DNA of 64,000 nt from Microbacterium hibisci. Lineage in GTDB: Bacteria > Actinomycetota > Actinomycetes > Actinomycetales > Microbacteriaceae. The translations under genes were made by a program, and so were the position numbers. The notes below the pieces were generated by a model. That model saw only the letters and a list, made by a program, of their open reading frames with translations. It ran no database searches and was not told the origin of the DNA. The stretch is from positions 1 to 64,000 of the forward strand of contig NZ_JADIJC010000007.1 in assembly GCF_015278255.1 (NCBI RefSeq). The letters run 5' to 3'. This document shows, one piece after another, positions 1-64,000 of the stretch (position 1 is its first letter; every line of letters begins with the position of its first letter).

Positions 1-339
1 GGGCGCCGCAGCGGCGGCGGCTCGGGCGGCGGACTGGGGCGCAGCGCCGCCCTCGTCGGCGCCGGCGGACTGCTGGGCGCGGTCGCCGGGGCGGCCGTCG
101 TCACGACGGTGGCCGCGCCGATCCTCGGCCACGCGGTGGCCTCGGGCATCGACTTCGATGCGATCGCGGGCAGCGTCGACCTCGACGCGATCGCCGGGGG
201 CGTCGACCTGGGTGCGGCGGGCGACGTCGTCACGGGCGCCGGCGAAGACCTGCTGTCGGGCGCGGGCGAGACCGTGTCGGGCTTCGGCGAGCAGCTGTCG
301 AACTTCGAGATCCCGGGACTGGGCGACCTCTTCCGCTGA
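1..339 (+). CDS. C-terminal end of an unknown membrane-associated protein (5' partial)
   Basis: This is the tail of a protein whose start lies before the window. The open frame runs from base 1 to a TGA at 337-339, giving 112 visible residues. The first part is Gly/Ser/Arg-rich. It is followed by a hydrophobic Ala/Gly/Val segment of about 25 residues that could span the membrane. After that comes an acidic repetitive stretch with the pattern D-x-D-A-I-A-G-x-V repeated about three times, then a Gly-rich tail ending in LFR. I do not recognise the family. A GTG at 109 could be taken as a start, but the frame is open upstream and coding-like, so a truncated longer gene is more likely. It faces the next gene tail to tail across a strong hairpin. 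Confidence 0.55.
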   Translation, partial: GRRSGGGSGGGLGRSAALVGAGGLLGAVAGAAVVTTVAAPILGHAVASGIDFDAIAGSVDLDAIAGGVDLGAAGDVVTGAGEDLLSGAGETVSGFGEQLSNFEIPGLGDLFR

Positions 340-353
340 CCGAAGCGGATGAC

Positions 354-376
354 GGATGCCGCGGGCCGCGGCATCC
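354..376. terminator. Hairpin between convergent genes
   Basis: GGATGCCGCGG at 354-364 pairs with CCGCGGCATCC at 366-376, an 11-bp perfect inverted repeat with a one-base centre. It lies between the stop of the partial gene at 339 and the stop of the minus-strand dehydrogenase at 408. The position suggests a bidirectional terminator. There is no U-run, as is common in high-GC actinobacteria. Confidence 0.6.
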
Positions 377-407
377 ATCATCTCCCGCCGGTGCGAGACC
401 GCCGCGC

Positions 408-1409
408 CTACGCGATGCGCGCGAGATCCGGCGAGGTGACCTCGTCGGCGAGCTCGCCGGTGCGCACGAATCGCTCCACCTCGGCGACGACGTGGTGGCC
501 GATGCGGCGCAGCTCGTTGCCGATCGATCCCGCGATGTGCGGCGTCAGCGTGGCGCCGGGGAGCGAGAAGAGCGGATGCCCGGCCGGCAGCGGCTCGGGG
601 TCGGTCACGTCGAGCACGGCCTGCAGCCGGTCGGCGCGCAGCTCGGCGACGAGCGCGTCGGTGTCGACGAGCGAGCCGCGCGCGGTGTTGATGAGCGTCG
701 CGCCGTCGGCCATCAGCGCCAGTTCGTCGCGCCCGATCATGCGGTAGGTCTCGGGAAGGGCAGGGGCGTGGATCGTCACGACCTGCGAGCGGCGGAGGAG
801 CTCGGGAAGAGAGACCAGCTCCGCGCCCAGCTCGGCCGCCTCGACTGCGCTGAGTGACGGGTCGAACAGCAGGCAGTCGATGTCGAACGGCCGCAGCAGC
901 TCGATCACGCGGCGTCCGATCCGCGAGGCGCCGACGACGCCGACGGTGATGCCGAAGGCGCCGACGTCGCCGCGGGGCCGCGCGCCGACCATGTCGTGGG
1001 TGCGGCCGAAATCGCGGGCGGACCGCAACACGTCGTTGGCGCTGAGCAGGATCGTCGCGAGGGTGTACTCCGCGACCGGCACCGCGTTGGCGCCGGCGGC
1101 GCTCGAGACGCGGATGCCGCGCTCCCACACCGCGGGGGTCACGAGCCGCTTCACCGAACCGGCGGCGTGCACGACTGCGCGCAGCCGCGGCCAGTGGGAG
1201 AGCGTCGCTTCGTCCAGCCGCGGTGCGCCCCAGCCGGTGATGAGGATCTCGGTGTCGCGGGTCGCTGTCGGGACGGCGGGCGCGGAAGGCGTCAGGACGG
1301 TCTCGTAGACGGCCACGACGCGGTCGAGCTCGCGCCGCGCCCGGGTGCCGAACACGTCGGACGCCAGCTGAGCGGACTCCATCGCCAGCAGCGCAGGCGG
1401 CCGGGTCAT
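408..1409 (-). CDS. D-2-hydroxyacid dehydrogenase family protein (NAD-binding)
   Basis: The product is a 333-residue protein of the D-isomer-specific 2-hydroxyacid dehydrogenase family, which interconverts 2-hydroxy and 2-oxo acids with NAD(P). A Rossmann nucleotide-binding motif (VGASRIG) lies near residue 160. The family signature TLINTARGSLVD contains the substrate-binding Arg, the DVTDPEPLP segment carries the acidic catalytic residue, and TPHIAGS carries the catalytic His. The start ATG (1407-1409) overlaps the stop of the upstream gene as ATGA. A longer frame reaching 1595 is only read-through into that gene. The tight coupling to the DUF2264 gene suggests both act on the same sugar-derived substrate, perhaps an acidic pectin breakdown product. 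The substrate cannot be told from sequence. Confidence 0.85.
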   Translation of the reverse strand: MTRPPALLAMESAQLASDVFGTRARRELDRVVAVYETVLTPSAPAVPTATRDTEILITGWGAPRLDEATLSHWPRLRAVVHAAGSVKRLVTPAVWERGIRVSSAAGANAVPVAEYTLATILLSANDVLRSARDFGRTHDMVGARPRGDVGAFGITVGVVGASRIGRRVIELLRPFDIDCLLFDPSLSAVEAAELGAELVSLPELLRRSQVVTIHAPALPETYRMIGRDELALMADGATLINTARGSLVDTDALVAELRADRLQAVLDVTDPEPLPAGHPLFSLPGATLTPHIAGSIGNELRRIGHHVVAEVERFVRTGELADEVTSPDLARIA

Positions 1410-3370
1410 GCGGTGACCTCGCCGCCGGTCGGCACCCGGTCGACTCTGCCGTCGGGCCAGCGCACCAGGACCGCCGCGTCGGCGATGTCGATGTCGGGGA
1501 GGAACGATACGTCGAGTCCGCCGTCGTCCGTTCCCAGCGCCACGACGGCGGCGACGAGCTCGCCGCGGGCGGCCGGCGAATCGCCCGCGGCCCACGGTGT
1601 GACCGAGCCGGCCGCGAAGGGGTCGCCGCCGATGCGGTGCGCGTGGCCGTGGCTCGCGAGGCCGCGGACTCCGCGCACGAGCGAGGTCACGCCGTCGTCG
1701 CGCGTGACGATCGAGTCACCGGTGGCGCGCCAGCAGCCCTCCGCCACGGGCAGCGCCCAGCCGCCGAGGCGGAACGACCAGGGCCCTTCGTCCTCGGGCC
1801 AGACGGCGTCGAGGTCGTCGACCGCCGACGGATGCTCGGGACGCGCCGGGGCGGTCCACCAGGCGAGGCGCAGCTCGTGGACCCCGTGCACGACCGACGC
1901 CACGGTCACCCGCGGTCCGCGGCGGACCCCGGCCCATCCCGCGACGTCGGTCGTGCGGCCAGTCTCCGGGGTGTCGAGCCAGTGCACCCGCGACCGCGAC
2001 ACCGCGACGCGGTCGTCCAGGTGCACGCGCTCGATGCGGTCCCGGTGCGACGGCGCTCCGGCGGCGTCGAGCAGCGCGACGTGCGACTCCAGCGGCTGCG
2101 CCGCGCCGCGCGCGGTCAGGTCCGGCGACGTCGCGGTCGAGTAGGCCAGCCGATGGTAGAAGGCGTTGTCGGCGCGCGCGCCGCCCGCGGCCCCGCGGAA
2201 CCCGTCGGAGCCGTGGTTGAGCACACGCGAGATGCCGTCCGCCTCCGAGCGCACCACCAGCCAGCCGGGTGCCCGCAGCGAGCGGACGCGGACGGGCTCA
2301 GCCGGTTCGGCCGGCTCGGGAGCAGCGGCGGACCATTCGGGGTGGTCAGCCGGCAGGAGGAGACCCATCAGCCCCTTGCTCGCCCAGTAGGTGGACGACG
2401 AGCCGGTGTACGCCTGGCGCAGTCCGCGGAACTCGCGGTGCCAGCCGATCGACAGCAGCCCGCGGTCGTCGATCGCTCCCCGCTCGAGGAAGTGGTCCAG
2501 CGTCGCGTCGGCGAGCGCCCGGGTGGCTCCGGTCGGCAGCGGGGTCTCGCCGGCGATCGCCCCTGCCCAGAACGGCGCCAGGGTCGCGAAGCGGTACGTG
2601 AGCGACCGGCCCTGGAAGAGGGGAGCGCCGGCCGCGCCGACCAGGTCCTGCGCCTGAGCGAGGAACTCCCGCAGGCGAGAGCGGTGAACGTGATCGAGGT
2701 CGGCCCCCAGGATGCGCGCGTGAAGGAGCGGGTAGACGTGCCATGCCCAGCCGGCGTAGTGGTCGAAGTTCTGCTGTGAGCCGTCCGGCCCGGCGCCGTC
2801 GGAGTACCAGCCGTCGCCGCGGTAGAGGCTCTCCTGGATCTCGGCGTTGCGGTCGAGGTCGTCTTGGCGCCACGGACCGCCGACCGACTGCAGGAACGCC
2901 TCGATCACGTTCTGGAACCAGATCCAGTTGTTCGTGTAGCCGCTCGTGCCGACGACGCCGGCGAGCCACGAGATCGTGCGCTCCTGCGCGGCGGGGTCGA
3001 GCCGGTCCCACAGCCAGGGCCGTGTCTCCGACAGCAGGATCGCGACCGATGCGGCCTCGGGCACCGCCTGGCGCCGCTCGGCGATGGTGGGCCAGCGCTC
3101 GGTGTGGGAGGGATCCGTCCCGGCGGCGAGGCCGCGCGCGTACCGCTCGAGCGCACCGGCGGGGTCGGCGCCGTGGGCGCCGCGCACCCGGAACGCCGCG
3201 AGCAGGCCGACACGCGCGAAGCCCTCGAGGCCGTCGCTCCAGCGTCCGGACGCGCTCGCCGGACCGGGCAGGACGATGAGCGAACCGCTCGGCGACGCGT
3301 ACGGCAGGGCGCTGTCGATCAATCGGTCGGCCAGCGCCTCCCAGCGGCCGCGGTCGGTCGTCGTCGCCAT
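1406..3370 (-). CDS. DUF2264 family protein, probable polysaccharide-degradation enzyme
   Basis: This 654-residue cytoplasmic protein has no signal peptide. Its N-terminal half resembles the DUF2264 family: a Trp/Tyr-rich, probably alpha/alpha-barrel region with NNWIWFQN, GDGWYSDG and FDHYAGWAWHVYPLL motifs around residues 165-245. The C-terminal half is beta-rich. Such proteins commonly sit in carbohydrate-use loci, but their activity is, to my knowledge, not established. The ATG at 3370 is the best start. In-frame ATGs at 3391, 3412 and 3445 lie in the promoter/operator region and encode non-family sequence. It is divergent from the DeoR/LacI hybrid regulator and translationally coupled to the dehydrogenase. 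From the neighbouring exo-rhamnogalacturonan lyase I infer a role on pectin fragments. Confidence 0.7.
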   Translation of the reverse strand: MATTTDRGRWEALADRLIDSALPYASPSGSLIVLPGPASASGRWSDGLEGFARVGLLAAFRVRGAHGADPAGALERYARGLAAGTDPSHTERWPTIAERRQAVPEAASVAILLSETRPWLWDRLDPAAQERTISWLAGVVGTSGYTNNWIWFQNVIEAFLQSVGGPWRQDDLDRNAEIQESLYRGDGWYSDGAGPDGSQQNFDHYAGWAWHVYPLLHARILGADLDHVHRSRLREFLAQAQDLVGAAGAPLFQGRSLTYRFATLAPFWAGAIAGETPLPTGATRALADATLDHFLERGAIDDRGLLSIGWHREFRGLRQAYTGSSSTYWASKGLMGLLLPADHPEWSAAAPEPAEPAEPVRVRSLRAPGWLVVRSEADGISRVLNHGSDGFRGAAGGARADNAFYHRLAYSTATSPDLTARGAAQPLESHVALLDAAGAPSHRDRIERVHLDDRVAVSRSRVHWLDTPETGRTTDVAGWAGVRRGPRVTVASVVHGVHELRLAWWTAPARPEHPSAVDDLDAVWPEDEGPWSFRLGGWALPVAEGCWRATGDSIVTRDDGVTSLVRGVRGLASHGHAHRIGGDPFAAGSVTPWAAGDSPAARGELVAAVVALGTDDGGLDVSFLPDIDIADAAVLVRWPDGRVDRVPTGGEVTA

Positions 3371-3438
3371 GTCGGCACCCCGGTACGTCATCGTCACGCG
3401 TCGATCGTGCATTACGATCCTGTAGCCATCCGCCCTTT

Positions 3439-3471
3439 CGGACAATTCCGATCACCGATCGGTCAATCGGA
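3439..3471. promoter_or_regulatory. Putative operator region between divergent genes
   Basis: The 129-bp gap between the DUF2264 gene and the hybrid regulator holds CGGAC at 3439-3443 (TTGTCCG when read on the minus strand). It also holds TCCGATTGACC on the minus strand at 3461-3471 and a perfect palindrome ACCGATCGGT at 3454-3463. The TTGTCCG and TCCGATTGAYC words recur at 4585 and 9143, ahead of two other units of this locus, which supports a shared regulator site. Confidence 0.5.
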
Positions 3472-3499
3472 TCAGACTGCGACGAACGGACTTCGCACC

Positions 3500-4576
3500 A
3501 TGGCTGGACACAATTCGCTGCCGAGAACACGCCACGAGCACCTGCTGCGGCAGGTCGAGCTGCACGGCAGCGTGAGCGCGGCCGATGTCGCGGCGCAGCT
3601 CGGGGTGTCGCAGGTGACGGTCCGGCGCGACATCGTCGAGCTCGAGAAGGCCGGCAAGCTCGCCCGCGTCCACGGCGGCGCCATCGCCGTCGGCGCGCCC
3701 GTCGTGCCCCGGGCCGCCCGCTCGAACGTCGGCGTGGTGGTGCCCGGCTCGGTGAGCCACTACCCGCAGATCGTGCGGGGGATGGATGCCGCGTCCCACG
3801 GCGGCCGCACGCGCGTCGTGCTCGCCACCTCGCAGTACCGCGAGGACCTCGAGCAGCGGCAGGTGGAGCGCCTCGTGGAGATCGGCGTGGCGGGCATCGT
3901 CTTCGCGCCCACGATGCGCGATCGGACGGAGGCGGAGCTCGCCGAGTGGGTGCGCACGATCCCCGTTCCCGTCGTGTTCCTGGAGCGGCGGCTGGAGTCC
4001 ACGGCTCTCGCCGCCTACGACAGCGCCCGGACCGACCACGAGCGCGGGGCGGAGCTCGCCGTCGAGCACCTGGCGGGCCTCGGGCACGACAGCGTCGCGC
4101 TCGCGCTCTTCGACCGCACGCCGACGGCACCGCTCGTCCGCGACGGCCATCGTGCGGCCACGACCCGGCTGGGACTCGCCGAGGCGCCGAGCGTGGCCCT
4201 CCCCAAGGGCGGCGACGGCGGGAGCGACGGGCTCGACGACGCGCTCCGCGCGTTCCTGGCCGCGTGCGCCGACGCCGGCACCCGGGCCGCGCTCGTTCAC
4301 ACCGACGTGCACGCCGCGCGGTTGGTCGAGCTCGCCACGGACCGCGGCATCCGGGTCCCCGACGACCTCGCCGTCGTCGCCTTCGACGACGACACCGCGG
4401 GCCTGGCGATGGTGCCGCTGACGAGCGTCACGCCGCCCGGACGCGACCTCGGGCAGGAGGCGATGCGGATCGTGACCGAGCGCATCGCGGCCGCCGAGGG
4501 CACGACGAGCGCCGCGCGGCACATCACGATGCTGCCGCGCCTGACGGTGCGCGAGTCCTGCGGCGCGGGCGTTTGA
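3500..4576 (+). CDS. DeoR-type HTH / LacI-type sensor hybrid transcriptional regulator
   Basis: The 358-residue regulator joins two known modules. Residues about 8-60 form a DeoR-like winged helix (VSAADVAAQLGVSQVTVRRD followed by an LVRVHGGA-like end, here LARVHGGA). From residue about 75 onward it has a LacI/GalR periplasmic-binding-protein fold, including VGVVVPG, the GIVFAP strand, AVEHLAGLGH, and the closing RGIRVPDDLAVVAFDDD typical of LacI sensors. This architecture occurs in actinobacterial sugar regulators. The ATG at 3500 gives the expected N-terminus. It is divergent from the DUF2264 gene and upstream of the ABC operon. I infer that it binds the GTCCG-type motif and senses the imported sugar. 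Confidence 0.85.
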   Translation: MAGHNSLPRTRHEHLLRQVELHGSVSAADVAAQLGVSQVTVRRDIVELEKAGKLARVHGGAIAVGAPVVPRAARSNVGVVVPGSVSHYPQIVRGMDAASHGGRTRVVLATSQYREDLEQRQVERLVEIGVAGIVFAPTMRDRTEAELAEWVRTIPVPVVFLERRLESTALAAYDSARTDHERGAELAVEHLAGLGHDSVALALFDRTPTAPLVRDGHRAATTRLGLAEAPSVALPKGGDGGSDGLDDALRAFLAACADAGTRAALVHTDVHAARLVELATDRGIRVPDDLAVVAFDDDTAGLAMVPLTSVTPPGRDLGQEAMRIVTERIAAAEGTTSAARHITMLPRLTVRESCGAGV

Positions 4577-4584
4577 TCGCTTTT

Positions 4585-4607
4585 GTCCGCTTGGCCACGA
4601 CCGTCCG
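4585..4607 (+). promoter_or_regulatory. Putative operator upstream of ABC transporter operon
   Basis: TTTTGTCCGCTTGGCC (4581-4596) is followed by a second GTCCG copy at 4603-4607 (CGTCCGAACGACC). The same core occurs at 3439-3471 and 9143-9164. It lies just after the hybrid regulator gene and about 90 bp ahead of the binding-protein start. I could not fix the -10 box with confidence. Confidence 0.45.
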
Positions 4608-4693
4608 AACGACCGACCTACCCTGTCTCTGCACGGCCACCCGGCGCTCTTCTGCCGGGCGAGCGACGAGAGGCAACGAGCAAGGAGGCTCCG

Positions 4694-6022
4694 ATGACAT
4701 CCCGAGCAATCACCAGTGCCGCCAGGTCCACGCGGCGCGGCACACTCACCGCGGGGGCGCTCCTCGTGGCAGGAGGCCTCGCGCTCCTCACCGGCTGCGC
4801 CGGCGGCGGCGCCGAGCCGGCGGCCACGGCGGACCCCGACGAGGAGGTCACGCTCAACTTCGCGTGGTGGGGCGACGCCAGCCGCGCGGAGCGCTACGAG
4901 GCGGCGATCGACCTCTTCGAGGAGCAGCACCCGAACATCACGATCCAGACGAGCTTCGCGAGCTTCGGCGACTACTGGACCGCCCGCAACACCGAGGCGG
5001 CCAGCCGCACCCTCCCCGACGTCTTCCAGATGGACCTCGCCTACCTCGCCGAGTACGGCGGCTTCGGCCACGTGCTGGCGCTCGACGACTACCTGGGCGA
5101 CGCGATCGCCACGGACGCGATCGACCCCTCGCTGGTCGAAGCCGGTGCCGTCGGCGACGAGATCTTCGGGCTGGCGTCCTCGAGCAGCACGCTCGCCACC
5201 CTCTACAACGGTCCGCTGCTCGAGCAGCTGGGTGTCGAGGTTCCCGAGGGACCGCTGACGTGGGACGAGTACGACGAGTTCCTCGCCGAGGTGTCGGCGG
5301 CGGGCGCGTCGAACGACCCCGTCGTGTACGGCTCGCTCGACTACACCCAGTACTTCTGGCTGTTCCAGATCTGGCTCGGCCAGCAGGGGCTGTCGTTCAT
5401 CGAGGACGGCGAACTCGGCTTCGAGCAGAGCGACCTCGAGGACTGGTGGTCGCGCAGCGCCCCCATCCTCGAGTCGGGCGGCGCCATGCCGGCCGAGCGC
5501 CAGGCGCAGTTCGAAGGCGTGGACGCGCTGGGTGCCGGTGAGATCGGCAGCGACATCAGCTGGGCGAACTTCCTCGCGCGCTTCTCGGAGGGGCCGGCGG
5601 CGCCGGAGCTCTCGCTGGCGATCCCGCCGTACGACGACGAGGACAACACGGGCATGTTCCTCAAGCCCGGACTGATGCTCTCGATCGGAACGAACAGCGA
5701 GCACCCCGCGCAGGCGGCGCAGTTCATCGACTTCCTGGTGAACGACCCCGAGGTCGGAGCGATCTTCGGGATGTCGCGCGGCGTGCCCGCGTCGTCGACC
5801 GCCGCCGAGGGCATCGAGGCGAACGAGCTCGACGAGAAGATCCTCGCGTACCAGGAATCGGTGGCCGACCGTCTCGACGGCCAGGCGCCGCCCGCCGTCC
5901 AGGGACTGGGCACGCTCGAGCAGACCTTCGTGGCGATCAGCCAGGACGTCTCCTACGGCGCCGCCACCCCCGCCGAAGCGGCCGAGCGCTGGTTCGCCGA
6001 GGCCGAGAACGCACTGAAGTGA
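4694..6022 (+). CDS. Sugar ABC transporter substrate-binding lipoprotein
   Basis: This 442-residue extracellular solute-binding protein belongs to the CUT1 (bacterial extracellular solute-binding family 1) type. The N-terminus is a lipoprotein signal ending in LLTGC, with Cys about 36 residues in. It is followed by an Ala/Glu-rich linker and the mature start VTLNFAWWGD. Family features include FEEQHPNITIQ and the TWDEYDEFLAE segment. A strong AAGGAGG at 4682-4688 sets the ATG at 4694; the longer frame from 4583 lacks a signal peptide at its start. It leads an operon with two permeases. From the downstream lyase I infer rhamnogalacturonan-derived oligosaccharides as ligand. No ATPase gene is present. 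Confidence 0.88.
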   Translation: MTSRAITSAARSTRRGTLTAGALLVAGGLALLTGCAGGGAEPAATADPDEEVTLNFAWWGDASRAERYEAAIDLFEEQHPNITIQTSFASFGDYWTARNTEAASRTLPDVFQMDLAYLAEYGGFGHVLALDDYLGDAIATDAIDPSLVEAGAVGDEIFGLASSSSTLATLYNGPLLEQLGVEVPEGPLTWDEYDEFLAEVSAAGASNDPVVYGSLDYTQYFWLFQIWLGQQGLSFIEDGELGFEQSDLEDWWSRSAPILESGGAMPAERQAQFEGVDALGAGEIGSDISWANFLARFSEGPAAPELSLAIPPYDDEDNTGMFLKPGLMLSIGTNSEHPAQAAQFIDFLVNDPEVGAIFGMSRGVPASSTAAEGIEANELDEKILAYQESVADRLDGQAPPAVQGLGTLEQTFVAISQDVSYGAATPAEAAERWFAEAENALK

Positions 6023-6083
6023 TGGCGGCGCGGGCGGCGCGCAGCGATGCGCGCCGCCCGCGGCATCCCCGAGAGGCAATGTG

Positions 6084-7046
6084 ATGACCACCCAGACACT
6101 CGCTCCGCCGGCGCCGCCGGAGGTGCAGACCCCGCCGCCGGCACCGCGCCGGCCCCGACGCCGGTGGGAGGACATCCGCGCGGGGTACGTCTTCCTCGCC
6201 CCGTGGCTGATCGGCTTCCTGCTCCTGACGGCGGGCCCGATGGTCGCGTCGCTGTACCTCGCCTTCACCGACTACAACCTGTTCAGCCCGCCGCAGTGGG
6301 TCGGCTTCGACAACTTCGTGCGGCTGTGGAACGACCCCGACTACCTGCAGGCGTGGAAGGTGACGGCGGTCTACGTCCTCGTCGGGACTCCGCTCAAGCT
6401 TGCGGCGGCGCTGGGCGTCGCGCTCATCCTCAACGCCGCCTTCCGCGGCAGCGGGTTCTACCGCTCGGCCTTCTACCTGCCCTCGCTCGTCGGCGCCTCG
6501 GTGTCGATCGCCGTGGTCTGGAAGGCGATGTTCATCGACGACGGTCCCGTCGACTCCATCCAGCAGTTCTTCGGCTTCCCGGCCGGCGGGTGGGTCGGCG
6601 ATCCCGACAAGACCATGCCGATGCTCATCCTGCTCGCGGTCTGGCAGTTCGGCGCACCGATGGTCATCTTCCTCGCCGGGCTCAAGCAGGTTCCGCACGA
6701 GCTCTACGAAGCGGCATCCGTCGACGGCGCCGGGCCGGTCCGCAAGTTCCGCGCCATCACGATCCCGATGCTGTCGCCGGTGATCTTCTTCAATCTGCTC
6801 CTCGAGACCATCAACGCCTTCCAGGTCTTCGCGTCGGCGTTCATCATCTCGGGAGGCACCGGCGGCCCGGCCCGCTCGACCCTGTTCTACACGCTGTACC
6901 TCTACTTCCGCGGCTTCCGCGACTTCCAGATGGGGTACGCCTCGGCCATGGCCTGGATCCTGGTGCTCGTGATCGCCTTCATCACGGTGATCTTCTTCCG
7001 CAGCTCCAAGTTCTGGGTCCACTACGCAGGAGATGAAGGACGATGA
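6084..7046 (+). CDS. Sugar ABC transporter permease, MalF type
   Basis: The 320-residue inner-membrane permease has about six predicted membrane helices. It carries the conserved cytoplasmic EAA loop, here ELYEAASVDGAGPVRKFRAI followed by TIPML. The N-terminus is Pro-rich (residues 5-30) and cytoplasmic. The ATG at 6084 follows GAGAGG at 6071-6076 with normal spacing; a GTG three bases earlier is less likely. Its stop overlaps the start of the next permease (ATGA at 7043-7046). It forms the channel with the partner permease and relies on an ATPase from elsewhere. Confidence 0.9.
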   Translation: MTTQTLAPPAPPEVQTPPPAPRRPRRRWEDIRAGYVFLAPWLIGFLLLTAGPMVASLYLAFTDYNLFSPPQWVGFDNFVRLWNDPDYLQAWKVTAVYVLVGTPLKLAAALGVALILNAAFRGSGFYRSAFYLPSLVGASVSIAVVWKAMFIDDGPVDSIQQFFGFPAGGWVGDPDKTMPMLILLAVWQFGAPMVIFLAGLKQVPHELYEAASVDGAGPVRKFRAITIPMLSPVIFFNLLLETINAFQVFASAFIISGGTGGPARSTLFYTLYLYFRGFRDFQMGYASAMAWILVLVIAFITVIFFRSSKFWVHYAGDEGR

Positions 7047-7942
7047 GCGCCACGCAGCTGCTCGTGACCGCCGACCGCCGCACGCGGCGCCGCACCGGTG
7101 ACCGTCGTCGGTGGACCGTCAAGGAGGTCGTCTTCCACGTCGTCGTGCTGGCGATCCTCGCGGTCATCCTCTATCCGGTCGCGTGGATGCTCCTGTCGAC
7201 CTTCAAGCCCTCGTCGCAGATCGTCGGCAACGCACAGCTGCTGCCGCGCGAGGTCACGACGGAGAACTACGAGACGGCGCTCAGCGGTATCGGCGGTGTG
7301 TCGTTCTGGACCTTCTTCCAGAACTCGACGATCCTCGCGGTGCTGTCGGTCGTCGGGGTGGTGCTGTCGTCGGCGCTCGCCGCGTACGCCTTCGCGCGGA
7401 TCAGCTTCCCAGGCCGCACGGCTTACTTCGGCATCATGATCGGGACGCTGCTGCTCCCCTTCCACGTCGTGATCATCCCGCAGTACATCATGTTCAACGC
7501 GTTCGGCATGGTGAACACCTTCACCCCGCTGCTGCTGGGCAAGTTCCTCGCGACCGAGGCCTTCTTCGTCTTCCTGATGGTGCAGTTCATGCGCGGCCTG
7601 CCGCGAGAGCTCGACGAGGCGGCGCGCATCGACGGCGCGGGCCACTACCGCACCTTCTGGTCGATCATGCTGCCGCTGCTCAAGCCCGCACTGGTGACGA
7701 GCGCCATCTTCACCTTCATCTGGACCTGGAACGACTTCTTCGGTCCGCTCCTGTACCTGAAGGATCCCGACCTCTACACCCTGCCGATCGCGCTCCGTCT
7801 GTTCGTCGACCAGAGCTCCGCGGCCGACTACGGCGGGCAGATGGCGATGGCGGTGCTGGCACTCGTCCCCGTGTTCCTCTTCTTCCTGATCTTCCAGCGC
7901 TACCTGGTCGACGGCGTGGCGACGCAGGGACTGAAGGGCTGA
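7043..7942 (+). CDS. Sugar ABC transporter permease, MalG type
   Basis: The 299-residue permease is the second channel subunit of the system. It has six probable membrane spans. The segment YPVAWMLLSTFKPSSQI is typical of MalG-type N-termini, and the EAA loop reads ELDEAARIDGAGHYRTFWSI followed by MLPLLKPA. It overlaps the upstream permease by 4 bp and ends four bases before the next gene, so the three are one transcription unit. The C-terminus ends VATQGLKG, as usual for this family. Confidence 0.9.
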   Translation: MSATQLLVTADRRTRRRTGDRRRWTVKEVVFHVVVLAILAVILYPVAWMLLSTFKPSSQIVGNAQLLPREVTTENYETALSGIGGVSFWTFFQNSTILAVLSVVGVVLSSALAAYAFARISFPGRTAYFGIMIGTLLLPFHVVIIPQYIMFNAFGMVNTFTPLLLGKFLATEAFFVFLMVQFMRGLPRELDEAARIDGAGHYRTFWSIMLPLLKPALVTSAIFTFIWTWNDFFGPLLYLKDPDLYTLPIALRLFVDQSSAADYGGQMAMAVLALVPVFLFFLIFQRYLVDGVATQGLKG

Positions 7943-7946
7943 CGCC

Positions 7947-8576
7947 GTGACCTCCACCGAGACCGCCCGCAGACCCGACTCCGGCAGGGTGCCGCCCGGT
8001 GCCGGCCGCGTCGCGCGGGTCATGTCGAGCCGCGGACTGGCGCTCTTCTCCGAGACGATCGTCGTCAGCCTCGCCGTCGCCGTGCTGTCGATCCCGGCCG
8101 TGACCGCGCTGCCGGCGCTCGCCGCGGGGAGCGCGCACCTCCGGCGTCACGTCGAGGGCGAATCGGATTCGCTCGCCGAACTCGGTCGCGACTTCCTGCG
8201 GGCGCTGCGCTCGGGATGGGTGTGGGGTGTCGGGGCGGCCGCTGCCTTCGCGGCGATCTCGGCCACGCTCACGAGTCCCCTTATCGCCGGGATGCCGGGC
8301 GGTGAGGTGTTCCGGTGGGTGTCGGCCGTGCTCGGCGCGGGCATCGCGGTGATCCTGCTCCGCGCCGCCGCCGACTGGACGCCGGCATGCCCGTCGTGGA
8401 GTGCGCTCATCCGCGGGGCCGCCGATCGGTCGCGGCGCGACCTCACCGGAACGCTGCTGCTTCTGCTCGCGCTCGGTCTCGCGGGGGTCGTCGTGTGGAT
8501 GTTCGCGCCGCTCATGGTCCTGGTGCCCGGCATGCTCGTCCTCGCGGGCCGTGCGGTCGTCGGTCGCGCGCAGTGA
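7947..8576 (+). CDS. YesL/DUF624-like integral membrane protein
   Basis: A 209-residue membrane protein with four to five hydrophobic segments: two near residues 35-60, then around 90-110, 120-140 and 165-195. The region LSIPAVTALPALAAGS resembles the conserved 'PVxTxGxxxxA' part of YesL/DUF624 proteins, which accompany sugar ABC operons, notably rhamnogalacturonan genes in Bacillus. The match is weak and remembered, so treat it as tentative. Its biochemical role is unknown. The GTG start at 7947 lies five bases after the permease stop. It is co-transcribed with the ABC system. Confidence 0.5.
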   Translation: MTSTETARRPDSGRVPPGAGRVARVMSSRGLALFSETIVVSLAVAVLSIPAVTALPALAAGSAHLRRHVEGESDSLAELGRDFLRALRSGWVWGVGAAAAFAAISATLTSPLIAGMPGGEVFRWVSAVLGAGIAVILLRAAADWTPACPSWSALIRGAADRSRRDLTGTLLLLLALGLAGVVVWMFAPLMVLVPGMLVLAGRAVVGRAQ

Positions 8577-8604
8577 CGCCCCGGCCGCCGAGGCGGCCGT
8601 CGAG

Positions 8605-9162
8605 GTGACACTCGAAGACGTCGCCCGCTCGGCGGGCGTCTCGCAGTCGACCGCGTCGCGCGTGCTCAACGGGTCGGCGCGCCGGGTCCGCCCCGAGAAC
8701 GAGGAGCGCGTGCGCACCGCCGCCGCGCGGCTCGGCTACGTCGTCGATCTGCGCGCGCAGGCCACGGCGGGCCGGCGCTCGAACGCCGTCGCCATCGTGG
8801 TGGGCTCGCTCCGGGATCCGGCCGCGATGCAGATCGCGGCCGGGATCCACGGCTGGGCGGACGCCCACGACTGCCTCGTCGCCGTGTCGGCCACCCGCCT
8901 CGACCGTGAGCGGGCGGCCGAACTCGTGCGGACGCTGCGCGGGCAGCGCCCGCGGGCGATCTTCGTCGTCGCGCGCGGAGCGGCGATCGCTCCCGGTGTC
9001 GGCCGCGAGCTCGCGCGCTACGCGGCGCACGGCGGCCGTCCCGTCGTGGTCGTCGCGGACGCCGGCTTCGACCAGGGTCGGCAGGCGGTCGCCGGCTTCG
9101 ACCAGGGTTGGCAGGCGGCCGCCCGCGCCCTGGGCGGGGACTGTCCGATTTTGTCCGATTGA
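8605..9162 (+). CDS. C-terminally truncated LacI-family regulator
   Basis: The product has about 185 residues, against about 335 for the family. The N-terminus is a full LacI helix-turn-helix (VTLEDVARSAGVSQSTASRV, then LNGSARRVRPEN). The start of the sensor domain (NAVAIVVGSLRDP) follows. The protein ends abruptly after the first sensor lobe with ALGGDCPILSD. GTG at 8605 gives the canonical LacI start; GTG at 8551 is an alternative overlapping the previous gene by 26 bases. The last part contains a 30-bp tandem duplication, and the final codons coincide with the GTCCG operator motif. No remnant of the missing C-terminal half is visible downstream. It may be a decayed gene or a ligand-blind DNA-binding protein. 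Confidence 0.75.
   Translation: MTLEDVARSAGVSQSTASRVLNGSARRVRPENEERVRTAAARLGYVVDLRAQATAGRRSNAVAIVVGSLRDPAAMQIAAGIHGWADAHDCLVAVSATRLDRERAAELVRTLRGQRPRAIFVVARGAAIAPGVGRELARYAAHGGRPVVVVADAGFDQGRQAVAGFDQGWQAAARALGGDCPILSD
9061..9120 (+). repeat. 30-bp tandem duplication inside the truncated lacI gene
   Basis: Bases 9061-9090 and 9091-9120 are two copies of a 30-bp unit starting GCCGGCTTCGACCAGGG, differing at two positions. They encode AGFDQGRQAV and AGFDQGWQAA in frame. The second copy looks like a slippage duplication. It lies just before the early stop of the regulator. Confidence 0.85.
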
Positions 9163-9164
9163 TC
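9142..9164 (+). promoter_or_regulatory. Putative operator upstream of the exo-lyase gene
   Basis: Two direct copies of TGTCCGATT (9142-9150 and 9152-9160), 10 bp apart, are followed by GATC. The repeats sit on one face of the helix. The same word occurs at the divergent promoter (3461-3471, minus strand) and in variant form at 4585. It overlaps the last codons of the truncated lacI and lies about 85 bp before the lyase start. Confidence 0.5.
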
Positions 9165-9245
9165 AGCGGGATCCTCGCCCGCCCCTAGTTTCGGTGGCGG
9201 TCGGAGCCAGCGACGGCTCCGCGGATTCATCGAGGAGTCATCGCC

Positions 9246-11990
9246 ATGGACATCAGTCGTCGAACACTGCTGCAGTCGACGGTCGCCGCCGGGGTCGCCG
9301 CGGCGTTCGTCTCGGGAGCGCCGTCCGCCGCCAGTGCGGCGCCGTCGGTTCGGGGAGCGTTCGGCCAGCCCGTCGCGGCGGCGCTGACCGGCCACGGCCC
9401 GGTGGCGCTCCGCTGGCTGGAGGGCGGCACACCCGCCCAGCTCGCGGCGGGGACGACGTGGGGCGTGCCGTGGCCGAAGGGCGCCCTCAGCCCTGAGCAG
9501 ACCTTCGCGCTCGTCTCCGACACCGGGGAGTCGGTGCCGGTGCAGAGCTGGCCGACCGGGTGGTGGCCGGACGGCTCGGTGAAATGGACCGCCCACGCGG
9601 TGAGCGGCTCGTCAGGTCGGGCCGCCGGATACTCGTTGCAGCCGGGCACGCCGGCGGCACCGGCATCCGCCATCTCGGTCGACGAGAACCGGGGCCGCGT
9701 CGTCGTCGACACCGGCGTCATCCGGGTCGAGTTCCCCAAGAACGGCCCGAACCTCGTCTCGACGATCCGTCGGGGCGAGACCGTGATCGCCCAGGACGGC
9801 CGGCTCGTCGCCGCGCGCCAGGACCGGCCCGACACGGACGGCGCCGAGAAGATCGCGCGCGAGTGGTTCAAGAGCGAGGTCGGCGAGGTGAAGGTCGAGC
9901 AGAAGGGCCCGGTGCGCGCGGTCGTCCGGGTGACGGGCACGCACCGCAAGGGCAACCGCAGCTGGCTTCCCTTCGACGTGCGGTTCTACCTCTACGCCGG
10001 CTCGGACGGCGTCCGCGTCGTGCACAGCTTCGTGTTCGACGGCGATGAGAACGCCGACTTCATCACGGGCCTCGGCCTCAGCTTCTCGGTGCCGCTGTCG
10101 ACCCAGCTGCACGACCGGCACGTCCGCTTCGCCGGGGAGGGCGCCGGCGTGCTCGGCGAGGCCGTCCGGGGAATCACGGGCCTGCGCCGCGATCCGGGAG
10201 CGGCGGCACGTGCCGCGCAGATCGCGGGCACCTGGACTCCCGACCCCGCCACGTGGGATCAGCGCGTGACCTCGCGGCTGCACTGGATCCCCGCGTGGGG
10301 CGACTACAGCCTCAGCCAGCTCACCGCGAACGGGTTCGAGATCCGCAAGCGCACGTCGGCCGGCCACTCGTGGATCCGCGTGGACTCGGGCCGTCGCGCG
10401 CGTGGCCTGGCCTACGTCGGCAGCCCGGCGGGCGGGCTGGCGTTCGGCATGCGCAACTTCTGGCAGCTCCACCCGACCGAGCTCGAGATCTCGGGCGCGG
10501 GCACCGACGTCGCGACGGCGACGACGTGGATGTGGTCGCCCAAGGCCGACGCGATGGACCTGCGGTTCTACCACGACGGCCTCGGGCAGGACACGTATCC
10601 CGAGCAGCTGGACGCCCTCGAGATCACCTACGAGGACTACGAGCCCGGGTTCGGCTCGCCGTACGGCACCGCACGCACGACCGAGCTCAGCTTCTGGGCG
10701 CTCGGCGCCACCCCGACGGCGGCGGACTTCAGCGCGCTCGCCGACGCCACCACGACCCCGCCGCTGCTGGTCAGCTCGCCCGAGCACAACCACGCGGCCG
10801 GCGTCTTCGGCTCGTGGGCGCCCGTCGACCGGTCCAACCTCGCGAAGGTCGCCGTCGAGGACAAGCTCGCCTTCATGCACCAGCACTACGTGCAGCAGGT
10901 CGATCAGCGTTCGTGGTACGGCTTCTGGGACTACGGCGACGTGATCCACGAGTACGACCGCGACCGGCACGTGTGGCGGTACGACATCGGCGGCTACGCG
11001 TGGGACAACTCCGAGCTCAGCACCGACATGTGGCTCTGGTACCACTATCTGCGCACCGGCGATGCCACGGCGTTCCGCTTCGCCGAGGCGATGACGCGCC
11101 ACACCGGCGAGGTCGACGTCTACCACCTCGGCAAGTACCGCGACCTCGGCACGCGCCACGGCATCATGCACTGGGGTGACAGCGCGAAGCAGCAGCGCAT
11201 CAGCAACGCCGGCTACCGTCGCTTCTACTACTTCCTCACCGCCGACGAGCGGGTGGGCGACCTGATGCGCGACCTGGTCGACGCCGACAAGACGTTCCTG
11301 GTGCTCGACCCCGTGCGCAAGATCCGCACGGACGAGTACACGCCGCAGCCCGACGCGCTGGGGGTCTCGAACACGACCGACTGGGGCGCCCTCGCGCTCG
11401 CGTGGCTGGCGGAGTGGGAGCGCAACGGCGATCCGATCGCCCAGACGAAGCTCGTCAACGGCGCGAAGACGATCGCCGCCATGCCCAACGGCTGGGCGCA
11501 GGGCGGGACGCTGCGGTACAACCTCGCCGACGGCACGTACGGCGAGGAGACCGAGCGCACCGTCGAGGTGGGCTCGCTCGACTCGGTGTTCGGCCTCATC
11601 GAGCTGATGACCGAGCTCATCGAGCTCATCGACGATCCCGAGGTCACCGCGAAGTGGGTCACGTACTGCCGCCTGTACAACGGCACCTCGGCCGAGCAGC
11701 GCGAGGCGACCGGCGTCTCGTGGGGCAGCCAGAACCTGCGGCAGGCCTACTCGCGCGCGACCGCCTACGCCGCGCACCAGCTCGGCGACGTCACCCTCGC
11801 CCAGCGCGCGTGGCGCGAGTTCCGCACCGGTCACGCCGGCTACCCCGAGGGCCTGGCCTTCGCCGCGACGCGCATCGACGGGCCCGCCGTGCTGAACCCG
11901 GTCGACGAGGCGCCGTTCAGCACCAACGCCAGCGCCCAGTACGGGCTCGCCGCCATCCAGTGCCTCGCCCTGGTGGGCGACCACATCTGA
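9246..11990 (+). CDS. Tat-exported YetA/PcRGLX-like exo-rhamnogalacturonan lyase family protein
   Basis: A 914-residue secreted protein. The N-terminus is a twin-arginine signal (MDISRRTLLQSTVAAGVAAA) ending near the Ala-rich ASAAPS site. The body resembles the PcRGLX/YetA family: an N-terminal domain beginning GPVALRWLEGG with GVPWPKGAL and WWPDGSVKW (residues about 50-115), a central beta-sandwich to about 430, and a C-terminal alpha/alpha toroid with SWYGFWDYGDVIHEYD, DNSELSTDMWLWYHYLRTGD and HWGDS. The fungal relative is an exo-acting rhamnogalacturonan lyase; activity here is inferred. GAGGAG at 9232-9237 supports the ATG. Directly followed by a TatA-like gene. Confidence 0.75.
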   Translation: MDISRRTLLQSTVAAGVAAAFVSGAPSAASAAPSVRGAFGQPVAAALTGHGPVALRWLEGGTPAQLAAGTTWGVPWPKGALSPEQTFALVSDTGESVPVQSWPTGWWPDGSVKWTAHAVSGSSGRAAGYSLQPGTPAAPASAISVDENRGRVVVDTGVIRVEFPKNGPNLVSTIRRGETVIAQDGRLVAARQDRPDTDGAEKIAREWFKSEVGEVKVEQKGPVRAVVRVTGTHRKGNRSWLPFDVRFYLYAGSDGVRVVHSFVFDGDENADFITGLGLSFSVPLSTQLHDRHVRFAGEGAGVLGEAVRGITGLRRDPGAAARAAQIAGTWTPDPATWDQRVTSRLHWIPAWGDYSLSQLTANGFEIRKRTSAGHSWIRVDSGRRARGLAYVGSPAGGLAFGMRNFWQLHPTELEISGAGTDVATATTWMWSPKADAMDLRFYHDGLGQDTYPEQLDALEITYEDYEPGFGSPYGTARTTELSFWALGATPTAADFSALADATTTPPLLVSSPEHNHAAGVFGSWAPVDRSNLAKVAVEDKLAFMHQHYVQQVDQRSWYGFWDYGDVIHEYDRDRHVWRYDIGGYAWDNSELSTDMWLWYHYLRTGDATAFRFAEAMTRHTGEVDVYHLGKYRDLGTRHGIMHWGDSAKQQRISNAGYRRFYYFLTADERVGDLMRDLVDADKTFLVLDPVRKIRTDEYTPQPDALGVSNTTDWGALALAWLAEWERNGDPIAQTKLVNGAKTIAAMPNGWAQGGTLRYNLADGTYGEETERTVEVGSLDSVFGLIELMTELIELIDDPEVTAKWVTYCRLYNGTSAEQREATGVSWGSQNLRQAYSRATAYAAHQLGDVTLAQRAWREFRTGHAGYPEGLAFAATRIDGPAVLNPVDEAPFSTNASAQYGLAAIQCLALVGDHI

Positions 11991-12001
11991 GGAGGCAGGC
12001 C

Positions 12002-12190
12002 ATGCTCGCCAACATCAACGGCATGCACCTCATCCTGGTGCTCGTCGTCGTGCTCCTGCTCTTCGGTGCCGCGCGCCTCCCGGCGCTCGCGAAGGGCGTC
12101 GGCCAGTCGGTGCGGATCCTCAAGACCGAGACGAAGAGCTCGCCGGCCGAGCCGCCCTCTGCCGACGGCGCCTCCCGCGGCGAGACCTGA
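12002..12190 (+). CDS. TatA/E-like small membrane protein
   Basis: A 62-residue protein with a short periplasmic start, one hydrophobic helix (LILVLVVVLLLFGAARLPAL) and a following amphipathic segment (AKGVGQSVRILKTETK). This is the TatA layout: hydrophobic helix, FG hinge, LP and a basic amphipathic helix. TatA subunits form the translocation pore for folded, twin-arginine-tagged proteins. A strong GAGGAGG at 11991-11997 drives the ATG at 12002. It begins 11 bases after the Tat-exported lyase, so it is likely co-transcribed and may be a dedicated or dosage-boosting paralogue rather than the housekeeping TatA. TatB and TatC are not in the window. Confidence 0.8.
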   Translation: MLANINGMHLILVLVVVLLLFGAARLPALAKGVGQSVRILKTETKSSPAEPPSADGASRGET

Positions 12191-12200
12191 CCGGAGCAGG

Positions 12201-12225
12201 CGGATGCCGCAGCCCCCGGCATCCG
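12201..12225. terminator. Hairpin after the TatA-like gene
   Basis: CGGATGCCG at 12201-12209 pairs with CGGCATCCG at 12217-12225, with a 7-nt loop. It is ten bases after the stop of the TatA-like gene, a normal place for termination of the plus-strand operon. Confidence 0.55.
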
Positions 12226-12249
12226 TGCTCCACCGGGTCTGAATCGCGA

Positions 12250-12290
12250 AAGGGTGGATCCCGCACAGCAGCTGTGCGGGATCCACCCTT
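12250..12290. terminator. Long perfect inverted repeat between convergent operons
   Basis: The 20-base arm at 12250-12269 (AAGGGTGGATCCCGCACAGC) is perfectly complementary to 12271-12290 with a one-base centre. It lies between the plus-strand lyase/TatA unit and the minus-strand dehydrogenase ending at 12327. The position fits a bidirectional terminator, and the stem is unusually long and perfect. Confidence 0.7.
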
Positions 12291-12326
12291 CGGCGATTCC
12301 GGCCGTTCGGTCGAGCCGGGCGAGCT

Positions 12327-13454
12327 CTAGAGCGTCGCGGCCAGCGGGTCGAAGTCCGCGGGGAGCGAGCCGACCTCGCCGAGCGTGCTCTCGACGGTGA
12401 CGTAGGCGTGGGACGCCGCCGCCTCTTCGATCGACAGCAGCGTGTCGAGCACGTGGTAGCCGAACTCGCCCGTGGCCACGTGCGGGCGGCCGGCGCGGAT
12501 CGAGCGGGCCATGTCGAGCAGACCCAGGCCGCGGCCGGCGAGCACGCCCTCCTGCGGCACCTGGATGACCTCCTGCTCGCTGACCGACGCGTCGGTCATG
12601 GGGCGGGTGATCGTGATGTCGCCGCCGAACGTGTTCGGGTCGGGGATGACGATCGTGCCCTCGGTGCCGTTGATCTCGACGATGCCGTGGCGCCGCAGCG
12701 GCGAGTCGGTGCTGTACAGGCTCTGCGCCTGACCGCCCCGCTCGAAGTCCATGAGCACCGAGAGCGTCGAGGGGATCTCGACCGGGAACTCCTGGCCGGC
12801 GAGCTCGCCCGACTTCACCGTGCGGGTCGGGACGCCCTGCAGGCCGAGCGCGGCGACCGATGCCACCGGGCCGAACACGTGCAGCAGCGTCGACACGTAG
12901 TAGGGGCCCATGTCGAGCAGCGGGCCGGCGCCCTTGGCGTAGAGGAACGCCGGGTTCGGGTGCCAGAGCTCGGGACCCTGCCACTGGAACGTCGTCGTCG
13001 CGAACAGCGGGCGACCGATGTCGCCGCGCGCGATCGCGCGCTTGGCGGTCTGCACACCCGGGCCGAGCACGGTGTCGGGCGCGACGCCGACGCGCAGGCC
13101 CGCGGCATCCGCCGTCTTCAGCAGTCGCTGCGACTCCTCGCGGTCGATGCCGATCGGCTTCTCGGTCCACACGTGCTTGCCGGCGCCGATGATCGCCTCC
13201 GATACCTCGACGTGCACCGCCGGGATCGTGAGGTTCACGACGATGTCGATGTCGGGGTCGTTCAGCACGAGGTCGACGCCGCCCGCGCGGGGCACGCCGT
13301 ACTTCTCGGCCTGCGCCTTGGCGCGGTCCTCGAGCAGGTCTCCGATCGCGATGACGCGCACATCGGGGAAGCTCGTCAGATGCGTGAGGTACTGGTCGCT
13401 GATGTTTCCCGCGCCGATGATGCCGACGCCGACGGCTGCGCTGGAGGCCGCCAT
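12327..13454 (-). CDS. Gfo/Idh/MocA family sugar oxidoreductase
   Basis: A 375-residue NAD(P)-dependent sugar dehydrogenase. The Rossmann motif GIIGAGNIS is at residues about 9-17, followed by the family EKPIG (WTEKPIGID) that carries the catalytic Lys and binds cofactor. The C-terminal domain includes APDTVLGPGVQ and PLLDMGPYYVSTLLHVFGPV. ATG at 13454 shares one base with the stop of the upstream isomerase (TGATG), which fixes the start; a 540-residue frame is read-through. It closely resembles the other dehydrogenase of this window at 42514-43620, down to the APDTVLG.GVQTA and LDMGPYYV segments. Together with the isomerase it probably oxidises or isomerises an unusual sugar or cyclitol. Confidence 0.85.
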   Translation of the reverse strand: MAASSAAVGVGIIGAGNISDQYLTHLTSFPDVRVIAIGDLLEDRAKAQAEKYGVPRAGGVDLVLNDPDIDIVVNLTIPAVHVEVSEAIIGAGKHVWTEKPIGIDREESQRLLKTADAAGLRVGVAPDTVLGPGVQTAKRAIARGDIGRPLFATTTFQWQGPELWHPNPAFLYAKGAGPLLDMGPYYVSTLLHVFGPVASVAALGLQGVPTRTVKSGELAGQEFPVEIPSTLSVLMDFERGGQAQSLYSTDSPLRRHGIVEINGTEGTIVIPDPNTFGGDITITRPMTDASVSEQEVIQVPQEGVLAGRGLGLLDMARSIRAGRPHVATGEFGYHVLDTLLSIEEAAASHAYVTVESTLGEVGSLPADFDPLAATL

Positions 13455-14275
13455 CAGCGGGCGTCCTTCGCGGCGGCGAGCGTCTCGTCGAGGTAGACGC
13501 GGCTCTGCTCGACGGCGTCGAAGAGGTCGCCGCCGAAGTGGTCGAACTCCACGATGGCGACCTCGAGAGCCGGCGCGGCGGCGATCGCCTGCGCGAGCGG
13601 AACGACACCCTGACCGGCGGGCACCTGGTCTGCCGGCGGGTAGGCGGCGACGGCCTCGGGGTCGAGCGTGCCGTCCTTGACGTGCACCGCGATGACGCGG
13701 TCGCCGAGGGTCTTCAGCAGCGCGGGGGAGTCGACGCCGGCGCGGGCGACCCAGTACAGGTCGACCTCGAGCACGACGCGGGGGTCGAGCAGCTCGGCGA
13801 ACAGCTCGAGACCGGTCTTGCCGTCGAAGGTCGACTCGAGCTCGTGCGCGTGGTTGTGGTAGCCGACGCGGATGCCGCGGGCGGCGCCGATCTCCGCCGC
13901 GGCGTTGAGCTGCCGGGCGATGTCGGCGATGTGCTCTTCGCTCTTCCACAGGGCGGGGTCGGTGTAGGGCTCGATCACCGTCGTCATGCCGAGAGCGTCA
14001 GCGGCGTCGAAGACCTCCTCGGCGGCGGGGACCGGACGGCTGGTCGTCGTGCCGTCGGGGTTGACGAACGAGGTCGACGCGAGGAACGCGTGACCCGTCG
14101 GCGCGGCGATGCCGTGGGCCTTCAGGGCGGCGGCGAGGGGCTCGGCACGGCGCACGAAGTCGTAGGGCTCGGCGGCGGTGAAGCCGCGCGAGGCGAGCTC
14201 GGCGAGGGTGCCCTCGAGGTCGGCCTCGAGCGCGTCCCTCACGGTGAACAGCTGGATGGATGTCTGGACCGGCAT
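13454..14275 (-). CDS. Sugar phosphate isomerase/epimerase family (TIM barrel)
   Basis: A 273-residue protein of the xylose-isomerase-like TIM-barrel superfamily. The N-terminus MPVQTSIQLFTVRDALEADL is typical. Metal- and substrate-binding stretches are visible: GYHNHAHELE, VLEVDLYWVARAG, IAVHVKDGTL and VEFDHFGGD. AAGGAG about eight bases upstream marks the ATG at 14275; a start at 14350 would run through the operator. It is the first gene of a two-gene unit with the dehydrogenase and divergent from a TetR regulator. Members of this family act on 3-keto sugars, inososes or hydroxypyruvate; the substrate here is unknown. Confidence 0.82.
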   Translation of the reverse strand: MPVQTSIQLFTVRDALEADLEGTLAELASRGFTAAEPYDFVRRAEPLAAALKAHGIAAPTGHAFLASTSFVNPDGTTTSRPVPAAEEVFDAADALGMTTVIEPYTDPALWKSEEHIADIARQLNAAAEIGAARGIRVGYHNHAHELESTFDGKTGLELFAELLDPRVVLEVDLYWVARAGVDSPALLKTLGDRVIAVHVKDGTLDPEAVAAYPPADQVPAGQGVVPLAQAIAAAPALEVAIVEFDHFGGDLFDAVEQSRVYLDETLAAAKDAR

Positions 14276-14356
14276 CGGTCGCACTCCTTCGTTGTCTGCT
14301 TCGACGGGGTCTGCGGTTCGTCGGCGGGCGGGCGGCCCGGCCGGCATCACGCTACC

Positions 14357-14384
14357 ATGAAAACCTCCACGTGGAGGTTTTCAT
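14357..14384. promoter_or_regulatory. TetR-type operator, 28-bp perfect palindrome
   Basis: ATGAAAACCTCCAC (14357-14370) is the exact reverse complement of GTGGAGGTTTTCAT (14371-14384). The site lies between the divergent isomerase and TetR genes, 17 bases before the TetR start. Its length and symmetry fit a TetR-family dimer site controlling both directions. Confidence 0.85.
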
Positions 14385-14400
14385 TCGCTAGCATGGTCGC

Positions 14401-15024
14401 ATGACCGACGAAGAGCCCTCGTCCGCCCTGCGCGGGTCGTATGCGAAGGGCGTCGCGCGTCGGCAGGAGATCCTGGATCGAGCCATCGAGGTGTTCGCGC
14501 GACGGGGTTCGGACCGCACGAGCCTCCGCGCGATCGCCGAGGAGGTCGGCGTCACCCACGCCGCGCTGAAGCACTACTTCGGGTCGCTCGAGGAGCTGCT
14601 GGTGGCGGTGTACCGGCAGTCGGAGCATCGCGGCGACGACTGGGAGCCGGTGCCCCTCGACGTCACGCCGACCGAGCTGCTGCGCCGGTGGAGCGATGCC
14701 AACCACGAGGTGCAGGGGCTCGTGCAGCTGTACTCGTCGCTCGTCGCCTCGGCGCTCGAGGAAGGGCACCCGGCCGCGCGTGCATTCGCCACCGAACGCT
14801 TCGCCCGTGTGCGCGGCGAGATCGCCGACCGTGTGCGCTACAACCAGGCGGCGGGCCGCATCAGGGCCGACGTCGACCCCGTAGCGGTCGCGGCGCTCGT
14901 GATCGCGGCATCCGACGGTCTGCAGACCCAGTGGCTGCTCGACCCCGATGCGCCGCAGCACGCCGCGCTGGCGCTCCTCGACCAGCTGCTCTCGGTTCCG
15001 GATGCCGCGACCCGGCCGGCGTGA
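14401..15024 (+). CDS. TetR/AcrR-family transcriptional regulator
   Basis: A 207-residue TetR-family repressor. The HTH covers residues about 20-66: RQEILDRAIEVFARRGSDR, SLRAIAEEVGVTHAALKHYF and GSLEELL. The C-terminal all-helical domain would bind ligand and dimerise. ATG at 14401 lies 17 bases after the palindromic operator, so the gene is probably autoregulated and also represses the divergent isomerase/dehydrogenase unit. The ligand is unknown but is probably the sugar or derivative processed by those enzymes. Confidence 0.9.
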   Translation: MTDEEPSSALRGSYAKGVARRQEILDRAIEVFARRGSDRTSLRAIAEEVGVTHAALKHYFGSLEELLVAVYRQSEHRGDDWEPVPLDVTPTELLRRWSDANHEVQGLVQLYSSLVASALEEGHPAARAFATERFARVRGEIADRVRYNQAAGRIRADVDPVAVAALVIAASDGLQTQWLLDPDAPQHAALALLDQLLSVPDAATRPA

Positions 15025-15030
15025 CGCGAA

Positions 15031-15056
15031 CCGGCCCGCGTGACGCGGTGGGCCGG
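15031..15056. terminator. Hairpin between convergent genes
   Basis: CCGGCCC at 15031-15037 pairs with GGGCCGG at 15050-15056, and an inner GCG/CGC pairing extends the stem. It lies just after the TetR stop and before the stop of the small membrane protein gene on the other strand, so it could terminate both. Confidence 0.5.
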
Positions 15057-15093
15057 CGGCGCCCCGCCGCGGCGCTGCACCGCGTGAGGCGGG

Positions 15094-15417
15094 TCAGCCC
15101 CGCAGGAGCAGGCCGAGGAAGGGCCCGATCGCGATGGCCGACGCGGCCGTGACGATCGCAAGGCCCAGCGCGAACCACCGCCAGTACCACGAGAGCATCA
15201 GCAGCACGGAGCCCGCGAGTACGACGAGGAACGGCAGCATCAGCACGAGCACGCCGCCGCTGCCGACCGTGATCCCGGAAGCGAGGGTGAGGAGCACGAA
15301 CAGCACCACCAGGTCGAAGACCAGCAGACCGGCCCCGGCGAGCAGTCCCAGCCCGACCCCCGGCCTCCGACGCGCATCGGGCGGCCCGGCGAGCGGGTCA
15401 CCGGCGCGCGAGGTCAT
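15094..15417 (-). CDS. Small hypothetical membrane protein
   Basis: A 107-residue protein with a Pro/Arg-rich cytoplasmic N-terminus (about 20 residues) and three closely spaced hydrophobic segments, roughly residues 22-46, 54-74 and 80-104. I recognise no family. It lies downstream of the YidC gene on the same strand with a 60-bp gap, so it may belong to that unit. Confidence 0.6.
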   Translation of the reverse strand: MTSRAGDPLAGPPDARRRPGVGLGLLAGAGLLVFDLVVLFVLLTLASGITVGSGGVLVLMLPFLVVLAGSVLLMLSWYWRWFALGLAIVTAASAIAIGPFLGLLLRG

Positions 15418-15477
15418 GCGGCGAGGGTAGCGCCCGGGGTCGGCGCCGCGCGAGACGCGTGCTACACCCCGTGCGGA

Positions 15478-16230
15478 TCAGCCCGCCGCGAGAGGGTAGC
15501 GCCGGCGCAGCAGCACCCGCTGCACCAGCGTCCACGCGACGGTCGTCGCGAGGTACAGTGCGGCGGCGAGCGGCACGAACAGCGCGAAGACGGCCGTCGT
15601 GAACTGCAGCACCCCCGCGAGCCTCGCCATGCCCGCACCGGCCAGTGGCGAAGCATCCGCCGAATCGTCGACGGGCGGCCGGAACGCGCGCCGGGTGATC
15701 TCGGCGACCACGACGATCACCGAGATCACCCCGGCGAACACCCCGAGGGTCGCGGCGGATGCGGCCCCCGACGAGATCGCGGCCACGAGACTCGTGCCCA
15801 GCCCCACGCCGAACAGTTCCTCGGAGAGGAGCGCGTTCGCGTGGCCGGCGATGGCGGTGTGGAGGAACAGCGCGTAGACGACCGCGACGACCGGCGCCTG
15901 GGCGAGCATCGGCAGACAGCCCGCGAACGGGGATGCCTTCTCGTCGGCGTAGAGCTTCATCGTCTCGCGCTGCAGGCGCTCGGGGTCGCGCTTGTGGCGC
16001 TGCTGCAGAGCCCTCAGCCTGGGCGCGAGGCGGCTGCGCATCTGCTCCGCTTTCGCCTGCGCGATGCCGGTCGGCACGAGCGCCGCGCGCACCAGCAGCG
16101 TGAGGAGGACGACGGATGCCGCGGCCGCGGCCGATCCGGCGACAGGCTCGAGCAGCGCCGCGAGCCACATGACGAGGGTGTAGGCCGCGTCGAGGATCGC
16201 GGCGATGGGCGGGAAGGCGTAGAGGTCCAT
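15478..16230 (-). CDS. YidC/Oxa1-family membrane protein insertase (short actinobacterial type)
   Basis: A 250-residue integral membrane protein of the YidC/Oxa1/Alb3 family, which inserts proteins into the cytoplasmic membrane. The first helix is followed by a cytoplasmic loop rich in charge (QAKAEQMRSRLAPRLRALQQ and KRDPERLQRETMKLY), then the conserved FAGCLPMLAQAPVVAVVYAL stretch and further helices. The conserved hydrophilic-groove Arg is probably in LVRAALVPTGIAQAK. It is shorter than the housekeeping YidC and lacks a large periplasmic domain, so it is likely a second paralogue. It is paired with an upstream DUF6412-like gene. Confidence 0.85.
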   Translation of the reverse strand: MDLYAFPPIAAILDAAYTLVMWLAALLEPVAGSAAAAASVVLLTLLVRAALVPTGIAQAKAEQMRSRLAPRLRALQQRHKRDPERLQRETMKLYADEKASPFAGCLPMLAQAPVVAVVYALFLHTAIAGHANALLSEELFGVGLGTSLVAAISSGAASAATLGVFAGVISVIVVVAEITRRAFRPPVDDSADASPLAGAGMARLAGVLQFTTAVFALFVPLAAALYLATTVAWTLVQRVLLRRRYPLAAG

Positions 16231-16317
16231 GGGTTCGTCCGTTCGTCCGGTGTCTATTCGTGGCGTGCGGCCACGAAGGCACCGGCGGACGACCTCGTGC
16301 GGAGGACGGACGACGGG

Positions 16318-16656
16318 CTACGCGGCCGGGGCCGCGAGACCCGGTGCGCGTGGACGGGAGTGTCCCGGTGCGTCGGGGTGCGACGCGGTGAGACGCGTCG
16401 CGTCGGAGATCGCCCGGTGCGGGTGAGGCGCCGTGCCGACCTGCTGCGCGGGGGAGGCGAACATCGCGAGCGCCACCGCCAGCACCGCCAGCGACGCGAG
16501 CACGGCGGCTGCGACGACGAGCGCCCCGGCCTCCGCCGGAAGGACCACAGGGGCGAGCCCGGCGGCCACGGCCTGGATCAGCTCCACGACCGGGCGGAGA
16601 GCCGAGACGGCGATCTCGGCGACGAGGCGCACCAGCGTCACGATGTTCTCGATCAT
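16318..16656 (-). CDS. DUF6412-like small membrane protein
   Basis: A 112-residue protein with an N-terminal amphipathic/hydrophobic segment (IENIVTLVRLVAEIAVSALR), a clear membrane helix around residues 40-68 (Ala/Val/Leu-rich), and a polar His/Pro-rich C-terminus that may chelate metal. It resembles DUF6412 proteins that sit beside YidC genes in actinobacteria. Function is unknown. GGAGGTGCGC just upstream fixes the ATG at 16656; the longer frame from 16740 lacks this site. It precedes the YidC gene by 87 bp. Confidence 0.6.
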   Translation of the reverse strand: MIENIVTLVRLVAEIAVSALRPVVELIQAVAAGLAPVVLPAEAGALVVAAAVLASLAVLAVALAMFASPAQQVGTAPHPHRAISDATRLTASHPDAPGHSRPRAPGLAAPAA

Positions 16657-16741
16657 GCGCACCTCCTCCGTCGCCGCCACGGTAGCACCCCGAGCCGCGA
16701 CGGGGCGGGGAGCGGCGACCCATCCGGGGGCGCGTCGCAAC

Positions 16742-16771
16742 GCCGCCGCGTCAGCTGCCGCCGCGTCAGCT
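16742..16771. repeat. 15-bp tandem duplication at a gene end
   Basis: GCCGCCGCGTCAGCT occurs twice in tandem (16742-16756 and 16757-16771). It spans the stop codon of the next minus-strand gene, so a second in-frame copy of the stop lies 15 bases on. This is probably a slippage duplication with no function. Confidence 0.7.
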
Positions 16772-17443
16772 GTCGTCTTCGCTGACGGTGAAGGTCAGGG
16801 TGACCTCGGCCGCCGGCACGTCCACGGCGACCTCCGCGGACGCGAGCGCGCCGTTGTGCGGCACGGGCGCCAGCCGGCCCGAGTACTGCTGCCCGTCGCC
16901 CTCGTGCGCCGCGGCGGTCAGGTCGTCCTGCAGCAGCGCGAGGTCCGCCTCTGACCAGCCCCAGTGCTCGGCCACGCGCTGCAGGTGCGCGAACACCGCG
17001 AGCCAGTCGCCGTTGGCCTCGCGCACCAGCTGGACCGATTCCACGCGGCCGTTCGATGTGGTGACGGTGAAAGACCGGACCAGGTCGACGTGGAATGCCC
17101 CGTCGTCCGCGACCACGACCGCCTGGATCGGAGTGATCGGCTCGAAGCTCTGCGACGTGTTCGCGTCCAGCCCCAGCTCTTCGGCGGGGAGCGAGTCGGA
17201 CCCCACCCGCACGCGGAGGACGCCCTCGCGGGTGAGGTAGTCCAGCCCCGCACCCGTGAGCATGGAGGTGCCGTCGGATGCCTGCTGATCCTCGCTGGCA
17301 GGGCGGTCGTCGTCGGTCCACCAGGAGTTCTGCATCTGGATCGCGGCCACCACGAAGCCGACGCAGAGGAGAGCGACGATCGAGATCGGGATCCACGACA
17401 GCAGCCGGCGTCTCGCTCGCCGCTTCGCCGGGCTCTCGGGCAT
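16766..17443 (-). CDS. Hypothetical membrane-anchored extracytoplasmic protein
   Basis: A 225-residue protein. A basic N-terminus (KRRARRR) is followed by one membrane helix (residues about 15-37) and then a polar, acidic extracytoplasmic domain rich in Asp/Ser with mixed beta/alpha character. There is no lipobox and no clear catalytic motif. I do not recognise the family. ATG at 17443 is chosen because it immediately precedes the basic/TM start. GGAGGTGCGTCCGC upstream provides a ribosome site. The gene is divergent from the RecQ-like helicase and upstream of the DUF6412/YidC genes on the same strand. Confidence 0.65.
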   Translation of the reverse strand: MPESPAKRRARRRLLSWIPISIVALLCVGFVVAAIQMQNSWWTDDDRPASEDQQASDGTSMLTGAGLDYLTREGVLRVRVGSDSLPAEELGLDANTSQSFEPITPIQAVVVADDGAFHVDLVRSFTVTTSNGRVESVQLVREANGDWLAVFAHLQRVAEHWGWSEADLALLQDDLTAAAHEGDGQQYSGRLAPVPHNGALASAEVAVDVPAAEVTLTFTVSEDDS

Positions 17444-17589
17444 GCGGACGCACCTCCTCGACATCACCGCACTCTGTCCATCGAACATAACAACCGCGGC
17501 TCCTCCCCAGGTGCGGTGGGCTGCGGCTGCGGAGGGCCGTCCCCCGGGGCGGCATCCCCACGGGCCCCCTGTCAGGGGCATGAGGCAGG

Positions 17590-19740
17590 GTGGAGGGCGT
17601 GACAGCGACGACCGACACCCGTGCCGAGGCCCTCGGCGTCCTGCGATCTCTCGTCGGCCGCGACGACGCCGACTTCCACGAGGGGCAGTTCGAGGCGATC
17701 GAGGCGCTCGTCGACGACCGTCGCCGGGCGCTCGTCGTACAGCGGACGGGCTGGGGCAAGTCGGCGGTCTACTTCGTCGCCACCCTGCTGCTGCGCCGTC
17801 GCGGCGCCGGCCCGACCGTGCTCGTGTCGCCGCTCCTGGCGCTCATGCGCGACCAGATCGCCGCGGCGGCGCGGGCGGGTGTCAGAGCGGTGAAGATCGA
17901 CTCCACCAACGCGCACGAGTGGGGCGACGTGCTCGCGCAGCTCGACCGCGACGAGGTCGACGTGCTCCTGGTCTCGCCCGAGCGCCTCAACAACCCCTCG
18001 TTCCGCGACGATCAGCTTCCGCAGCTCGTGGCCCGCATCGGACTGCTGGTCGTCGACGAGGCCCACTGCATCAGCGACTGGGGGCACGACTTCCGCCCCG
18101 ACTACCGGCGTCTGCGCGACCTGATCGCGAGGATGCCGGTCGGCATCCCGGTGCTCGCCACCACCGCGACCGCCAACAGCCGCGTCGTCGCGGATGTCGC
18201 CGAGCAGCTCGACGCCGGCAGCGCCGAGGGCGGCGCCGGTGACGACCAGGACGGCGCCGCACCCGGAGTCCTCACGATTCGCGGCCCGCTCGCGCGGGCG
18301 TCGCTGCGGCTGGGCGTGCTGCGCCTGCCGGACTCACCGAGCCGGCTCGCGTGGCTGATCAGCCACCTCGGCGACCTGCCCGGCTCCGGCATCATCTACA
18401 CGCTCACCGTGGCCGCCGCGAACGACACGGCCCGGCTGCTGAGGGAGCGCGGCTACGACGTGCGCGCCTACACCGGCCAGACCGACGCCGACGAGCGCGA
18501 GGAGTCCGAGGCGCTTCTCAAAGACAACCGCGTCAAGGCGCTCGTCGCCACCAGCGCGCTCGGCATGGGCTTCGACAAGCCCGACCTCGGATTCGTCGTG
18601 CACCTGGGCGCGCCGTCGTCACCCGTGTCGTACTACCAGCAGGTCGGTCGCGCCGGTCGCGCCACCGACTCGGCCGACGTGCTGCTGCTGCCGGGCACGG
18701 AGGACCGCGAGATCTGGCACTACTTCGCCACCGCGTCGATGCCCGACCGCGAACGCGCAGAGCGGGTGCTGGTGGCGCTCGCCGAGGCGGGCGGTCCGAT
18801 GTCGACGCCGGCGCTGGAGGCCGTGGTCGACATCCGCCGCACTCCGCTCGAGCTGCTGCTCAAGGTGCTCGACGTCGACGGCGCCGTCGGACGCGTGCGC
18901 GGCGGATGGATCGCGACGGGCGAGCCCTGGTCGTACGACGAGGACCGCTACCGCCGCATCGCGGCCGAGCGCGTCGCCGAGCAGCAGCACATGATCGACT
19001 ACGAGGAGTCGCCGGGGTGCCGCATGGAGTTCCTGCAGCGCTCGCTCGACGACGACACCGCGGCGCCCTGCGGACGCTGCGACAACTGCGCCGGAGCGTG
19101 GTTCCCCGTCGAGATCGCGGCGGGGGCGACGGATGCCGCGTCCGCCTCCCTCGATCGCGTCGGCGTGCCGATCGAGCCGCGGCGGCAGTGGCCGACCGGG
19201 GCGGACCGGCTCGGCGTCCCGGTGAAGGGCCGCATCGCGGCGGACGAGCAGGCGGGCGAGGGGCGCGCGCTCGCGCGCCTCACCGACCTCGGCTGGGGCG
19301 GTGCGCTGCGCGACCTCTTCGCCGCCGGCGCGGCGGACGGTCCGGTGCCCGACAACGTGGTCGGGGCGTGCGTGCGCGTGCTCGCCGACTGGGGCTGGGA
19401 GAACCGTCCGGTCGCGGTCGTCGCGATGCCGTCGCGCACGAAGCCGCAGCTGGTGGACGCGCTCGCGCGGGGCATCGCCGGGATCGGCCGGCTGCCGTTC
19501 CTCGGCGCGATCGACCTCGTGGACGGCGGGCCCACCGGCCAGCCGGGAGGCAACAGCGCGTTCCGCGTGGCCGGGCTCTGGGAGCGCTTCTCCGCGGCGG
19601 GGCTCGACGTGCCGTCGGGTCCGATCCTCCTCGTCGACGACCGCGTCGACAGCGGCTGGACGCTCACGGTCGCGGCCCGCGAACTCCGTCGCGCCGGGGC
19701 CACAGAGGTGCTGCCCTTCGCCCTCGCCCTCCGCGGTTGA
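17590..19740 (+). CDS. RecQ-family DNA helicase with C-terminal phosphoribosyltransferase-like module
   Basis: A 716-residue protein. The helicase core has a Walker A variant (QRTGWGKSAVYF), a VVDEAHCISDWGHDFRPDYR box typical of RecQ, ATTATAN, then the second RecA lobe with ALGMGFDKPDLGFVVHLGAP and QQVGRAGR. A RecQ zinc-binding segment follows (CRMEFLQRSLDDDTAAPCGR plus CDNC, four Cys). After about residue 545 comes an extra domain ending in LLVDDRVDSGWTLTVAARELR, which reads like the PRPP-binding loop (VVDDxxxTGxT) of ComF-type phosphoribosyltransferases. Starts at GTG 17590 or 17599 are both possible. RecQ unwinds DNA 3'-5' in repair; the extra domain's role is unknown. Confidence 0.85.
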   Translation: MEGVTATTDTRAEALGVLRSLVGRDDADFHEGQFEAIEALVDDRRRALVVQRTGWGKSAVYFVATLLLRRRGAGPTVLVSPLLALMRDQIAAAARAGVRAVKIDSTNAHEWGDVLAQLDRDEVDVLLVSPERLNNPSFRDDQLPQLVARIGLLVVDEAHCISDWGHDFRPDYRRLRDLIARMPVGIPVLATTATANSRVVADVAEQLDAGSAEGGAGDDQDGAAPGVLTIRGPLARASLRLGVLRLPDSPSRLAWLISHLGDLPGSGIIYTLTVAAANDTARLLRERGYDVRAYTGQTDADEREESEALLKDNRVKALVATSALGMGFDKPDLGFVVHLGAPSSPVSYYQQVGRAGRATDSADVLLLPGTEDREIWHYFATASMPDRERAERVLVALAEAGGPMSTPALEAVVDIRRTPLELLLKVLDVDGAVGRVRGGWIATGEPWSYDEDRYRRIAAERVAEQQHMIDYEESPGCRMEFLQRSLDDDTAAPCGRCDNCAGAWFPVEIAAGATDAASASLDRVGVPIEPRRQWPTGADRLGVPVKGRIAADEQAGEGRALARLTDLGWGGALRDLFAAGAADGPVPDNVVGACVRVLADWGWENRPVAVVAMPSRTKPQLVDALARGIAGIGRLPFLGAIDLVDGGPTGQPGGNSAFRVAGLWERFSAAGLDVPSGPILLVDDRVDSGWTLTVAARELRRAGATEVLPFALALRG

Positions 19741-19768
19741 CGCGCTCGGCGACGGGGCGCCGCGAGGC

Positions 19769-20413
19769 TCAGCTCCCGGTCGGGGGCTTCGGTCGCGGCC
19801 GGCGCACGATGAGGTAGACCACCGCGCCGATCACCAGCAGTCCCAGCAGGACGACCCACGGCACCCAGGTCAGCGGCGACGCGGCGGTGTCGCCCGCATC
19901 CGCGGTCGGAGACGGCGTGGGGCTCGCCGTCTCCGTCGGGCTCTGTGTCGGTGTCGGTGTCGCGGTCGGTGTCGGGGTGGCAGTCGGGACCGGGACGGCA
20001 GTCGGCTCCGGCGTGGGCGCGGGATCCACGGTCGGCTCGGGCTCGGGCTGCGGCAGCTCGGTCGGCAGGGGCGCCGGCCTCGTCGGATCCTGGGTGGGCT
20101 GGGGACCGAACGTCGGCGCGGAGGTCGGCTCGGGCGTCGGCTCCGCCGTCGGCGCGGGGGAGCGGGTCGGGAGGATCGGGGTCCGGGTCGGCTCGGGCGA
20201 GGCCGTCGGCTCGGGCGAGACGGTCCGCGTGGGCAGTCCCGTGGGCAGTCCGGTCGGCAGGTTCGTCGGAGTGGGGAGAGGGATGATGCCGCATCCGCCG
20301 AGCACGACGAGTCCCGCGAGCACCGCGATGCCGGCGAGGCCGCGCCTCGGGCGACGCCCCCGCCGCGCGCGGGGTGCGCGTGTCACACGGGGCTCCGGCA
20401 TCCGTTCCTCCAC
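19769..20413 (-). CDS. Pro/Thr-rich lipoprotein with C-terminal membrane helix
   Basis: A 214-residue protein. A strongly basic N-terminus and hydrophobic segment end in a lipobox (LVVLGGC), so it is probably lipid-modified. The mature part is almost entirely Pro-Thr repeats with Glu and Ser, the low-complexity type that spans cell walls and may be glycosylated. Near the C-terminus is a second membrane helix (residues about 180-200) followed by RRPRPKP. Both ends would therefore be membrane-attached. No function can be assigned. Start at ATG 20413 or 20401. It lies tail to tail with the RecQ gene, 28 bp apart. Confidence 0.65.
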   Translation of the reverse strand: MEERMPEPRVTRAPRARRGRRPRRGLAGIAVLAGLVVLGGCGIIPLPTPTNLPTGLPTGLPTRTVSPEPTASPEPTRTPILPTRSPAPTAEPTPEPTSAPTFGPQPTQDPTRPAPLPTELPQPEPEPTVDPAPTPEPTAVPVPTATPTPTATPTPTQSPTETASPTPSPTADAGDTAASPLTWVPWVVLLGLLVIGAVVYLIVRRPRPKPPTGS

Positions 20414-20605
20414 TCATCGGCTGGCCGCATCGTACGACCGCGTGGGGGATGCGACGGGGATTCCCCGGAGGACACACCGAGGCGGGCGCGGCGAGGAGCG
20501 GGCATGGGCGACGTCCATGACCGCATATGACGTTTCGTGTCGCCGTGTCGCGACGTGTGTCGTCACAGCGTTTCCGCGAACGCGCGCGGCGACGAGCATG
20601 ACGAC
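20414..20605. other. Divergent intergenic region, no clear motif
   Basis: This 192-bp gap separates the Pro/Thr-rich lipoprotein gene (minus) and the sulfurtransferase gene (plus). It must hold both promoters. It contains several CGTG/GTCGC words around 20535-20570 but no symmetrical operator or sigma-70-like pair that I would trust. Confidence 0.4.
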
Positions 20606-21466
20606 ATGCCTTCCCCACTCATCTCGCCGACCGAGCTCGCCGACCTGATCCGCAGCGGCACCCCGCCCCGGATCCTCGACGTGCGGTGGCGGCTCGACCG
20701 GCCCGAGGGCCGCCCGGACTATCTCGACGGACACCTGCCGGGCGCCGTGTACGTCGACCTCGACCACGAGCTCGCCCGGCGCGGCGACCCGCGCGAGGGC
20801 CGGCATCCGCTCCCGCCGCGCGAGCAGCTGCAGGCCGCCGCACGGCGCTGGGGCCTTCGCCCCGGCGACACGGTGGTCACGTACGACGACGTGCAGTCCG
20901 TCGCCGCGGCCCGCGCCTGGTGGGTGCTCACGCAGTCGGGCGTGGCCGACGTGCGCGTCCTCGACGGAGGTCTGCGCGGCTGGCTCGCGGAGCGCCTGCC
21001 GCTCGAGACGGGCGACGTGCTGCCGCGACCGCCGGGAGACATCGTGCTCGACGCGATCACCGACGGCGTCGCCGACATCGATGGCGTCGAGGAGTGGCCC
21101 GACCACGGCCTCCTGCTCGACGTGCGGGCGCCCGAGCGCTATCGCGGCGACAGCGAGCCGCTCGACCCCGTCGCGGGCCACATCCCGGGGGCGGTCAATC
21201 TCCCGACGACCGTGCACCTGACGGCGGGGCGGTTCCGGACCGCCGATGAGATCCGCGCGGAGTTCCACGCCGCAGGCGTGCGCGACGGGGTCGCGGTCGC
21301 CGCCTACTGCGGCTCGGGCATCGCCGCGACGCACACCGCCCTCGCCGGCGCGATCGCGGGCATCGATGTCGTGGTGTACCCGGGGTCGTGGAGCCAGTGG
21401 TCGCGCTCGCGCGGCCGGCTCGCCGCCGTCGGCCCGGCGCCCTCGCTGGACGTCGTGCCGGTATGA
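20606..21466 (+). CDS. Thiosulfate/3-mercaptopyruvate sulfurtransferase (two rhodanese domains)
   Basis: A 286-residue protein of two rhodanese domains. The first (about 8-130) begins ILDVRWRL and is inactive, with no catalytic Cys. The second (about 150-280) starts LLLDVRAPERYRG and carries the active-site loop CGSGIAAT with Cys at about residue 235. CGSG-type loops occur in 3-mercaptopyruvate and thiosulfate sulfurtransferases, which pass sulfane sulfur to acceptors. The start ATG at 20606 precedes the typical N-terminus; 20537 would add 23 non-family residues. It overlaps the next gene by 4 bp (ATGA), tying it to the flavin monooxygenase and to sulfur metabolism. Confidence 0.88.
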   Translation: MPSPLISPTELADLIRSGTPPRILDVRWRLDRPEGRPDYLDGHLPGAVYVDLDHELARRGDPREGRHPLPPREQLQAAARRWGLRPGDTVVTYDDVQSVAAARAWWVLTQSGVADVRVLDGGLRGWLAERLPLETGDVLPRPPGDIVLDAITDGVADIDGVEEWPDHGLLLDVRAPERYRGDSEPLDPVAGHIPGAVNLPTTVHLTAGRFRTADEIRAEFHAAGVRDGVAVAAYCGSGIAATHTALAGAIAGIDVVVYPGSWSQWSRSRGRLAAVGPAPSLDVVPV

Positions 21467-22884
21467 CCGCACCGCTCATCGTCGGCGCCATGGTGCGCAC
21501 GCTCGGCGCCTACCCGTCCGGCTGGCGATACCCGGGCGCGCATGCCGACCCGCGGACGGACGCCGCGGTGCTGCGCCGTGTCGCCCGCGTCGCCGAGGAC
21601 GCCGACCTCGACTACCTGTTCTTCGGGGACTGGCTCGCGACCGGACCCGACCTCGAGTTCCGCGACCCGTACCTCCTGGCGCGCATCGATCCACTGAGCG
21701 CCGTGCTGTACCTCGCCGGCGTCACCGAGCGCATCGGACTCATCGCCACCGTGAACTCGACGTACGCCGATCCCTACGCGACCGCCCGGGCGACGGCATC
21801 CCTCGACCTGCTCACGGGCGGACGAGCGGGCGTCAACCTCGTCACGGGCGCCGAGCCGCGCGCGGCGGCCAACCACGGTCGCGACGCGCACGCCGACAAC
21901 GAGGCGCGGTACGACCGCGCGGAGGAGTTCGTGCGGGCGCTGCGCCTGATGTGGGAGTCGTGGGATGCCGACGCGTGGGTCGCCGACACCGGCACGGGCG
22001 TCCTCATCGACGCCGACGGGCTGCGGCCGGCCGCTTTCGCCGGCGCGCACGTGCGCGTCGAGGGGCCGTTGAACGTCGCCCGCCCGCCGCAGTCGCATCC
22101 GCCGATCGTGCACGCCGGCACCTCGCCGCGGTCGCGCGCGCTCGCCGCGACCGAGGCAGACCTCGCGCTCATCGCCGCCGGCGATCCGGCGGTGGCCGCG
22201 GCCACCCGGGCCCAGCTGCGGGCGCTGGCCGAGGCATCCGGTCGCCGCCCCGACGATCTGAAGGTCATCGTGCCGGTCGTGCCGGTGGTGGCGGAGACGG
22301 ATGCCGCGGCCCGCGCCATCGTCGACCGGCTCCTGCTGCTCGTGCCCATCGACGACGGTGCCGCAGGTCTCGCGGAGCGCACCGCGTTCCCGCCGAACCG
22401 GTCGATCGCGTCGTTCCTGGACGTCGCGGGGATCGATCCTGACGACCCGCTGCGCGAGGCATCCGTCGACGATCCCGTGACGACCGCGGCGGCCGCGCGC
22501 TTCCCGGAGGCGGCGGCTCACACGCTCGAGACGGTGCGCTCCCGGACGGGGCGCGACCTCCAGGGCGGGCATCGGGTCACCTGGCGCCACCTCATCGCCG
22601 CGCACGCCGTGCCGGCCAACTTCGTGGTCGGCGGCCCCCGGGCGATCGCGGACCACTTCGAGCTCTGGCGCGACGCCGGGGCGGCCGACGGCTTCAACGT
22701 GCTGTCGGCGTTCCAGCCCGCGCAGTTCGAGGCCTTCGCGTCTCTCGCTGTGCCCGAGCTTCGTCGTCGGGGGCTCGTGGGCCGCTCGGGCGAGACGCTG
22801 CGCGAGCGGCTGGGACTGGGCGCGCCGCGCCTTCTCCACGCCGCCGACCCGCTCCACGCCGAGCAGGCCGCCGCCGCGAGGTGA
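21463..22884 (+). CDS. LLM-class flavin-dependent monooxygenase (SsuD/NtaA-like)
   Basis: A 473-residue luciferase-like monooxygenase. The N-terminus has GWRYPGAHAD, then DYLFFGDWLA, the beta-barrel strand IGLIATVNSTYADPYATAR and SLDLLTGGRAGVNLVTGA, a typical flavin-binding segment of the SsuD/NtaA/DszA group. Later SHPPIVHAGTSPRSRALAA matches the usual substrate/flavin region. These enzymes use reduced FMN and O2 to cleave C-S or C-N bonds. The 4-bp overlap with the sulfurtransferase and the downstream organosulfur-type operon suggest a sulfur-containing substrate. Reduced flavin could come from the FMN reductase at 30626. Confidence 0.85.
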   Translation: MTAPLIVGAMVRTLGAYPSGWRYPGAHADPRTDAAVLRRVARVAEDADLDYLFFGDWLATGPDLEFRDPYLLARIDPLSAVLYLAGVTERIGLIATVNSTYADPYATARATASLDLLTGGRAGVNLVTGAEPRAAANHGRDAHADNEARYDRAEEFVRALRLMWESWDADAWVADTGTGVLIDADGLRPAAFAGAHVRVEGPLNVARPPQSHPPIVHAGTSPRSRALAATEADLALIAAGDPAVAAATRAQLRALAEASGRRPDDLKVIVPVVPVVAETDAAARAIVDRLLLLVPIDDGAAGLAERTAFPPNRSIASFLDVAGIDPDDPLREASVDDPVTTAAAARFPEAAAHTLETVRSRTGRDLQGGHRVTWRHLIAAHAVPANFVVGGPRAIADHFELWRDAGAADGFNVLSAFQPAQFEAFASLAVPELRRRGLVGRSGETLRERLGLGAPRLLHAADPLHAEQAAAAR

Positions 22885-23049
22885 GCACCCGACCCGGTGA
22901 CCCGGGGTCCGTGTTACCCCGTGTGAACGCCGGTGACCCCCGCTTGCGCCCGGTGAACGGACGTAACGGGCCGGCGGGCGGAGAACGGGGGCGTCTCCCT
23001 AGCGTGGGCGAGCACCTCATCACCACACCCGAAGCCCTCAGGAGAACCC
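22885..23049 (+). promoter_or_regulatory. Leader/promoter region of the peptide-type ABC operon
   Basis: The 165-bp gap contains several near-direct repeats of the word CGGTGAMC (around 22898, 22931 and 22951) and ends with a normal ribosome site (AGGAG near 23040). It lacks a cysteine-rich leader like the one at 31300 and shows no S-box-like conserved elements. The repeats may be regulator sites, but this is a guess. Confidence 0.3.
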
Positions 23050-24690
23050 ATGCCCCGTCCTGCATCGCGAATCGTCGCCGGTGCCCTCGCCGCTCTCGTG
23101 GCCGCGGCATCGCTCACGGCATGCGCCTCGCAGCAGCCCGCGTCCGGCGGATCGACCGCGGAGGCCGGCGACCCGGTCACCGGCGGCGAGCTGACCTATC
23201 TCGAGCACCAGACGTACACGAACCTCTATCCGCCGCAGGCCGGCTTCTACCCCAACGGCGGTCTGGTCAACAACATCACGGCGCGCCTGACGTGGCAGAA
23301 CCCCGAGTCGCTCGAGATCGAGCCCTGGGTCGCGACCGAGTGGACCGTGAACGCCGACGCCACCGAGTACACCTTCGACCTGCGCGAGGGCGTCACCTTC
23401 TCCGACGGCACGGCGCTCGACGCGGCGGCTGTGGCGAAGAACTTCGACACGTACGGTCTCGGCAACGCCGCGCTGGGGCTGACCGTGTCGGAGGCGATCA
23501 ACAACTACTCCTCGAGCGAGGTCGTAGACGCCGACACGGTGACGTTCCGCTTCTCGGCGCCGGCTCCCGGCTTCCTGCAGGCGACGTCGACCATCAACTC
23601 CGGGCTGCTGTCGCCGGAGACCCTCGACCGCACGCTGGAGGAGCTCGGCGCCGGCAACGCGACCGACATCGTCGGCTCGGGGCCGTTCGTCATCACCGAC
23701 GAGAAGCTCGGCACCGAGCTCACGCTCGAGGCCCGCGACGACTACGACTGGGCGCCGCCGAGCTTCGAACATCAGGGCCGTGCCTACCTCGACACGATCC
23801 ACCTCATCGTCACCCCCGAGGACAGCGTCCGCATCGGCTCGCTCCTGTCGGGCCAGGCGGACTACATCCGCTACGTGCAGGCCTTCGACGAGTCCCGCGT
23901 GGAGTCGTCGGGCTTCGAGCTGTACGCGCCGCAGACCCGCGGCGTGAACAACGCGCTGAGCCTGCGGTTCACCAATCCGCTGCTGAGCGACATCAAGGTG
24001 CGACAGGCCCTCGTGGCCGGCGTCGACAGCCAGGAGGTCGTCGACACGATCTTCACCGCCAACTACCCGCGTGCGACCTCCGCGCTGAGCTCGTCCGCCC
24101 TCGGCTACAAGGACGAGTCCGACGCGTACGCCTTCGACCCTGAGAAGGCCGAGGAGCTGCTCGACGAGGCCGGCTGGGAGCCCGGTGCCGACGGCATCCG
24201 TGAGAAGGACGGCCAGCGGCTGTCGCTCGCCGTGTACGAAGCCAAGCCGCAGCCGCTCTCGAAGCAGACCCTCGAGCTCGTCTCGCAGCAGCTGAAGAAG
24301 ATCGGCGTCGAGCTCAGCGTGAAGTCGGCGGATGCCGGCACCTACGCCGAAGACATCAAGGACCCGCTCAAGACGCCGCTCTACCACTCGATGGTCGGTC
24401 GCGCGGACCTCGACGTCATCAAGAGCCAGTACTACACGAAGAACCGCAACACGCTGCTGTCGGACGACGCCGAGCTCGACCGCCTGCTCGAGGCCGTGGC
24501 CTCCACGCCCGACCCCGACGCACGGATCGCGGCCTCCGAGGCCGTGCAGGACTACCTCGCCGAGCAGGCGTACGTGATCCCGCTGTTCGAGGAGCCGCAG
24601 GTCTACGGCGCCGCGCCGTACGTCCACGGCGTCGAGTTCGAGTCGGTCGCGCGCCCGCTGTTCTACGACGTGTGGCTCGACGAGCAGTAG
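23050..24690 (+). CDS. ABC transporter substrate-binding lipoprotein (peptide/nickel family)
   Basis: A 546-residue family-5 solute-binding protein. The lipoprotein signal ends in SLTAC (Cys about residue 26). The mature protein shows GGELTYLEHQ, the family's FDLREGVTFSDGTALDAAAV stretch and DYDW..., and closes with the usual C-terminal lobe. It is the first gene of a seven-gene operon with overlapping starts. From remembered families it resembles the KPN_01854-type binding proteins that accompany luciferase-like and AhpD-like proteins. The ligand is unknown; a small organosulfur compound is my inference. Confidence 0.87.
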   Translation: MPRPASRIVAGALAALVAAASLTACASQQPASGGSTAEAGDPVTGGELTYLEHQTYTNLYPPQAGFYPNGGLVNNITARLTWQNPESLEIEPWVATEWTVNADATEYTFDLREGVTFSDGTALDAAAVAKNFDTYGLGNAALGLTVSEAINNYSSSEVVDADTVTFRFSAPAPGFLQATSTINSGLLSPETLDRTLEELGAGNATDIVGSGPFVITDEKLGTELTLEARDDYDWAPPSFEHQGRAYLDTIHLIVTPEDSVRIGSLLSGQADYIRYVQAFDESRVESSGFELYAPQTRGVNNALSLRFTNPLLSDIKVRQALVAGVDSQEVVDTIFTANYPRATSALSSSALGYKDESDAYAFDPEKAEELLDEAGWEPGADGIREKDGQRLSLAVYEAKPQPLSKQTLELVSQQLKKIGVELSVKSADAGTYAEDIKDPLKTPLYHSMVGRADLDVIKSQYYTKNRNTLLSDDAELDRLLEAVASTPDPDARIAASEAVQDYLAEQAYVIPLFEEPQVYGAAPYVHGVEFESVARPLFYDVWLDEQ

Positions 24691-24709
24691 GACCCGGAAG
24701 CCGACACCC

Positions 24710-25687
24710 ATGAGCTACGCGTTCCGACGCGCCGGGCAGGCCGCGATCGTGCTGATCGCGGCCTTCACGGCCACCTTCATCCTGCTGCAGCTGCTGCCGG
24801 GCGACGCGATCCTGATCAAGTACGACAACCCCGAACTGGGGCTGACCCCCGAGCAGATCGAATCGATCCGGACCGCGTACGGCGCCGACTCGCCGTGGTG
24901 GGAGCAGTACTGGGTCACTCTGACCGGCTATGCGCAGGGCGACTTCGGATACTCCACGCAGTACGGCACCGGCGTGCTCCAGCTCATCGGCGAGGCGCTC
25001 CCGCCGACGGCGGCGCTCGCGACCCTCGGGTTCGCGCTCGCCGCGGTCATCGCCTTCGCGATCGCGTTCCTGTCGACGCTGAGCCCGTTCGCCTGGCTGC
25101 GGCAGGCGCTGCAGGCCCTGCCCGGGGTGTTCGTGGCGGTCCCGGTGTTCTGGCTCGGCATCCTGCTCATCCAGGTGTTCTCGTTCGGGCTCGGCTGGGT
25201 GCCGATCGTCGGGGCCGACCCGGTCGCGGGCCTGGTCCTGCCGGTCATCACGCTCGCCGTGCCGATCTCGGCGCCGCTGGCGCAGATCCTGGTGCGCAGC
25301 ATCGACGAGGTGCAGCTGCAGCCGTTCGTGACGGTGGTGCGGGCGAAGGGCGCGTCGCCGTCGTGGGTGCTGTGGCGCTCGGTGGCGCGCAACGCGCTGC
25401 TGCCCACACTGACGATCGCCGGGGTGCTCTTCGGCGAGCTCATCGGCGGCGCCGTCGTCACCGAGACGGTGTTCGGGCGCCCGGGCATCGGCCGCGTGAC
25501 CGAGCAGGCCGTCGCGAACCAGGACATCCCGGTGCTCCAGGGCATCGTCGTGCTGGCGGCGCTGACGTTCGTCGTCGTCAACCTCGTGGTGGATCTGCTC
25601 TACCCCGTGCTCGATCCCCGGCTGCGCGGCCCGCAGCGCGCCGCCCGCACCCCGTCCGCCGCCGCACTGCAGGAGGCCCCGGCATGA
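24710..25687 (+). CDS. ABC transporter permease, DppB/OppB type
   Basis: A 325-residue permease with about six membrane spans. The N-terminus (AAFTATFILLQLLPGDAIL) and the conserved cytoplasmic loop (FVTVVRAKGASPSWVLWRSV) with LPTLTIAGVLFGELIGGAVV TETVFGRPGIGR are diagnostic of the DppB group. Its stop overlaps the next start as ATGA (25684-25687). It forms the channel of the importer together with the following permease. Confidence 0.9.
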   Translation: MSYAFRRAGQAAIVLIAAFTATFILLQLLPGDAILIKYDNPELGLTPEQIESIRTAYGADSPWWEQYWVTLTGYAQGDFGYSTQYGTGVLQLIGEALPPTAALATLGFALAAVIAFAIAFLSTLSPFAWLRQALQALPGVFVAVPVFWLGILLIQVFSFGLGWVPIVGADPVAGLVLPVITLAVPISAPLAQILVRSIDEVQLQPFVTVVRAKGASPSWVLWRSVARNALLPTLTIAGVLFGELIGGAVVTETVFGRPGIGRVTEQAVANQDIPVLQGIVVLAALTFVVVNLVVDLLYPVLDPRLRGPQRAARTPSAAALQEAPA

Positions 25688-26685
25688 CCACGCCCCTTCG
25701 ACAGGCCCAGCGACCGACCGCGACCGGGCAGGGACCGGCCTGGGGAGCGGGAGTTCCGGATGCCGCGGCCGCCGCGATCGCGCGGGACGAGGCATCCGGA
25801 ACCGTCGTCGACCCGGTCGCACGCGACGCCGGAGCCCCCGACGGGCTCCCCGAGCGCCGCTCATCGGCGGCGCGGCTGTTCGCCCGCGGGCGGCGCCCCT
25901 CGTGGACGCTCGTCGTCGCGATCGCGGTCATCGTCGTGGCGGTGCTGTGGGCGGTGGCACCGTGGCTGTTCACGTCGTACGACCCGCTCGTCGGGGTTCC
26001 GGCCGAGAAGCTGCTGCCGCCGAGCGCCGCGCACTGGTTCGGCACCGATGCGATCGGGCGCGACCTGTTCGCCCGCGTCGTCTACGGCGCCATCCATTCC
26101 CTGTCGGGCGCGCTCATCGCCGTCACCGTCGGGCTCGCGGCCGGCACGCTGATCGGCGTCCTGGCGGGGTCGATCGGCGGCTGGGTGGACGACGTGCTGA
26201 TGCGCCTCGTCGACGTGCTGCTGTCGATCCCCGGCCTGCTGCTCATGCTGTCGGTCATCATCCTGCTGGGATTCGGCACGGTGAACGCGGCGATCGCCGT
26301 CGGCGTCGTGAGCGTCGCATCGTTCGCGCGGCTGTCGCGCTCGGAGGTCGTGCGGGTGCGCCGCACCGACTACGTCGAGGCCGCGTTCGGCAGCGGCGGC
26401 TCGTTCGCCTCGGTGCTGCGTCGGCACGTGCTGCCCAACTCGCTCACGGCGGTCGTGGGCCTGGCCGCCCTGCAGTTCGGCGCGGCGATCCTCGCCATCT
26501 CGACGCTCGGGTTCCTCGGCTACGGGGCGCCGCCTCCCACGCCCGAGTGGGGGCTGCTCATCGCCGAGGGACGCAACTACGTCGCGACCGCGTGGTGGCT
26601 GACCACGCTCCCGGGGCTCGTCGTGCTCGTGGTGGTGCTGAGCGCCAACCGCATCAGCCAGTCGATCGGAGGAGGAGCGCGATGA
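25684..26685 (+). CDS. ABC transporter permease, DppC/OppC type
   Basis: A 333-residue permease with a long (about 75-residue) Ala-rich cytoplasmic N-terminus. Then come the membrane spans, the HWFGTDAIGRDLFARVVYGA motif characteristic of the DppC group and the loop YVEAAFGSGGSFASVLRRHV. ATG at 25684 overlaps the preceding stop. A 596-residue frame from 24895 is read-through and not real. The stop overlaps the ATPase start (ATGA at 26682). Confidence 0.9.
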   Translation: MTTPLRQAQRPTATGQGPAWGAGVPDAAAAAIARDEASGTVVDPVARDAGAPDGLPERRSSAARLFARGRRPSWTLVVAIAVIVVAVLWAVAPWLFTSYDPLVGVPAEKLLPPSAAHWFGTDAIGRDLFARVVYGAIHSLSGALIAVTVGLAAGTLIGVLAGSIGGWVDDVLMRLVDVLLSIPGLLLMLSVIILLGFGTVNAAIAVGVVSVASFARLSRSEVVRVRRTDYVEAAFGSGGSFASVLRRHVLPNSLTAVVGLAALQFGAAILAISTLGFLGYGAPPPTPEWGLLIAEGRNYVATAWWLTTLPGLVVLVVVLSANRISQSIGGGAR

Positions 26686-28319
26686 GTGTGCTCGAGGTGC
26701 AGGGCCTGCGCGTGTCGTACCAGACGCGCGCCGGGCGCCGTGAGGTCGTCCACGGCGTCGACGTCTCGGTCGGCGAGGGCGAGGTCGCCGCGCTCGTGGG
26801 CGAGTCGGGTTCGGGCAAGTCGACGACGGCGCACGCCCTGATCGGCCTTCTCCCCGACGGCGGTCGCGTCGACGGCGGGTCGATCGCGGTCGGGGGCGTC
26901 GACATCACGGGGTGGAGCCAGAAGCGGCTGCGCGCGGTGCGCGGCGCGCAGGTCGGGCTCGTCCCGCAGGATCCCGTGTCGTCACTCGATCCGGTGCGCC
27001 CGATCGGCGTGCAGGTGGGCGAAGTCCTGCGGCTGCACGGTGTGCGGGATGCCGCGACCCGTCGTGCGCGCGTGCTCGAGCTGCTCGACCGGGTCGGTCT
27101 CGACGACCCGGCGCTGCGCGCCCGGCAGTACCCGCACGAGCTGTCGGGCGGCATGCGTCAGCGGGTGCTCATCGCCACCGCGATCGCGCTGCGACCGCGG
27201 CTGATCATCGCGGATGAGCCGACGAGCGCGCTCGACGCCACCGTGCAGCGACGCATCCTCGATCTCATCGACGACCTGCGGCGCGAAGAGGGCACGTCGG
27301 TGCTCCTGGTCACGCACGATCTCGGCGTGGCGGCCGACCGCGCGCAGCAGATCGTCGTGCTGAACCAGGGCCGGGTCGTCGAGCAGGGCCCGAGCGCCGG
27401 CATCCTGTCGTCACCGGTCGATCCGTACACGCGGCAGCTGCTGACCGACGCACCGGCCCTCACGACGTACGACTTCCGCCGCCCGGCCGCGCCGCTCTTC
27501 CTCCGGGACGCCGCGGCCGCCGGCGCGGAGAAGCCCTACGCCATCGAGGCGGAGGGCATCGTCAAGGAGTTCGCCGTGCACGGCCGAGGGCGTGAGCCGT
27601 TCCGCGCGGTGGACGAGGTGTCGTTCCAGGTGCGGCGCGGAACGACGCACGCGCTCGTGGGGGAGTCGGGTTCGGGAAAGACCACGACCGCCCGGCTCGT
27701 CACGCGCTTCCTGCAGCCGGACGCCGGACGCATCGAACTCGACGGCGCCGACATCGCCGGGTTGAAGGGCGAGGGTCTCCGTCAGCTCCGCCGCCGGGTT
27801 CAGCTGGTGTACCAGAACCCGTACTCGTCGCTCGACCCGCGCCAGAGCGTCGCGCAGATCGTGGCCGAGCCGCTGCACAACTTCCGCGAGGGCGCGCGCG
27901 CCGACCGGAGGACGCGCGCCGCCGAGCTGATCGATCGCGTCTCGCTGCCGGCCGACGTGCTCGAGCGCTCGCCGCGCGAGCTGTCGGGCGGTCAGCGGCA
28001 GCGTGTCGCGATCGCCCGCGCGCTCGCGATCCGCCCCGACGTCGTGGTGCTCGACGAGGCGGTCTCGGCGCTCGACGTCACGGTGCAGGCGCGCATCCTC
28101 GAGCTGCTGGAGTCGCTCCAGCAGGAGCTCGGGCTCACGTACCTCTTCATCTCGCACGACCTGGCGGTGGTGCGCCGCATCAGCCACACGGTCTCGGTGA
28201 TGCGGCGCGGCCGCGTCGTCGAGGCCGGCAGCACCGAGGACATCTTCACGTCTCCCGGCCATGACTACACGCGCGAGCTGCTGGCAGCCGTGCCCGGACG
28301 ATCGGAGGTCACGGCATGA
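26682..28319 (+). CDS. ABC transporter ATPase with two nucleotide-binding domains (DppD-DppF fusion)
   Basis: A 545-residue protein holding two complete ABC ATPase domains. Domain 1 (about 3-250) has Walker A GESGSGKST, signature LSGGMRQRV and LIIADEPTSALD. Domain 2 (about 285-530) has Walker A GESGSGKTT, signature LSGGQRQRV and VVLDEAVSALD. It powers the preceding permeases, so this importer, unlike the sugar systems in the window, is self-sufficient. The start overlaps the permease stop and the end overlaps the monooxygenase start. Confidence 0.93.
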   Translation: MSVLEVQGLRVSYQTRAGRREVVHGVDVSVGEGEVAALVGESGSGKSTTAHALIGLLPDGGRVDGGSIAVGGVDITGWSQKRLRAVRGAQVGLVPQDPVSSLDPVRPIGVQVGEVLRLHGVRDAATRRARVLELLDRVGLDDPALRARQYPHELSGGMRQRVLIATAIALRPRLIIADEPTSALDATVQRRILDLIDDLRREEGTSVLLVTHDLGVAADRAQQIVVLNQGRVVEQGPSAGILSSPVDPYTRQLLTDAPALTTYDFRRPAAPLFLRDAAAAGAEKPYAIEAEGIVKEFAVHGRGREPFRAVDEVSFQVRRGTTHALVGESGSGKTTTARLVTRFLQPDAGRIELDGADIAGLKGEGLRQLRRRVQLVYQNPYSSLDPRQSVAQIVAEPLHNFREGARADRRTRAAELIDRVSLPADVLERSPRELSGGQRQRVAIARALAIRPDVVVLDEAVSALDVTVQARILELLESLQQELGLTYLFISHDLAVVRRISHTVSVMRRGRVVEAGSTEDIFTSPGHDYTRELLAAVPGRSEVTA

Positions 28320-29398
28320 CCGTGCCGTCTCTCGCCTTCTTCACCCGCCTGCTGGATGCCGCCCCGTCCGGTCGGACCGATGAAGCGCCCGCCGCGGAGC
28401 GGTATCGGCACGCCACCGACCAGATCCGGCACGCCGAACGATTCGGCATCGGCCGAGCGTGGGTCGCGCAGCACCACTTCCGCGGGGCGGAGGGCGGACT
28501 CCCGGCGCCGTTCGTGTTCCTCGCGCACGTCGCGGCCGCGACGACCGAGATCCGGCTGGGCACCGGCGTCATCACGCTGCCGCTGGAGGATCCCGTGCGC
28601 GTGGCCGAAGACGCCGTGGTCGCCGATCTGCTCTCGGGCGGCCGGATCGACCTCGGCCTCGGCAGCGGCGGAACCCCGTCGTCGTTCGTCCCGTTCGGCC
28701 AGGACGTCTCGGCGAAGGCAGCCGTCTACGACCAGAAGCTCGAGGTCCTGATCGACGCGCTGTCCGGGCGCGAGATCGGCGGGGGCAACACGCTGTACCC
28801 CGATGCCTCGACGGCGCCGGGAGCGCCGCTGCGCGACCGGGTCTGGCAGGCGACCTTCTCGCCGGCGGGCGGCACCCGGGCGGGCGTGCCGGGTCACGGC
28901 CTGCTGCTGTCGCGCACCCAGCCGCGCCCGGCGGACGCCCCCGGAGCGACGCTCGCGGAGCTGCAGCATCCGATCATCGACCGCTACCTCGACGCGCTCC
29001 CTGCGGGCGCCGCGCCGCGGGTGACGGCATCCCGCACCGTCTTCGTCGCCGACGACCGGGCCGATGCGCTGCGGTTCGCCGAGGTGGGGCTGCGTCGCGG
29101 CGCCGAGGGCCTCCGCCGCGCGGGGCAGCATATCCCCGACGACACGCTGGACGACCTCATCGCCGCGACCGACACCCACCTCGGCACCCCCGAAGAGGTG
29201 GCGGCGTCGCTGGCGGCCGACACGACGCTGTCGCGCGCCACCGAGATCGCCTTCCAGGTCCATTCGGTGGATGCGCCGCACGACTTCGTGCTGCGGTCCA
29301 TCGAGCTGTTCGCCACCGAGGTGGCCCCGGCGCTCGGCTGGGGCGCGCGCGAACGCCCCCTCGAACCACTCGGCCGTCTCGGAAAGGAGACCCCATGA
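28316..29398 (+). CDS. FMN-dependent luciferase-like monooxygenase
   Basis: A 360-residue TIM-barrel flavoenzyme. Visible features are the RYRHATDQIRHAERFGIGRA helix, the AWVAQHHF segment, TEIRLGTGVITLPLEDPVRV and the GGRIDLGLGSGG flavin-phosphate loop. It resembles the KPN_01858-type family, remembered to co-occur with this kind of ABC transporter and with the two AhpD/CMD-type proteins that follow. It would oxidise the imported substrate with FMNH2 and O2. It overlaps both neighbours by 4 bp. Confidence 0.87.
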   Translation: MTVPSLAFFTRLLDAAPSGRTDEAPAAERYRHATDQIRHAERFGIGRAWVAQHHFRGAEGGLPAPFVFLAHVAAATTEIRLGTGVITLPLEDPVRVAEDAVVADLLSGGRIDLGLGSGGTPSSFVPFGQDVSAKAAVYDQKLEVLIDALSGREIGGGNTLYPDASTAPGAPLRDRVWQATFSPAGGTRAGVPGHGLLLSRTQPRPADAPGATLAELQHPIIDRYLDALPAGAAPRVTASRTVFVADDRADALRFAEVGLRRGAEGLRRAGQHIPDDTLDDLIAATDTHLGTPEEVAASLAADTTLSRATEIAFQVHSVDAPHDFVLRSIELFATEVAPALGWGARERPLEPLGRLGKETP

Positions 29399-30003
29399 CC
29401 ACCGCGACCATCGACGTCGTCGACGAGCTCGTCGGCGTGCGAGCCGGCGACGCGCTCGACGCGCTGCGCCGCCGCCGCCCCGTCACGCGTGAGCAGCTGC
29501 AGGCCAGCTACGACGCCCTCTTCGCCCCCGTCGACGACACGGCGTTCCCGCTGACCGAGCGCCTGCTCGTCGCCGCCTTCGCGACCCGTTCGACCGCCGA
29601 CGACGCCACCGCACGGTTCTACGCGGATGCCGCGCACGCCGCCGACGCCGAACGCGCGGCGATCGTCCTGGCCGAGGCATCCGCGACGGCGACCGCCGGC
29701 CCGTTCGGCGCGTACCGCGAGGAGGGACTGCGGGCAGAGAGCACAGACGGCCGCCGTTTCGAGCCCGGCACCTGTGCCCGCGAGGCGCTCGGCGCGCGGC
29801 TCACCGCGGCCCTCGCGCACGCGCACCTGCTCACCTTCCGGCCGCGCGAGGCGGACGGTGCCGACCAGGCGCGGCTGCTCGAGGCCGGCTGGAGCCCGGA
29901 CGGCATCGTCACGCTGTCGCAGCTCGTGTCGTTCCTCGCCTTCCAGCAGCGCGTCGCCACCGGGCTGCGCGCGATCGCCGCCACCCAGGAGGTCTCCGCA
30001 TGA
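29395..30003 (+). CDS. CMD-domain (AhpD-like) protein, first of a pair
   Basis: A 202-residue mostly helical protein. It resembles the Avi_7170-type CMD proteins: a DDTAFPLTERLLVAAFATRS segment near residues 47-66, then ARLTAALAHAHLLTFRPREA. It lacks the Cys-x-x-Cys seen in AhpD and in the next gene, so peroxidase activity by itself is doubtful. ATG at 29395 overlaps the upstream stop; a longer frame from 28459 is not real. The function is unknown, but strict association with the following AhpD-like gene suggests a heteromeric complex. Confidence 0.7.
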   Translation: MTTATIDVVDELVGVRAGDALDALRRRRPVTREQLQASYDALFAPVDDTAFPLTERLLVAAFATRSTADDATARFYADAAHAADAERAAIVLAEASATATAGPFGAYREEGLRAESTDGRRFEPGTCAREALGARLTAALAHAHLLTFRPREADGADQARLLEAGWSPDGIVTLSQLVSFLAFQQRVATGLRAIAATQEVSA

Positions 30004-30629
30004 CCGGCACCGCGACCGAACCCACGGTTCTGACCCACGACGAGGCTCACCCGCGGGTGTTCACGCGCGCCGAGGTGGGCTGGCTGCCGTGGCTCGAACC
30101 GCTGCCCGTCGACGAGCTCACCGAGCGCCACTACGACGGCCTCGTCGATCGCCAACGGGCCTCGAGCGACTACTTCCGGCTGCTCGCGCGCGACCCTGAG
30201 ATCCTCCGGGCCCGCACGCTCGTCGATAAGGACATCTTCTACAACACCGCCGAGGGTCTTCCGCGGGCGGAGCGCGAGCTCGCCGCGACCGCGGCCTCGC
30301 GGGTGAACGGCTGCGTCTTCTGCGCGTCGGTCCACGCGCGCTTCGCGGCCCACTACTCGAAGGAGCCCGATCTCGTCGACCGCCTGCTCGCCGAGGGCAT
30401 CGGCGCGGAGCTCGGGGAGCGATGGGACGCGATCGTCGCCGCCGCGGCGGCGCTCACCGCCACGCCGCTCGCCTTCGACGGATCCCACGTCGAGCGACTC
30501 CGCGCCGCCGGCCTCGACGACCTCGAGATCGCGGACGTCGTGCACGGTGCGGCCTTCTTCAACTGGGCGAACCGGCTGATGCTGTCGATCGGGCGACCGG
30601 TCGCCCCGCCTGAGGAGGGCGGGCGATGA
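30000..30629 (+). CDS. AhpD-like alkylhydroperoxidase domain protein
   Basis: A 209-residue helical protein with the AhpD core: LPRAERELAATAASRVNGC followed by VFCASVHARFA, giving a Cys-x-x-Cys pair at residues 105 and 108 and a downstream His at about 112, the proton-relay arrangement of AhpD. It resembles the Avi_7169-type family that pairs with the preceding CMD protein. It probably removes peroxide or reduces a sulfur/oxygen adduct formed by the flavin enzymes. ATGA overlaps both sides. Confidence 0.8.
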   Translation: MTGTATEPTVLTHDEAHPRVFTRAEVGWLPWLEPLPVDELTERHYDGLVDRQRASSDYFRLLARDPEILRARTLVDKDIFYNTAEGLPRAERELAATAASRVNGCVFCASVHARFAAHYSKEPDLVDRLLAEGIGAELGERWDAIVAAAAALTATPLAFDGSHVERLRAAGLDDLEIADVVHGAAFFNWANRLMLSIGRPVAPPEEGGR

Positions 30630-31201
30630 GCCGGGCGCTGAGAGTCGTCGGCGTCTCGGGCTCGCTGCACGAGCCGAGTCGCACGACCGCCCTCGTCCGC
30701 GCGATCGTCGCCGAGGTGGGATCGCACGTCGACATCGAGTCGACCGTGATCGAGGTGGCTGCGCTCGGGCCCGGCTTCGCCGGCGCGCTGCGCCGGGATC
30801 AGGTCTCGCCGGAGGTGGAGGAGGCCCTGCAGCTCATCGAGTCGGCCGACCTGCTCGTCGTGGGTTCACCGGTCTATCGCGCGTCGTTCACGGGGCTCTT
30901 CAAGCACCTCTTCGACTTCGTGGGGCAGTACGACCTGGTCGGCACCCCCGTGATCGTCGCGGCCACCGGCGGCGGCGAGCGGCACGCGCTCATCCTCGAG
31001 CACCAGCTGCGGCCGCTCTTCGGGTTCTTCCAGGCGCTGACGCTGCCTCTCGGGGTCTACGCCTCCGACTCCGACTTCGTCGACCACCGGCTCACGTCGC
31101 CCGACGTGCAGCGGCGGATCACGCAGACGGTGGGCCGCTCGCTCCCGATCGTCGAGCAGGCGCGATCGGTGAGCTCGTCGGAGTACGTCACCACCTGGTG
31201 A
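30626..31201 (+). CDS. NAD(P)H-dependent FMN reductase (MsuE/SsuE-like)
   Basis: A 191-residue flavodoxin-like reductase. The N-terminal phosphate loop reads GVSGSLHEPSRT, followed later by LLVVGSPVYRASFTGLFKHL and the ATGGGERHA loop, all typical of MsuE/SsuE reductases that feed FMNH2 to two-component monooxygenases. It is the last gene of the operon and probably supplies reduced flavin to the luciferase-like enzymes at 28316 and 21463. A hairpin follows the stop. Confidence 0.87.
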   Translation: MSRALRVVGVSGSLHEPSRTTALVRAIVAEVGSHVDIESTVIEVAALGPGFAGALRRDQVSPEVEEALQLIESADLLVVGSPVYRASFTGLFKHLFDFVGQYDLVGTPVIVAATGGGERHALILEHQLRPLFGFFQALTLPLGVYASDSDFVDHRLTSPDVQRRITQTVGRSLPIVEQARSVSSSEYVTTW

Positions 31202-31209
31202 CGGGAGAG

Positions 31210-31258
31210 CGGATGCCGCAGCCTGCGCGCGACGCGCCCGCGGGGGTCGCGGCATCCG
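31210..31258. terminator. Hairpin ending the organosulfur operon
   Basis: CGGATGCCGC at 31210-31219 pairs with GCGGCATCCG at 31249-31258. The 29-nt loop is itself GC-rich. It begins nine bases after the FMN reductase stop, so it likely ends that transcript before the cystathionine promoter. Confidence 0.55.
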
Positions 31259-31262
31259 TCTC

Positions 31263-31292
31263 TCGACGTCGTCCCCGTCCAGCGTCTAGACT
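31263..31292 (+). promoter_or_regulatory. Probable promoter of the leader/cystathionine operon
   Basis: TCGACG (31263-31268) matches four of six bases of a -35 box. An 18-bp spacer leads to TAGACT (31287-31292), a good actinobacterial -10. A start about seven bases later falls at base 31300, exactly on the GTG of the leader peptide, so the leader would be translated from a leaderless mRNA. Confidence 0.5.
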
Positions 31293-31299
31293 CGTGCCC

Positions 31300-31335
31300 G
31301 TGTTGACCTGTCGGTGTTGTCGCCCTTGCTGTTGA
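31300..31335 (+). CDS. Cysteine-rich leader peptide (putative attenuator uORF)
   Basis: A tiny frame GTG-TTG-ACC-TGT-CGG-TGT-TGT-CGC-CCT-TGC-TGT-TGA encodes MLTCRCCRPCC: 11 residues, five of them Cys, in a region otherwise poor in Cys codons. An in-frame GTG at 31294 could add two residues. It lies 76 bp before the cystathionine beta-synthase start. Poly-Cys leaderless uORFs that sense Cys-tRNA supply are known upstream of cysteine genes in mycobacteria. By analogy, slow translation of the Cys codons under cysteine shortage would alter the folding of the leader RNA and raise downstream expression. The call is from the reading frame and context only. Confidence 0.75.
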   Translation: MLTCRCCRPCC

Positions 31336-31347
31336 AGCGCTCGCTTC
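31334..31347 (+). promoter_or_regulatory. Small hairpin overlapping the leader-peptide stop codon
   Basis: GAAGCG at 31334-31339 pairs with CGCTTC at 31342-31347 with the loop CT. The hairpin starts inside the TGA stop of the leader peptide, so a ribosome stalled on the Cys codons or terminating there would melt it. It is a candidate part of the attenuation switch. An anti-Shine-Dalgarno-like ACCTCC follows near 31354. Confidence 0.45.
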
Positions 31348-31411
31348 ACGAAGACCTCCGCGACCCCGACAGCCTTCCGCGCACCCGCGCGGCGACACAC
31401 CAGGACACAAC

Positions 31412-32473
31412 GTGCGTTACGCCCAGAGCGTGGCCGACCTCGTCGGCAACACCCCCCTCGTCCAGCTGACCCGCGTCACCGACGGCATCGCCGCGACGGT
31501 GCTCGCGAAGGTCGAGTACTTCAACCCCGGCAGCTCCGCGAAGGATCGCATCGCCCGCCGCATCATCGATCAGGCGGAACGCGACGGGCACCTGAAGCCC
31601 GGCGGCACGATCGTCGAGCCGACGAGCGGCAACACCGGCGTGGGACTCGCGCTGGTCGCCGTGCAGCGCGGCTACCGCATGATCTTCGTCGTGCCCGACA
31701 AGTTCGCCGGCGCCAAGGTTGACGTGCTGCGGGCCTACGGCGCGGAGGTCGTCGTGACCGACACCAGCGTTCCGCCGGAGGATCCGCGGTCGTACTACAG
31801 CGTGTCGGACCGCCTCGTCCGCGAGATCCCCGGGGCGTACAAGCCCAACCAGTTCGCCAACCCGAACGGGCCCCTCAGCCACTACGAGACGACCGGCCCG
31901 GAGATCTGGCGCGACACCGAGGGCCGGGTGACGCACTTCGTCGCCGGCATCGGCACGGGCGGCACTATCACGGGCACCGGGCGGTATCTGCACGAGGTGT
32001 CGAACGGCGCGGTGCGCGTGGTCGGGGCCGACCCCGAAGGCTCGATCTACTCCGGCGGCCCCATCCACGGCTACCTGGTCGAGGGGGCGGGCGAGGACTT
32101 CTGGCCCGACAGCTACGACGCGACCGTCCCCGACGAGATCCACCGCATCCCCGACGCCGAGACCTTCGCGATGACCCGGCGCCTCGCCCGCGAGGAAGGC
32201 CTGCTCGTCGGCGGCTCGAGCGGCATGGCCGTGGTCGCCGCACTGCGCACCGCGCGCGACCTGCCCGCCGACGCCGTCGTCGTGGTGCTGCTGCCCGACC
32301 ACGGTCGCGGCTACCTCAACCGGTTCTACGACGACGGCTGGATGCGCGACCACGGCTTCGACGTCGCCGACCCCGCACCCGGCGCTGCGCCCGCGGCCAC
32401 GGCTCACGACGCACCCGGCGCACACCCCGCGGGCGAGGCATCCGTCACCCCCACCGAAGGAGCACCCGCATGA
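31412..32473 (+). CDS. Cystathionine beta-synthase (PLP-dependent)
   Basis: A 353-residue fold-type II PLP enzyme that would condense serine (or O-acetylserine) with homocysteine to cystathionine. The catalytic Lys is K44 in GSSAKDRIA. The phosphate-binding loop TSGNTGVGLA is at 71-80 and GIGTGGTITG grips the cofactor. There are no C-terminal CBS domains and no N-terminal haem domain; the C-terminus is an Ala/Pro-rich tail of about 35 residues. Cysteine synthase activity is an alternative. The GTG start at 31412 has only a weak AGGA site, consistent with control by the leader. It overlaps the next gene by 4 bp. Confidence 0.85.
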   Translation: MRYAQSVADLVGNTPLVQLTRVTDGIAATVLAKVEYFNPGSSAKDRIARRIIDQAERDGHLKPGGTIVEPTSGNTGVGLALVAVQRGYRMIFVVPDKFAGAKVDVLRAYGAEVVVTDTSVPPEDPRSYYSVSDRLVREIPGAYKPNQFANPNGPLSHYETTGPEIWRDTEGRVTHFVAGIGTGGTITGTGRYLHEVSNGAVRVVGADPEGSIYSGGPIHGYLVEGAGEDFWPDSYDATVPDEIHRIPDAETFAMTRRLAREEGLLVGGSSGMAVVAALRTARDLPADAVVVVLLPDHGRGYLNRFYDDGWMRDHGFDVADPAPGAAPAATAHDAPGAHPAGEASVTPTEGAPA

Positions 32474-33630
32474 CCGAGCCCACGAGCGACCGCGGCTTCG
32501 AGACCCGGGCGGTGCACGCCGGGCAGGCGTTCGACCCCACGACCGGCGCGGTCATCCCGCCGGTGCACTTCTCGACGACGTACGCGCAGGACGGCATCGG
32601 CGGGCTGCGCGAAGGGTACGAGTACGGTCGCAGCGGCAACCCGACGCGCACCGCGCTCGAGACGCAGCTCGCGGCGCTCGAGGGCGGCGCGCACGCGCTG
32701 TCGTTCGCCTCCGGCCTCGCTGCCGAGGATGCACTGCTGCGTGCGGCGCTCAGCCCGGGCGAGGAGGTGCTGCTCGGCAGCGACGTCTACGGCGGCACCT
32801 ACCGTCTCATCGCGCGCGTGCTGGGGGCATGGGGCATCGGCGTGCGAGTGGTCGACATGAGCGACCTCGACGCCGTGCGCGCGGCGCTCGAGGAGCGGCC
32901 GGCGCGCATCGTGTGGGTCGAGACCCCCAGCAACCCGCTGCTGCGCATCACCGACATCGCCGGTCTCGCCCGGCTCGGCCACGATGCCGGCGCCCTCGTC
33001 GTGGTGGACAACACCTTCGCCTCGCCCGCGCTGCAGCAGCCGCTCGCGCTCGGCGCCGACGTCGTGGTGCACTCCACCACCAAGTACCTGGGCGGCCACT
33101 CCGACGTCGTCGGCGGCGCCCTCGTGCTGAACGACGACGCCCTCTACGAGCAGGCGAAGTTCCTGCAGTTCGCCGTCGGCGCGGTCTCGGGCCCGCTCGA
33201 CGCGTGGCTCACCACGCGGGGCATCAAGACGCTCGCCCTGCGCATGCAGCGGCACAGCGAGAACGCCCAGGCGGTCGCCGAGTTCCTCGACGGCCACGCG
33301 GCCGTCTCGCGCGTCTACTACCCCGGGCTCGCGTCGCACCCCGGTCACGCGCTCGCGGCCACGCAGATGAGCGGGTTCGGCGGCATCGTGTCGGTCGCAC
33401 TGGCGGACGCGGCATCCGCCCGTCGCTTCGCCGAGTCCACGCGGCTGTTCCAGCTCGCCGAGTCGCTCGGCGGCGTCGAGTCGCTCATGAACTACCCCGA
33501 CGCGATGACCCACGCGTCGGTGCGCGGCACCGAGCTCGCCGTCCCGCCGGAGGTCGTGCGCCTGTCGGTCGGCATCGAGTCCGCCGCCGACCTCATCGCC
33601 GACCTCGACGAGGCGCTCGCCGGGCTCTGA
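32470..33630 (+). CDS. Cystathionine gamma-synthase/lyase (Cys/Met metabolism PLP enzyme)
   Basis: A 386-residue fold-type I PLP enzyme of the transsulfuration family. Features are GFETRAVHAGQAFDPTTGAV at the start, EYGRSGNPTRTALE, SFASGLAAEDA, the WVETPSNPLLRITDI stretch, and the PLP-binding Lys 205 in STTKYLGGHSD. The C-terminus ends with LSVGIESAADLIADL. Next to cystathionine beta-synthase it most simply completes reverse transsulfuration (homocysteine to cysteine) as a gamma-lyase, but gamma-synthase activity cannot be excluded. It is coupled by ATGA overlap and should share the cysteine-responsive leader. Confidence 0.9.
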   Translation: MTEPTSDRGFETRAVHAGQAFDPTTGAVIPPVHFSTTYAQDGIGGLREGYEYGRSGNPTRTALETQLAALEGGAHALSFASGLAAEDALLRAALSPGEEVLLGSDVYGGTYRLIARVLGAWGIGVRVVDMSDLDAVRAALEERPARIVWVETPSNPLLRITDIAGLARLGHDAGALVVVDNTFASPALQQPLALGADVVVHSTTKYLGGHSDVVGGALVLNDDALYEQAKFLQFAVGAVSGPLDAWLTTRGIKTLALRMQRHSENAQAVAEFLDGHAAVSRVYYPGLASHPGHALAATQMSGFGGIVSVALADAASARRFAESTRLFQLAESLGGVESLMNYPDAMTHASVRGTELAVPPEVVRLSVGIESAADLIADLDEALAGL

Positions 33631-33676
33631 CGCGCCCCCTGAACCGCCCGGGGAGGGCGGTGGCTACGCTGGGGCC

Positions 33677-35236
33677 GTGGAACCGGTCACGGCAACGCTC
33701 GTCATCCTGGTGCTCGCGGTGATCGCCTTCGTGAGCAATCGCGTGCCGATCGGGATCGTCGCGATCGGCGTCGCGCTCGCCCTCTTCTTCACCGGCGTGC
33801 TCACGCTGCCCGAGGCGCTCGCCGGGTTCGGCGATCCGACGGTGCTGTTCATCGCGGGCCTCTTCGTCATGAGCGAGGCGCTGGATGCGACCGGGGTGAC
33901 CGCGTGGGCGGGACAGATGGTCATCGGGCGGGCGGGCACCAAGCCCGCGACGCTCCTCATCGTGATCTCGCTCCTCGTCGCGGGGCTGACCGCGCTCATC
34001 AGCATCAACGGCGCGGTCGCGGCGCTGCTGCCGCTCGTGGTCGTCGTGGCCGCGCGCGCCGGCATCGCGCCGTCGAAACTGCTCATGCCGCTCGCGTTCG
34101 CGGCATCCGCGGGCTCGCTGCTCCTCCTCACCGGCACGCCCGTGAACATCCTGGTGTCGGAGTTCGCCGCCGCGGCCGGCGGACGAGAGTTCGGGTACTT
34201 CGAGTTCGCGCTGGTCGGCGTGCCCCTCGTGCTCGGGACGATCGTCATCCTGCTCGTCGGCGGCCGGCTGGTGCCCGAGCGCCAGGGCGCGCTCATGCCC
34301 ACCGACCTCGTGCGGCACGCGAGGGTGCTCCGGCAGCAGTACTCGCTCACGCTCGACACCGGCACCCTGCTCGGGCCGAACAGGGGCGTCACCGAGGTCG
34401 TCGTCGCGCCGCGGTCGCCGCTCATCGGCAAGCGCGTATGCGCGGGCATGACGACGCCCGACGGCGACCTCGTCGTGCTCGCGGCGCGTCGCGGCGACGA
34501 GCACCTCAAGGGCACCGAGTTCGTGGTGCAGGCCGGTGACGCGCTGCTGCTGCAGGGCACCTGGGACGACCTCTCGCGGCGCACCAGCGACCCGGCCGTG
34601 CTCGTGGTGGACGACCCCGCGCAGCTGCGCCGCTCGGTGCCGCTCGGGCGCGGTGCGAAGCGCGCGATCGGCATCCTGCTCGTGATGGTGGTGCTGCTAG
34701 CGACCGGTCTCGTGCCGCCGGCTGTGGCGGCCCTGCTGGCGGCGTGCGCCCTCGTGCTCACCCGCACGGTCACGGTGACTCAGGCCTACCACTCGATCTC
34801 GTGGACCACCATCGTGCTCATCGCCGGGATGATCCCGCTGTCGACCGCATTCACCGCCACAGGCACCGCCGACCTCGTGGCGGGGTGGATGCTGTCGCTC
34901 CTCGGCGACGCCGGGCCGCACGCCGCCCTGCTCGCCCTCTGCGGGCTGACGGTTGTGCTGGGTCAGCTCATCAGCAACACCGCGACGGTGCTCATCGTCG
35001 CGCCCATCGCGATCTCGGTCGCCCAGTCGCTCGATCTGTCGGTGCAGCCGTTCATGATGGCGCTGACCGTGGCCGGTGCGGCCGCCTTCCTGACGCCGAT
35101 CGCGACGCCCGCGAACCTCATGGTCATGGAGCCGGGAGGCTACCGGTTCGGCGACTACTGGAAGCTCGGCCTGCCGCTGGTGGTGTTCTTCGTCGTCGTC
35201 GCCGTCTTCTACGTGCCGCTCGTCTGGCCCTTCTGA
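33677..35236 (+). CDS. SLC13-family anion permease with RCK_C domain
   Basis: A 519-residue membrane protein with about 11 spans. Two half-transporters (residues about 1-180 and 330-519) flank a cytoplasmic RCK_C/TrkA-C-type domain around residues 225-305 (RGVTEVVVAPRSPLIGKRV and EFVVQAGDALLLQG). The inverted repeats SINGAVAALLPLVV and ISNTATVLIVAPIAI mark the DASS/SLC13 fold. Relatives carry dicarboxylates, phosphate or sulfate. Given the sulfur genes just upstream, sulfate is plausible but inferred. Start at GTG 33677, 46 bp after the gamma-enzyme, so it may be part of the same unit. Confidence 0.85.
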   Translation: MEPVTATLVILVLAVIAFVSNRVPIGIVAIGVALALFFTGVLTLPEALAGFGDPTVLFIAGLFVMSEALDATGVTAWAGQMVIGRAGTKPATLLIVISLLVAGLTALISINGAVAALLPLVVVVAARAGIAPSKLLMPLAFAASAGSLLLLTGTPVNILVSEFAAAAGGREFGYFEFALVGVPLVLGTIVILLVGGRLVPERQGALMPTDLVRHARVLRQQYSLTLDTGTLLGPNRGVTEVVVAPRSPLIGKRVCAGMTTPDGDLVVLAARRGDEHLKGTEFVVQAGDALLLQGTWDDLSRRTSDPAVLVVDDPAQLRRSVPLGRGAKRAIGILLVMVVLLATGLVPPAVAALLAACALVLTRTVTVTQAYHSISWTTIVLIAGMIPLSTAFTATGTADLVAGWMLSLLGDAGPHAALLALCGLTVVLGQLISNTATVLIVAPIAISVAQSLDLSVQPFMMALTVAGAAAFLTPIATPANLMVMEPGGYRFGDYWKLGLPLVVFFVVVAVFYVPLVWPF

Positions 35237-35326
35237 CCCGAATCCCGGGCATCGGTTGCGGGCGGTGCCCGGACTGCGCACGTCGCGCGGGAGAAGGGGC
35301 GGGCCGGATGCCGCACCGCGCGCACG

Positions 35327-35365
35327 CGCGTCGCCCCGGCGGAGCGGATCCACCGGGGCGACGCG
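35327..35365. terminator. Hairpin between convergent genes
   Basis: CGCGTCGCCCCGG (35327-35339) pairs perfectly with CCGGGGCGACGCG (35353-35365) over 13 bp with a 13-nt loop. It lies between the SLC13 permease stop and the SDR stop on the opposite strand, so it probably terminates both. Confidence 0.65.
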
Positions 35366-35382
35366 GAAGCCGACAGAGGGGC

Positions 35383-36423
35383 TCAGGCGGCGGACCAGCC
35401 GCCGTCGCTCGCGAGGTTCTGTCCGTTGACGTTCACGCCGTCATCGCTCAGCAGGAACGTGATCGACGCGGCCAGGCGGTCGGGCGTGACCGGCGGGACC
35501 ATGACGGCCATGCCGGTGCGCACGCGGTCGGCGCCCAGCGGCGAGTTGAACTTCGCCTCGATGTTGGTGATCACGGCCCCGGGTGCCACCGCGTTCACCC
35601 GGATGCCGCTCGGACCGTACATGAAGGCGCTCGACTTGGTGAGGCCCACGACGGCGTGCTTGGAGGCCGTGTAGGCGGCGCCGGCCGCCGAGCCGCGGAG
35701 GGATGCCTCGGACGAGGTGTTGACGATCGAACCGCCGCCCTGCGCGAGCATGGCGGGGATGACGGCGCGCATGAGCTTCATCGTGCCGGTCACGTTGACG
35801 CGGAACACGCGGTCCCAGACGTCGTCGGTGACGTCGCCGACGGGCGTCATGTCGTCCATGATGCCGGCGATGTTCGCCAGGCCGTCGATGCGATCGCCGG
35901 CCGCCTCGATGATGCGGGCCACGCCGTCGTCGTCGGTGATGTCGGCCGTGAGTGCGACGACGTCGGCGCCGTCGTGCGCCGCGACGAACTCGTCGAGGCG
36001 GTCCTGGCTGACGTCGACCGCGATGACGCGGCCGCCTTCGCGCGCGACGCGCGACGCCGTGGCGCGGCCGATGCCGGAGCCGGCGCCGGTGACGATGACC
36101 GTCTGGCCGGTGAAGCGGCCCGCGGTGATCTTCTCGGCCCACTCCGACTTCGGGGTCGAGGCTCCCTCCGCGGCGGCACCGGTGTCGGTGGGCACGCCGT
36201 CCGGATTCACCTGGGCGACGAGCGCGTCGAGCGCCGCCTGGGGGAACGCGCCGCCGCTCATGGCGACGAGGTTGCTGATCGGCAGGGCGGCGATGGGGGC
36301 GAGTGCGTCCGCGCTCTGGCCGCCCTGCGCGAGCAGTCCGCGCAGCGCGGCACCGCCGGCCGCGTCGTCGAGCCAGGTCTGGATGGTGGATGCTCCGGTG
36401 AGAGGAGCGGTGTCGGTGCTCAT
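35383..36423 (-). CDS. SDR-family NAD(P)-dependent oxidoreductase with N-terminal extension
   Basis: A 346-residue protein. The SDR core starts at about residue 100 with the cofactor loop VIVTGAGSGIGRATA. It continues with NIAGI, the catalytic Ser in SIVNTSSEASL, the YTASK motif (Tyr and Lys) and RVNAVAPGAVITN. SDR enzymes usually have about 250 residues; here about 100 extra N-terminal residues (STIQTWLDDAAGGAALRGLL and an Ala-rich region) precede the core and are of unknown role. ATG at 36423 is followed by a normal frame. It is divergent from a TetR regulator with a clear operator between, so it is probably repressed by it. Confidence 0.87.
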   Translation of the reverse strand: MSTDTAPLTGASTIQTWLDDAAGGAALRGLLAQGGQSADALAPIAALPISNLVAMSGGAFPQAALDALVAQVNPDGVPTDTGAAAEGASTPKSEWAEKITAGRFTGQTVIVTGAGSGIGRATASRVAREGGRVIAVDVSQDRLDEFVAAHDGADVVALTADITDDDGVARIIEAAGDRIDGLANIAGIMDDMTPVGDVTDDVWDRVFRVNVTGTMKLMRAVIPAMLAQGGGSIVNTSSEASLRGSAAGAAYTASKHAVVGLTKSSAFMYGPSGIRVNAVAPGAVITNIEAKFNSPLGADRVRTGMAVMVPPVTPDRLAASITFLLSDDGVNVNGQNLASDGGWSAA

Positions 36424-36515
36424 GGGGTTCCCTTTCTCGTGCAGCGCGACAGTGCTCGCCTGATGACGGCGGCATGGGCAACGGGTCCGGGAACGGGGGT
36501 GCTTCGGGCAGCTCC

Positions 36516-36537
36516 TACCGGACAACTATGTCCGGTA
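36516..36537. promoter_or_regulatory. TetR-type operator between SDR and TetR genes
   Basis: TACCGGACA (36516-36524) and TGTCCGGTA (36529-36537) form a perfect 9-bp inverted repeat with a 4-bp spacer. It lies 14 bases before the TetR start and about 90 bases before the SDR start, fitting a shared operator. Confidence 0.8.
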
Positions 36538-36550
36538 CTATGCTACACCC

Positions 36551-37126
36551 GTGCCCAGCACCGCATCCCCCCGTGCGAATCCCCGCCAGAACCGAGGCCC
36601 CGCCGCCGCCGCCGACAACCGCCGCGCCCTGATCGCGGCGGCTCGAGAGGTGTACGCCGAGGGCGGCCTCGGTGCGCCGTTCAGTGCCGTCGCCAAGCGC
36701 GCCGGCGTCGGCCAAGGCAGCCTGTATCGCCATTTCCCCGACCGCACCGCCCTGGCCGTCGCCGTCTTCGAAGACAACGTGCGCGACCTCGAGGACTACA
36801 CCGCCGACGACGAGCGCACGATCGACGACCTGCTCGATCGCGTCGTCGACCAGGCGGTCGTCTCGACGGCCTTCATCGAGCTCATCACCGCCGACCTCTC
36901 GGACGCGAGGGTGTCAGCGATGGGGGCGCGCTTCCACGCGCTCGTCGACCGGCTCGTCGCGCGAGATCGCGCGGCCGGCCGCGTCGGATCGCACGTCGAG
37001 ACCGAGGACGTGACGCTCGCCACGGGCATGCTCGCGACCGAGCTCGCGCGCGCCGACCCGGCGCAGCGTGCGGGGGTGGCGCGGCGCGCACGCGCGCTCT
37101 TCTCGGCGGCATTCGCTCCCCGCTGA
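36551..37126 (+). CDS. TetR/AcrR-family transcriptional regulator
   Basis: A 191-residue TetR-family repressor. The HTH is at residues about 22-68 (RRALIAAAREVYAEGGLGAP, FSAVAKRAGVGQGSLYRHFP, DRTALAVAV). A disordered Pro/Asn-rich start precedes it. The C-terminal helical domain is of the YcdC/SbtR-like type by general appearance. The start is GTG 36551, directly after the palindromic operator. It most likely controls itself and the divergent SDR gene. Confidence 0.88.
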   Translation: MPSTASPRANPRQNRGPAAAADNRRALIAAAREVYAEGGLGAPFSAVAKRAGVGQGSLYRHFPDRTALAVAVFEDNVRDLEDYTADDERTIDDLLDRVVDQAVVSTAFIELITADLSDARVSAMGARFHALVDRLVARDRAAGRVGSHVETEDVTLATGMLATELARADPAQRAGVARRARALFSAAFAPR

Positions 37127-37146
37127 CCCGGCGTTATGCTCCTGCC

Positions 37147-37473
37147 ATGGGCAGGTTCATTTACGACACGCACGCCAACGCGGTCGACATCGACGACCGT
37201 GCGCTGGCGCACCTTCGCATCGTGATGATGAACAAGCTGCGGCGCTCCGAGCCGTTCATGTTCGATGTCGAGATCGGCGACGGCAGCGGACGGCGCAGCT
37301 TCTGGATCCATCCGGCGGTTCCGCTGCAGTTCCACTTCTTCGGCAGCCGTCAGCCGCGCATCAACCGCAGCTGGGTCGAGGAGCTGATGCGCGCCGCCAG
37401 CGGTCCGAACGGCCTCGCGATCGTCCCCGAGCCCGAGGAGGAAGCCGAGCCGGAGGAGTCCGCTACGGCGTGA
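37147..37473 (+). CDS. DUF7882-like small protein A
   Basis: A 108-residue protein: GRFIYDTHANAVDIDDRALA, then HLRIVMMNKLRR, SFWIHPAVPLQFHFFG, and a Glu-rich tail. It resembles the DUF7882 proteins of Microbacteriaceae, sometimes mislabelled as ATP-dependent DNA ligase. No catalytic motif is visible. The shape suggests a single small alpha/beta domain. Its last 11 bases overlap the end of a convergent paralogue on the other strand. ATG at 37147 lies 20 bases after the TetR stop. Confidence 0.65.
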   Translation: MGRFIYDTHANAVDIDDRALAHLRIVMMNKLRRSEPFMFDVEIGDGSGRRSFWIHPAVPLQFHFFGSRQPRINRSWVEELMRAASGPNGLAIVPEPEEEAEPEESATA

Positions 37474-37909
37474 TGTCCTGCGCCGTGACGTCCTCGCCCC
37501 CGACGGTGAGGCGGTCGACGTCGAGCGTCTCTACGTCCACCTTGCCGAGCGATACGTCCAGACCCTCCATGGTGCCCTGGGCGCCATCGGGGACCGGGAT
37601 CGGACCGGTGTCGAAATGCTCGGCGACGAGCAGGATGCCGCCGGTCGAGCTCGCCGAGTTGGCGAGGTCCTCGATCCATCCGCGGCTCAGCTCGGTCGGC
37701 TCGGGGTCGTCGAAGACGAACCGCAGCGCGATCGAGGGGTGCAGCCAGATCGTGCTCCGGCCGCGCGGCTGATCGTCGGGATGCTTCCACGACACGGTGA
37801 AGCTCTCTCCGCGGCGCAGCTTCGTCGCGATGACGACCTTCAGGTGCGCGAGCGCCCGATCCTCGATGTGGATGGGCATCGCGCTGCCGCCGTAGTAGAT
37901 CGTGCCCAC
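37463..37909 (-). CDS. DUF7882-like small protein B (paralogue of the convergent gene)
   Basis: A 148-residue protein aligning with its neighbour: GTIYYGGSAMPIHIEDRALA, HLKVVIATKLRR, TIWLHPSIALRFVFDD, RGWIEDLANSASSTGG. It carries about 45 extra C-terminal residues with a repetitive Val/Asp pattern (VDVETLDVDRLTVGGEDVTA). Function is unknown. The two paralogues are arranged tail to tail with an 11-bp overlap. The start at ATG 37909 is supported by homology to the partner. Confidence 0.65.
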   Translation of the reverse strand: MGTIYYGGSAMPIHIEDRALAHLKVVIATKLRRGESFTVSWKHPDDQPRGRSTIWLHPSIALRFVFDDPEPTELSRGWIEDLANSASSTGGILLVAEHFDTGPIPVPDGAQGTMEGLDVSLGKVDVETLDVDRLTVGGEDVTAQDITP

Positions 37910-37930
37910 GGGGCAACCATAACCCCGGTG

Positions 37931-37948
37931 GAGCCCGGCGCGGGGCTC
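37931..37948. terminator. Small hairpin at the aminotransferase end
   Basis: GAGCCC (37931-37936) pairs with GGGCTC (37943-37948) with a 6-nt loop. It overlaps the stop codon of the minus-strand aminotransferase and may end its transcript. The stem is short. Confidence 0.35.
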
Positions 37949-39362
37949 AGAGTCGCGTCCACGCCTCGCTGAGCACGCCGCGCAGGATCTGCTCGATCTC
38001 GTCGAACTCCTTCGGGCCGATCGTGAGAGGCGGTGCGAGCTGGATGACGGGGTCGCCGCGATCGTCGGCGCGGCAGTACAGGCCGGCGTCGAAGAGGGCC
38101 TTCGACAGGAACCCGCGCAGCAGCCGCTCGGACTCGTCGTCGTCGAAGGTCTCCTTGGTCGCCTTGTCCTTCACGAGCTCGATGCCGAAGAAGTAGCCGT
38201 CGCCGCGCACGTCGCCGACGATCGGCAGATCGGTGAGCTTCTCGAGGGTCGAGCGGAACACCGGCGAGTACTCGCGCACCCGCTCGTTGAGGCCCTCCTC
38301 GTCGAAGATGTCGAGGTTCTCGAGGGCGACCGCCGCCGAGACCGGGTGCCCGCCGAAGGTGTAGCCGTGGTAGAACGCGCGGTCGCCGTGGGCGAAGGGC
38401 TCGTAGATGCGGTCGCTCACGATGGTGGCGCCGATCGGGGAGTAGCCGCTCGTCATCGCCTTGGCGCACGTGATCATGTCGGGCACGTACCCGTAGGCGT
38501 CGCACGCGAACATGTGGCCGATGCGCCCGAAGGCGCAGATGACCTCGTCCGAGACGAGGAGCACGTCGTACTTGTCGCAGATCTGGCGGACGCGCTGGAA
38601 GTATCCGGGCGGGGGCGGGAAGCAGCCGCCCGAGTTCTGCACGGGCTCGAGGAAGACGGCGGCGACGGTGTCGGGGCCCTCGAAGAGGATCATCTCCTCG
38701 ATGCGGTCGGCCGCCCAGACGCCGAAGGCCTCGAGGTCGTCGGCGGGCGCGCCCATGTCGGCGGCGCGGTAGAAGTTGGTGTTCGGCACGCGGAAGCCGC
38801 CCGGCGTGACCGGTTCGAACATCGACTTCATGGCCGGGATGCCGGTGATCGCGAGCGCACCCTGCGGGGTGCCGTGGTACGCCACGGCGCGCGAGATGAC
38901 CTTGTGCTTGGTGGGCTTGCCCTGGATCTTCCAGTAGTACTTCGCGAGCTTGAACGCCGTCTCGACGGCCTCGCCGCCGCCGGTGGAGAAGAACACCTTG
39001 TTGAGGTCGCCGGGCGCGTGCTCGGCGAGCCGATCGGCGAGCTCGATGGCGGCCGGGTGCGCGTACGACCAGATGGGGAAGAAGGCCAGCTGCTCGGCCT
39101 GCTTCGCGGCGACCTCGGCCAGGCGTCGACGCCCGTGCCCGGCGGCGACCACGAACAGCCCGGCGAGCCCGTCGATGTACTGCTTGCCCTGCGAGTCCCA
39201 GATGTGGTGGCCCTCGCCCTTGACGATGATCGGCACCCCGGGGCCCTCGGTCATGACCGACTGACGGGCGAAGTGCATCCAGAGGTGGTCCTTCGCCATC
39301 TGCTGCAGCTCGGCGTCGCTGCGGTCGGGGCGTCGGGTCACGGACTGCGCGGTGGTGGTCAT
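37947..39362 (-). CDS. Class III (omega) aminotransferase, PLP-dependent
   Basis: A 471-residue aminotransferase. Family features are GHHIWDSQGKQYIDGLAGLF, the FFSTGGGEAVETAFKLAKYY region, EPVQNSGGCFPPP, LLVSDEVICAFGRIG and the PLP Lys at about residue 301 in TCAKAMTSGYSP. GYTFGGHPVSAAVALENLDI and GDVRGDGYFFGIELV are also typical. Class III enzymes transfer amino groups from omega-amino acids, diamines or taurine to pyruvate or 2-oxoglutarate. The donor is not determinable. Monocistronic on the minus strand. Confidence 0.92.
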   Translation of the reverse strand: MTTTAQSVTRRPDRSDAELQQMAKDHLWMHFARQSVMTEGPGVPIIVKGEGHHIWDSQGKQYIDGLAGLFVVAAGHGRRRLAEVAAKQAEQLAFFPIWSYAHPAAIELADRLAEHAPGDLNKVFFSTGGGEAVETAFKLAKYYWKIQGKPTKHKVISRAVAYHGTPQGALAITGIPAMKSMFEPVTPGGFRVPNTNFYRAADMGAPADDLEAFGVWAADRIEEMILFEGPDTVAAVFLEPVQNSGGCFPPPPGYFQRVRQICDKYDVLLVSDEVICAFGRIGHMFACDAYGYVPDMITCAKAMTSGYSPIGATIVSDRIYEPFAHGDRAFYHGYTFGGHPVSAAVALENLDIFDEEGLNERVREYSPVFRSTLEKLTDLPIVGDVRGDGYFFGIELVKDKATKETFDDDESERLLRGFLSKALFDAGLYCRADDRGDPVIQLAPPLTIGPKEFDEIEQILRGVLSEAWTRL

Positions 39363-39439
39363 GGAGAGCCTTCCGTCGGACGTGCTCCCACGCTACTCGC
39401 GCGGCTCGCGCGCCGGGAGGCGACGGTTCGTCCGGTTCG

Positions 39440-39487
39440 GGATGCCGCGGGCACCGGACCGTCCGGATGCCTCGCTGCGCGGCATCC
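39440..39487. terminator. Hairpin downstream of the LacI gene
   Basis: GGATGCCGCG (39440-39449) pairs with CGCGGCATCC (39478-39487) with a 28-nt loop. It lies after the stop of the minus-strand LacI gene (39514) and upstream of the aminotransferase, so it probably ends the LacI transcript. Confidence 0.5.
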
Positions 39488-39513
39488 GTTCCGCGGTGTG
39501 ACTGGGCGTGGGG

Positions 39514-40512
39514 TCAGGTCGAGCCGCGCTCTATGAGCCGGGTCGGCAGGAGGATCGGTGAGGCCGGGAGCGCCGCGCCGGCGGCGGCGTCGGCCAGCGC
39601 GGCGACCGCAGCCGCGGCCATCTCGCGGATCGGCTGGCGGACCGTGGTGAGCGGCGGCGTGAGCCAGCGCGCCCCGCGGAGGTCGTCGAAGCCGACGACC
39701 AGCACGTCGTCGGGGATGCGGTGCCCGGTCGCCGCGGCCGCGGCATAGACCCCCGCCGCCATCTCGTCGGTGCACGCGAAGACGCCGAGCCGCTCGCCGG
39801 CGCGCAGGCCCCGGAGCAGCGGCACCGCCGCCTCGCGCGCGGCCGCCGCGTTCCAGCTGACCTGCAGTGCCACGAGGTCGGCACCCGGCCGGGCCAGGCG
39901 CAGCGCCTCGCGGAACCCCGCGTTGCGCGCCCGCCCGTACCGGTAGGGCGGCGAGCCCAGCACGATCGCGAACCGCGTCGCGCCGCGCTCGGCCAGGTGC
40001 AGCGCGGCGGCGAACCCGCCGTCGCGGTCGGTCGTGCGGACGCTGGCCAGGCCGCGGGAGTTCTCGGACTGCGGGTCCATCAGCACCACGGGGATCGCGG
40101 CATCCGTCAGGGCGGTCAGCTGCGACGCGGTCGGCGAGATGAGCCCCAGCACCACCCCGGCCGACCCCCGTCGCCGGATGCGCATCGGCCAGTCGTCGTC
40201 GGGGGCGTCGCGCTCCTCGGTGAGCACGAGGTCGTAGCCCGCCTCGGCGGCGGCGCTGCGGGCGCCGGCAGTCACCTCGTCGGAGTAGGCGTTGTGGTAC
40301 CAGCCGAGCACGAGGTCGACGAGGCGGGCAGACCCCGGCGGGCGGCCGCCGGCCGCCGGATCCCGCGCGTAGCCGAGAGACCGGGCCGCGGCGAGCACGC
40401 GACGCCGCGTGGCGGGGGCGAGATCGCCGCGCCCGGAGAGGGCCCGGGAGGCCGTGGCGACGCTCACTCCCGCGGCGGCGGCGACGGCGGCAAGGGTCAC
40501 GCGGGCAGGCAC
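39514..40512 (-). CDS. LacI-family transcriptional regulator
   Basis: A 332-residue regulator. The HTH is at the start (VTLAAVAAAAGVSVATASRA, LSGRGDLAPATRRRV). The sensor domain includes LVDLVLGWYHN, the GVVLGLISP strand and the closing HRIPDDVLVVGFDDLRGARW. The GTG at 40512 gives the canonical N-terminus; a start at 40602 would cross the operator. It is divergent from the dehydrogenase/ThuA operon and most likely represses it. Confidence 0.9.
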   Translation of the reverse strand: MPARVTLAAVAAAAGVSVATASRALSGRGDLAPATRRRVLAAARSLGYARDPAAGGRPPGSARLVDLVLGWYHNAYSDEVTAGARSAAAEAGYDLVLTEERDAPDDDWPMRIRRRGSAGVVLGLISPTASQLTALTDAAIPVVLMDPQSENSRGLASVRTTDRDGGFAAALHLAERGATRFAIVLGSPPYRYGRARNAGFREALRLARPGADLVALQVSWNAAAAREAAVPLLRGLRAGERLGVFACTDEMAAGVYAAAAATGHRIPDDVLVVGFDDLRGARWLTPPLTTVRQPIREMAAAAVAALADAAAGAALPASPILLPTRLIERGST

Positions 40513-40518
40513 CCGACC

Positions 40519-40535
40519 AGTTTTGCGCAAGTTTC
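40519..40535. promoter_or_regulatory. Putative LacI operator
   Basis: TTTGCGCAA centred on the palindrome TTGCGCAA (40523-40530), flanked by AG and GTTTC, lies between the divergent LacI gene and the dehydrogenase operon. LacI-family sites usually have a central CG, as here. It is 7 bases before the LacI start and about 55 before the operon start. Confidence 0.55.
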
Positions 40536-40586
40536 TCGACCGGCGCCAGCGGCGCTGGCATCGTCGGTGGCTGGAAAGGGCACCCG

Positions 40587-41828
40587 ATGACGACGACGAC
40601 ATCGCCGCTGCGGATCGCGCTGATCGGCACCGGCTTCATGGGCCGCATGCACACGCAGGCGTGGCGCACGGCTCCCCGATTCTTCGATCTGCCGCGCACG
40701 CCGCAGCCCGTGCTGCTCGTCGGCCGCCGCCCCGACGCGACCGCCGACGCCGCCGCCCGGTGGGACTGGCCGGAGCACTCCGTCGACTGGCGCGAGGCCG
40801 TCGAGCGCGACGACATCGACGCGGTCGACATCTGCACGCCGGGCGACTCCCACGCCGACATCGCGCTCGCCGCGCTGGCGGCCGGCAAGCACGTGCTGTG
40901 CGAGAAGCCGCTCGCGAACACGGTCGCCGAAGCGCAGGAGATGACGGATGCCGCGGCCGCGGCATCCGCTCGGTCCGGCGCTGTCGCGATGTGCGGCTTC
41001 AGCTACCGCCGCACGCCGGCCCTCGCCCTCGCACGCCAGCTCGTCGCAGAGGGTCGCCTCGGCGAGATCCGGCACGTGCGCGCGCAGTACCTGCAGGATT
41101 GGCTGAGCGACGCCGACGCTCCGCACACGTGGCGGCTCGACCGCGATCGGGCGGGCTCCGGGGCTCTCGGCGACATCGGCGCGCACAGCATCGACACGGC
41201 GCAGTGGCTCAGCGGTCAAGCCATCGCCGCGGTCTCGGCCACCGTCCGCACCTTCGTCACGTCGCGGCCGCGCCGCTCGGCGGTGGAGGGGCTCGGCGGC
41301 GTCGCCGGCGACACGTCCGACCGACTGCCCGTCACCGTCGACGACGCCGCGGCATTCACCGCGCAGTTCGACGGCGGGGCCCTCGGCGTGTTCGAGGCGA
41401 CCCGCATGGCGACGGGGCGCCGCAACGCCAACCGCATCGAGATCAACGGCGACCGCGGCGCGATCGCGTTCGACTTCGAGCGCATGAACGAGCTCGAGGT
41501 GTACGACGCCGCCGACGATGCGGCGCAGGGCTTCCGGCGCGTGCAGGTCACCGAGGCGCGGCATCCGTATGCCGGAGCGTGGTGGCCGGCGGGGCACGGG
41601 CTCGGCTACGAGCACCTGTTCACCCACCAGGCGGTCGACTTCGTGCGGGCCGTCGCCGGTGAGATCCCGGTGTCTCCGACCTTCGCCGCCGCGACGCAGG
41701 TGCAGCGCGTGCTCGCCGCGGTCGAGCAGAGCGCCGCGCACGACAGCATCCTCACGCCGGTCGCTCATCCGCTCGTTGAGCGAGCGAGGCACGAGCGAGA
41801 CGAAACGCAAGAAGGGACCCCCGCATGA
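40587..41828 (+). CDS. Gfo/Idh/MocA family sugar oxidoreductase
   Basis: A 413-residue sugar dehydrogenase. The Rossmann motif LIGTGFMGRMH is at the start, VDICTPGDSHADIALAAL and the catalytic LCEKPLANTVAEAQ follow, and the second domain contains GSGALGDIGAHSIDTAQWLS with the usual Asp and His. It is the first gene of a three-gene operon with overlapping starts. The last roughly 15 residues (VERARHERDETQ) are encoded by a copy of a dispersed repeat, so the C-terminus is probably non-functional or recently altered. It also contains a 22-bp perfect palindrome at 40946-40967. The sugar is unknown; with ThuA next door a 3-keto-sugar pathway is possible. Confidence 0.88.
   Translation: MTTTTSPLRIALIGTGFMGRMHTQAWRTAPRFFDLPRTPQPVLLVGRRPDATADAAARWDWPEHSVDWREAVERDDIDAVDICTPGDSHADIALAALAAGKHVLCEKPLANTVAEAQEMTDAAAAASARSGAVAMCGFSYRRTPALALARQLVAEGRLGEIRHVRAQYLQDWLSDADAPHTWRLDRDRAGSGALGDIGAHSIDTAQWLSGQAIAAVSATVRTFVTSRPRRSAVEGLGGVAGDTSDRLPVTVDDAAAFTAQFDGGALGVFEATRMATGRRNANRIEINGDRGAIAFDFERMNELEVYDAADDAAQGFRRVQVTEARHPYAGAWWPAGHGLGYEHLFTHQAVDFVRAVAGEIPVSPTFAAATQVQRVLAAVEQSAAHDSILTPVAHPLVERARHERDETQEGTPA
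40946..40967. repeat. 22-bp perfect palindrome inside the dehydrogenase gene
   Basis: GGATGCCGCGG at 40946-40956 is followed at once by its reverse complement CCGCGGCATCC. It encodes DAAAAAS-type residues in frame. The same halves make terminator-like hairpins elsewhere (354, 39440, 63270), but here it is mid-gene. Confidence 0.8.
41776..41808 (+). repeat. Dispersed 33-bp repeat, copy 1 (inside a coding end)
   Basis: The 33-base stretch beginning GTTGAGCGAGCGAGGCACGA and ending GACGAAACG is repeated at 43641-43673 with one mismatch. Here it is read in frame as the tail of the dehydrogenase. It supplies the extra C-terminus shortly before the ATGA overlap with the ThuA gene. Confidence 0.85.
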
Positions 41829-42517
41829 CCCGCACCGCCCTCGTCGTCCGCGGCGGATGGGACGGCCACCATCCCATCGAGGCCACCGACCTGTTCATCC
41901 CGTTCCTGCGCGAGAGCGGCTTCGACGTCGCGATCGAGGACGACCCGCAGGTCTACGCAGACGCCGACCGCATGGCCGCGACGGATCTCGTGCTGCAGTC
42001 GGTCACGATGTCGCAGGCGTCCCACGAGGCCGTGAAGGGGCTGCGGGCGGCCGTCGCGGCGGGCACCGGGCTCGCCGGCTGGCACGGCGGCATCGCCGAC
42101 TCGTTCCGTGCGAGCTCGGACTACCTGCAGCTGGTCGGCGGGCAGTTCGCCACGCACCCGTCGAAGCATCCCGACGAGGTGCACGGCGACCAGGCCGACA
42201 ACTACCTCGACTACACGGTCGAGATCACCGAGCTCGGCCGCACGCACGACATCACCGCCGGCATCGACGACTTCGAACTGCGCACCGAGCAGTACTGGGT
42301 GCTGTACGACGACCTCATCGACGTGCTCGCGACCACCACGCACCCCGTGCAGCCGTACCACCCGTGGCACCGCCCGATCGTGTCGCCCGCGGTGTGGACG
42401 CGCGACTGGGGTCAGGGACGCGTCTTCGTCGCCACGCCGGGGCACAGTCTCGACGTGCTGCAGGACGACAACGTCCGCACGATCATCGAGCGCGGCCTGC
42501 TGTGGGCAGCGCGATGA
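41825..42517 (+). CDS. ThuA-domain protein
   Basis: A 230-residue protein of the ThuA (trehalose-utilisation) family, which has a glutamine-amidotransferase-like fold. Visible are RGGWDGHHPIEATDLFIPFL, the GTGLAGWHGG loop, and QPYHPWHRPIVSPAVWTRDW with GQGRVFVATPGHSLDVL. In rhizobia ThuA works with a dehydrogenase in metabolism of 3-keto sugars such as ketotrehalose. Its enzymatic role is unclear in general. It overlaps both neighbouring dehydrogenase genes by 4 bp, so it is co-translated with them. Confidence 0.85.
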   Translation: MTRTALVVRGGWDGHHPIEATDLFIPFLRESGFDVAIEDDPQVYADADRMAATDLVLQSVTMSQASHEAVKGLRAAVAAGTGLAGWHGGIADSFRASSDYLQLVGGQFATHPSKHPDEVHGDQADNYLDYTVEITELGRTHDITAGIDDFELRTEQYWVLYDDLIDVLATTTHPVQPYHPWHRPIVSPAVWTRDWGQGRVFVATPGHSLDVLQDDNVRTIIERGLLWAAR

Positions 42518-43620
42518 GCGGGGGCAGGGTGACCGACGGCACGGTGACAGACGTCGGGATCGTCGGGCTCGGCGTCATCTCGCGCCAGTACCTCGACACC
42601 CTCGCCGGCGCGGCGAGCGTGCGGGTGGCGGCGGTGGCCGACCTCGACACCGCCCGTGCTGAGGCGGTCGCGGCGGAGCTGCCCGGCTGCCGTGCGCTGA
42701 CGACCGACGAGCTGATGGCCGATCCGGCCATCGGTGCGGTGCTGAACCTCACGATCCCCGCCGCCCACGCCGAGGTGGCCCTGGCCGCGATCGCGCACGG
42801 CAAGGACGTGTTCGGCGAGAAGCCGCTCGCCGCGACGTTCGCGGATGCGGTGCGCGTGATGGATGCCGCCACCGCCGCGGGCGTCCGCGTCGGGTCTGCG
42901 CCCGACACGGTGCTGGGCACCGGGGTGCAGACCGCCCGCGCCGCCATCGACGAAGGCCTCATCGGCCGCCCGGTGTCGGCGTCGGCGACGTGGATCTCGG
43001 CAGGCCACGAGAGGTGGCACCCGCAGCCCGACTTCTACTACCGCGAGGGCGGCGGGCCGATGCTGGACATGGGGCCGTACTACGTCACCTCCCTCGTGCA
43101 ACTGCTCGGGCCCGTCGACTCCGTGTCGGGAGCGGCCTCCCGGTCGCGCGACGAGCGCGTCATCGGGTCGGGCCCGCGGGCGGGGGAGAGCATCGGCGTC
43201 GACGTCGACACCCACGTCACCGGCATCCTGCACCACACCTCCGGTGCCCTGTCGACCGTGACGATGAGCTTCGACGGCGTGCGCTCGACCGCCGTGCCCA
43301 TCGAGGTGCACGGCATCGACGGCTCGCTCGTCGTGCCCGACCCGAACAGCTTCGACGGCGACGTCCAGCTGCACCCGGCCGGCGGGGAGTGGCAGACGCT
43401 CGAGCCGGCGGCCGGCTACGCCGACGCCGGCCGCGGCGTCGGGCTGATCGACTTCGTCGGCGGTCCGTCGCGCGCGAGCGGTGCGGTCGCGCTGCACGTG
43501 CTCGAGATCATGACGGCGCTGGCTGCCTCGGCGGCGTCCGGCGTCCGCGAGCAGCTGACGACGACGGCCGAGCGTCCGTCTCTCGTTCCGCTGACGCCGG
43601 CGGAGGCCTGGCGCGGCTGA
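42514..43620 (+). CDS. Gfo/Idh/MocA family oxidoreductase, paralogue of the 12327 gene
   Basis: A 368-residue sugar dehydrogenase. The N-terminus has the Rossmann motif GIVGLGVIS, VLNLTIPAAHAEVA, the catalytic FGEKPLAATF stretch, and the shared segments SAPDTVLGTGVQTARAAI and GGPMLDMGPYYVTSLVQLLG. These last two closely match the dehydrogenase at 12327-13454, so the two are paralogues. Third gene of the operon with the other dehydrogenase and ThuA. ATG at 42514 overlaps the ThuA stop; the longer frame from 41518 is read-through. Confidence 0.88.
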   Translation: MSGGRVTDGTVTDVGIVGLGVISRQYLDTLAGAASVRVAAVADLDTARAEAVAAELPGCRALTTDELMADPAIGAVLNLTIPAAHAEVALAAIAHGKDVFGEKPLAATFADAVRVMDAATAAGVRVGSAPDTVLGTGVQTARAAIDEGLIGRPVSASATWISAGHERWHPQPDFYYREGGGPMLDMGPYYVTSLVQLLGPVDSVSGAASRSRDERVIGSGPRAGESIGVDVDTHVTGILHHTSGALSTVTMSFDGVRSTAVPIEVHGIDGSLVVPDPNSFDGDVQLHPAGGEWQTLEPAAGYADAGRGVGLIDFVGGPSRASGAVALHVLEIMTALAASAASGVREQLTTTAERPSLVPLTPAEAWRG

Positions 43621-43640
43621 CGCCGGCCCGGCCCCCGGCC

Positions 43641-43736
43641 GTTGAGCGAGCGAGGAACGAGCGAGACGAAACGCCCCGGCGTTCCAAGAAACGCGAGGCG
43701 TTTCGTCTACGTGCGCCAGGGCGCCCTCCGCTCAAC
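43641..43736. repeat. Dispersed palindromic repeat element (REP-like), copy 2 with its mate
   Basis: GTTGAGCG (43641-43648) is inverted at the far end as CGCTCAAC (43729-43736). Inside, GACGAAACGCC (43665-43675) is inverted as GGCGTTTCGTC (43698-43708). The first 33 bases match 41776-41808 with one mismatch. The 96-bp unit lies between the convergent operon and ROK gene ends. It looks like a miniature palindromic repeat and may also terminate transcription. Confidence 0.75.
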
Positions 43737-43760
43737 CGTCGGGGGGCGACGGCGGACTGA

Positions 43761-44924
43761 TCAGGCGGTCGGGCCGCGCAGGAGCTCGGCGAAGGCTGCT
43801 TCGGCGGCGCCGATGAGCAGGCGGTCCTCGGCCAGGGAGGCGACGCGGATCTCGAGGTCCTCGGCGTTGGCCGACATGGCCTGCGCGCGGACGAGCTCGG
43901 TCAACCCGGGCACGTCGGCAGCGGCGATCGTCGCGAGGAACCCGCCCAGCACCACGACGGCGGGATTGAGCGCGTTCACCGCATTGGCGAGCGCGGTGGC
44001 GAGGATGCGCCGCTGCCGGGCGACCTCGTCGGCCGCCTCCGACTCGACGCCGGCGTCGGCGAGCGCGGACGCGAGCACCGGCTCGTCGGCGGCGTGCAGG
44101 CCCACCGCCGCCAGCAGCCGCGCACGGCTGACCTCGTCCTCGAGCACGCCGTCGACCGCGCGGCGATCGGACTCGGCGGCGATGCCCGGACGGTTCTGCC
44201 CGAACTCGCCGGTGTAGCCGCCGGCGCCGAGGAGCGGCATCCCGTGCACGATCAGCCCGCCGCCGATGCCGCTCGCGCCGCCGTTGAGGTACACCACGTC
44301 GTCGAACCCGGCCGCCGCCCCGAACAGGTGCTCGGCGATCGCGCCGAGCGTCGCGTCGTTGCCGACGACGGTCGGCAGTCCGGTGGCGGTCTCGACGAGG
44401 TCGCGCAGCGGCACATCCGTCCATCGCAGGTGCGGTGCGTTGCGCACGAGCCCGTCGGCCGCCCGGACGAGGCCGGGCACCGCCAGCCCGACCGCGACCA
44501 CCCGCGCGTCGGCGAGCTCGCCCGCGCGCCACTGCGCGAGTCGCTCGGCGATGAGGGCGGCCGTCTCGTCGGGGGTGAGCAGGTGGTCGAGCTCGATGCG
44601 CTCGCGCAGGGGGAGGCCGCGGTCGAGGCCCACCGCGGCGAGCGTCACGGCATCGACCTCGGGGTTCACAGCGATCGCGACCACGCGCGCGTCCGCCGCG
44701 ACGACGGGCGACGGACGCCCGACGCGACGCGAAGGATCGGGGGCTCGCTCGACCACCAGTCCCTCACGCACGAGCTCGCCGACGAGGTCGGCGATCGTCG
44801 AGCGGTTCAGTCCCGTGGCGCCGGTGAGCCGGGCCCGCGACAGCGGCCCTTCGAGATGGACCAGGCGCAGGAGTCGCGCGAGGTTGCGCTGGCGCACGCC
44901 TTCGGCCGCTGAGGGATCGGTCAC
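43761..44924 (-). CDS. ROK-family transcriptional regulator
   Basis: A 387-residue regulator. A winged HTH (residues about 10-65: NLARLLRLVHLEGPLSRARL, TGATGLNRSTIADLVGELV) precedes a ROK/hexokinase-like sensor domain with VVGNDATLGAIAEHLFGAAA and VVYLNGGASGIGGGLIVHG. The classic zinc motif (Cys-x-Cys-Gly...Cys-Leu-Glu) that normally follows GHM..GEFG is missing here: the sequence after TGEFGQNRPGI has no Cys. It is divergent from the ABC/GH3 xylan operon and probably controls it or its own gene. Confidence 0.87.
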   Translation of the reverse strand: MTDPSAAEGVRQRNLARLLRLVHLEGPLSRARLTGATGLNRSTIADLVGELVREGLVVERAPDPSRRVGRPSPVVAADARVVAIAVNPEVDAVTLAAVGLDRGLPLRERIELDHLLTPDETAALIAERLAQWRAGELADARVVAVGLAVPGLVRAADGLVRNAPHLRWTDVPLRDLVETATGLPTVVGNDATLGAIAEHLFGAAAGFDDVVYLNGGASGIGGGLIVHGMPLLGAGGYTGEFGQNRPGIAAESDRRAVDGVLEDEVSRARLLAAVGLHAADEPVLASALADAGVESEAADEVARQRRILATALANAVNALNPAVVVLGGFLATIAAADVPGLTELVRAQAMSANAEDLEIRVASLAEDRLLIGAAEAAFAELLRGPTA

Positions 44925-44961
44925 GCTCTCACCCTAGGGCCGACGCCGTTGCGCACCCGTT

Positions 44962-44984
44962 ATTTGTTGCGCTTGACCGCAAAT
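44962..44984. promoter_or_regulatory. Putative ROK regulator site and promoter
   Basis: ATTTG (44962-44966) is inverted as CAAAT (44980-44984), framing TTGCGC and a -35-like TTGACC (44973-44978). AT-rich, near-palindromic sites of this kind are typical ROK regulator targets. It lies 38 bases before the ROK start and about 75 before the ABC operon. A -10 around 44995-45002 (TTACTC) is plausible. Confidence 0.45.
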
Positions 44985-45019
44985 CACCTTTGTGCTTACT
45001 CTTTCCTCGTCCACATCAC

Positions 45020-45046
45020 TTTCGACGTAGAAGTCGAAACTTTCGA
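45020..45046. promoter_or_regulatory. LacI-type operator CGAAACTTTCG before the xylan ABC operon
   Basis: TCGAAACTTTCGA (45034-45046) is a perfect 13-bp odd palindrome containing CGAAACTTTCG (45035-45045). An overlapping pair, TTTCGAC (45020-45026) and GTCGAAA (45033-45039), extends it. The site ends 12 bases before the ATG. The same 11-mer occurs at 59512 and, with one change, at 55777. Confidence 0.75.
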
Positions 45047-45057
45047 GAGGTTCGAAG

Positions 45058-46353
45058 ATGAACACACGCAGCACGATGCGCGTCTTCGCCGGACTCGCCG
45101 CGGCAGGTCTCGCCGCCGGCGCGCTCGCGGGCTGTGCCGGCGGCGGCGGCGACGAGGGCGACAGCGGCGACGAGGTGACCATCACCTGGTGGCACAACGC
45201 CACCTCCGGCCCCCTCCCCGCGGTCTGGGAAGAGGTCGCGGCCGAGTTCGAGGAGGCCCACCCGGGCGTCAAGGTCGAGCAGACCGGGTACCAGAACGAG
45301 GAGCTTCAGCGCACGCTGATCCCCAACGCGCTGGCCGCCGGCGACCCGCCGGACCTGTTCCAGGTGTGGCCGGGCGGTGAGCTGCGCGACCAGGTCGAGA
45401 ACGGCTACCTGCAGCCGCTCGACGACGCGCTCGGCGACACGATCTCGAGCGTCGGCGCCACGATCAACCCGTGGCAGGTCGACGGCGTGACCTACGGCGT
45501 CCCGTTCACGTTCGGCATCGAGGGCTTCTGGTACAACACCGACCAGTTCGACGAGGCCGGGGTCGAGGTGCCCACCACGTTCGACCAGCTCGTCGACGCT
45601 GTCGGCGCGCTGCGCGAGGCGGGCTTCACGCCCATCGCCGTGGGCGCCGGCGACGGCTGGCCGGCCGCGCACTGGTGGTACCAGTTCGCTCTCAAGTCGT
45701 GCTCGCCCGAGGCGCTCGCGACGGCCGAGACCGAGTTCGACTTCAGCGACGAGTGCTTCGTCGAGGCGGGCGAGCAGCTGCAGGAGTTCCTCGGGATCGA
45801 GCCCTTCCAGGACGGCTTCCTCGGCACGCCCGCACAGCAGGGCGCCGGCAGCTCGGCCGGTCTCGTCGCGAACGGCCAGGCCTCGATGGAGCTCATGGGC
45901 CACTGGAACGCCGGTGTCATCGGCGGGCTCACGCCCGACGAGCAGGTGCCGCCGTTCCTCGGCTGGTTCCCGGTGCCCGGCATCGACGGCGCCGACGGCG
46001 ACCCCACCGCGGCCCTCGGCGGCGGCGACGGGTTCGGCTGCTCGGCGGACGCGCCGCCGGAGTGCGCGGAGCTGCTCGAGTACATCATGAGCGAAGAGGT
46101 CCAGAAGAAGTTCGCGGCCAGCGGCTCGGGCATCCCGACGGTCGCGGCGGCTCAGGACTCGCTCGAGGACGCGAATCTGAAGATGGTCGCCGAGGGTCTC
46201 TCGCAGGCATCGTTCGTCCAGCTGTGGCTCGACACCGCGTTCGGCACCACGGTCGGCAACGCGATGAACGAGGGCATCGTCAACCTCTTCGCGGGCACCG
46301 GCACCCCCGAAGAGATCGTCCAGAAGATGCAGGACGCGGCGGCGACTCTGTAG
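45058..46353 (+). CDS. Sugar ABC transporter substrate-binding lipoprotein (xylo-oligosaccharide type)
   Basis: A 431-residue CUT1 binding protein. The lipoprotein signal ends in ALAGC (Cys at about 25), followed by a Gly/Asp-rich linker and VTITWWHNATSGPLPAVWEE. The segments FEEAHPGVKVEQTGYQNEEL and GGELRDQVENGYLQPLDDAL resemble actinobacterial binding proteins for xylobiose and cello-oligosaccharides. It is first in an operon with two permeases and a GH3 enzyme, near a GH10 xylanase, so xylo-oligosaccharides are the likely ligand. The LacI-type operator overlaps its ribosome-site region. Confidence 0.87.
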   Translation: MNTRSTMRVFAGLAAAGLAAGALAGCAGGGGDEGDSGDEVTITWWHNATSGPLPAVWEEVAAEFEEAHPGVKVEQTGYQNEELQRTLIPNALAAGDPPDLFQVWPGGELRDQVENGYLQPLDDALGDTISSVGATINPWQVDGVTYGVPFTFGIEGFWYNTDQFDEAGVEVPTTFDQLVDAVGALREAGFTPIAVGAGDGWPAAHWWYQFALKSCSPEALATAETEFDFSDECFVEAGEQLQEFLGIEPFQDGFLGTPAQQGAGSSAGLVANGQASMELMGHWNAGVIGGLTPDEQVPPFLGWFPVPGIDGADGDPTAALGGGDGFGCSADAPPECAELLEYIMSEEVQKKFAASGSGIPTVAAAQDSLEDANLKMVAEGLSQASFVQLWLDTAFGTTVGNAMNEGIVNLFAGTGTPEEIVQKMQDAAATL

Positions 46354-46356
46354 ATC

Positions 46357-47349
46357 ATGGCGACACTCACCACCCCCGGGCCCGCGGTCACCGCGGGCCC
46401 GGGCCCCACCCCCGCGCGCCCGAAGCGGCGCGGCTCGCGGCGCAAGCGCCTCGAGATCCTGCTGTTCGTCTCGCCCGCGCTGATCCTCTTCGTGGGCTTC
46501 GTGATCCTGCCGGTGGTCCTGGCGGCGGTCTACAGCTTCTACAACCTCCCGCCCGCCTTCCGGTGGGAGAACCTGGCCGATTCCGGCCGCTTCGTGGGCT
46601 TCGACAACTACGTCCGGGCGCTCACCAGCCCCGAGTTCCAGAAGGCCATCGGCAACACCTTCTTCATCCTCGTGATGTCGCTGCTGGTGCAGGGCCCGAT
46701 CGCGATCGCGGTGGCACTGCTGCTGAACCGCCCGCTGCGCGGGCGCGCTGTCTTCCGGCTGCTGATCTTCGTGCCGTACGTGCTCGCCGAGGTCATCGCC
46801 GGTCTGGCGTTCAAGCTGATCCTGCAGCCGAACGGCGCGGTCAACGCCGCCCTCGAGGCGATCGGCCTCGGGGCGCTCACCCAGAACTGGCTGGCCGACC
46901 CGGCCGTCGCCCTGTGGACGATCTTCTTCGTGCTCACCTGGAAGTACATCGGCTTCGCGATCCTGCTGTTCCTCGCGGGCCTCCAGGGCATTCCCGACGA
47001 GCTCGCCGAGGCGGCGCAGATCGACGGCGCCAGCTGGTGGCAGGTGCAGCGCCACATCACCATCCCGCTCCTCGGTCCGACGATCCGCATCTGGGCGTTC
47101 CTGTCGATCATCGGGTCGCTGCAGGTGTTCGACATGGTGTGGGTGACGGTCGCCCCCGCGGTGCGGCGCATCGCCACCGAGACGATGGCGACGTACATGG
47201 TCCAGCAGGGTCAGTTCGCCGGTCAGCCGGGCTACGGCAGCGCGATCGCCGTGATCCTCTTCGTCATCTCGCTCGTCATCGCCCTGATCTACCAGCGCTT
47301 CGCGCTGCGGCGCGACCTCAAGGGCGCCCTCACGAACGGAGCCCGCTGA
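46357..47349 (+). CDS. Sugar ABC transporter permease, MalF type
   Basis: A 330-residue permease. A basic Pro-rich N-terminus is followed by six probable spans. The EAA loop reads ELAEAAQIDGASWWQVQRHI followed by TIPLLGPT. It starts four bases after the binding-protein stop with no strong ribosome site, suggesting coupled translation. The next permease begins one base after its stop. It forms the channel of the xylo-oligosaccharide importer. Confidence 0.9.
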   Translation: MATLTTPGPAVTAGPGPTPARPKRRGSRRKRLEILLFVSPALILFVGFVILPVVLAAVYSFYNLPPAFRWENLADSGRFVGFDNYVRALTSPEFQKAIGNTFFILVMSLLVQGPIAIAVALLLNRPLRGRAVFRLLIFVPYVLAEVIAGLAFKLILQPNGAVNAALEAIGLGALTQNWLADPAVALWTIFFVLTWKYIGFAILLFLAGLQGIPDELAEAAQIDGASWWQVQRHITIPLLGPTIRIWAFLSIIGSLQVFDMVWVTVAPAVRRIATETMATYMVQQGQFAGQPGYGSAIAVILFVISLVIALIYQRFALRRDLKGALTNGAR

Positions 47350-47350
47350 G

Positions 47351-48241
47351 ATGTCGGCCACCACCACCATCGTCACCGGCTCGCCGCGCACCGCCGAACC
47401 CGCCGGGCGCCGGTTCGACTGGGGCCAGCCCTTCGTCTACCTCGTGGCGCTCGTCGTCGCCGCCGTGGCCGTCGGCCCCGTGATCTATGTCTTCCTCGGC
47501 GGCTTCCGCACGACCGCCGACCTCAACGCGAACCCGGCCGGATTCCCCGACCCGTTCACGCTGAAGAACTGGGCCGCCGTGCTCGGCTCGCCGCGGTTCT
47601 GGGGCAATGTGTTCGCGAGCACCGTCCTCGCCGTCGCCACGACGGCGGGCGTCGTGATCGCGGGCATCATGGCCGCCTTCGTGCTGGCGCGCTACGACTT
47701 CAAGGGCCGCGAGGGGCTGTACACGCTCTTCGCCGCCGGCCTGATGTTCCCGCTCACGGTCGCGGCGCTGCCGCTCACGCTCCTGCTGCGCACGCTCGGC
47801 CTGCACGGCACCTACCTCGGCGTCATCATCCCGGGCATCGCGTTCGCGCTGCCGACGACGATCATCATCCTGGTGCCGTTCCTCCGCGCGATCCCCGACG
47901 AACTCGAGGAGGCGGCGATGATCGACGGAGCGACGCGCATCGGCTTCTTCTGGCGCATCCTGCTGCCGCTGGCGAAGCCCGGCCTGGTCACCGTCGGCAT
48001 CCTGGCGTTCGTCGCGAGCTGGAACGGCTACCTCTTGCCGCTGCTCGTGATCTCGACCGGAACGCTCCCGCAGGAGCTGTGGCCGCTGCCGCTCGGGGTC
48101 ACGCAGTTCTCCACGCAGTACTCGCAAGACACGGGCGCCGTGCTGGCGTACACGTCGCTGGCGATGATCCCCGCACTGGTGTTCTTCCTCCTCGCGGAGA
48201 AGCGCATCGTCGGCGGACTCACCGGGGCGGTGAAGGGATGA
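47351..48241 (+). CDS. Sugar ABC transporter permease, MalG type
   Basis: A 296-residue permease with six probable spans. The N-terminal cytoplasmic part is short and the EAA loop reads ELEEAAMIDGATRIGFFWRI followed by LLPLAKPG. It ends VGGLTGAVKG, as usual. The GH3 start overlaps its stop (ATGA at 48238). The system lacks its own ATPase. Confidence 0.9.
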   Translation: MSATTTIVTGSPRTAEPAGRRFDWGQPFVYLVALVVAAVAVGPVIYVFLGGFRTTADLNANPAGFPDPFTLKNWAAVLGSPRFWGNVFASTVLAVATTAGVVIAGIMAAFVLARYDFKGREGLYTLFAAGLMFPLTVAALPLTLLLRTLGLHGTYLGVIIPGIAFALPTTIIILVPFLRAIPDELEEAAMIDGATRIGFFWRILLPLAKPGLVTVGILAFVASWNGYLLPLLVISTGTLPQELWPLPLGVTQFSTQYSQDTGAVLAYTSLAMIPALVFFLLAEKRIVGGLTGAVKG

Positions 48242-50622
48242 CCATGGAAGAGCAGACGATGGATGCCGCGACGCTGCGTCTCTGGAACGATCCGGCGCTG
48301 CCGGCCGACGAGCGCGTCGAGGCCCTCATCGCCGAGATGACGGTGGCCGAGAAGGTCGCGCAGCTGTACGGCGTCTGGGTCGGGGCATCCGCCGACGGCG
48401 AGGACGTCGCGCCCCACCAGCACGACATGAGCGACGACATCGACCTGGACGCGCTGCTGCCGGACGGACTCGGTCAGCTCACGCGGCCGTTCGGCACCGC
48501 TCCGGTCGACCCGGCGACGGGCGCGCTGTCGCTGCAGCGTGCGCAGCAGCGCATCGTCGAGGCGAACCGCTTCGGCATCCCCGCGCTCGCGCACGAGGAG
48601 TGCCTGGCCGGCTTCGCGACGTGGGGTGCGACGGCGTACCCCGTGCCGCTCAGCTGGGGCGCGACGTTCGATCCCGCGCTCGTGCGCGAGATGGGCGAGC
48701 GCATCGGCGCCGACATGCGCTCGGTGGGCGTGCACCAGGGGCTGGCGCCCGTGCTCGACGTCGTCCGCGACGCCCGCTGGGGCCGCGTCGAAGAGACGAT
48801 CGGCGAAGACCCCTACCTCGTCGGCACCGTCGCGACGGCCTACATCCAGGGCGTCGAGAGCACCGGCGTCGTGGCGACCCTCAAGCACTTCGTCGGGTAT
48901 TCGGCGTCGAAGGGCGGCCGCAATCTCGCGCCGGTGTCGGTCGGAGCGCGCGAGCTCGCCGACGTGCTGCTGCCGCCGTTCGAGATGGCCCTGCGCGAGA
49001 GCGGCGTGCGCTCGGTGATGAACTCGTACACCGACCTCGACGGCGTGCCGACGGCCGCCGACGAGAGCCTGCTCACCGGGCTGCTGCGCGACGAGTGGGG
49101 CTTCGAGGGCACGGTCGTCGCCGACTACTTCTCGATCGCGTTCCTCAAGGATCTGCACGGCGTCGCCGACGGCTGGACGGATGCCGCGACCCGCGCGCTC
49201 GCCGCCGGGATCGACGTCGAGCTGCCCACAGTGAAGACGTTCGGCGCCGACTTCGCGCGGGCCGTCGAGGACGGGGTGGTGGACGAGGCGCTCGTGGATC
49301 GCGCGCTGCGCCGTGTGCTCCGCCAGAAGGCGGAACTCGGCCTCCTCGACGAGGGCTGGTCGGCGGTGCCGCCGGCGCTCGCCGCGGCGGGCGCCGACTC
49401 GATCGAGGCCGTGCGCGGCACGGTCGACCTCGACCCGCCGCGAAACCGGGCGCTCGCCCGCCGCATCGCCGAGGAGGCGATCGTGCTGCTCCGCAACGAC
49501 GGCGTGCTGCCGCTCGGGCAGGGTCACGCGCCCCGGCGCATCGCCGTCGTCGGCCCGGTGGCCGACGACCCCTACGCCGTGCTCGGGTGCTATTCGTTCC
49601 CGTCGCACGTGGGGGTGCGGCATCCGGAATTCCCCCTCGGCATCGCCCTGCCGACGCTGCGCGAGTCGCTCGCGGCGGAGTTCCCGGCGGCCGAGATCTC
49701 CTACGCGGCAGGCACCACGATCGACGGCGGCGAGACCGACGGGTTCGCCGACGCCCTCGCGGTCGCGGCGGGCGCCGACGTCGTCGTGCTCGCGCTCGGC
49801 GACCGGGCGGGTCTGTTCGGCCGCGGCACGAGCGGGGAGGGCTGCGACGCGGCCGACCTCACGCTGCCCGGCGCGCAGCAGGCGCTCCTCGACGCGGTGC
49901 TCGAGACCGGGGTGCCGACCGTCGTGACGCTCCTCGCCGGGCGTCCGTATGCGCTCGGCGCGGCGCCCGAGCAGGCGGCGGCGATCGTGCAGAGCTTCTT
50001 CGCGGGCGAGGAGGGCACCGGCGCCATCGCCGGCGTGCTCAGCGGCCGCGTGAACCCCAGCGGACGCCTGCCGGTCAGCATCCCGCGCGACCCCGGTGCG
50101 CAGCCCTCGACCTACCTGGCGTCGAGGCTCGCCCGTCAGAACGACGTGTCGAACATCGACCCCACGCCGGCGTACCCGTTCGGGCACGGTCTCGGCTATG
50201 CGCCGGCGGTGTGGTCGGATGCCGAGTCGTCGGCCGCCGAGATGACCGCCGACGGCACCGTGACCGTGTCGATCCACGTCGGCAACGCCGGCGACCGCGA
50301 CGGGGTCGAGGTGGTGCAGCTGTACCTCCACGACCCGGCGGCCTCGGTGGTGCGACCGGTGCAGCGGCTCATCGCCTACGCGCGCGTGCCGCTCGCAGCG
50401 GGGGAGCGGGCCCGCGTCTCGTTCGAGGTGCCCGCCGACCTCGCGTCCTTCACCGGGCGCGACGGCCGACGCATCGTCGAGCCGGGCGAGCTCGTGCTCG
50501 GTTTCGGACGCTCCAGCGGCGAGATCGTCGCGACCCGATCGGTGCGCGTCGTCGGCGATGCCCGCCACCTCGACCACACCCGCAGGCTGCACGCGTCGGT
50601 GGTCGTGACCCCCGACGCGTGA
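48238..50622 (+). CDS. GH3 family beta-glucosidase/beta-xylosidase
   Basis: A 794-residue cytoplasmic (no signal peptide) GH3 enzyme. The N-terminal TIM-barrel domain has VAEKVAQLYG, LAHEECLAGFATWGATAYPV, VETIGEDPYLVGT and KHFVGYSASKGG. The nucleophile Asp is at about residue 296 in TVVADYFSIAFL. The second domain has AEEAIVLLRNDGVLPL, and a C-terminal fibronectin type III-like domain closes with the usual Val-rich strands. ATG at 48238 overlaps the permease stop; a 847-residue frame from 48079 is not real. With the co-transcribed importer it would hydrolyse imported xylo-oligosaccharides (or glucosides) to monomers. Confidence 0.92.
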   Translation: MTMEEQTMDAATLRLWNDPALPADERVEALIAEMTVAEKVAQLYGVWVGASADGEDVAPHQHDMSDDIDLDALLPDGLGQLTRPFGTAPVDPATGALSLQRAQQRIVEANRFGIPALAHEECLAGFATWGATAYPVPLSWGATFDPALVREMGERIGADMRSVGVHQGLAPVLDVVRDARWGRVEETIGEDPYLVGTVATAYIQGVESTGVVATLKHFVGYSASKGGRNLAPVSVGARELADVLLPPFEMALRESGVRSVMNSYTDLDGVPTAADESLLTGLLRDEWGFEGTVVADYFSIAFLKDLHGVADGWTDAATRALAAGIDVELPTVKTFGADFARAVEDGVVDEALVDRALRRVLRQKAELGLLDEGWSAVPPALAAAGADSIEAVRGTVDLDPPRNRALARRIAEEAIVLLRNDGVLPLGQGHAPRRIAVVGPVADDPYAVLGCYSFPSHVGVRHPEFPLGIALPTLRESLAAEFPAAEISYAAGTTIDGGETDGFADALAVAAGADVVVLALGDRAGLFGRGTSGEGCDAADLTLPGAQQALLDAVLETGVPTVVTLLAGRPYALGAAPEQAAAIVQSFFAGEEGTGAIAGVLSGRVNPSGRLPVSIPRDPGAQPSTYLASRLARQNDVSNIDPTPAYPFGHGLGYAPAVWSDAESSAAEMTADGTVTVSIHVGNAGDRDGVEVVQLYLHDPAASVVRPVQRLIAYARVPLAAGERARVSFEVPADLASFTGRDGRRIVEPGELVLGFGRSSGEIVATRSVRVVGDARHLDHTRRLHASVVVTPDA

Positions 50623-50627
50623 GCGCG

Positions 50628-50660
50628 GCGGCCGGGAACGCCCTCCGCGATCCCGGCCGC
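50628..50660. terminator. Hairpin between GH3 and GH10 genes
   Basis: GCGGCCGGGA (50628-50637) pairs with TCCCGGCCGC (50651-50660) with a 13-nt loop. It is six bases after the GH3 stop. It may separate the two transcripts or be a processing or attenuation point. Confidence 0.5.
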
Positions 50661-50716
50661 ACCGCACCCGCCTCCCTCGCCACACCCCCATCCCCATACG
50701 CGCGAAGGAGCGCACC

Positions 50717-53700
50717 ATGCAAAGACGCAGGACCCTGGGAACCCTCCTCGTGGCCGCGGCGACCGCCGCCGCCGCGACGATCGGACTCGCCGCGCCGGCG
50801 AGCGCCGCGCCGACCGTCGTCAGCGCGACGGACTTCGAAGACGGAACGACCGGGCCGTGGGGCGCGCGCGGCGGCGTGACGCTGACGGTGACGGATGCCG
50901 AGGCGCACAGCGGCACGCGATCGGTGGCGGTGACCGGTCGCACCGGTGACTGGCAAGGTCTCTCGGCGAGCTCGACGGGCCTCCTGACGGCGGGCACGAC
51001 CTACGAGATCTCGGCCTGGGTCAAGCTGCCCGCCGGCACCGAGGGCACGAGCGGGCTCCACTTCACCGCGGAGCAGATCCCCACCTCGGGCTCGAACACG
51101 TACTCGTGGATCGGCGGCGCGATCGCCACGACGGCCGATTCGTGGGTGCAGATCGGCGGCACGTACACCGTTCCCGCCGGCCTCGCCTCGGTGAACGTGT
51201 ACATCGAGGCCGCGCCGATCGCCGGGCAGCACCCGTCGTTCCTCGTCGACGACATCGTCATCACCACCGAGGACGCGGGCACCCCGCCGCCGGAGGAGCA
51301 GATCGTGATCGACAGCGACTTCGAATCCGGGCTCGACGGGTGGGCGCTGCGCTCGGGCAGCGGCTCGACCACGGCGACCGTCGCCCTGTCGACGGCCACC
51401 GCTCACGGGGGCGCGCAGTCGGCGGTCGTCACGGACCGCACCGGACAGGGCGACGGCATCGGGCACGACGTCACCGGCCTGCTCGACCCCGCCGTCACAT
51501 ACGAGCTCAGCGCGTGGGTGCGCTTCGGCGACGGCCAGCCGGTCGACGACGTGTGGCTGAGCCGCGCGAACACCGAGGGCGGCACGACCGCGTTCGCGAC
51601 GATCGCCCAGTTCGACGGCGTGACGAACACCGGCTGGTCGCAGGTGACCGCGCGCTTCCAGGGCTCCGACGCGGCGCAGTCGCTGCTGTACTTCGAGACG
51701 CGGTGGGACAACGGCGCGGCGGGCAACACGAGCGACCTGTACGTCGACGACATCGTGCTGCGCGTGCCGGCCCCCGGCGTGATCGAAGACCTCACGGGCA
51801 TCAAGGAGACGGTCGACTTCCCCGTCGGCGTCGCCATCGACAGCCGTGAGACGGCGGGTGCGGCATCCGAGCTCCTGCTTCGCCACTTCGATCAGGTGAC
51901 TCCCGAGAACTTCATGAAGCCCGAGGCCTGGTACGACGCGAACGGCGACTTCGTCGCCGAGAACGCCGAGGCCGACGCGCTCATGGACTTCGCCCAGGAG
52001 AACGACCTCGGCGTGTACGGCCACGTGCTGGTCTGGCACAGCCAGACGCCGACCTGGTTCTTCCAGGACGACGCGGGGCAGCCTCTCGCCGCCGACGACG
52101 CCGGCAAGGCGCTCCTGCGCGAGCGCCTGCGCACGCATGTGTTCGACGTCGCCCAGTACCTGTCGGACCGGTACGGAGCATTCGGCAGCGCGACCAACCC
52201 GCTGCGTGCGATCGATGTGGTCAACGAGGTGGTGTCGGACGGGAGCGAGTTCGCCGACGGCCTGCGCCGCAGCGAGTGGTACCGCATCCTCGGCGAGGAG
52301 TTCATCGACCTCTCGTTCGCGTACGCCGACGAGGCGTTCAACGAGGTCCACGCCGCGGCCGGCGCCGACCGCCCGGTGACCCTGTTCATCAACGACTACA
52401 ACACCGAACAGGGCGGCAAGCAGCAGCGCTACCTCGCCCTCGTCGAGCGCCTGCTGGCGCGCGGCGTGCCGGTCGACGGCGTGGGACACCAGTTCCACGT
52501 GAGCCTCGCGATGCCGGTGTCGGCGCTCGAGGCGGCGATCACCGCGTTCGAGCACCTCCCCGTCACCCAGGCCGTCACCGAGCTCGACGTGACGACCGGC
52601 ACGCCCGTGACCGAGGCGAAGCTCGTCGACCAGGGCTACTACTACCGCGACGCGTTCCGCGTCTTCCGCGCCCACGCGGACGACCTGTTCTCGGTCACGG
52701 TGTGGGGTCTCACCGACGGACGCAGCTGGCGGGTCGACTCGGGGGCGCCGCTGCTCTTCGACGACGACCTGCAGGCCAAGCCCGCGTACTACGGTGCCGT
52801 CGACGGCGACCTGCCCGCCCCCCTGCGGACGGCGAACGTCTTCGCCGGCGACGTCGCGCTCGACGCCGCCGCGACCGCGTCGCCCGAGTGGCGCCGGCTG
52901 CCGCTGCACGCGATCGAGGGCGTGGCGTCGTTCCAGCTGCGCTGGGCCGCGGATCACCTCACGGTGTACGCGAGCGTCGACGATGCGACGACGGATGCCG
53001 CGGACGGCGTCGAGCTCGCGCTCGGCGACGCCGTGTACGGCGTGGCACGCGACGGCTCGGGTGACGTGCCGGCCGTCGTCACCGAGCGCGAGGGAGGGTA
53101 CGACCTCGTCGCGCGCCTCCCGCTCGCCGCGGCGGCCGAGGGGCAGACGCTCGCCTTCGACGTGCGCGTCGACATCGGCACGGCGACCGTCGGCTGGAAC
53201 GCCGAGGGAGAGCTGGGCACGCTGACGCTCATCGAGCCGCTGTCGTTCCTCGAGGTGGTGCAGGCGGATGCCGCACCCGTGGTGGACGGCACGATCGACG
53301 CCGTGTGGGCCGACGCCGCGTCGGTCACCACCGGCAAGGCGGTGCTGGGCGAGAACGGCGCGACCGCGACCGTGCGGACGCTCTGGTCGGGCTCGAGGCT
53401 GTACGTGCTCGCGGAGGTCGCCGACCCGGTCGTCGACGTCAGCGGCTCCGACCCGTGGATCCAGGACTCGGTGGAGGTGTACGTCGACCCGGGCAACGCC
53501 AAGAACGGCTCGTACCGCTACGACGACACGCAGATCCGCGTGAGCGCCGCCAACGCGGTGTCGTTCGGCACCGGCGACGAGGCGTTCCAGCGAGCCCGCG
53601 TGCAGACGGCCACCGCGCTCGTCGACGGCGGGTACGTCGTGGAGCTCGCGATCGACCTCGGCGACGCGGCGACGCTCGGCTCGTTCCACGGCCTGGACTT

Positions 53701-54103
53701 CCAGGTCAACGACGCGTCGGCCGGCCAGCGCACGGCGATCCGCAACTGGGCGGACCCGACCGGCGCCGGCTACCAGTCGACCGCGCGCTGGGGCGTCGGC
53801 GAGTTCGTCGGCCCCGCGGCACCTGCGGCCCCCGTCAACGTCGTCGCGCCGTCGATCGACGGGCAGGCCGCGGTGGGGTCCAAGCTCACGGCCGACCCGG
53901 GAGAGTGGGACACCGACGGGCTGACGTTCGGCTACCGCTGGCAGCGCGACGGGATCGACATCCCCGGCGCCACGCGCGCGATTCACGTGGTGCGAGGGGC
54001 CGACCGCGGTCACGAGCTGAGCGTGGTGGTCACGGCCGCGGCAGAGGGACTGCCGTCTGCGGCGGCCGAGTCAGAGCCTGTCGAGGTTCCGGCCAAGCGC
54101 TGA
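50717..54103 (+). CDS. Secreted multidomain GH10 endo-1,4-beta-xylanase
   Basis: An 1128-residue secreted enzyme. Order: signal peptide 1-30 (cut after ASAA); two carbohydrate-binding modules of the CBM4/9/22 type at about 35-190 and 195-350 (each beginning with a DFE..G.W strand and ending FLVDDIVI / LYVDDIVL); GH10 catalytic domain about 355-695; two DOMON/CBM9-like domains about 700-1035; and an Ig-like domain to the end. In GH10 the acid/base is E504 in DVVNEVVSD and the nucleophile E622 in VTELDVTT; GHVLVWHSQTPTWFF is also typical. It should cleave xylan outside the cell. It follows the GH3 gene by 94 bp and may be transcribed with it. Confidence 0.93.
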   Translation: MQRRRTLGTLLVAAATAAAATIGLAAPASAAPTVVSATDFEDGTTGPWGARGGVTLTVTDAEAHSGTRSVAVTGRTGDWQGLSASSTGLLTAGTTYEISAWVKLPAGTEGTSGLHFTAEQIPTSGSNTYSWIGGAIATTADSWVQIGGTYTVPAGLASVNVYIEAAPIAGQHPSFLVDDIVITTEDAGTPPPEEQIVIDSDFESGLDGWALRSGSGSTTATVALSTATAHGGAQSAVVTDRTGQGDGIGHDVTGLLDPAVTYELSAWVRFGDGQPVDDVWLSRANTEGGTTAFATIAQFDGVTNTGWSQVTARFQGSDAAQSLLYFETRWDNGAAGNTSDLYVDDIVLRVPAPGVIEDLTGIKETVDFPVGVAIDSRETAGAASELLLRHFDQVTPENFMKPEAWYDANGDFVAENAEADALMDFAQENDLGVYGHVLVWHSQTPTWFFQDDAGQPLAADDAGKALLRERLRTHVFDVAQYLSDRYGAFGSATNPLRAIDVVNEVVSDGSEFADGLRRSEWYRILGEEFIDLSFAYADEAFNEVHAAAGADRPVTLFINDYNTEQGGKQQRYLALVERLLARGVPVDGVGHQFHVSLAMPVSALEAAITAFEHLPVTQAVTELDVTTGTPVTEAKLVDQGYYYRDAFRVFRAHADDLFSVTVWGLTDGRSWRVDSGAPLLFDDDLQAKPAYYGAVDGDLPAPLRTANVFAGDVALDAAATASPEWRRLPLHAIEGVASFQLRWAADHLTVYASVDDATTDAADGVELALGDAVYGVARDGSGDVPAVVTEREGGYDLVARLPLAAAAEGQTLAFDVRVDIGTATVGWNAEGELGTLTLIEPLSFLEVVQADAAPVVDGTIDAVWADAASVTTGKAVLGENGATATVRTLWSGSRLYVLAEVADPVVDVSGSDPWIQDSVEVYVDPGNAKNGSYRYDDTQIRVSAANAVSFGTGDEAFQRARVQTATALVDGGYVVELAIDLGDAATLGSFHGLDFQVNDASAGQRTAIRNWADPTGAGYQSTARWGVGEFVGPAAPAAPVNVVAPSIDGQAAVGSKLTADPGEWDTDGLTFGYRWQRDGIDIPGATRAIHVVRGADRGHELSVVVTAAAEGLPSAAAESEPVEVPAKR

Positions 54104-54106
54104 GCC

Positions 54107-54144
54107 GAAGGGGTGGGCGCGCCGCGCGGCGCGCCCACCCCTTC
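54107..54144. terminator. 38-base perfect palindrome after the xylanase gene
   Basis: GAAGGGGTGGGCGCGCCGC (54107-54125) is followed directly by its exact reverse complement (54126-54144). It begins three bases after the xylanase stop and lies before the convergent small gene at 54231. A bidirectional terminator is the obvious reading; loopless perfect symmetry of this length is notable. Confidence 0.75.
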
Positions 54145-54230
54145 CGGCGGGGCGGTGGCATCCGTTCCCGCGGGTCTGCGGCTGTTCGTGCGGCGCGCTC
54201 GTCCGCGCCGTCGGCGGACGGGCGGCGGCC

Positions 54231-54548
54231 TCAGCGAGCCTCTGCCGCCGCGGGACGGATCGAGTCCACAGCGGCGGCGAAATCCAGGGTCTGCAGCACC
54301 TCGACGGCGCGGTCGTACCGCGGTCCCGCGAGGACGACGAAGACGGCGCCGACGACATCGATGAACCCGACGGTGACGCCGCAGGAGCGCACCTCGTAGC
54401 GATCGATGTCGACGAGCTCCCAGCGGACCGCCGAGTCCTCCGGGGCGGGCGGCTCAGGACGCCGAAGCGGCAGCTCTTTCAGCGCCGGCATGACGCGCGC
54501 ACGCAGGACGTTGCGCCGTGCGGGCGAGGTCGGACTCTCGAGCACCAT
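54231..54548 (-). CDS. Hypothetical small protein
   Basis: A 105-residue protein. The N-terminal half is charged (RRNVLRARVMPALKELPLRR). The C-terminal half has alternating beta-like and helical segments (VDIDRYEVRSCGVTVGFIDV, VGAVFVVLAGPRYDRAVEVL). I do not recognise it. A good GAGGAGG site just upstream of ATG 54548 supports translation. It faces the GH10 gene tail to tail. Confidence 0.55.
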   Translation of the reverse strand: MVLESPTSPARRNVLRARVMPALKELPLRRPEPPAPEDSAVRWELVDIDRYEVRSCGVTVGFIDVVGAVFVVLAGPRYDRAVEVLQTLDFAAAVDSIRPAAAEAR

Positions 54549-54753
54549 CGGGGAGCCTCCTCTCGTCGTGCAACGATCCTGGTCCCACGGCGTTTCCGGC
54601 GCACGGGGCTTGACGTCCTGAGCGAGTCGGGCTAGAGCGGTTCACCGTCTCCCCGGCGCGCCCGTGCGCCAGGCTCCTTTGTAGCGGTCTGGGATGAATG
54701 CGGTGCCACGCTCGTCTGAACGTCCGGTGCCGTCGCCGTGCGGCGGGCCCGGA
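54549..54753. other. Intergenic region with an orphan promoter-like pair
   Basis: No protein gene is evident in these 205 bp. On the plus strand TTGACG (54610-54615), a 17-bp spacer and TAGAGC (54633-54638) form a good promoter. A small GGCGC/GCGCC hairpin (54655-54670) follows and then a CCTTT run. Downstream plus-strand sequence is the antisense of the LacI gene. A short untranslated transcript or antisense RNA is possible. Confidence 0.3.
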
Positions 54754-55761
54754 TCAGGCCGCGTAAGGAGCGGTGCTCCCGCGCACGACGAGGTGGGTGG
54801 CGAGATCCATCCGCAGGGTGTCGGGCTGGGCGCCCTCCGCCAGGCGGATCGCGAGGCGCGTGGCCTCCTCGCCCATGCGGCGCAACGGCTGGTGGACGGT
54901 CGTCAGCTGCGGGCTCATCCACCGCGACAGCGCGATGTCGTCATAGCCGACCACCGAAAGGTCGTCCGGCACGCGCAGGCCCGCGGCCGACCCGGCCGCG
55001 ATCACTCCGAGCGCCTGCAGGTCGCTGCCCGCGAAGATCGCCGTGGGCGGGTCGGCCAGTGCCAGCAGTTCGCGGCCGGCGGCCTCGCCGCCGCCCGGGT
55101 GGAAGTCGCCGAACCGGATGAGCTGCGGGTCGATGGGCAGGCCCGCCGCGTTCATCGCCGAGCGGTAGCCGTCGACGCGGGCCAGCGAGCACATCATGTC
55201 TTCGGGGCCGGTGATCGCCGCGATGCGGTGGTGCCCCAGTTCGATGAGGTGCCGCGTGGCCATGAGTCCGCCCGACCAGTTGGCCGATCCCACCGACGGC
55301 ACGTCGGGGGAGGGATCGCCCGCCGGATCCATGATGACGAAGGGGATGCCCTGGGCGCGCAGCTTGTCACGCAGTCGCGGCGCGATGTCGGAGAACACCA
55401 GCACCACGCCCACCGGCCGGCGGCGCAGCACGCCGTCGATCCAATCGGCGCCGGGCGTGTGCCGGTCGCCGCTCACCGTGAGCACGACCGAGAGCCCCGC
55501 GGCGTGTGCGGCGTCCTCCACGCCCTCGATGACCTCCATCGACCAGCTCGGCTCGAGCTCGTGGAACACCAGTTCGACGAACTCGCTGCGCTGCTTGGCG
55601 GATCGGCGGGTGTAGCCGTGACGCGCCAGCTCGGTCTCGAGGCGCGCCCGCGTAGCCGGAGCGACGTCGGTGCGGCCGTTGAGCACCTTCGACACGGTCG
55701 CGAGCGACACGCCGGCTTCCGCGGCGATCGCGGCGAGCGTGATGCGGGTGGTGTCGCTCAT
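54754..55761 (-). CDS. LacI-family regulator of the xylan block
   Basis: A 335-residue LacI regulator. HTH at residues 7-30 (ITLAAIAAEAGVSLATVSKV, LNGRTDVAPATRARLETEL). Sensor features include AKQRSEFVELVFHELEPSWS and the closing AAGLRVPDDLSVVGYDDIAL. ATG at 55761 gives the canonical N-terminus; a start at 55884 is upstream junk. Its promoter carries CGAAACTTTTG, one base off the 11-mer CGAAACTTTCG found before both ABC operons of the block. I infer autoregulation and repression of the xylan genes, similar to the BxlR/XylR type known in streptomycetes. Confidence 0.88.
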   Translation of the reverse strand: MSDTTRITLAAIAAEAGVSLATVSKVLNGRTDVAPATRARLETELARHGYTRRSAKQRSEFVELVFHELEPSWSMEVIEGVEDAAHAAGLSVVLTVSGDRHTPGADWIDGVLRRRPVGVVLVFSDIAPRLRDKLRAQGIPFVIMDPAGDPSPDVPSVGSANWSGGLMATRHLIELGHHRIAAITGPEDMMCSLARVDGYRSAMNAAGLPIDPQLIRFGDFHPGGGEAAGRELLALADPPTAIFAGSDLQALGVIAAGSAAGLRVPDDLSVVGYDDIALSRWMSPQLTTVHQPLRRMGEEATRLAIRLAEGAQPDTLRMDLATHLVVRGSTAPYAA

Positions 55762-55776
55762 GGTGCGATCGTATTC

Positions 55777-55787
55777 CGAAACTTTTG
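55777..55787. promoter_or_regulatory. LacI-type operator at its own promoter
   Basis: CGAAACTTTTG (55777-55787) differs at one base from CGAAACTTTCG seen at 45035 and 59512. It lies 16 bases upstream of the minus-strand LacI start, inside its promoter/leader, fitting autoregulation. Confidence 0.65.
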
Positions 55788-55804
55788 AGATCCGCGCGAA
55801 ACCG

Positions 55805-57043
55805 TCACCAGTCGTGCACCGTTCCGTCGCCGAGGCGGTTGAACGGCAGGTAGGCCTGCACGTAGGGATACTTCCCCGCCTCATCGACGTCGAGATCGAC
55901 GCCGATCCCGGGCAGCTCGCCGGGGTGCAGCATCCCGTCCTCCCAGGTGAACGACTGCCGGAAGACCGCGTCGGTGCGCGCGCCGTGCTTCATGTACTCC
56001 TGGATGCCGAAGTTGTGGATCGCGAGACCGAGGTGCAGCGCGGCGGCCATGCCCACCGGAGAGATGTCGGTGGGGCCGTGCATGCCGGACTTGATCTGGT
56101 ACTGCGAGGCGTAGTCGAGGACCTTCTTGAGGTGCGTGATGCCGCCGGTGTGCGTGACGGCGGAGCGCACGTAGTCGATCAGCTGCTCGCGGATGATCTG
56201 CTGGTAGTCCCACACGGTGTTGAAGATCTCGCCGATCGCGAGCGGCGTGGTGGTGTGCTGGCGCACCAGGCGGAGGGCCTCCTGGTTCTCGGCGGGCGTG
56301 CAGTCCTCGAGCCAGAACAGGTCGTAGGGCTCGAGCGACTTGCCCAGCTGCGCCGCCTGGACCGGCGTCATCCGGTGATGGCCGTCGTGGAGCAGCGGCA
56401 GCTCGGGGCCGAACTCGGCCCGGACCGCCTCGAAGACGGTCGGCACGTGCCGCAGGTACGAGCGGGTGTCCCAGTCCTCCTCGTTCGGCAGGGCCCCGCG
56501 CTGCGCGGGCTCGTGGTCGTAGCGCACGCCGGTGTTCGCCTCGTACGTCGCATTGGAGGCGATGCCGTAGATCGACTTCAGGCCGGGCACTCCCGTCTGT
56601 ATCCGGATCGCGCGGTATCCCTGTGCCAGGTGGCTGCGCACGGAGTCGAAGAGCTCGGGCAGATCCCTGCCCGACGCGTGCCCGTAGGCGAGCAGCCCGG
56701 TCCGCGACGCGCCGCCGAGCAGCTGGTACAGCGGCATCCCCGCGGCCTTGGCCTTCAGATCCCACAGCGCCACATCGACAGCGGCGATCGCGGCCATCGT
56801 GACGGGGCCCCGGCGCCAGTAGGCCGAGCGGTAGAGGAACTGCCAGGTGTCCTCGATGCGGTGCGCGTCCCGCCCGAGGAGCAGCGGGACGACGTGCTCC
56901 TGGAGGTAGGCGACCACGGCGAGTTCACGGCCGTTCAGCGTCGCGTCGCCGAGCCCGACGAGCCCGTCGTCGGTCGTCAGCCTCAGCGTGACGAAGTTGC
57001 GGTCGGGGCTGGTGACGATGACCTCGGCCCGGTCGATGATCAT
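55805..57043 (-). CDS. Enolase-superfamily D-mannonate dehydratase (ManD-like)
   Basis: A 412-residue enolase-superfamily enzyme. N-terminal capping domain: [33 protein letters not shown]. Barrel domain: [43 protein letters not shown], metal ligands in [18 protein letters not shown] and [12 protein letters not shown], and the [10 protein letters not shown] segment. These are typical of ManD, which dehydrates D-mannonate (or gluconate) to 2-keto-3-deoxygluconate. ATG at 57043 overlaps the stop of the reductase gene by 4 bp. It would finish the oxidation/reduction route for glucuronic acid side chains of glucuronoxylan. Confidence 0.88.
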
Positions 57044-58389
57044 GAGCGCTCCTCGGCGAGTGCGGTGGGGTGGAAGGTGGGATCGACGGCGGCGACGATG
57101 GTCGCGGCGACGCCCGCGTCGAGCCCCGTGATGAGGTCGGCGCGCAGCTCGTCGGGTCCGCGCCCGGGCTCGATCAGGCCGGCGTCGAGGCACGCCGCCC
57201 AGTCGCGGAGCACGTCGAGCGCTGCGGTCGGGTCGCGGTCGTCGGCGAGGGCGGCGCTGAGCACCGGCACGATGCGCAGCCGCAGCTTGGTGGCGGTGTC
57301 GACCGCGATCTGCGACAGGTGGTGCGCGATCCGCGCATTCCCGAACCGCTCCGTCAGCGCGCGGCGGTAGTCGGCGGTGTCGATGTCGGCCCCGACCGCC
57401 GCCGCGGCATCTGCCCAGAACCGCTCCAGCGCCCCTCGGCAGACCGAATCGCCCATCGCGTCCGAGACCGTCGCATGCCCGCGCAGCAGGCCGCCGAACG
57501 CGAGTACCAGGTGGCCGCCGTTGAGCACCAGCAGCTTGCGGCGCTCGTACGGCTCGATGTCGTCGACGAACCGGGCGCCGGCGGACTCCCATCGCGGTCG
57601 CCCGGCGGGGAAGTCGCCGCTCAGCGTCCAGTCGGCGAACGGCTCGGTGACGACGACGCCCTCGTCGTGCCAGCCCGTCTCGCGCGCGACCTCGCGGGTG
57701 TCGGCCGGTGTCGTGCGGGGCGTGATGCGGTCGACGCTCGTCGCGACGAACGACACCTCCCACGCGGCGGCGTCCCACCCGCAGGCCGCCGCGAAGCGAT
57801 CCACGGCGTCCTCGACGAGCCGGTCGTTGCGGGGGAGGTTGTCGCACGAGACGACGGCGACGGGCCCCGCGCCCTGGTCGTGACGCAGGCGCAGTCCGTG
57901 CGTCAGCCGCGCGATCGGGGTGCGCACCGTCGTGCCGCCGCTGCGGAGGGCGTCGACATCGTGCGCGACGTCGGGGTCGCCCAGATCGAGCGCGCCGGCG
58001 GCGTCGAGGTGGTAGCCGGCCTCGGTGATCGTGAGCGTGATGACGGCGGTCTGCGATGCGGCGACGAGTTCGGCGAATCGCGGCGAGGAGGCCTCGTGCA
58101 CCTCGGCGATGCTGCCGGTCACCTCGAACCGGTCCGCCTCGGCGCCGCGCACCACCACCGTGTACAGGCCGTCCTGCGGAGCGAGCCGTGTCGCGACGTC
58201 GGCGCTGCGGCCGGTGAAGGCGGCGATGCCCCACTGCGCGCCGTCGACGGCACGGGCGGTGAACCACGCCTGGTGGGCACGATGGAACCCGCCGAGACCC
58301 ATGTGGACGATGCGCACGGGAGGGGCCGGCAGGTCCGTGCCCGCTCGTCGCAGGGCGGCCCGGGTGAGGCGTGGCGCGGCATCCGTCAT
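57040..58389 (-). CDS. Mannitol dehydrogenase family protein, probable fructuronate reductase
   Basis: A 449-residue long-chain polyol dehydrogenase. The N-terminal Rossmann motif is [19 protein letters not shown]. Further family features are [33 protein letters not shown], the catalytic [19 protein letters not shown] (Lys, Asn, His) and [13 protein letters not shown]. Its partner ManD suggests D-fructuronate reductase (UxuB type), giving D-mannonate with NADH; mannitol or other polyol activity cannot be excluded. Overlaps ManD and the esterase by 4 bp. Confidence 0.85.
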
Positions 58390-59390
58390 GACGTCACCGC
58401 GCTCTCCCGCGGTGCGCCGCTGCGGGTGGGCACCCGCGCGCGCAGCCACTCCAGCTGGCGCATCTGATGGATCCCCTCGCCGCCCTCGTGGCCGTTCCAG
58501 GGATAGGCGGCGACCTCGGCGCCGCCGCGCCAGTGATTGGCTGCGGCATACACGCCCGACGGGGGAGCGATCATGTCCATGAGACCTGCTCCGATCAGCG
58601 CCGGCGCCTCGGCCCGTTCGGCGAAGCTCACACCGTCGAAGTACGACAGCGTGCGGAACACGCGCTCCTCCGCGTCGCGGTGGACCGCCAGGTAGCGCGT
58701 GATCTCGGCGTGCGGCTCGGCGTCGGTGAAGCCGACGACGCGCCGCAGGTGCGACAGGATCGGCGCGGTCGGCAGTGCCCCGACGAGGCCCGACGACAGC
58801 CCGGCCGCGGCGATCGCGATCGCGCCGCCCTGGCTGTTGCCCGTCACCGCGACGCGTTCGGGGTCGACCTCGTCGAAGCCGCGGATCGCATCGACGGCTC
58901 GCACGGCGTCGGTGAAGACGCGGCGGTAGTAGTACGTCGCAGGATCCTCGATCCCGCGGGTGAGGAACCCGTTCGTCGCGGGGCCCGCCCCGTGCGGGTC
59001 GGGGGTGCTGCCCCCCGTGCCCCACGTCGAAGCCTGGCCGCGCGTGTCCACGATCAGCTGGGCGAATCCGGCCGTCGGCCAGTGCAGCCGCTCGAGGGCG
59101 AGACCGCGGCCGCGGCCGTAGCCGACGAACTCCACCACCGCGGGCAGGTTCTCCGCACCGCGCGGACGCACGAACCAGGCTCGGACCGGGTCGCCCGCGA
59201 AGCCCGGGAACACCACGTCGTCGACGTCGACCAGCTCGAGGGGACCGTCATGCCGTGTGCGGATGACGCGGTCTCCCGCGCCGCGCGCCTCGCTCAGCGT
59301 CCCCCGCCAGAACGCGTCGAAGTCGTCCGGCGCGTCCACCCGCGGACGGTAGTCCGCCAGCTCGGGCTCTGCCATGTCGAAGCGCGCCAT
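58386..59390 (-). CDS. Acetyl xylan esterase, CE7/AXE1 family (alpha/beta hydrolase)
   Basis: A 334-residue hydrolase without signal peptide. It starts with a domain ending [11 protein letters not shown], then [24 protein letters not shown], the [10 protein letters not shown] and [20 protein letters not shown] segments. The catalytic Ser is about residue 186 in AVTGNSQGG; the Asp is in [15 protein letters not shown] and the His in WNGHEGG. CE7 enzymes remove acetyl groups from short xylo-oligosaccharides inside the cell and from cephalosporin C. ATG 59390 has GGAG just upstream. It is the first gene of the minus-strand esterase/reductase/dehydratase operon, divergent from an ABC operon. Confidence 0.9.
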
Positions 59391-59461
59391 CGTGCTCCAG
59401 CTCTCTCTCGGCCGGCCGCAACGGCCGTTCGTCTCAGGTTGTCGTCGATCCAATGAAAACG

Positions 59462-59490
59462 TTGACATCGGCTCACGTCAAGGCTAGCGT
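59462..59490 (+). promoter_or_regulatory. Sigma-70-like promoter of the second xylan-block ABC operon
   Basis: TTGACA (59462-59467), a 17-bp spacer, and TAGCGT (59485-59490) form a near-consensus promoter reading toward the ABC operon. The -35 overlaps AAAACGTTGAC (59456-59466), itself a possible LacI/CRP-like half site. Confidence 0.65.
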
Positions 59491-59511
59491 CACATGTATC
59501 GAAGCGGAAGA

Positions 59512-59522
59512 CGAAACTTTCG
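59512..59522. promoter_or_regulatory. LacI-type operator CGAAACTTTCG
   Basis: CGAAACTTTCG (59512-59522) is identical to 45035-45045. It sits about 15 bases after the predicted transcription start of the promoter at 59462 and about 53 bases before the first ATG, a blocking position for a repressor. Confidence 0.75.
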
Positions 59523-59574
59523 CACCAGCATCAACACTCGGTGACACCGTCTCCGGACAGCCGCAAGGGAGCGT

Positions 59575-60603
59575 ATGTCGGTCAACAGCAACCTCGTGAT
59601 CGCGGATGCGATCGAGCTGCGCGCGGAGGAAGAGGAAGCGCGGGAGTCGGGCAGGTCGCCTGCCGGCGGACGGCGCGACCGCAAGCCACGGCGCGCACCC
59701 CGCCGCACCTGGCGCAAGGCGCTCAAGAAGGACTGGCGGCTCTACACGCTGCTCATCCTCCCCGTGGTCTTCCTGCTGATCTTCCGGTACATCCCGATGG
59801 CGGGGAACGTCATCGCGTTCCGCCGGTTCCGCCCGGGCGGCAGCATGTTCGGCGATGAGTGGGTGGGCCTGCGCTACGTCGAGCTCTTCATCAACGACCC
59901 GACGTTCTGGCGTGCGTTCGGGAACACCCTGCTGCTCGGCGGGCTCACACTCCTCATCGTCTTCCCGCTGCCGATCATCCTGGCGCTGATGTTCAACGAG
60001 TTGCGCTCGGGCGCGTTCAAGCGCATCGCCCAGTCGATCTCGTACCTGCCGCACTTCATGTCTGTCGTCATCGTGGCCGGCATGGTGCTCCAGCTGACGG
60101 CGCTGCGCGGCTCGATCAACCAGGGCATCGAGTTCCTCGGCGGCGAGCCCATACCCTTCATGCAGCTGCCGCAGTGGTTCCCGACGATCTACGTCGGGTC
60201 CGAGATCTGGCAGACCGTCGGGTGGGGCACGATCCTCTACCTCGCGGCGCTGACCACGATCGATCCGCAGCTCTACGAGGCCGCGCGCATCGACGGCGCG
60301 AATCGGTGGCGGCAGATCTGGCACGTGACGCTGCCGGGCATCCGTCCGACGATGATCGTGCTGCTCATCCTCAACATCGGGACGTTCATGGCGGTGGGCT
60401 TCGAGAAGATCCTGCTGCTCTACAACCCGCTGCTGTATCCGACGGCCGATGTCATCTCGACCTACCTGTACCGGGTCGGCATCATCTCGAGCAACTTCTC
60501 GTACGCGACCGCGATCGGTCTGTTCGAGGCGCTCATCGGCCTGACCCTGATCCTGACCGCCAACGCGATCTCGCGCCGAGCCGTGGGGACGAGCCTGTGG
60601 TGA
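59575..60603 (+). CDS. Sugar ABC transporter permease, LplB type
   Basis: A 342-residue permease with a long basic cytoplasmic N-terminus (about 50 residues, Arg-rich) and six probable spans. The start of the first helix (LYTLLILPVVFLLIFRYIPM) and the EAA loop QLYEAARIDGANRWRQIWHV followed by TLPGIRPT are typical of LplB/YtcP-type permeases, which carry complex or acidic saccharides. AAGGGAG at 59565-59571 fixes the ATG. Its stop overlaps the next start (GTGA at 60600). Confidence 0.9.
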   Translation: MSVNSNLVIADAIELRAEEEEARESGRSPAGGRRDRKPRRAPRRTWRKALKKDWRLYTLLILPVVFLLIFRYIPMAGNVIAFRRFRPGGSMFGDEWVGLRYVELFINDPTFWRAFGNTLLLGGLTLLIVFPLPIILALMFNELRSGAFKRIAQSISYLPHFMSVVIVAGMVLQLTALRGSINQGIEFLGGEPIPFMQLPQWFPTIYVGSEIWQTVGWGTILYLAALTTIDPQLYEAARIDGANRWRQIWHVTLPGIRPTMIVLLILNIGTFMAVGFEKILLLYNPLLYPTADVISTYLYRVGIISSNFSYATAIGLFEALIGLTLILTANAISRRAVGTSLW

Positions 60604-61547
60604 CCGAAAGCCTCCGGACCATGCCGCGCCGCATGTCCAACCGCATCTTCCGCCCGTCCAAGCAGGCCGGCATCAAGGACTCGCGCAGCTACACGGTGTT
60701 CCGCGTCGTCAATGCGACGCTGATCCTCGTCATCTGCTTCGTCACGCTCTACCCCTTCCTGAATGTGGTCGCGCAGGCGTTCAGCTCCGAGGCCTACATC
60801 AACTCGGGACAGGTGAACCTGATCCCGAAGGGCTTCAACGTGACGACGTTCGGGTACGTCATGGGCGACCCGCTCTTCTGGCGCAACTACGGGAACACGG
60901 TGCTGTACACCGTCGTGGCGACCGTGATCGCGATGGCGCTCACGACGACGTTCGCGTACGCCCTCTCCAAGAAGGACCTCAAGGGTCGCGCATTCTTCAT
61001 CGGGCTCGCGGTGTTCACGATGTTCTTCAACGGCGGCCTGATCCCCAACTACATCCTGATCAACACGCTCGGTTTCAAGAACACCATCTGGGCGATCGTG
61101 ATCCCCAACGCGATCAGCGTGTTCAACCTGCTCGTGATGAAGTCCTTCTTCGAGAGCTTCCCCGAAGACCTCGAAGAGGCGGCGGCCATCGACGGGCTGA
61201 CGACCTACGGCATCCTCTGGAAGATCGTGCTGCCGCTGAGCAAGGCCGTCATCGCGACGATGGTGCTCTTCTACGCGGTCTCGTTCTGGAACTCGTGGTT
61301 CGCCGCGTTCCTCTATATGGACAAAGCCGAGCTGTATCCGGTCACCGTCTACCTGAGGAATCTCCTCGCGGCGGCGACGGGCACCGAGAGTCTCGGCGCG
61401 GGCAGCAGCGGGGGCGAGGCGACCCAGGTCGCCTCGAACGTCAAGGCCGTCACGATGCTCCTCACCGTGCTGCCCATCGTCTGCCTCTACCCCTTCATCC
61501 AGAAGTACTTCGTGTCCGGCGTCATGCTCGGCTCCGTCAAGCAGTGA
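60600..61547 (+). CDS. Sugar ABC transporter permease, YtcP/MalG type
   Basis: A 315-residue permease. GTG at 60600 overlaps the previous stop; ATG at 60621 is an alternative. Six probable spans, with the conserved SSEAYINSGQVNLIPKGFN region near the N-terminus and the loop DLEEAAAIDGLTTYGILWKI followed by VLPLSKAV. It ends VSGVMLGSVKQ, a usual C-terminus. It pairs with the LplB-like permease and the following binding protein. Confidence 0.9.
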   Translation: MTESLRTMPRRMSNRIFRPSKQAGIKDSRSYTVFRVVNATLILVICFVTLYPFLNVVAQAFSSEAYINSGQVNLIPKGFNVTTFGYVMGDPLFWRNYGNTVLYTVVATVIAMALTTTFAYALSKKDLKGRAFFIGLAVFTMFFNGGLIPNYILINTLGFKNTIWAIVIPNAISVFNLLVMKSFFESFPEDLEEAAAIDGLTTYGILWKIVLPLSKAVIATMVLFYAVSFWNSWFAAFLYMDKAELYPVTVYLRNLLAAATGTESLGAGSSGGEATQVASNVKAVTMLLTVLPIVCLYPFIQKYFVSGVMLGSVKQ

Positions 61548-61579
61548 CGTCGTCCCCACCCCCAGAAAGGAAAACCCCC

Positions 61580-63262
61580 ATGACACAGCAAGTGACGCGG
61601 AGGGCGCGCCGAAGCGCCCTCATGGCGGTCGCCGTGCTCGCGGCCGGCGGCCTCGTGCTCAGCGGCTGCGGCTCCTCCGGCGACGACGGCGGCGGCGAGA
61701 CCGAGGCCGGCGAGTTCGACTTCACCGGCAAGGACGTCGGCGCGATGGAGGACTACGGCGTCGGCGACACGTTCTCGGCCACCGAGGCGGTCGAGTTCGG
61801 ACTGTTCTATCGCGACCACCCGAACTACCCGCTCGACGAGAACTGGCTGATCCTCAGCGAGCTGGAGAAGAACCAGAACGTCACCTTCGACATCGTCAGC
61901 GCGCCGCTCAGCGAGTGGGATCAGCGCAAGTCGCTCGTCATCGGCGCGGGCGATGCGCCCGACATCGTGTCGGTCACGTACCCCGGTCAGGAAGTGGCGT
62001 TCGTCGCGGGCGGCGCGATCCTGCCCGCCAGCGACTTCGTGCAGTACATGCCGAACTACATGGACAAGGTCGAGAAGTGGGGCCTCGAGGCCGACCTCGA
62101 CCAGCTGCGCCAGGAGGACGGCAAGTATTACCTGTTCCCCGGCTTCCGCGAGGAGCCCCGCCCGGAGTACACCTTCGCGGTGCGCTCCGACATCTGGGAG
62201 GAGCTCGGCCTCAGCCTCGAGCCCGAGACCTTCGACGACTTCCGCGACCAGCTCGAGACCGTCAAGGAGGCGTACCCCGACCTCTACCCGATGACCGACC
62301 GCTGGTCGGCGAACGGGCCGATCGAGGGCACGCTCGCCTTCGTCGCGCCGAACTTCGGCACGAGCGCCGGCTGGAACTTCAGCCAGGGCCTCACGTGGGA
62401 CGGCGAGGAGTTCGTGTACACCGGCGCGACCGACGAGTACAAGGAGCTCGTGGAGTTCTACGCGTCGCTCGTCGAGGACGGGCTGCTCGACCCCGAGGCG
62501 CTCACGCAGGACGACGACCAGGCCAAGCAGAAGGTCGCCTCGGGACAGGCGCTGTCGGTCGGCACCAACAACCAGGAGATCATCGGCTACCGCCAGACGC
62601 TCGAGGAGCTCGGCACCGACGGCGAGCTCTCGCTCATCCGCGTGCCGGCCGGTCCCGCCGGTGACAACTTCCAGGCGGGCCAGCGGCTCGTGAGCGGCTT
62701 CATGCTGTCGTCCGAGGTGCAGGAGTCCGAGAACTTCCTCGCGCTGCTGCAGTTCCTCGACTGGCTGTACTACTCCGACGAGGGCCTCGAGTTCGCCAAG
62801 TGGGGCGTCGAGGGCGAGACCTACGCGAAGGAGAGCGACGGCAAGCGGGTGCTCGATGCGGACATCACCGCGATGGGCATCAACCCCGGGGCGCCTGAGA
62901 ACCTCCAGGCCGACTACGGCTTCTCCAACGGCGTCTGGATGCTCGTCCACGGCTCGTCGGTCGACCTCGACCGCTCGATGCTCCCGGAGGAGGCGCTCAC
63001 CTTCGTCGAGGACATGTCGACGAAGAAGATCCTCGAGCTTCCGCCGCCCGCGCCGCTGAGCGAGGTGGAGCGCGAGCAGGTCTCGCTCTACCAGTCGGCG
63101 CTCAAGGACCACGTGTACCAGAACACCGCGGCCTTCATCCTCGGTCAGCGCTCGCTCGACGAGTGGGACGCGTACGTGACCGAGCTCGACGGCATGAACA
63201 TGACGCAGTATCTCGACATCGTCAACAGCGCCCAGGAGCGCTACGCCGAGAACAACGGCTGA
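61580..63262 (+). CDS. Sugar ABC transporter substrate-binding lipoprotein (LipO/LplA type)
   Basis: A 560-residue binding protein, larger than the CUT1 average, as expected for the LplA/LipO group. The signal ends in LVLSGC (Cys near residue 30). The mature protein has LFYRDHPNYPLDENWLILSE, GAGDAPDIVSVTYPGQEV and a long C-terminal lobe. A good AAAGGA site precedes the ATG at 61580. Together with the permeases it would import a large or charged oligosaccharide, perhaps an aldouronate. A hairpin follows the stop. Chitin- or pectin-derived ligands are also possible. Confidence 0.87.
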   Translation: MTQQVTRRARRSALMAVAVLAAGGLVLSGCGSSGDDGGGETEAGEFDFTGKDVGAMEDYGVGDTFSATEAVEFGLFYRDHPNYPLDENWLILSELEKNQNVTFDIVSAPLSEWDQRKSLVIGAGDAPDIVSVTYPGQEVAFVAGGAILPASDFVQYMPNYMDKVEKWGLEADLDQLRQEDGKYYLFPGFREEPRPEYTFAVRSDIWEELGLSLEPETFDDFRDQLETVKEAYPDLYPMTDRWSANGPIEGTLAFVAPNFGTSAGWNFSQGLTWDGEEFVYTGATDEYKELVEFYASLVEDGLLDPEALTQDDDQAKQKVASGQALSVGTNNQEIIGYRQTLEELGTDGELSLIRVPAGPAGDNFQAGQRLVSGFMLSSEVQESENFLALLQFLDWLYYSDEGLEFAKWGVEGETYAKESDGKRVLDADITAMGINPGAPENLQADYGFSNGVWMLVHGSSVDLDRSMLPEEALTFVEDMSTKKILELPPPAPLSEVEREQVSLYQSALKDHVYQNTAAFILGQRSLDEWDAYVTELDGMNMTQYLDIVNSAQERYAENNG

Positions 63263-63269
63263 CGACGAC

Positions 63270-63315
63270 GGATGCCGCGGCCCCGCCCCCTCGACGGCGC
63301 GGGGCCGCGGCATCC
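63270..63315. terminator. 17-bp stem-loop after the ABC operon
   Basis: The arm 63270-63286 (GGATGCCGCGGCCCCGC) pairs perfectly with 63299-63315 (GCGGGGCCGCGGCATCC) with a 12-nt loop. It begins eight bases after the binding-protein stop and 42 bases before the GH42 start. It may separate the two or stabilise the upstream mRNA end. Confidence 0.6.
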
Positions 63316-63356
63316 CCATTCCGGACATCCCACCCCGACCCCTTTGGAGACGTGAC

Positions 63357-64000
63357 GTGACCCTCCCGGCCCTCGACAAGATCCCGTACGGCGGCGACTA
63401 CAACCCCGAGCAGTGGGGGGACGCCGTGTGGGACGAGGACTACCGCGCGTTCGATCTCGCGCGCATCGACCTGCTGACCGTCGGGGTGTTCACGTGGTCG
63501 CTGACCCAGCCCGACGAGGACACCTATGACCTGTCGACGCTGGAGCGCATCCTCGACCGCGCGCACGCCGAAGGCAGGAAGGTCTGCCTGGCGACCGGCA
63601 CCGCGGCCGTTCCGCCCTGGCTCGCCCACCGCTACCCCGAGGTCTGCCGCACCGACTTCGAGGGCCGCCGCCACCTCTACGGCGTCCGCCACAACGCGTG
63701 CGCCTCGTCGCCCGCCTACCGTCGGCTCTCCGTCGCGGTGGCCTCCCGCATCGCGGAGCGCTTCGCGGGACATCCGGCGGTGGTGGCCTGGCATGTCAAC
63801 AACGAGTACGGCGGCCAGTGCTACTGCGACCTGTGCGCGGCGGAGTTCCGTCTCTGGCTGCGTGAGCGACACGGGTCGCTCGACCGGCTCAACGAGGCGT
63901 GGAACACCGACTTCTGGTCGCACCGGTTCACGGACTGGGAGCAGATCGTGCCGCCGAACATGCTCTCGGAGCACTGGCGCGGTCCGAACCACACGGCTTT
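63357..64000 (+). CDS. GH42-family beta-galactosidase (3' partial)
   Basis: The first 214 residues of a glycosidase that continues past the window. No stop is seen. The N-terminus is the GH42 signature KIPYGGDYNPEQW. It continues with LLTVGVFTWSLTQPDEDTYD, the VCLATGTAAVPPWLA segment, and WHVNNEYGGQCYCDLCAAEF with the acid/base Glu at residue 150 and the Cys ligands of the structural zinc. The start is GTG 63357 preceded by GGAGA at 63346-63350. GH42 enzymes cleave beta-galactosides or alpha-arabinopyranosides of plant cell walls. No signal peptide, so it acts inside the cell on imported sugar. Confidence 0.9.
   Translation, partial: MTLPALDKIPYGGDYNPEQWGDAVWDEDYRAFDLARIDLLTVGVFTWSLTQPDEDTYDLSTLERILDRAHAEGRKVCLATGTAAVPPWLAHRYPEVCRTDFEGRRHLYGVRHNACASSPAYRRLSVAVASRIAERFAGHPAVVAWHVNNEYGGQCYCDLCAAEFRLWLRERHGSLDRLNEAWNTDFWSHRFTDWEQIVPPNMLSEHWRGPNHTA

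Follow-up and report, generated by a model that had tools for sequence, protein, structure and literature searches.

The locus examined here raises the question of whether, and by what means, a very short cysteine-rich reading frame governs the cystathionine genes that follow it in Microbacterium hibisci. The analysis covered a stretch of 64,000 nucleotides (contig NZ_JADIJC010000007.1, positions 1 to 64,000), which is referred to as the window. A first-pass annotation had placed a poly-cysteine frame of 11 codons at 31300-31335, a TAGACT −10 box ending 7 nt before its GTG, and a hairpin at 31334-31347 that starts inside the stop codon. Re-reading of the sequence confirmed the position and peptide of the frame as well as the box and its spacing; the hairpin exists, but it spans 31333-31348. 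As judged from comparison and folding of related leaders, we consider it likely that this element is a cysteine-responsive attenuating (ribosome-stalling) leader of an operon encoding cystathionine β-synthase (CBS) and a cystathionine γ-enzyme (CGL). The features to which the text refers are the following.

31263-31268, plus strand: −35-like TCGACG, 18 nt upstream of the −10 box (read from the sequence)
31287-31292, plus strand: −10 box TAGACT, with a TAnnnT geometry that is kept in relatives
31293-31299, plus strand: spacer of 7 nt between the −10 box and the GTG
31300-31335, plus strand: poly-cysteine upstream open reading frame (uORF) MLTCRCCRPCC, with GTG at 31300 and TGA at 31333-31335
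31308-31313, plus strand: predicted outer part of the 5′ strand of helix P1 (CTGTCG), over the first core Cys codon (folding, covariation alignments)
31319-31323, plus strand: predicted inner part of the 5′ strand of P1 (GTCGC), third core Cys codon plus Arg (folding, covariation alignments)
31333-31348, plus strand: predicted hairpin P2 (TGAAGC-GCTC-GCTTCA), which includes the uORF stop codon (sequence, folding)
31360-31372, plus strand: predicted anti-Cys strand of P1, GCGACCCCGACAG (folding, fitted alignment)
31377-31392, plus strand: predicted hairpin P3, CCGCGC-ACCC-GCGCGG, upstream of the CBS ribosome site (covariation)
31402-31405, plus strand: Shine-Dalgarno (SD) sequence AGGA of CBS (read from the sequence)
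31412-32473, plus strand: CBS gene, 353 aa, PLP domain only (TIGR01137, PF00291)
32470-33630, plus strand: cystathionine γ-enzyme gene, overlapping the CBS stop by ATGA (PF01053)

The uORF specifies M-L-T-C-R-C-C-R-P-C-C, in which five of the 11 codons are for Cys, and it ends 76 nt before the start of the CBS gene. Its start codon is predicted to lie at, or to adjoin, the 5′ end of the RNA. CTCGACG is found at the place of the −35-like element in near relatives, for example at loci L003 and L004, and a scan for the sigma-70 consensus called no promoter at the uORF. A longer peptide could begin at an in-frame GTG at 31294, although this codon is only 1 nt past the −10 box and is missing from the nearest relatives (L003-L006). 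To find such frames we used a fixed rule, namely a start codon with a TAnnnT 5-9 nt upstream of it and an ORF of at most 26 codons containing CC, CxC or three Cys. On both strands of the window, the sole match to this rule was the site at 31300, and a TAnnnT at 5-9 nt preceded only 3 of the 1239 GTGs on its plus strand. The exact frame MLTCRCCRPCC occurs once in the genome, as does the RNA model of the leader (E 1.1e-12; next-best 0.5). The pattern GTG-x-x-Cys-x-Cys-Cys was found at six places in this genome (4+2 matches; reversed control 2+4), among which only the known uORF had a TAnnnT 3-11 nt upstream. By the same fixed rule, no further uORFs were detected in the 1.5-kb flanks of ten loci with matches of the PAPS-reductase/cysD, sulfite-reductase or cysK-like type, and no Rfam covariance model matched positions 30900-32000 up to an E value of 1.

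The protein encoded directly downstream of the leader matched the catalytic portion of the CBS model TIGR01137, over positions 2-320 of 457, with 482 bits, under the cut-off of 510. Its only Pfam match was PF00291, and it carries no Bateman (CBS-pair) module. The second enzyme is presumably a γ-lyase in view of its pairing with CBS; its best NCBIfam model, NF005871 'cystathionine gamma-synthase' (632 bits; cut-off 513), counts against this assignment. The formation of cysteine from homocysteine and serine is the work of CBS and γ-lyase. It had been suggested that control by the uORF might extend to the SLC13 permease gene downstream, which our data do not support: this gene has a TACGCT of its own at 33665-33670, 6 nt before its GTG at 33677, and the fetched stretches held a homologue at no more than 6 of 67 other loci (stretches shorter than 4.7 kb account for 9 of the 67) and at 11 of the 57 motif-found loci described below. 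This SLC13/CitMHS-type permease gene (33665-33679 region) thus looks leaderless, with its own promoter, rather than like a member of the uORF-controlled operon. Upstream of the cysteine genes, positions 28316-31201 encode a KPN_01858-family FMN-dependent monooxygenase, an Avi_7169-type alkylhydroperoxidase-domain protein and an MsuE-like FMN reductase, a cluster that probably serves organosulfur scavenging. Between this cluster and the uORF promoter lies an inverted repeat at 31211-31257 (GGATGCCGC ... GCGGCATCC); it may end the upstream transcript, and the terminator scan made no call there.

With a frame of just 11 codons, a few Cys codons might have come together by chance. Conservation in relatives, whose absence the first-pass annotation had named among the outcomes that would refute its reading, was investigated. 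A 23-nt uORF motif, GTGNTGACCTGTCGNTGTTGTCG, was scanned over 84,980 species genomes with no promoter rule applied. This yielded 57 stretches, and in all 57 the motif was located 95-122 nt upstream of CBS. By their titles, 55 belonged to Microbacterium, one to a Microbacteriaceae bacterium and one to Planococcus; the latter (L084, Planococcus sp. APC 4015) carries the Microbacterium locus, and its label looks wrong. At all 57 loci a TAnnnT ended 6 nt (37 loci) or 7 nt (20 loci) before the GTG, the same two distances were found at 61 of 62 loci of our first locus set, and an SD-like motif before the uORF GTG was present at none of the 57. This promoter spacing is the geometry of leaderless transcripts, by which the 5′ end is predicted.

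In parallel, 295 genomes of the genus were searched, and a CBS match was obtained in 294. The genus sample comprised 109 CBS loci including that of the window, taken from the best-matching of the 294 genomes and hence not random. The fixed rule called a uORF at 90 of the 109 loci, compared with none in the 109 reverse complements and 0.05 expected from dinucleotide shuffles; three more (L058, L194, L204) were recognized by eye, and 16 loci had none. Since the rule demands a −10 box, the spacing in leaders called by it is partly circular, a limit from which the 57-stretch motif scan is free. Among 90 distinct leaders (L194 and L204 not included), the start-corrected uORFs had 8-11 codons with 2-5 Cys in every case; MLTCRCCR (35) and MLTCRCCRPCC (13) were the commonest peptides, and variants included MSLTCRCCR, MLTLRCCRR and MLTRRCCCR. 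Upstream of CBS and the γ-enzyme, the genus thus keeps the frame, its Cys content and a promoter spacing of the leaderless kind, and the outcome that would have spoken against the proposed leader, an absence of conservation, did not occur. Conservation together with the reverse-complement, shuffle and promoter-spacing controls refutes a chance origin, to which we assign practically no weight. At the 16 loci without a uORF (L054, L055, L056, L059, L063, L068, L163, L192, L195, L196, L197 and L199-L203), a TAnnnT was found 6-7 nt before the start of the full-length CBS gene itself (16/16). Here, the regulated leader has apparently been replaced by a leaderless CBS gene.

In the predicted folds of many leaders, nucleotides 9-14 and 20-23 of the uORF, which contain Cys codons, pair with a downstream CGAC...CGACAG to form P1. 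P1 encloses the stop-codon hairpin P2, and the GC hairpin P3 stands before the SD sequence of CBS. As drawn, these helices had mean pair probabilities of 0.48 (P1), 0.44 (P2) and 0.69 (P3) across 91 leaders; P2 of the window's clade was aligned as an insertion and equated with the P2 of other leaders by position. In the folding models of the same 91 leaders, pairing of the anti-Cys strand with the uORF amounted to 0.72 with the uORF free and to 0 with the uORF covered. The mean cost of freeing the uORF was 15.7 kcal/mol in 62 leaders versus 10.4 kcal/mol with shuffled downstream leaders; it exceeded the shuffled mean in 98% of them, with p <0.05 in 31 of the 62 and p 0.067 for the window's own leader. 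The same test on 17 leaders from other genera gave a mean z of 1.8, with 15 of 17 positive and 8 of 17 above 1.64. Folds of the GTG-TTG clade also paired GTGTTG with C(A/G)ACAC in an outer helix, which was dropped because inspection by eye showed no counterpart in the GTG-CTG clade.

Covariation was assessed in two alignments. The plain MAFFT alignment held 49 of the 51 leaders to which 8 codons had been assigned at that stage, L060 and L066 being the two left out; it omits 39 other leaders of the 90, and the structure was drawn on it by eye. Pairing holds in 82.8% of its cells, as compared with 29-51% for partners displaced by 1-3 columns, and 33 cells have changed on both sides versus 12.4 in shuffles. 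Two of the five measures were no better than shuffles: pairs with change on both sides numbered 7 versus 5.0 (a value reached by 62 of 500 shuffles; slid partners gave 7-11), and pair types numbered 19 versus 17.9 (180 of 500). Changes on both sides occurred in P2 and P3 only, with none in the ten pairs of P1, which hardly varies because the peptide is fixed. The model-fitted alignment comprised 92 matches from 93 sources (L204 was missed), of which 49 were the training set; it had 91 distinct rows, and it leans to the drawn structure by construction. In this alignment, changes on both sides were found in 17 of 22 pairs, five of the 17 being in P1, and 96 cells had changed on both sides versus 19.0 in shuffles (reached by 0 of 500). 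For P3, both-side changes occurred in 4 of 6 pairs in the plain and in 6 of 6 in the fitted alignment. P2 and P3 thus covary, while P1 does so in the model-fitted alignment only. In the main clade there is almost no variation in P1, but in the folds of leaders with altered uORFs the opposite strand differs too: CGC-TGT/CAGCGA in L037, CGT-TGT/CAACGAC in L044 and L051, and GTTGC/GCAAC in L061.

Within the P1 region of the uORFs Cys was encoded by TGT 256 times and by TGC twice, whereas in the C-terminal extension, outside P1, the counts were 12 and 22. Elsewhere, the ratio of TGT to TGC was 9:49 in the gene-like ORFs of the window and 0:58 in CBS genes. These counts are inflated by shared ancestry, and codons of the extension can fall in the P2 region; the contrast lies nevertheless within the same uORFs, and it argues that base pairing, and not decoding, constrains the wobble base of TGT. 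A preference for TGT as a slowly decoded codon is disfavoured, because the Cys codons of the extension are mostly TGC. Conceivably, the element could be a structured RNA or a promoter-proximal DNA element that acts without translation, the Cys frame being a by-product of TGTCG-type pairing repeats. The near-fixation of TGT in P1 is what a paired strand would demand, and P2 and P3 covary. However, the start, frame and stop are kept despite in-frame insertions, some clades extend the peptide with more Cys codons (PCC) that P1 does not cover, the Cys runs of other genera are encoded by different nucleotides, and the start codon sits 6-7 nt past TAnnnT. We therefore regard an untranslated element as improbable.

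The preferred reading, a cysteine-responsive stalling leader, would work as follows. RNA polymerase would start at or adjoining 31300, and a 70S ribosome would start on the 5′-terminal GTG, as the promoter geometry suggests. With ample charged tRNA-Cys, this ribosome would clear the Cys codons and exit at the stop codon; the freed uORF RNA would pair with the anti-Cys strand in P1, and P2 would take up the stop codon. Under cysteine shortage, a ribosome waiting on the Cys codons would block P1, the anti-Cys strand would stay open and expression of the operon would go up. Stalling on the Cys codons must break P1, because one of its strands is then inside the ribosome. Comparison of the leaders shows that the frame, the Cys codons, the promoter geometry and the complementarity of P1 are conserved and that P2 and P3 covary; that the uORF is translated, that ribosomes stall on it, which way the operon responds and how the output is produced are what we infer. 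P1 would thus be the switch for cysteine sensing by stalling, with the output lying between translation and early termination. No terminator-like site was called in 31000-31700, where an intrinsic terminator with a U tract, as in a classical trp-type attenuator, was looked for; an output at translation or at early, possibly Rho-dependent, termination is more likely than one at an intrinsic terminator. Folding revealed no conserved new partner within the leader for the freed anti-Cys strand, which pairs at 0.26 with the start of the CBS coding sequence, a segment that is conserved for protein.

One form that the output could take is translational attenuation, in which the uORF pairs with the SD region of CBS and masks its ribosome site unless a ribosome is stalled. 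This is reportedly the model for the mycobacterial poly-cysteine uORF (Canestrari et al. 2020), where the stalled ribosome is said to free the masked ribosome site of the next gene. In 62 Microbacterium leaders, opening of the region −20 to +15 was on average 0.8 kcal/mol cheaper with the uORF covered (cheaper by >0.5 in 35 of the 62, dearer in 15; for −35 to +15, 37 and 17). However, opening of −14 to +3 was not cheaper (mean −0.2; 16 cheaper and 26 dearer), and in the same number of leaders the mean unpaired probability of the SD was 0.376 with the uORF free versus 0.370 with it covered. Among 90 Microbacterium leaders, covering the uORF freed the SD by >0.3 in five and closed it in five, and pairing of the SD with the uORF exceeded 0.5 in 24, with a mean of 0.30 that is under the value for shuffled uORFs (0.44). 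The folds from other genera were more favourable to masking: in 15 leaders (the 17 minus L133 and L135, where no SD was found), SD-uORF pairing exceeded 0.5 in ten, and stalling freed the SD by >0.3 in eight and closed it in none, although the shuffled-uORF control came close (0.48 vs 0.55). Direct pairing of the uORF with the CBS SD, through TCCTG, GTCCT or TTCCTG, is possible in L136, L137, L146, L149 and L155, a feature that most Microbacterium leaders lack. Lineages may, according to these models, differ in their output. The first-pass annotation had seen in this locus the principle of the mycobacterial leaders; this holds for the uORF and its geometry, while a masking output is at most weak in Microbacterium folding and clearer in 8 of the 15 leaders from other genera. 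On balance, masking is a possibility that we consider unlikely, though a serious one.

A second form is conditional Rho-dependent termination, in which the C-rich leader would be a loading site for Rho and the position of the ribosome on the uORF would decide. Between the uORF stop and the CBS start, the skew of C over G averaged 0.33 in 62 leaders (lowest 0.148), and the 0.32 of the window's own leader was reached by just 0.4% of the window's 76-nt stretches on both strands. Rho was also named as one possibility for leaders of mycobacteria, P. acnes and B. longum, in a prediction that its authors called 'rather weak' (Seliverstov et al. 2005, PMC1262725). On the other hand, P1-P3 leave little single strand when folded, so that the sign of simple Rho control would be wrong, the RNA being more open when the ribosome is stalled, and the skew was lower in other genera (0.05-0.30; 17 leaders). 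We consider the involvement of Rho rather doubtful.

Outside Microbacterium, a search of 150 genomes of the family provided 29 best-matching CBS loci from other Microbacteriaceae genera. A uORF was present at 14 of these, 12 by the fixed rule and two (L133, L146) by eye. The peptides differ yet keep the Cys run, as in MFLNCCCR, MNISRSCCRR, MSQLCCRR, MRLRLSCSCCPR and MSTVKSCCCCR, so that conservation reaches other genera of the family, where roughly one sampled CBS locus in two has a uORF of different sequence. Counting L133 and L146 as uORF-bearing, a TAnnnT at leaderless distance preceded the CBS gene itself at 9 of the 15 uORF-less loci from these genera. A class-wide search of 197 genomes, from which only the best matches were taken, gave 27 loci; the three with a uORF were all Microbacteriaceae, and the fixed rule called none at the 24 loci outside this family. 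The rule or the sample must miss some cases, since a Cys-run leader is predicted for B. longum cbs (PMC1262725). The earlier statement that the leader belongs to an actinobacterial family other than that of the mycobacterial ones is correct; a leader with a Cys run upstream of cbs had, however, been predicted for B. longum as early as 2005 in the same paper.

The presence of the uORF was related to the architecture of the CBS protein. Among the 109 genus loci, 92 of the 93 with a uORF encode a CBS without a Bateman-like C-terminus, whereas such a C-terminus is present at 16 of the 16 uORF-less loci; ten of the proteins were also checked against Pfam. The sole exception, L053, has a diverged Bateman-like C-terminus in which Pfam shows no CBS domain, and it lies near the base of the uORF clade in a quick midpoint-rooted tree of 106 of 165 loci. 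In other genera, the uORF and the Bateman module occur together at 15 of 17 uORF loci. On the tree the uORF needs 10 changes and the short CBS 3; the short form is thus essentially one lineage, with no repeated correlation. A repeated co-evolution of uORF and Bateman loss was rejected, as supported branches hold one independent pair and this is not a statistical result. The distribution is suggestive of an order of events in which the uORF came first and the Bateman module was lost later. In M. tuberculosis, removal of the module from CBS raised the basal activity and abolished the response to SAM (PMC9232105). One reading, speculative and in our view rather improbable, is that control of CBS in Microbacterium has moved from the enzyme to its mRNA: with the SAM-sensing Bateman module lost, supply would be governed by a ribosome that reads cysteine on a leaderless uORF of 8-11 codons, and the open strand of the Cys-codon/anti-Cys helix would be the output, for example as a landing site for a 30S subunit or Rho, with no masking of the ribosome site.

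The nearest known relatives of the proposed leader are the poly-cysteine leaderless short ORFs of mycobacteria, reportedly the subject of Canestrari et al. 2020 (Mol Microbiol 114:93). In both, a short ORF with a run of Cys codons opens a leaderless transcript (predicted in Microbacterium) ahead of genes of cysteine metabolism: the run of Cys codons is conserved in 90 of 90 leaders, and the uORF is the first ORF before cysteine-metabolism genes at 57 of 57 loci. The Microbacterium element differs in that it precedes CBS and the γ-enzyme, encodes MLTCRCCR(PCC) in 8-11 codons, and has a local anti-Cys strand and a stop-codon hairpin, while masking of the ribosome site is at most weak in folding. 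M. smegmatis poly-Cys uORFs were shown to act as attenuators in 2020, as cited in PMC9031893 and PMC13236596. The mycobacterial uORFs upstream of cysA2, nirA and Rv0485 described by Shell et al. 2015 (PMC4633059) are likewise Cys-rich and leaderless and lie before cysteine-metabolic or hypothetical genes. The genes differ from those in Microbacterium, and that study showed ribosome occupancy at the cysA2 locus and proposed attenuation. Cys-run leader peptides in actinobacteria, including the one before B. longum cbs, were predicted in 2005 (Seliverstov et al., PMC1262725); those leaders have in common with ours that there are no obvious terminators, and differ in that conserved helices were found here, in another family. 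An open-licence literature search gave no account of a cysteine leader peptide at cystathionine genes in Microbacterium, nor, judged by its listing, anything related on a cystathionine leader peptide in Bifidobacterium; broader queries gave no title that dealt with Microbacterium.

To judge from searches of the open-licence literature, the genus-wide occurrence of the element, the conservation of its helices, the double role of its Cys codons and its tie to a Bateman-less CBS are new. The 2005 prediction lacked conserved RNA helices; these are supplied here, and the sensor codons themselves are complementary to the opposite strand of the putative switch. The two duties of the Cys codons, their meaning and their base pairing, are separable by mutation, and the mechanism is thereby directly testable. 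If true, the uORF together with the loss of the SAM-sensing module is a testable case of regulation shifting from a protein to a leader RNA. With this leader, cysteine sensing by ribosomes would extend to a large genus of environmental bacteria and to its reverse transsulfuration genes.
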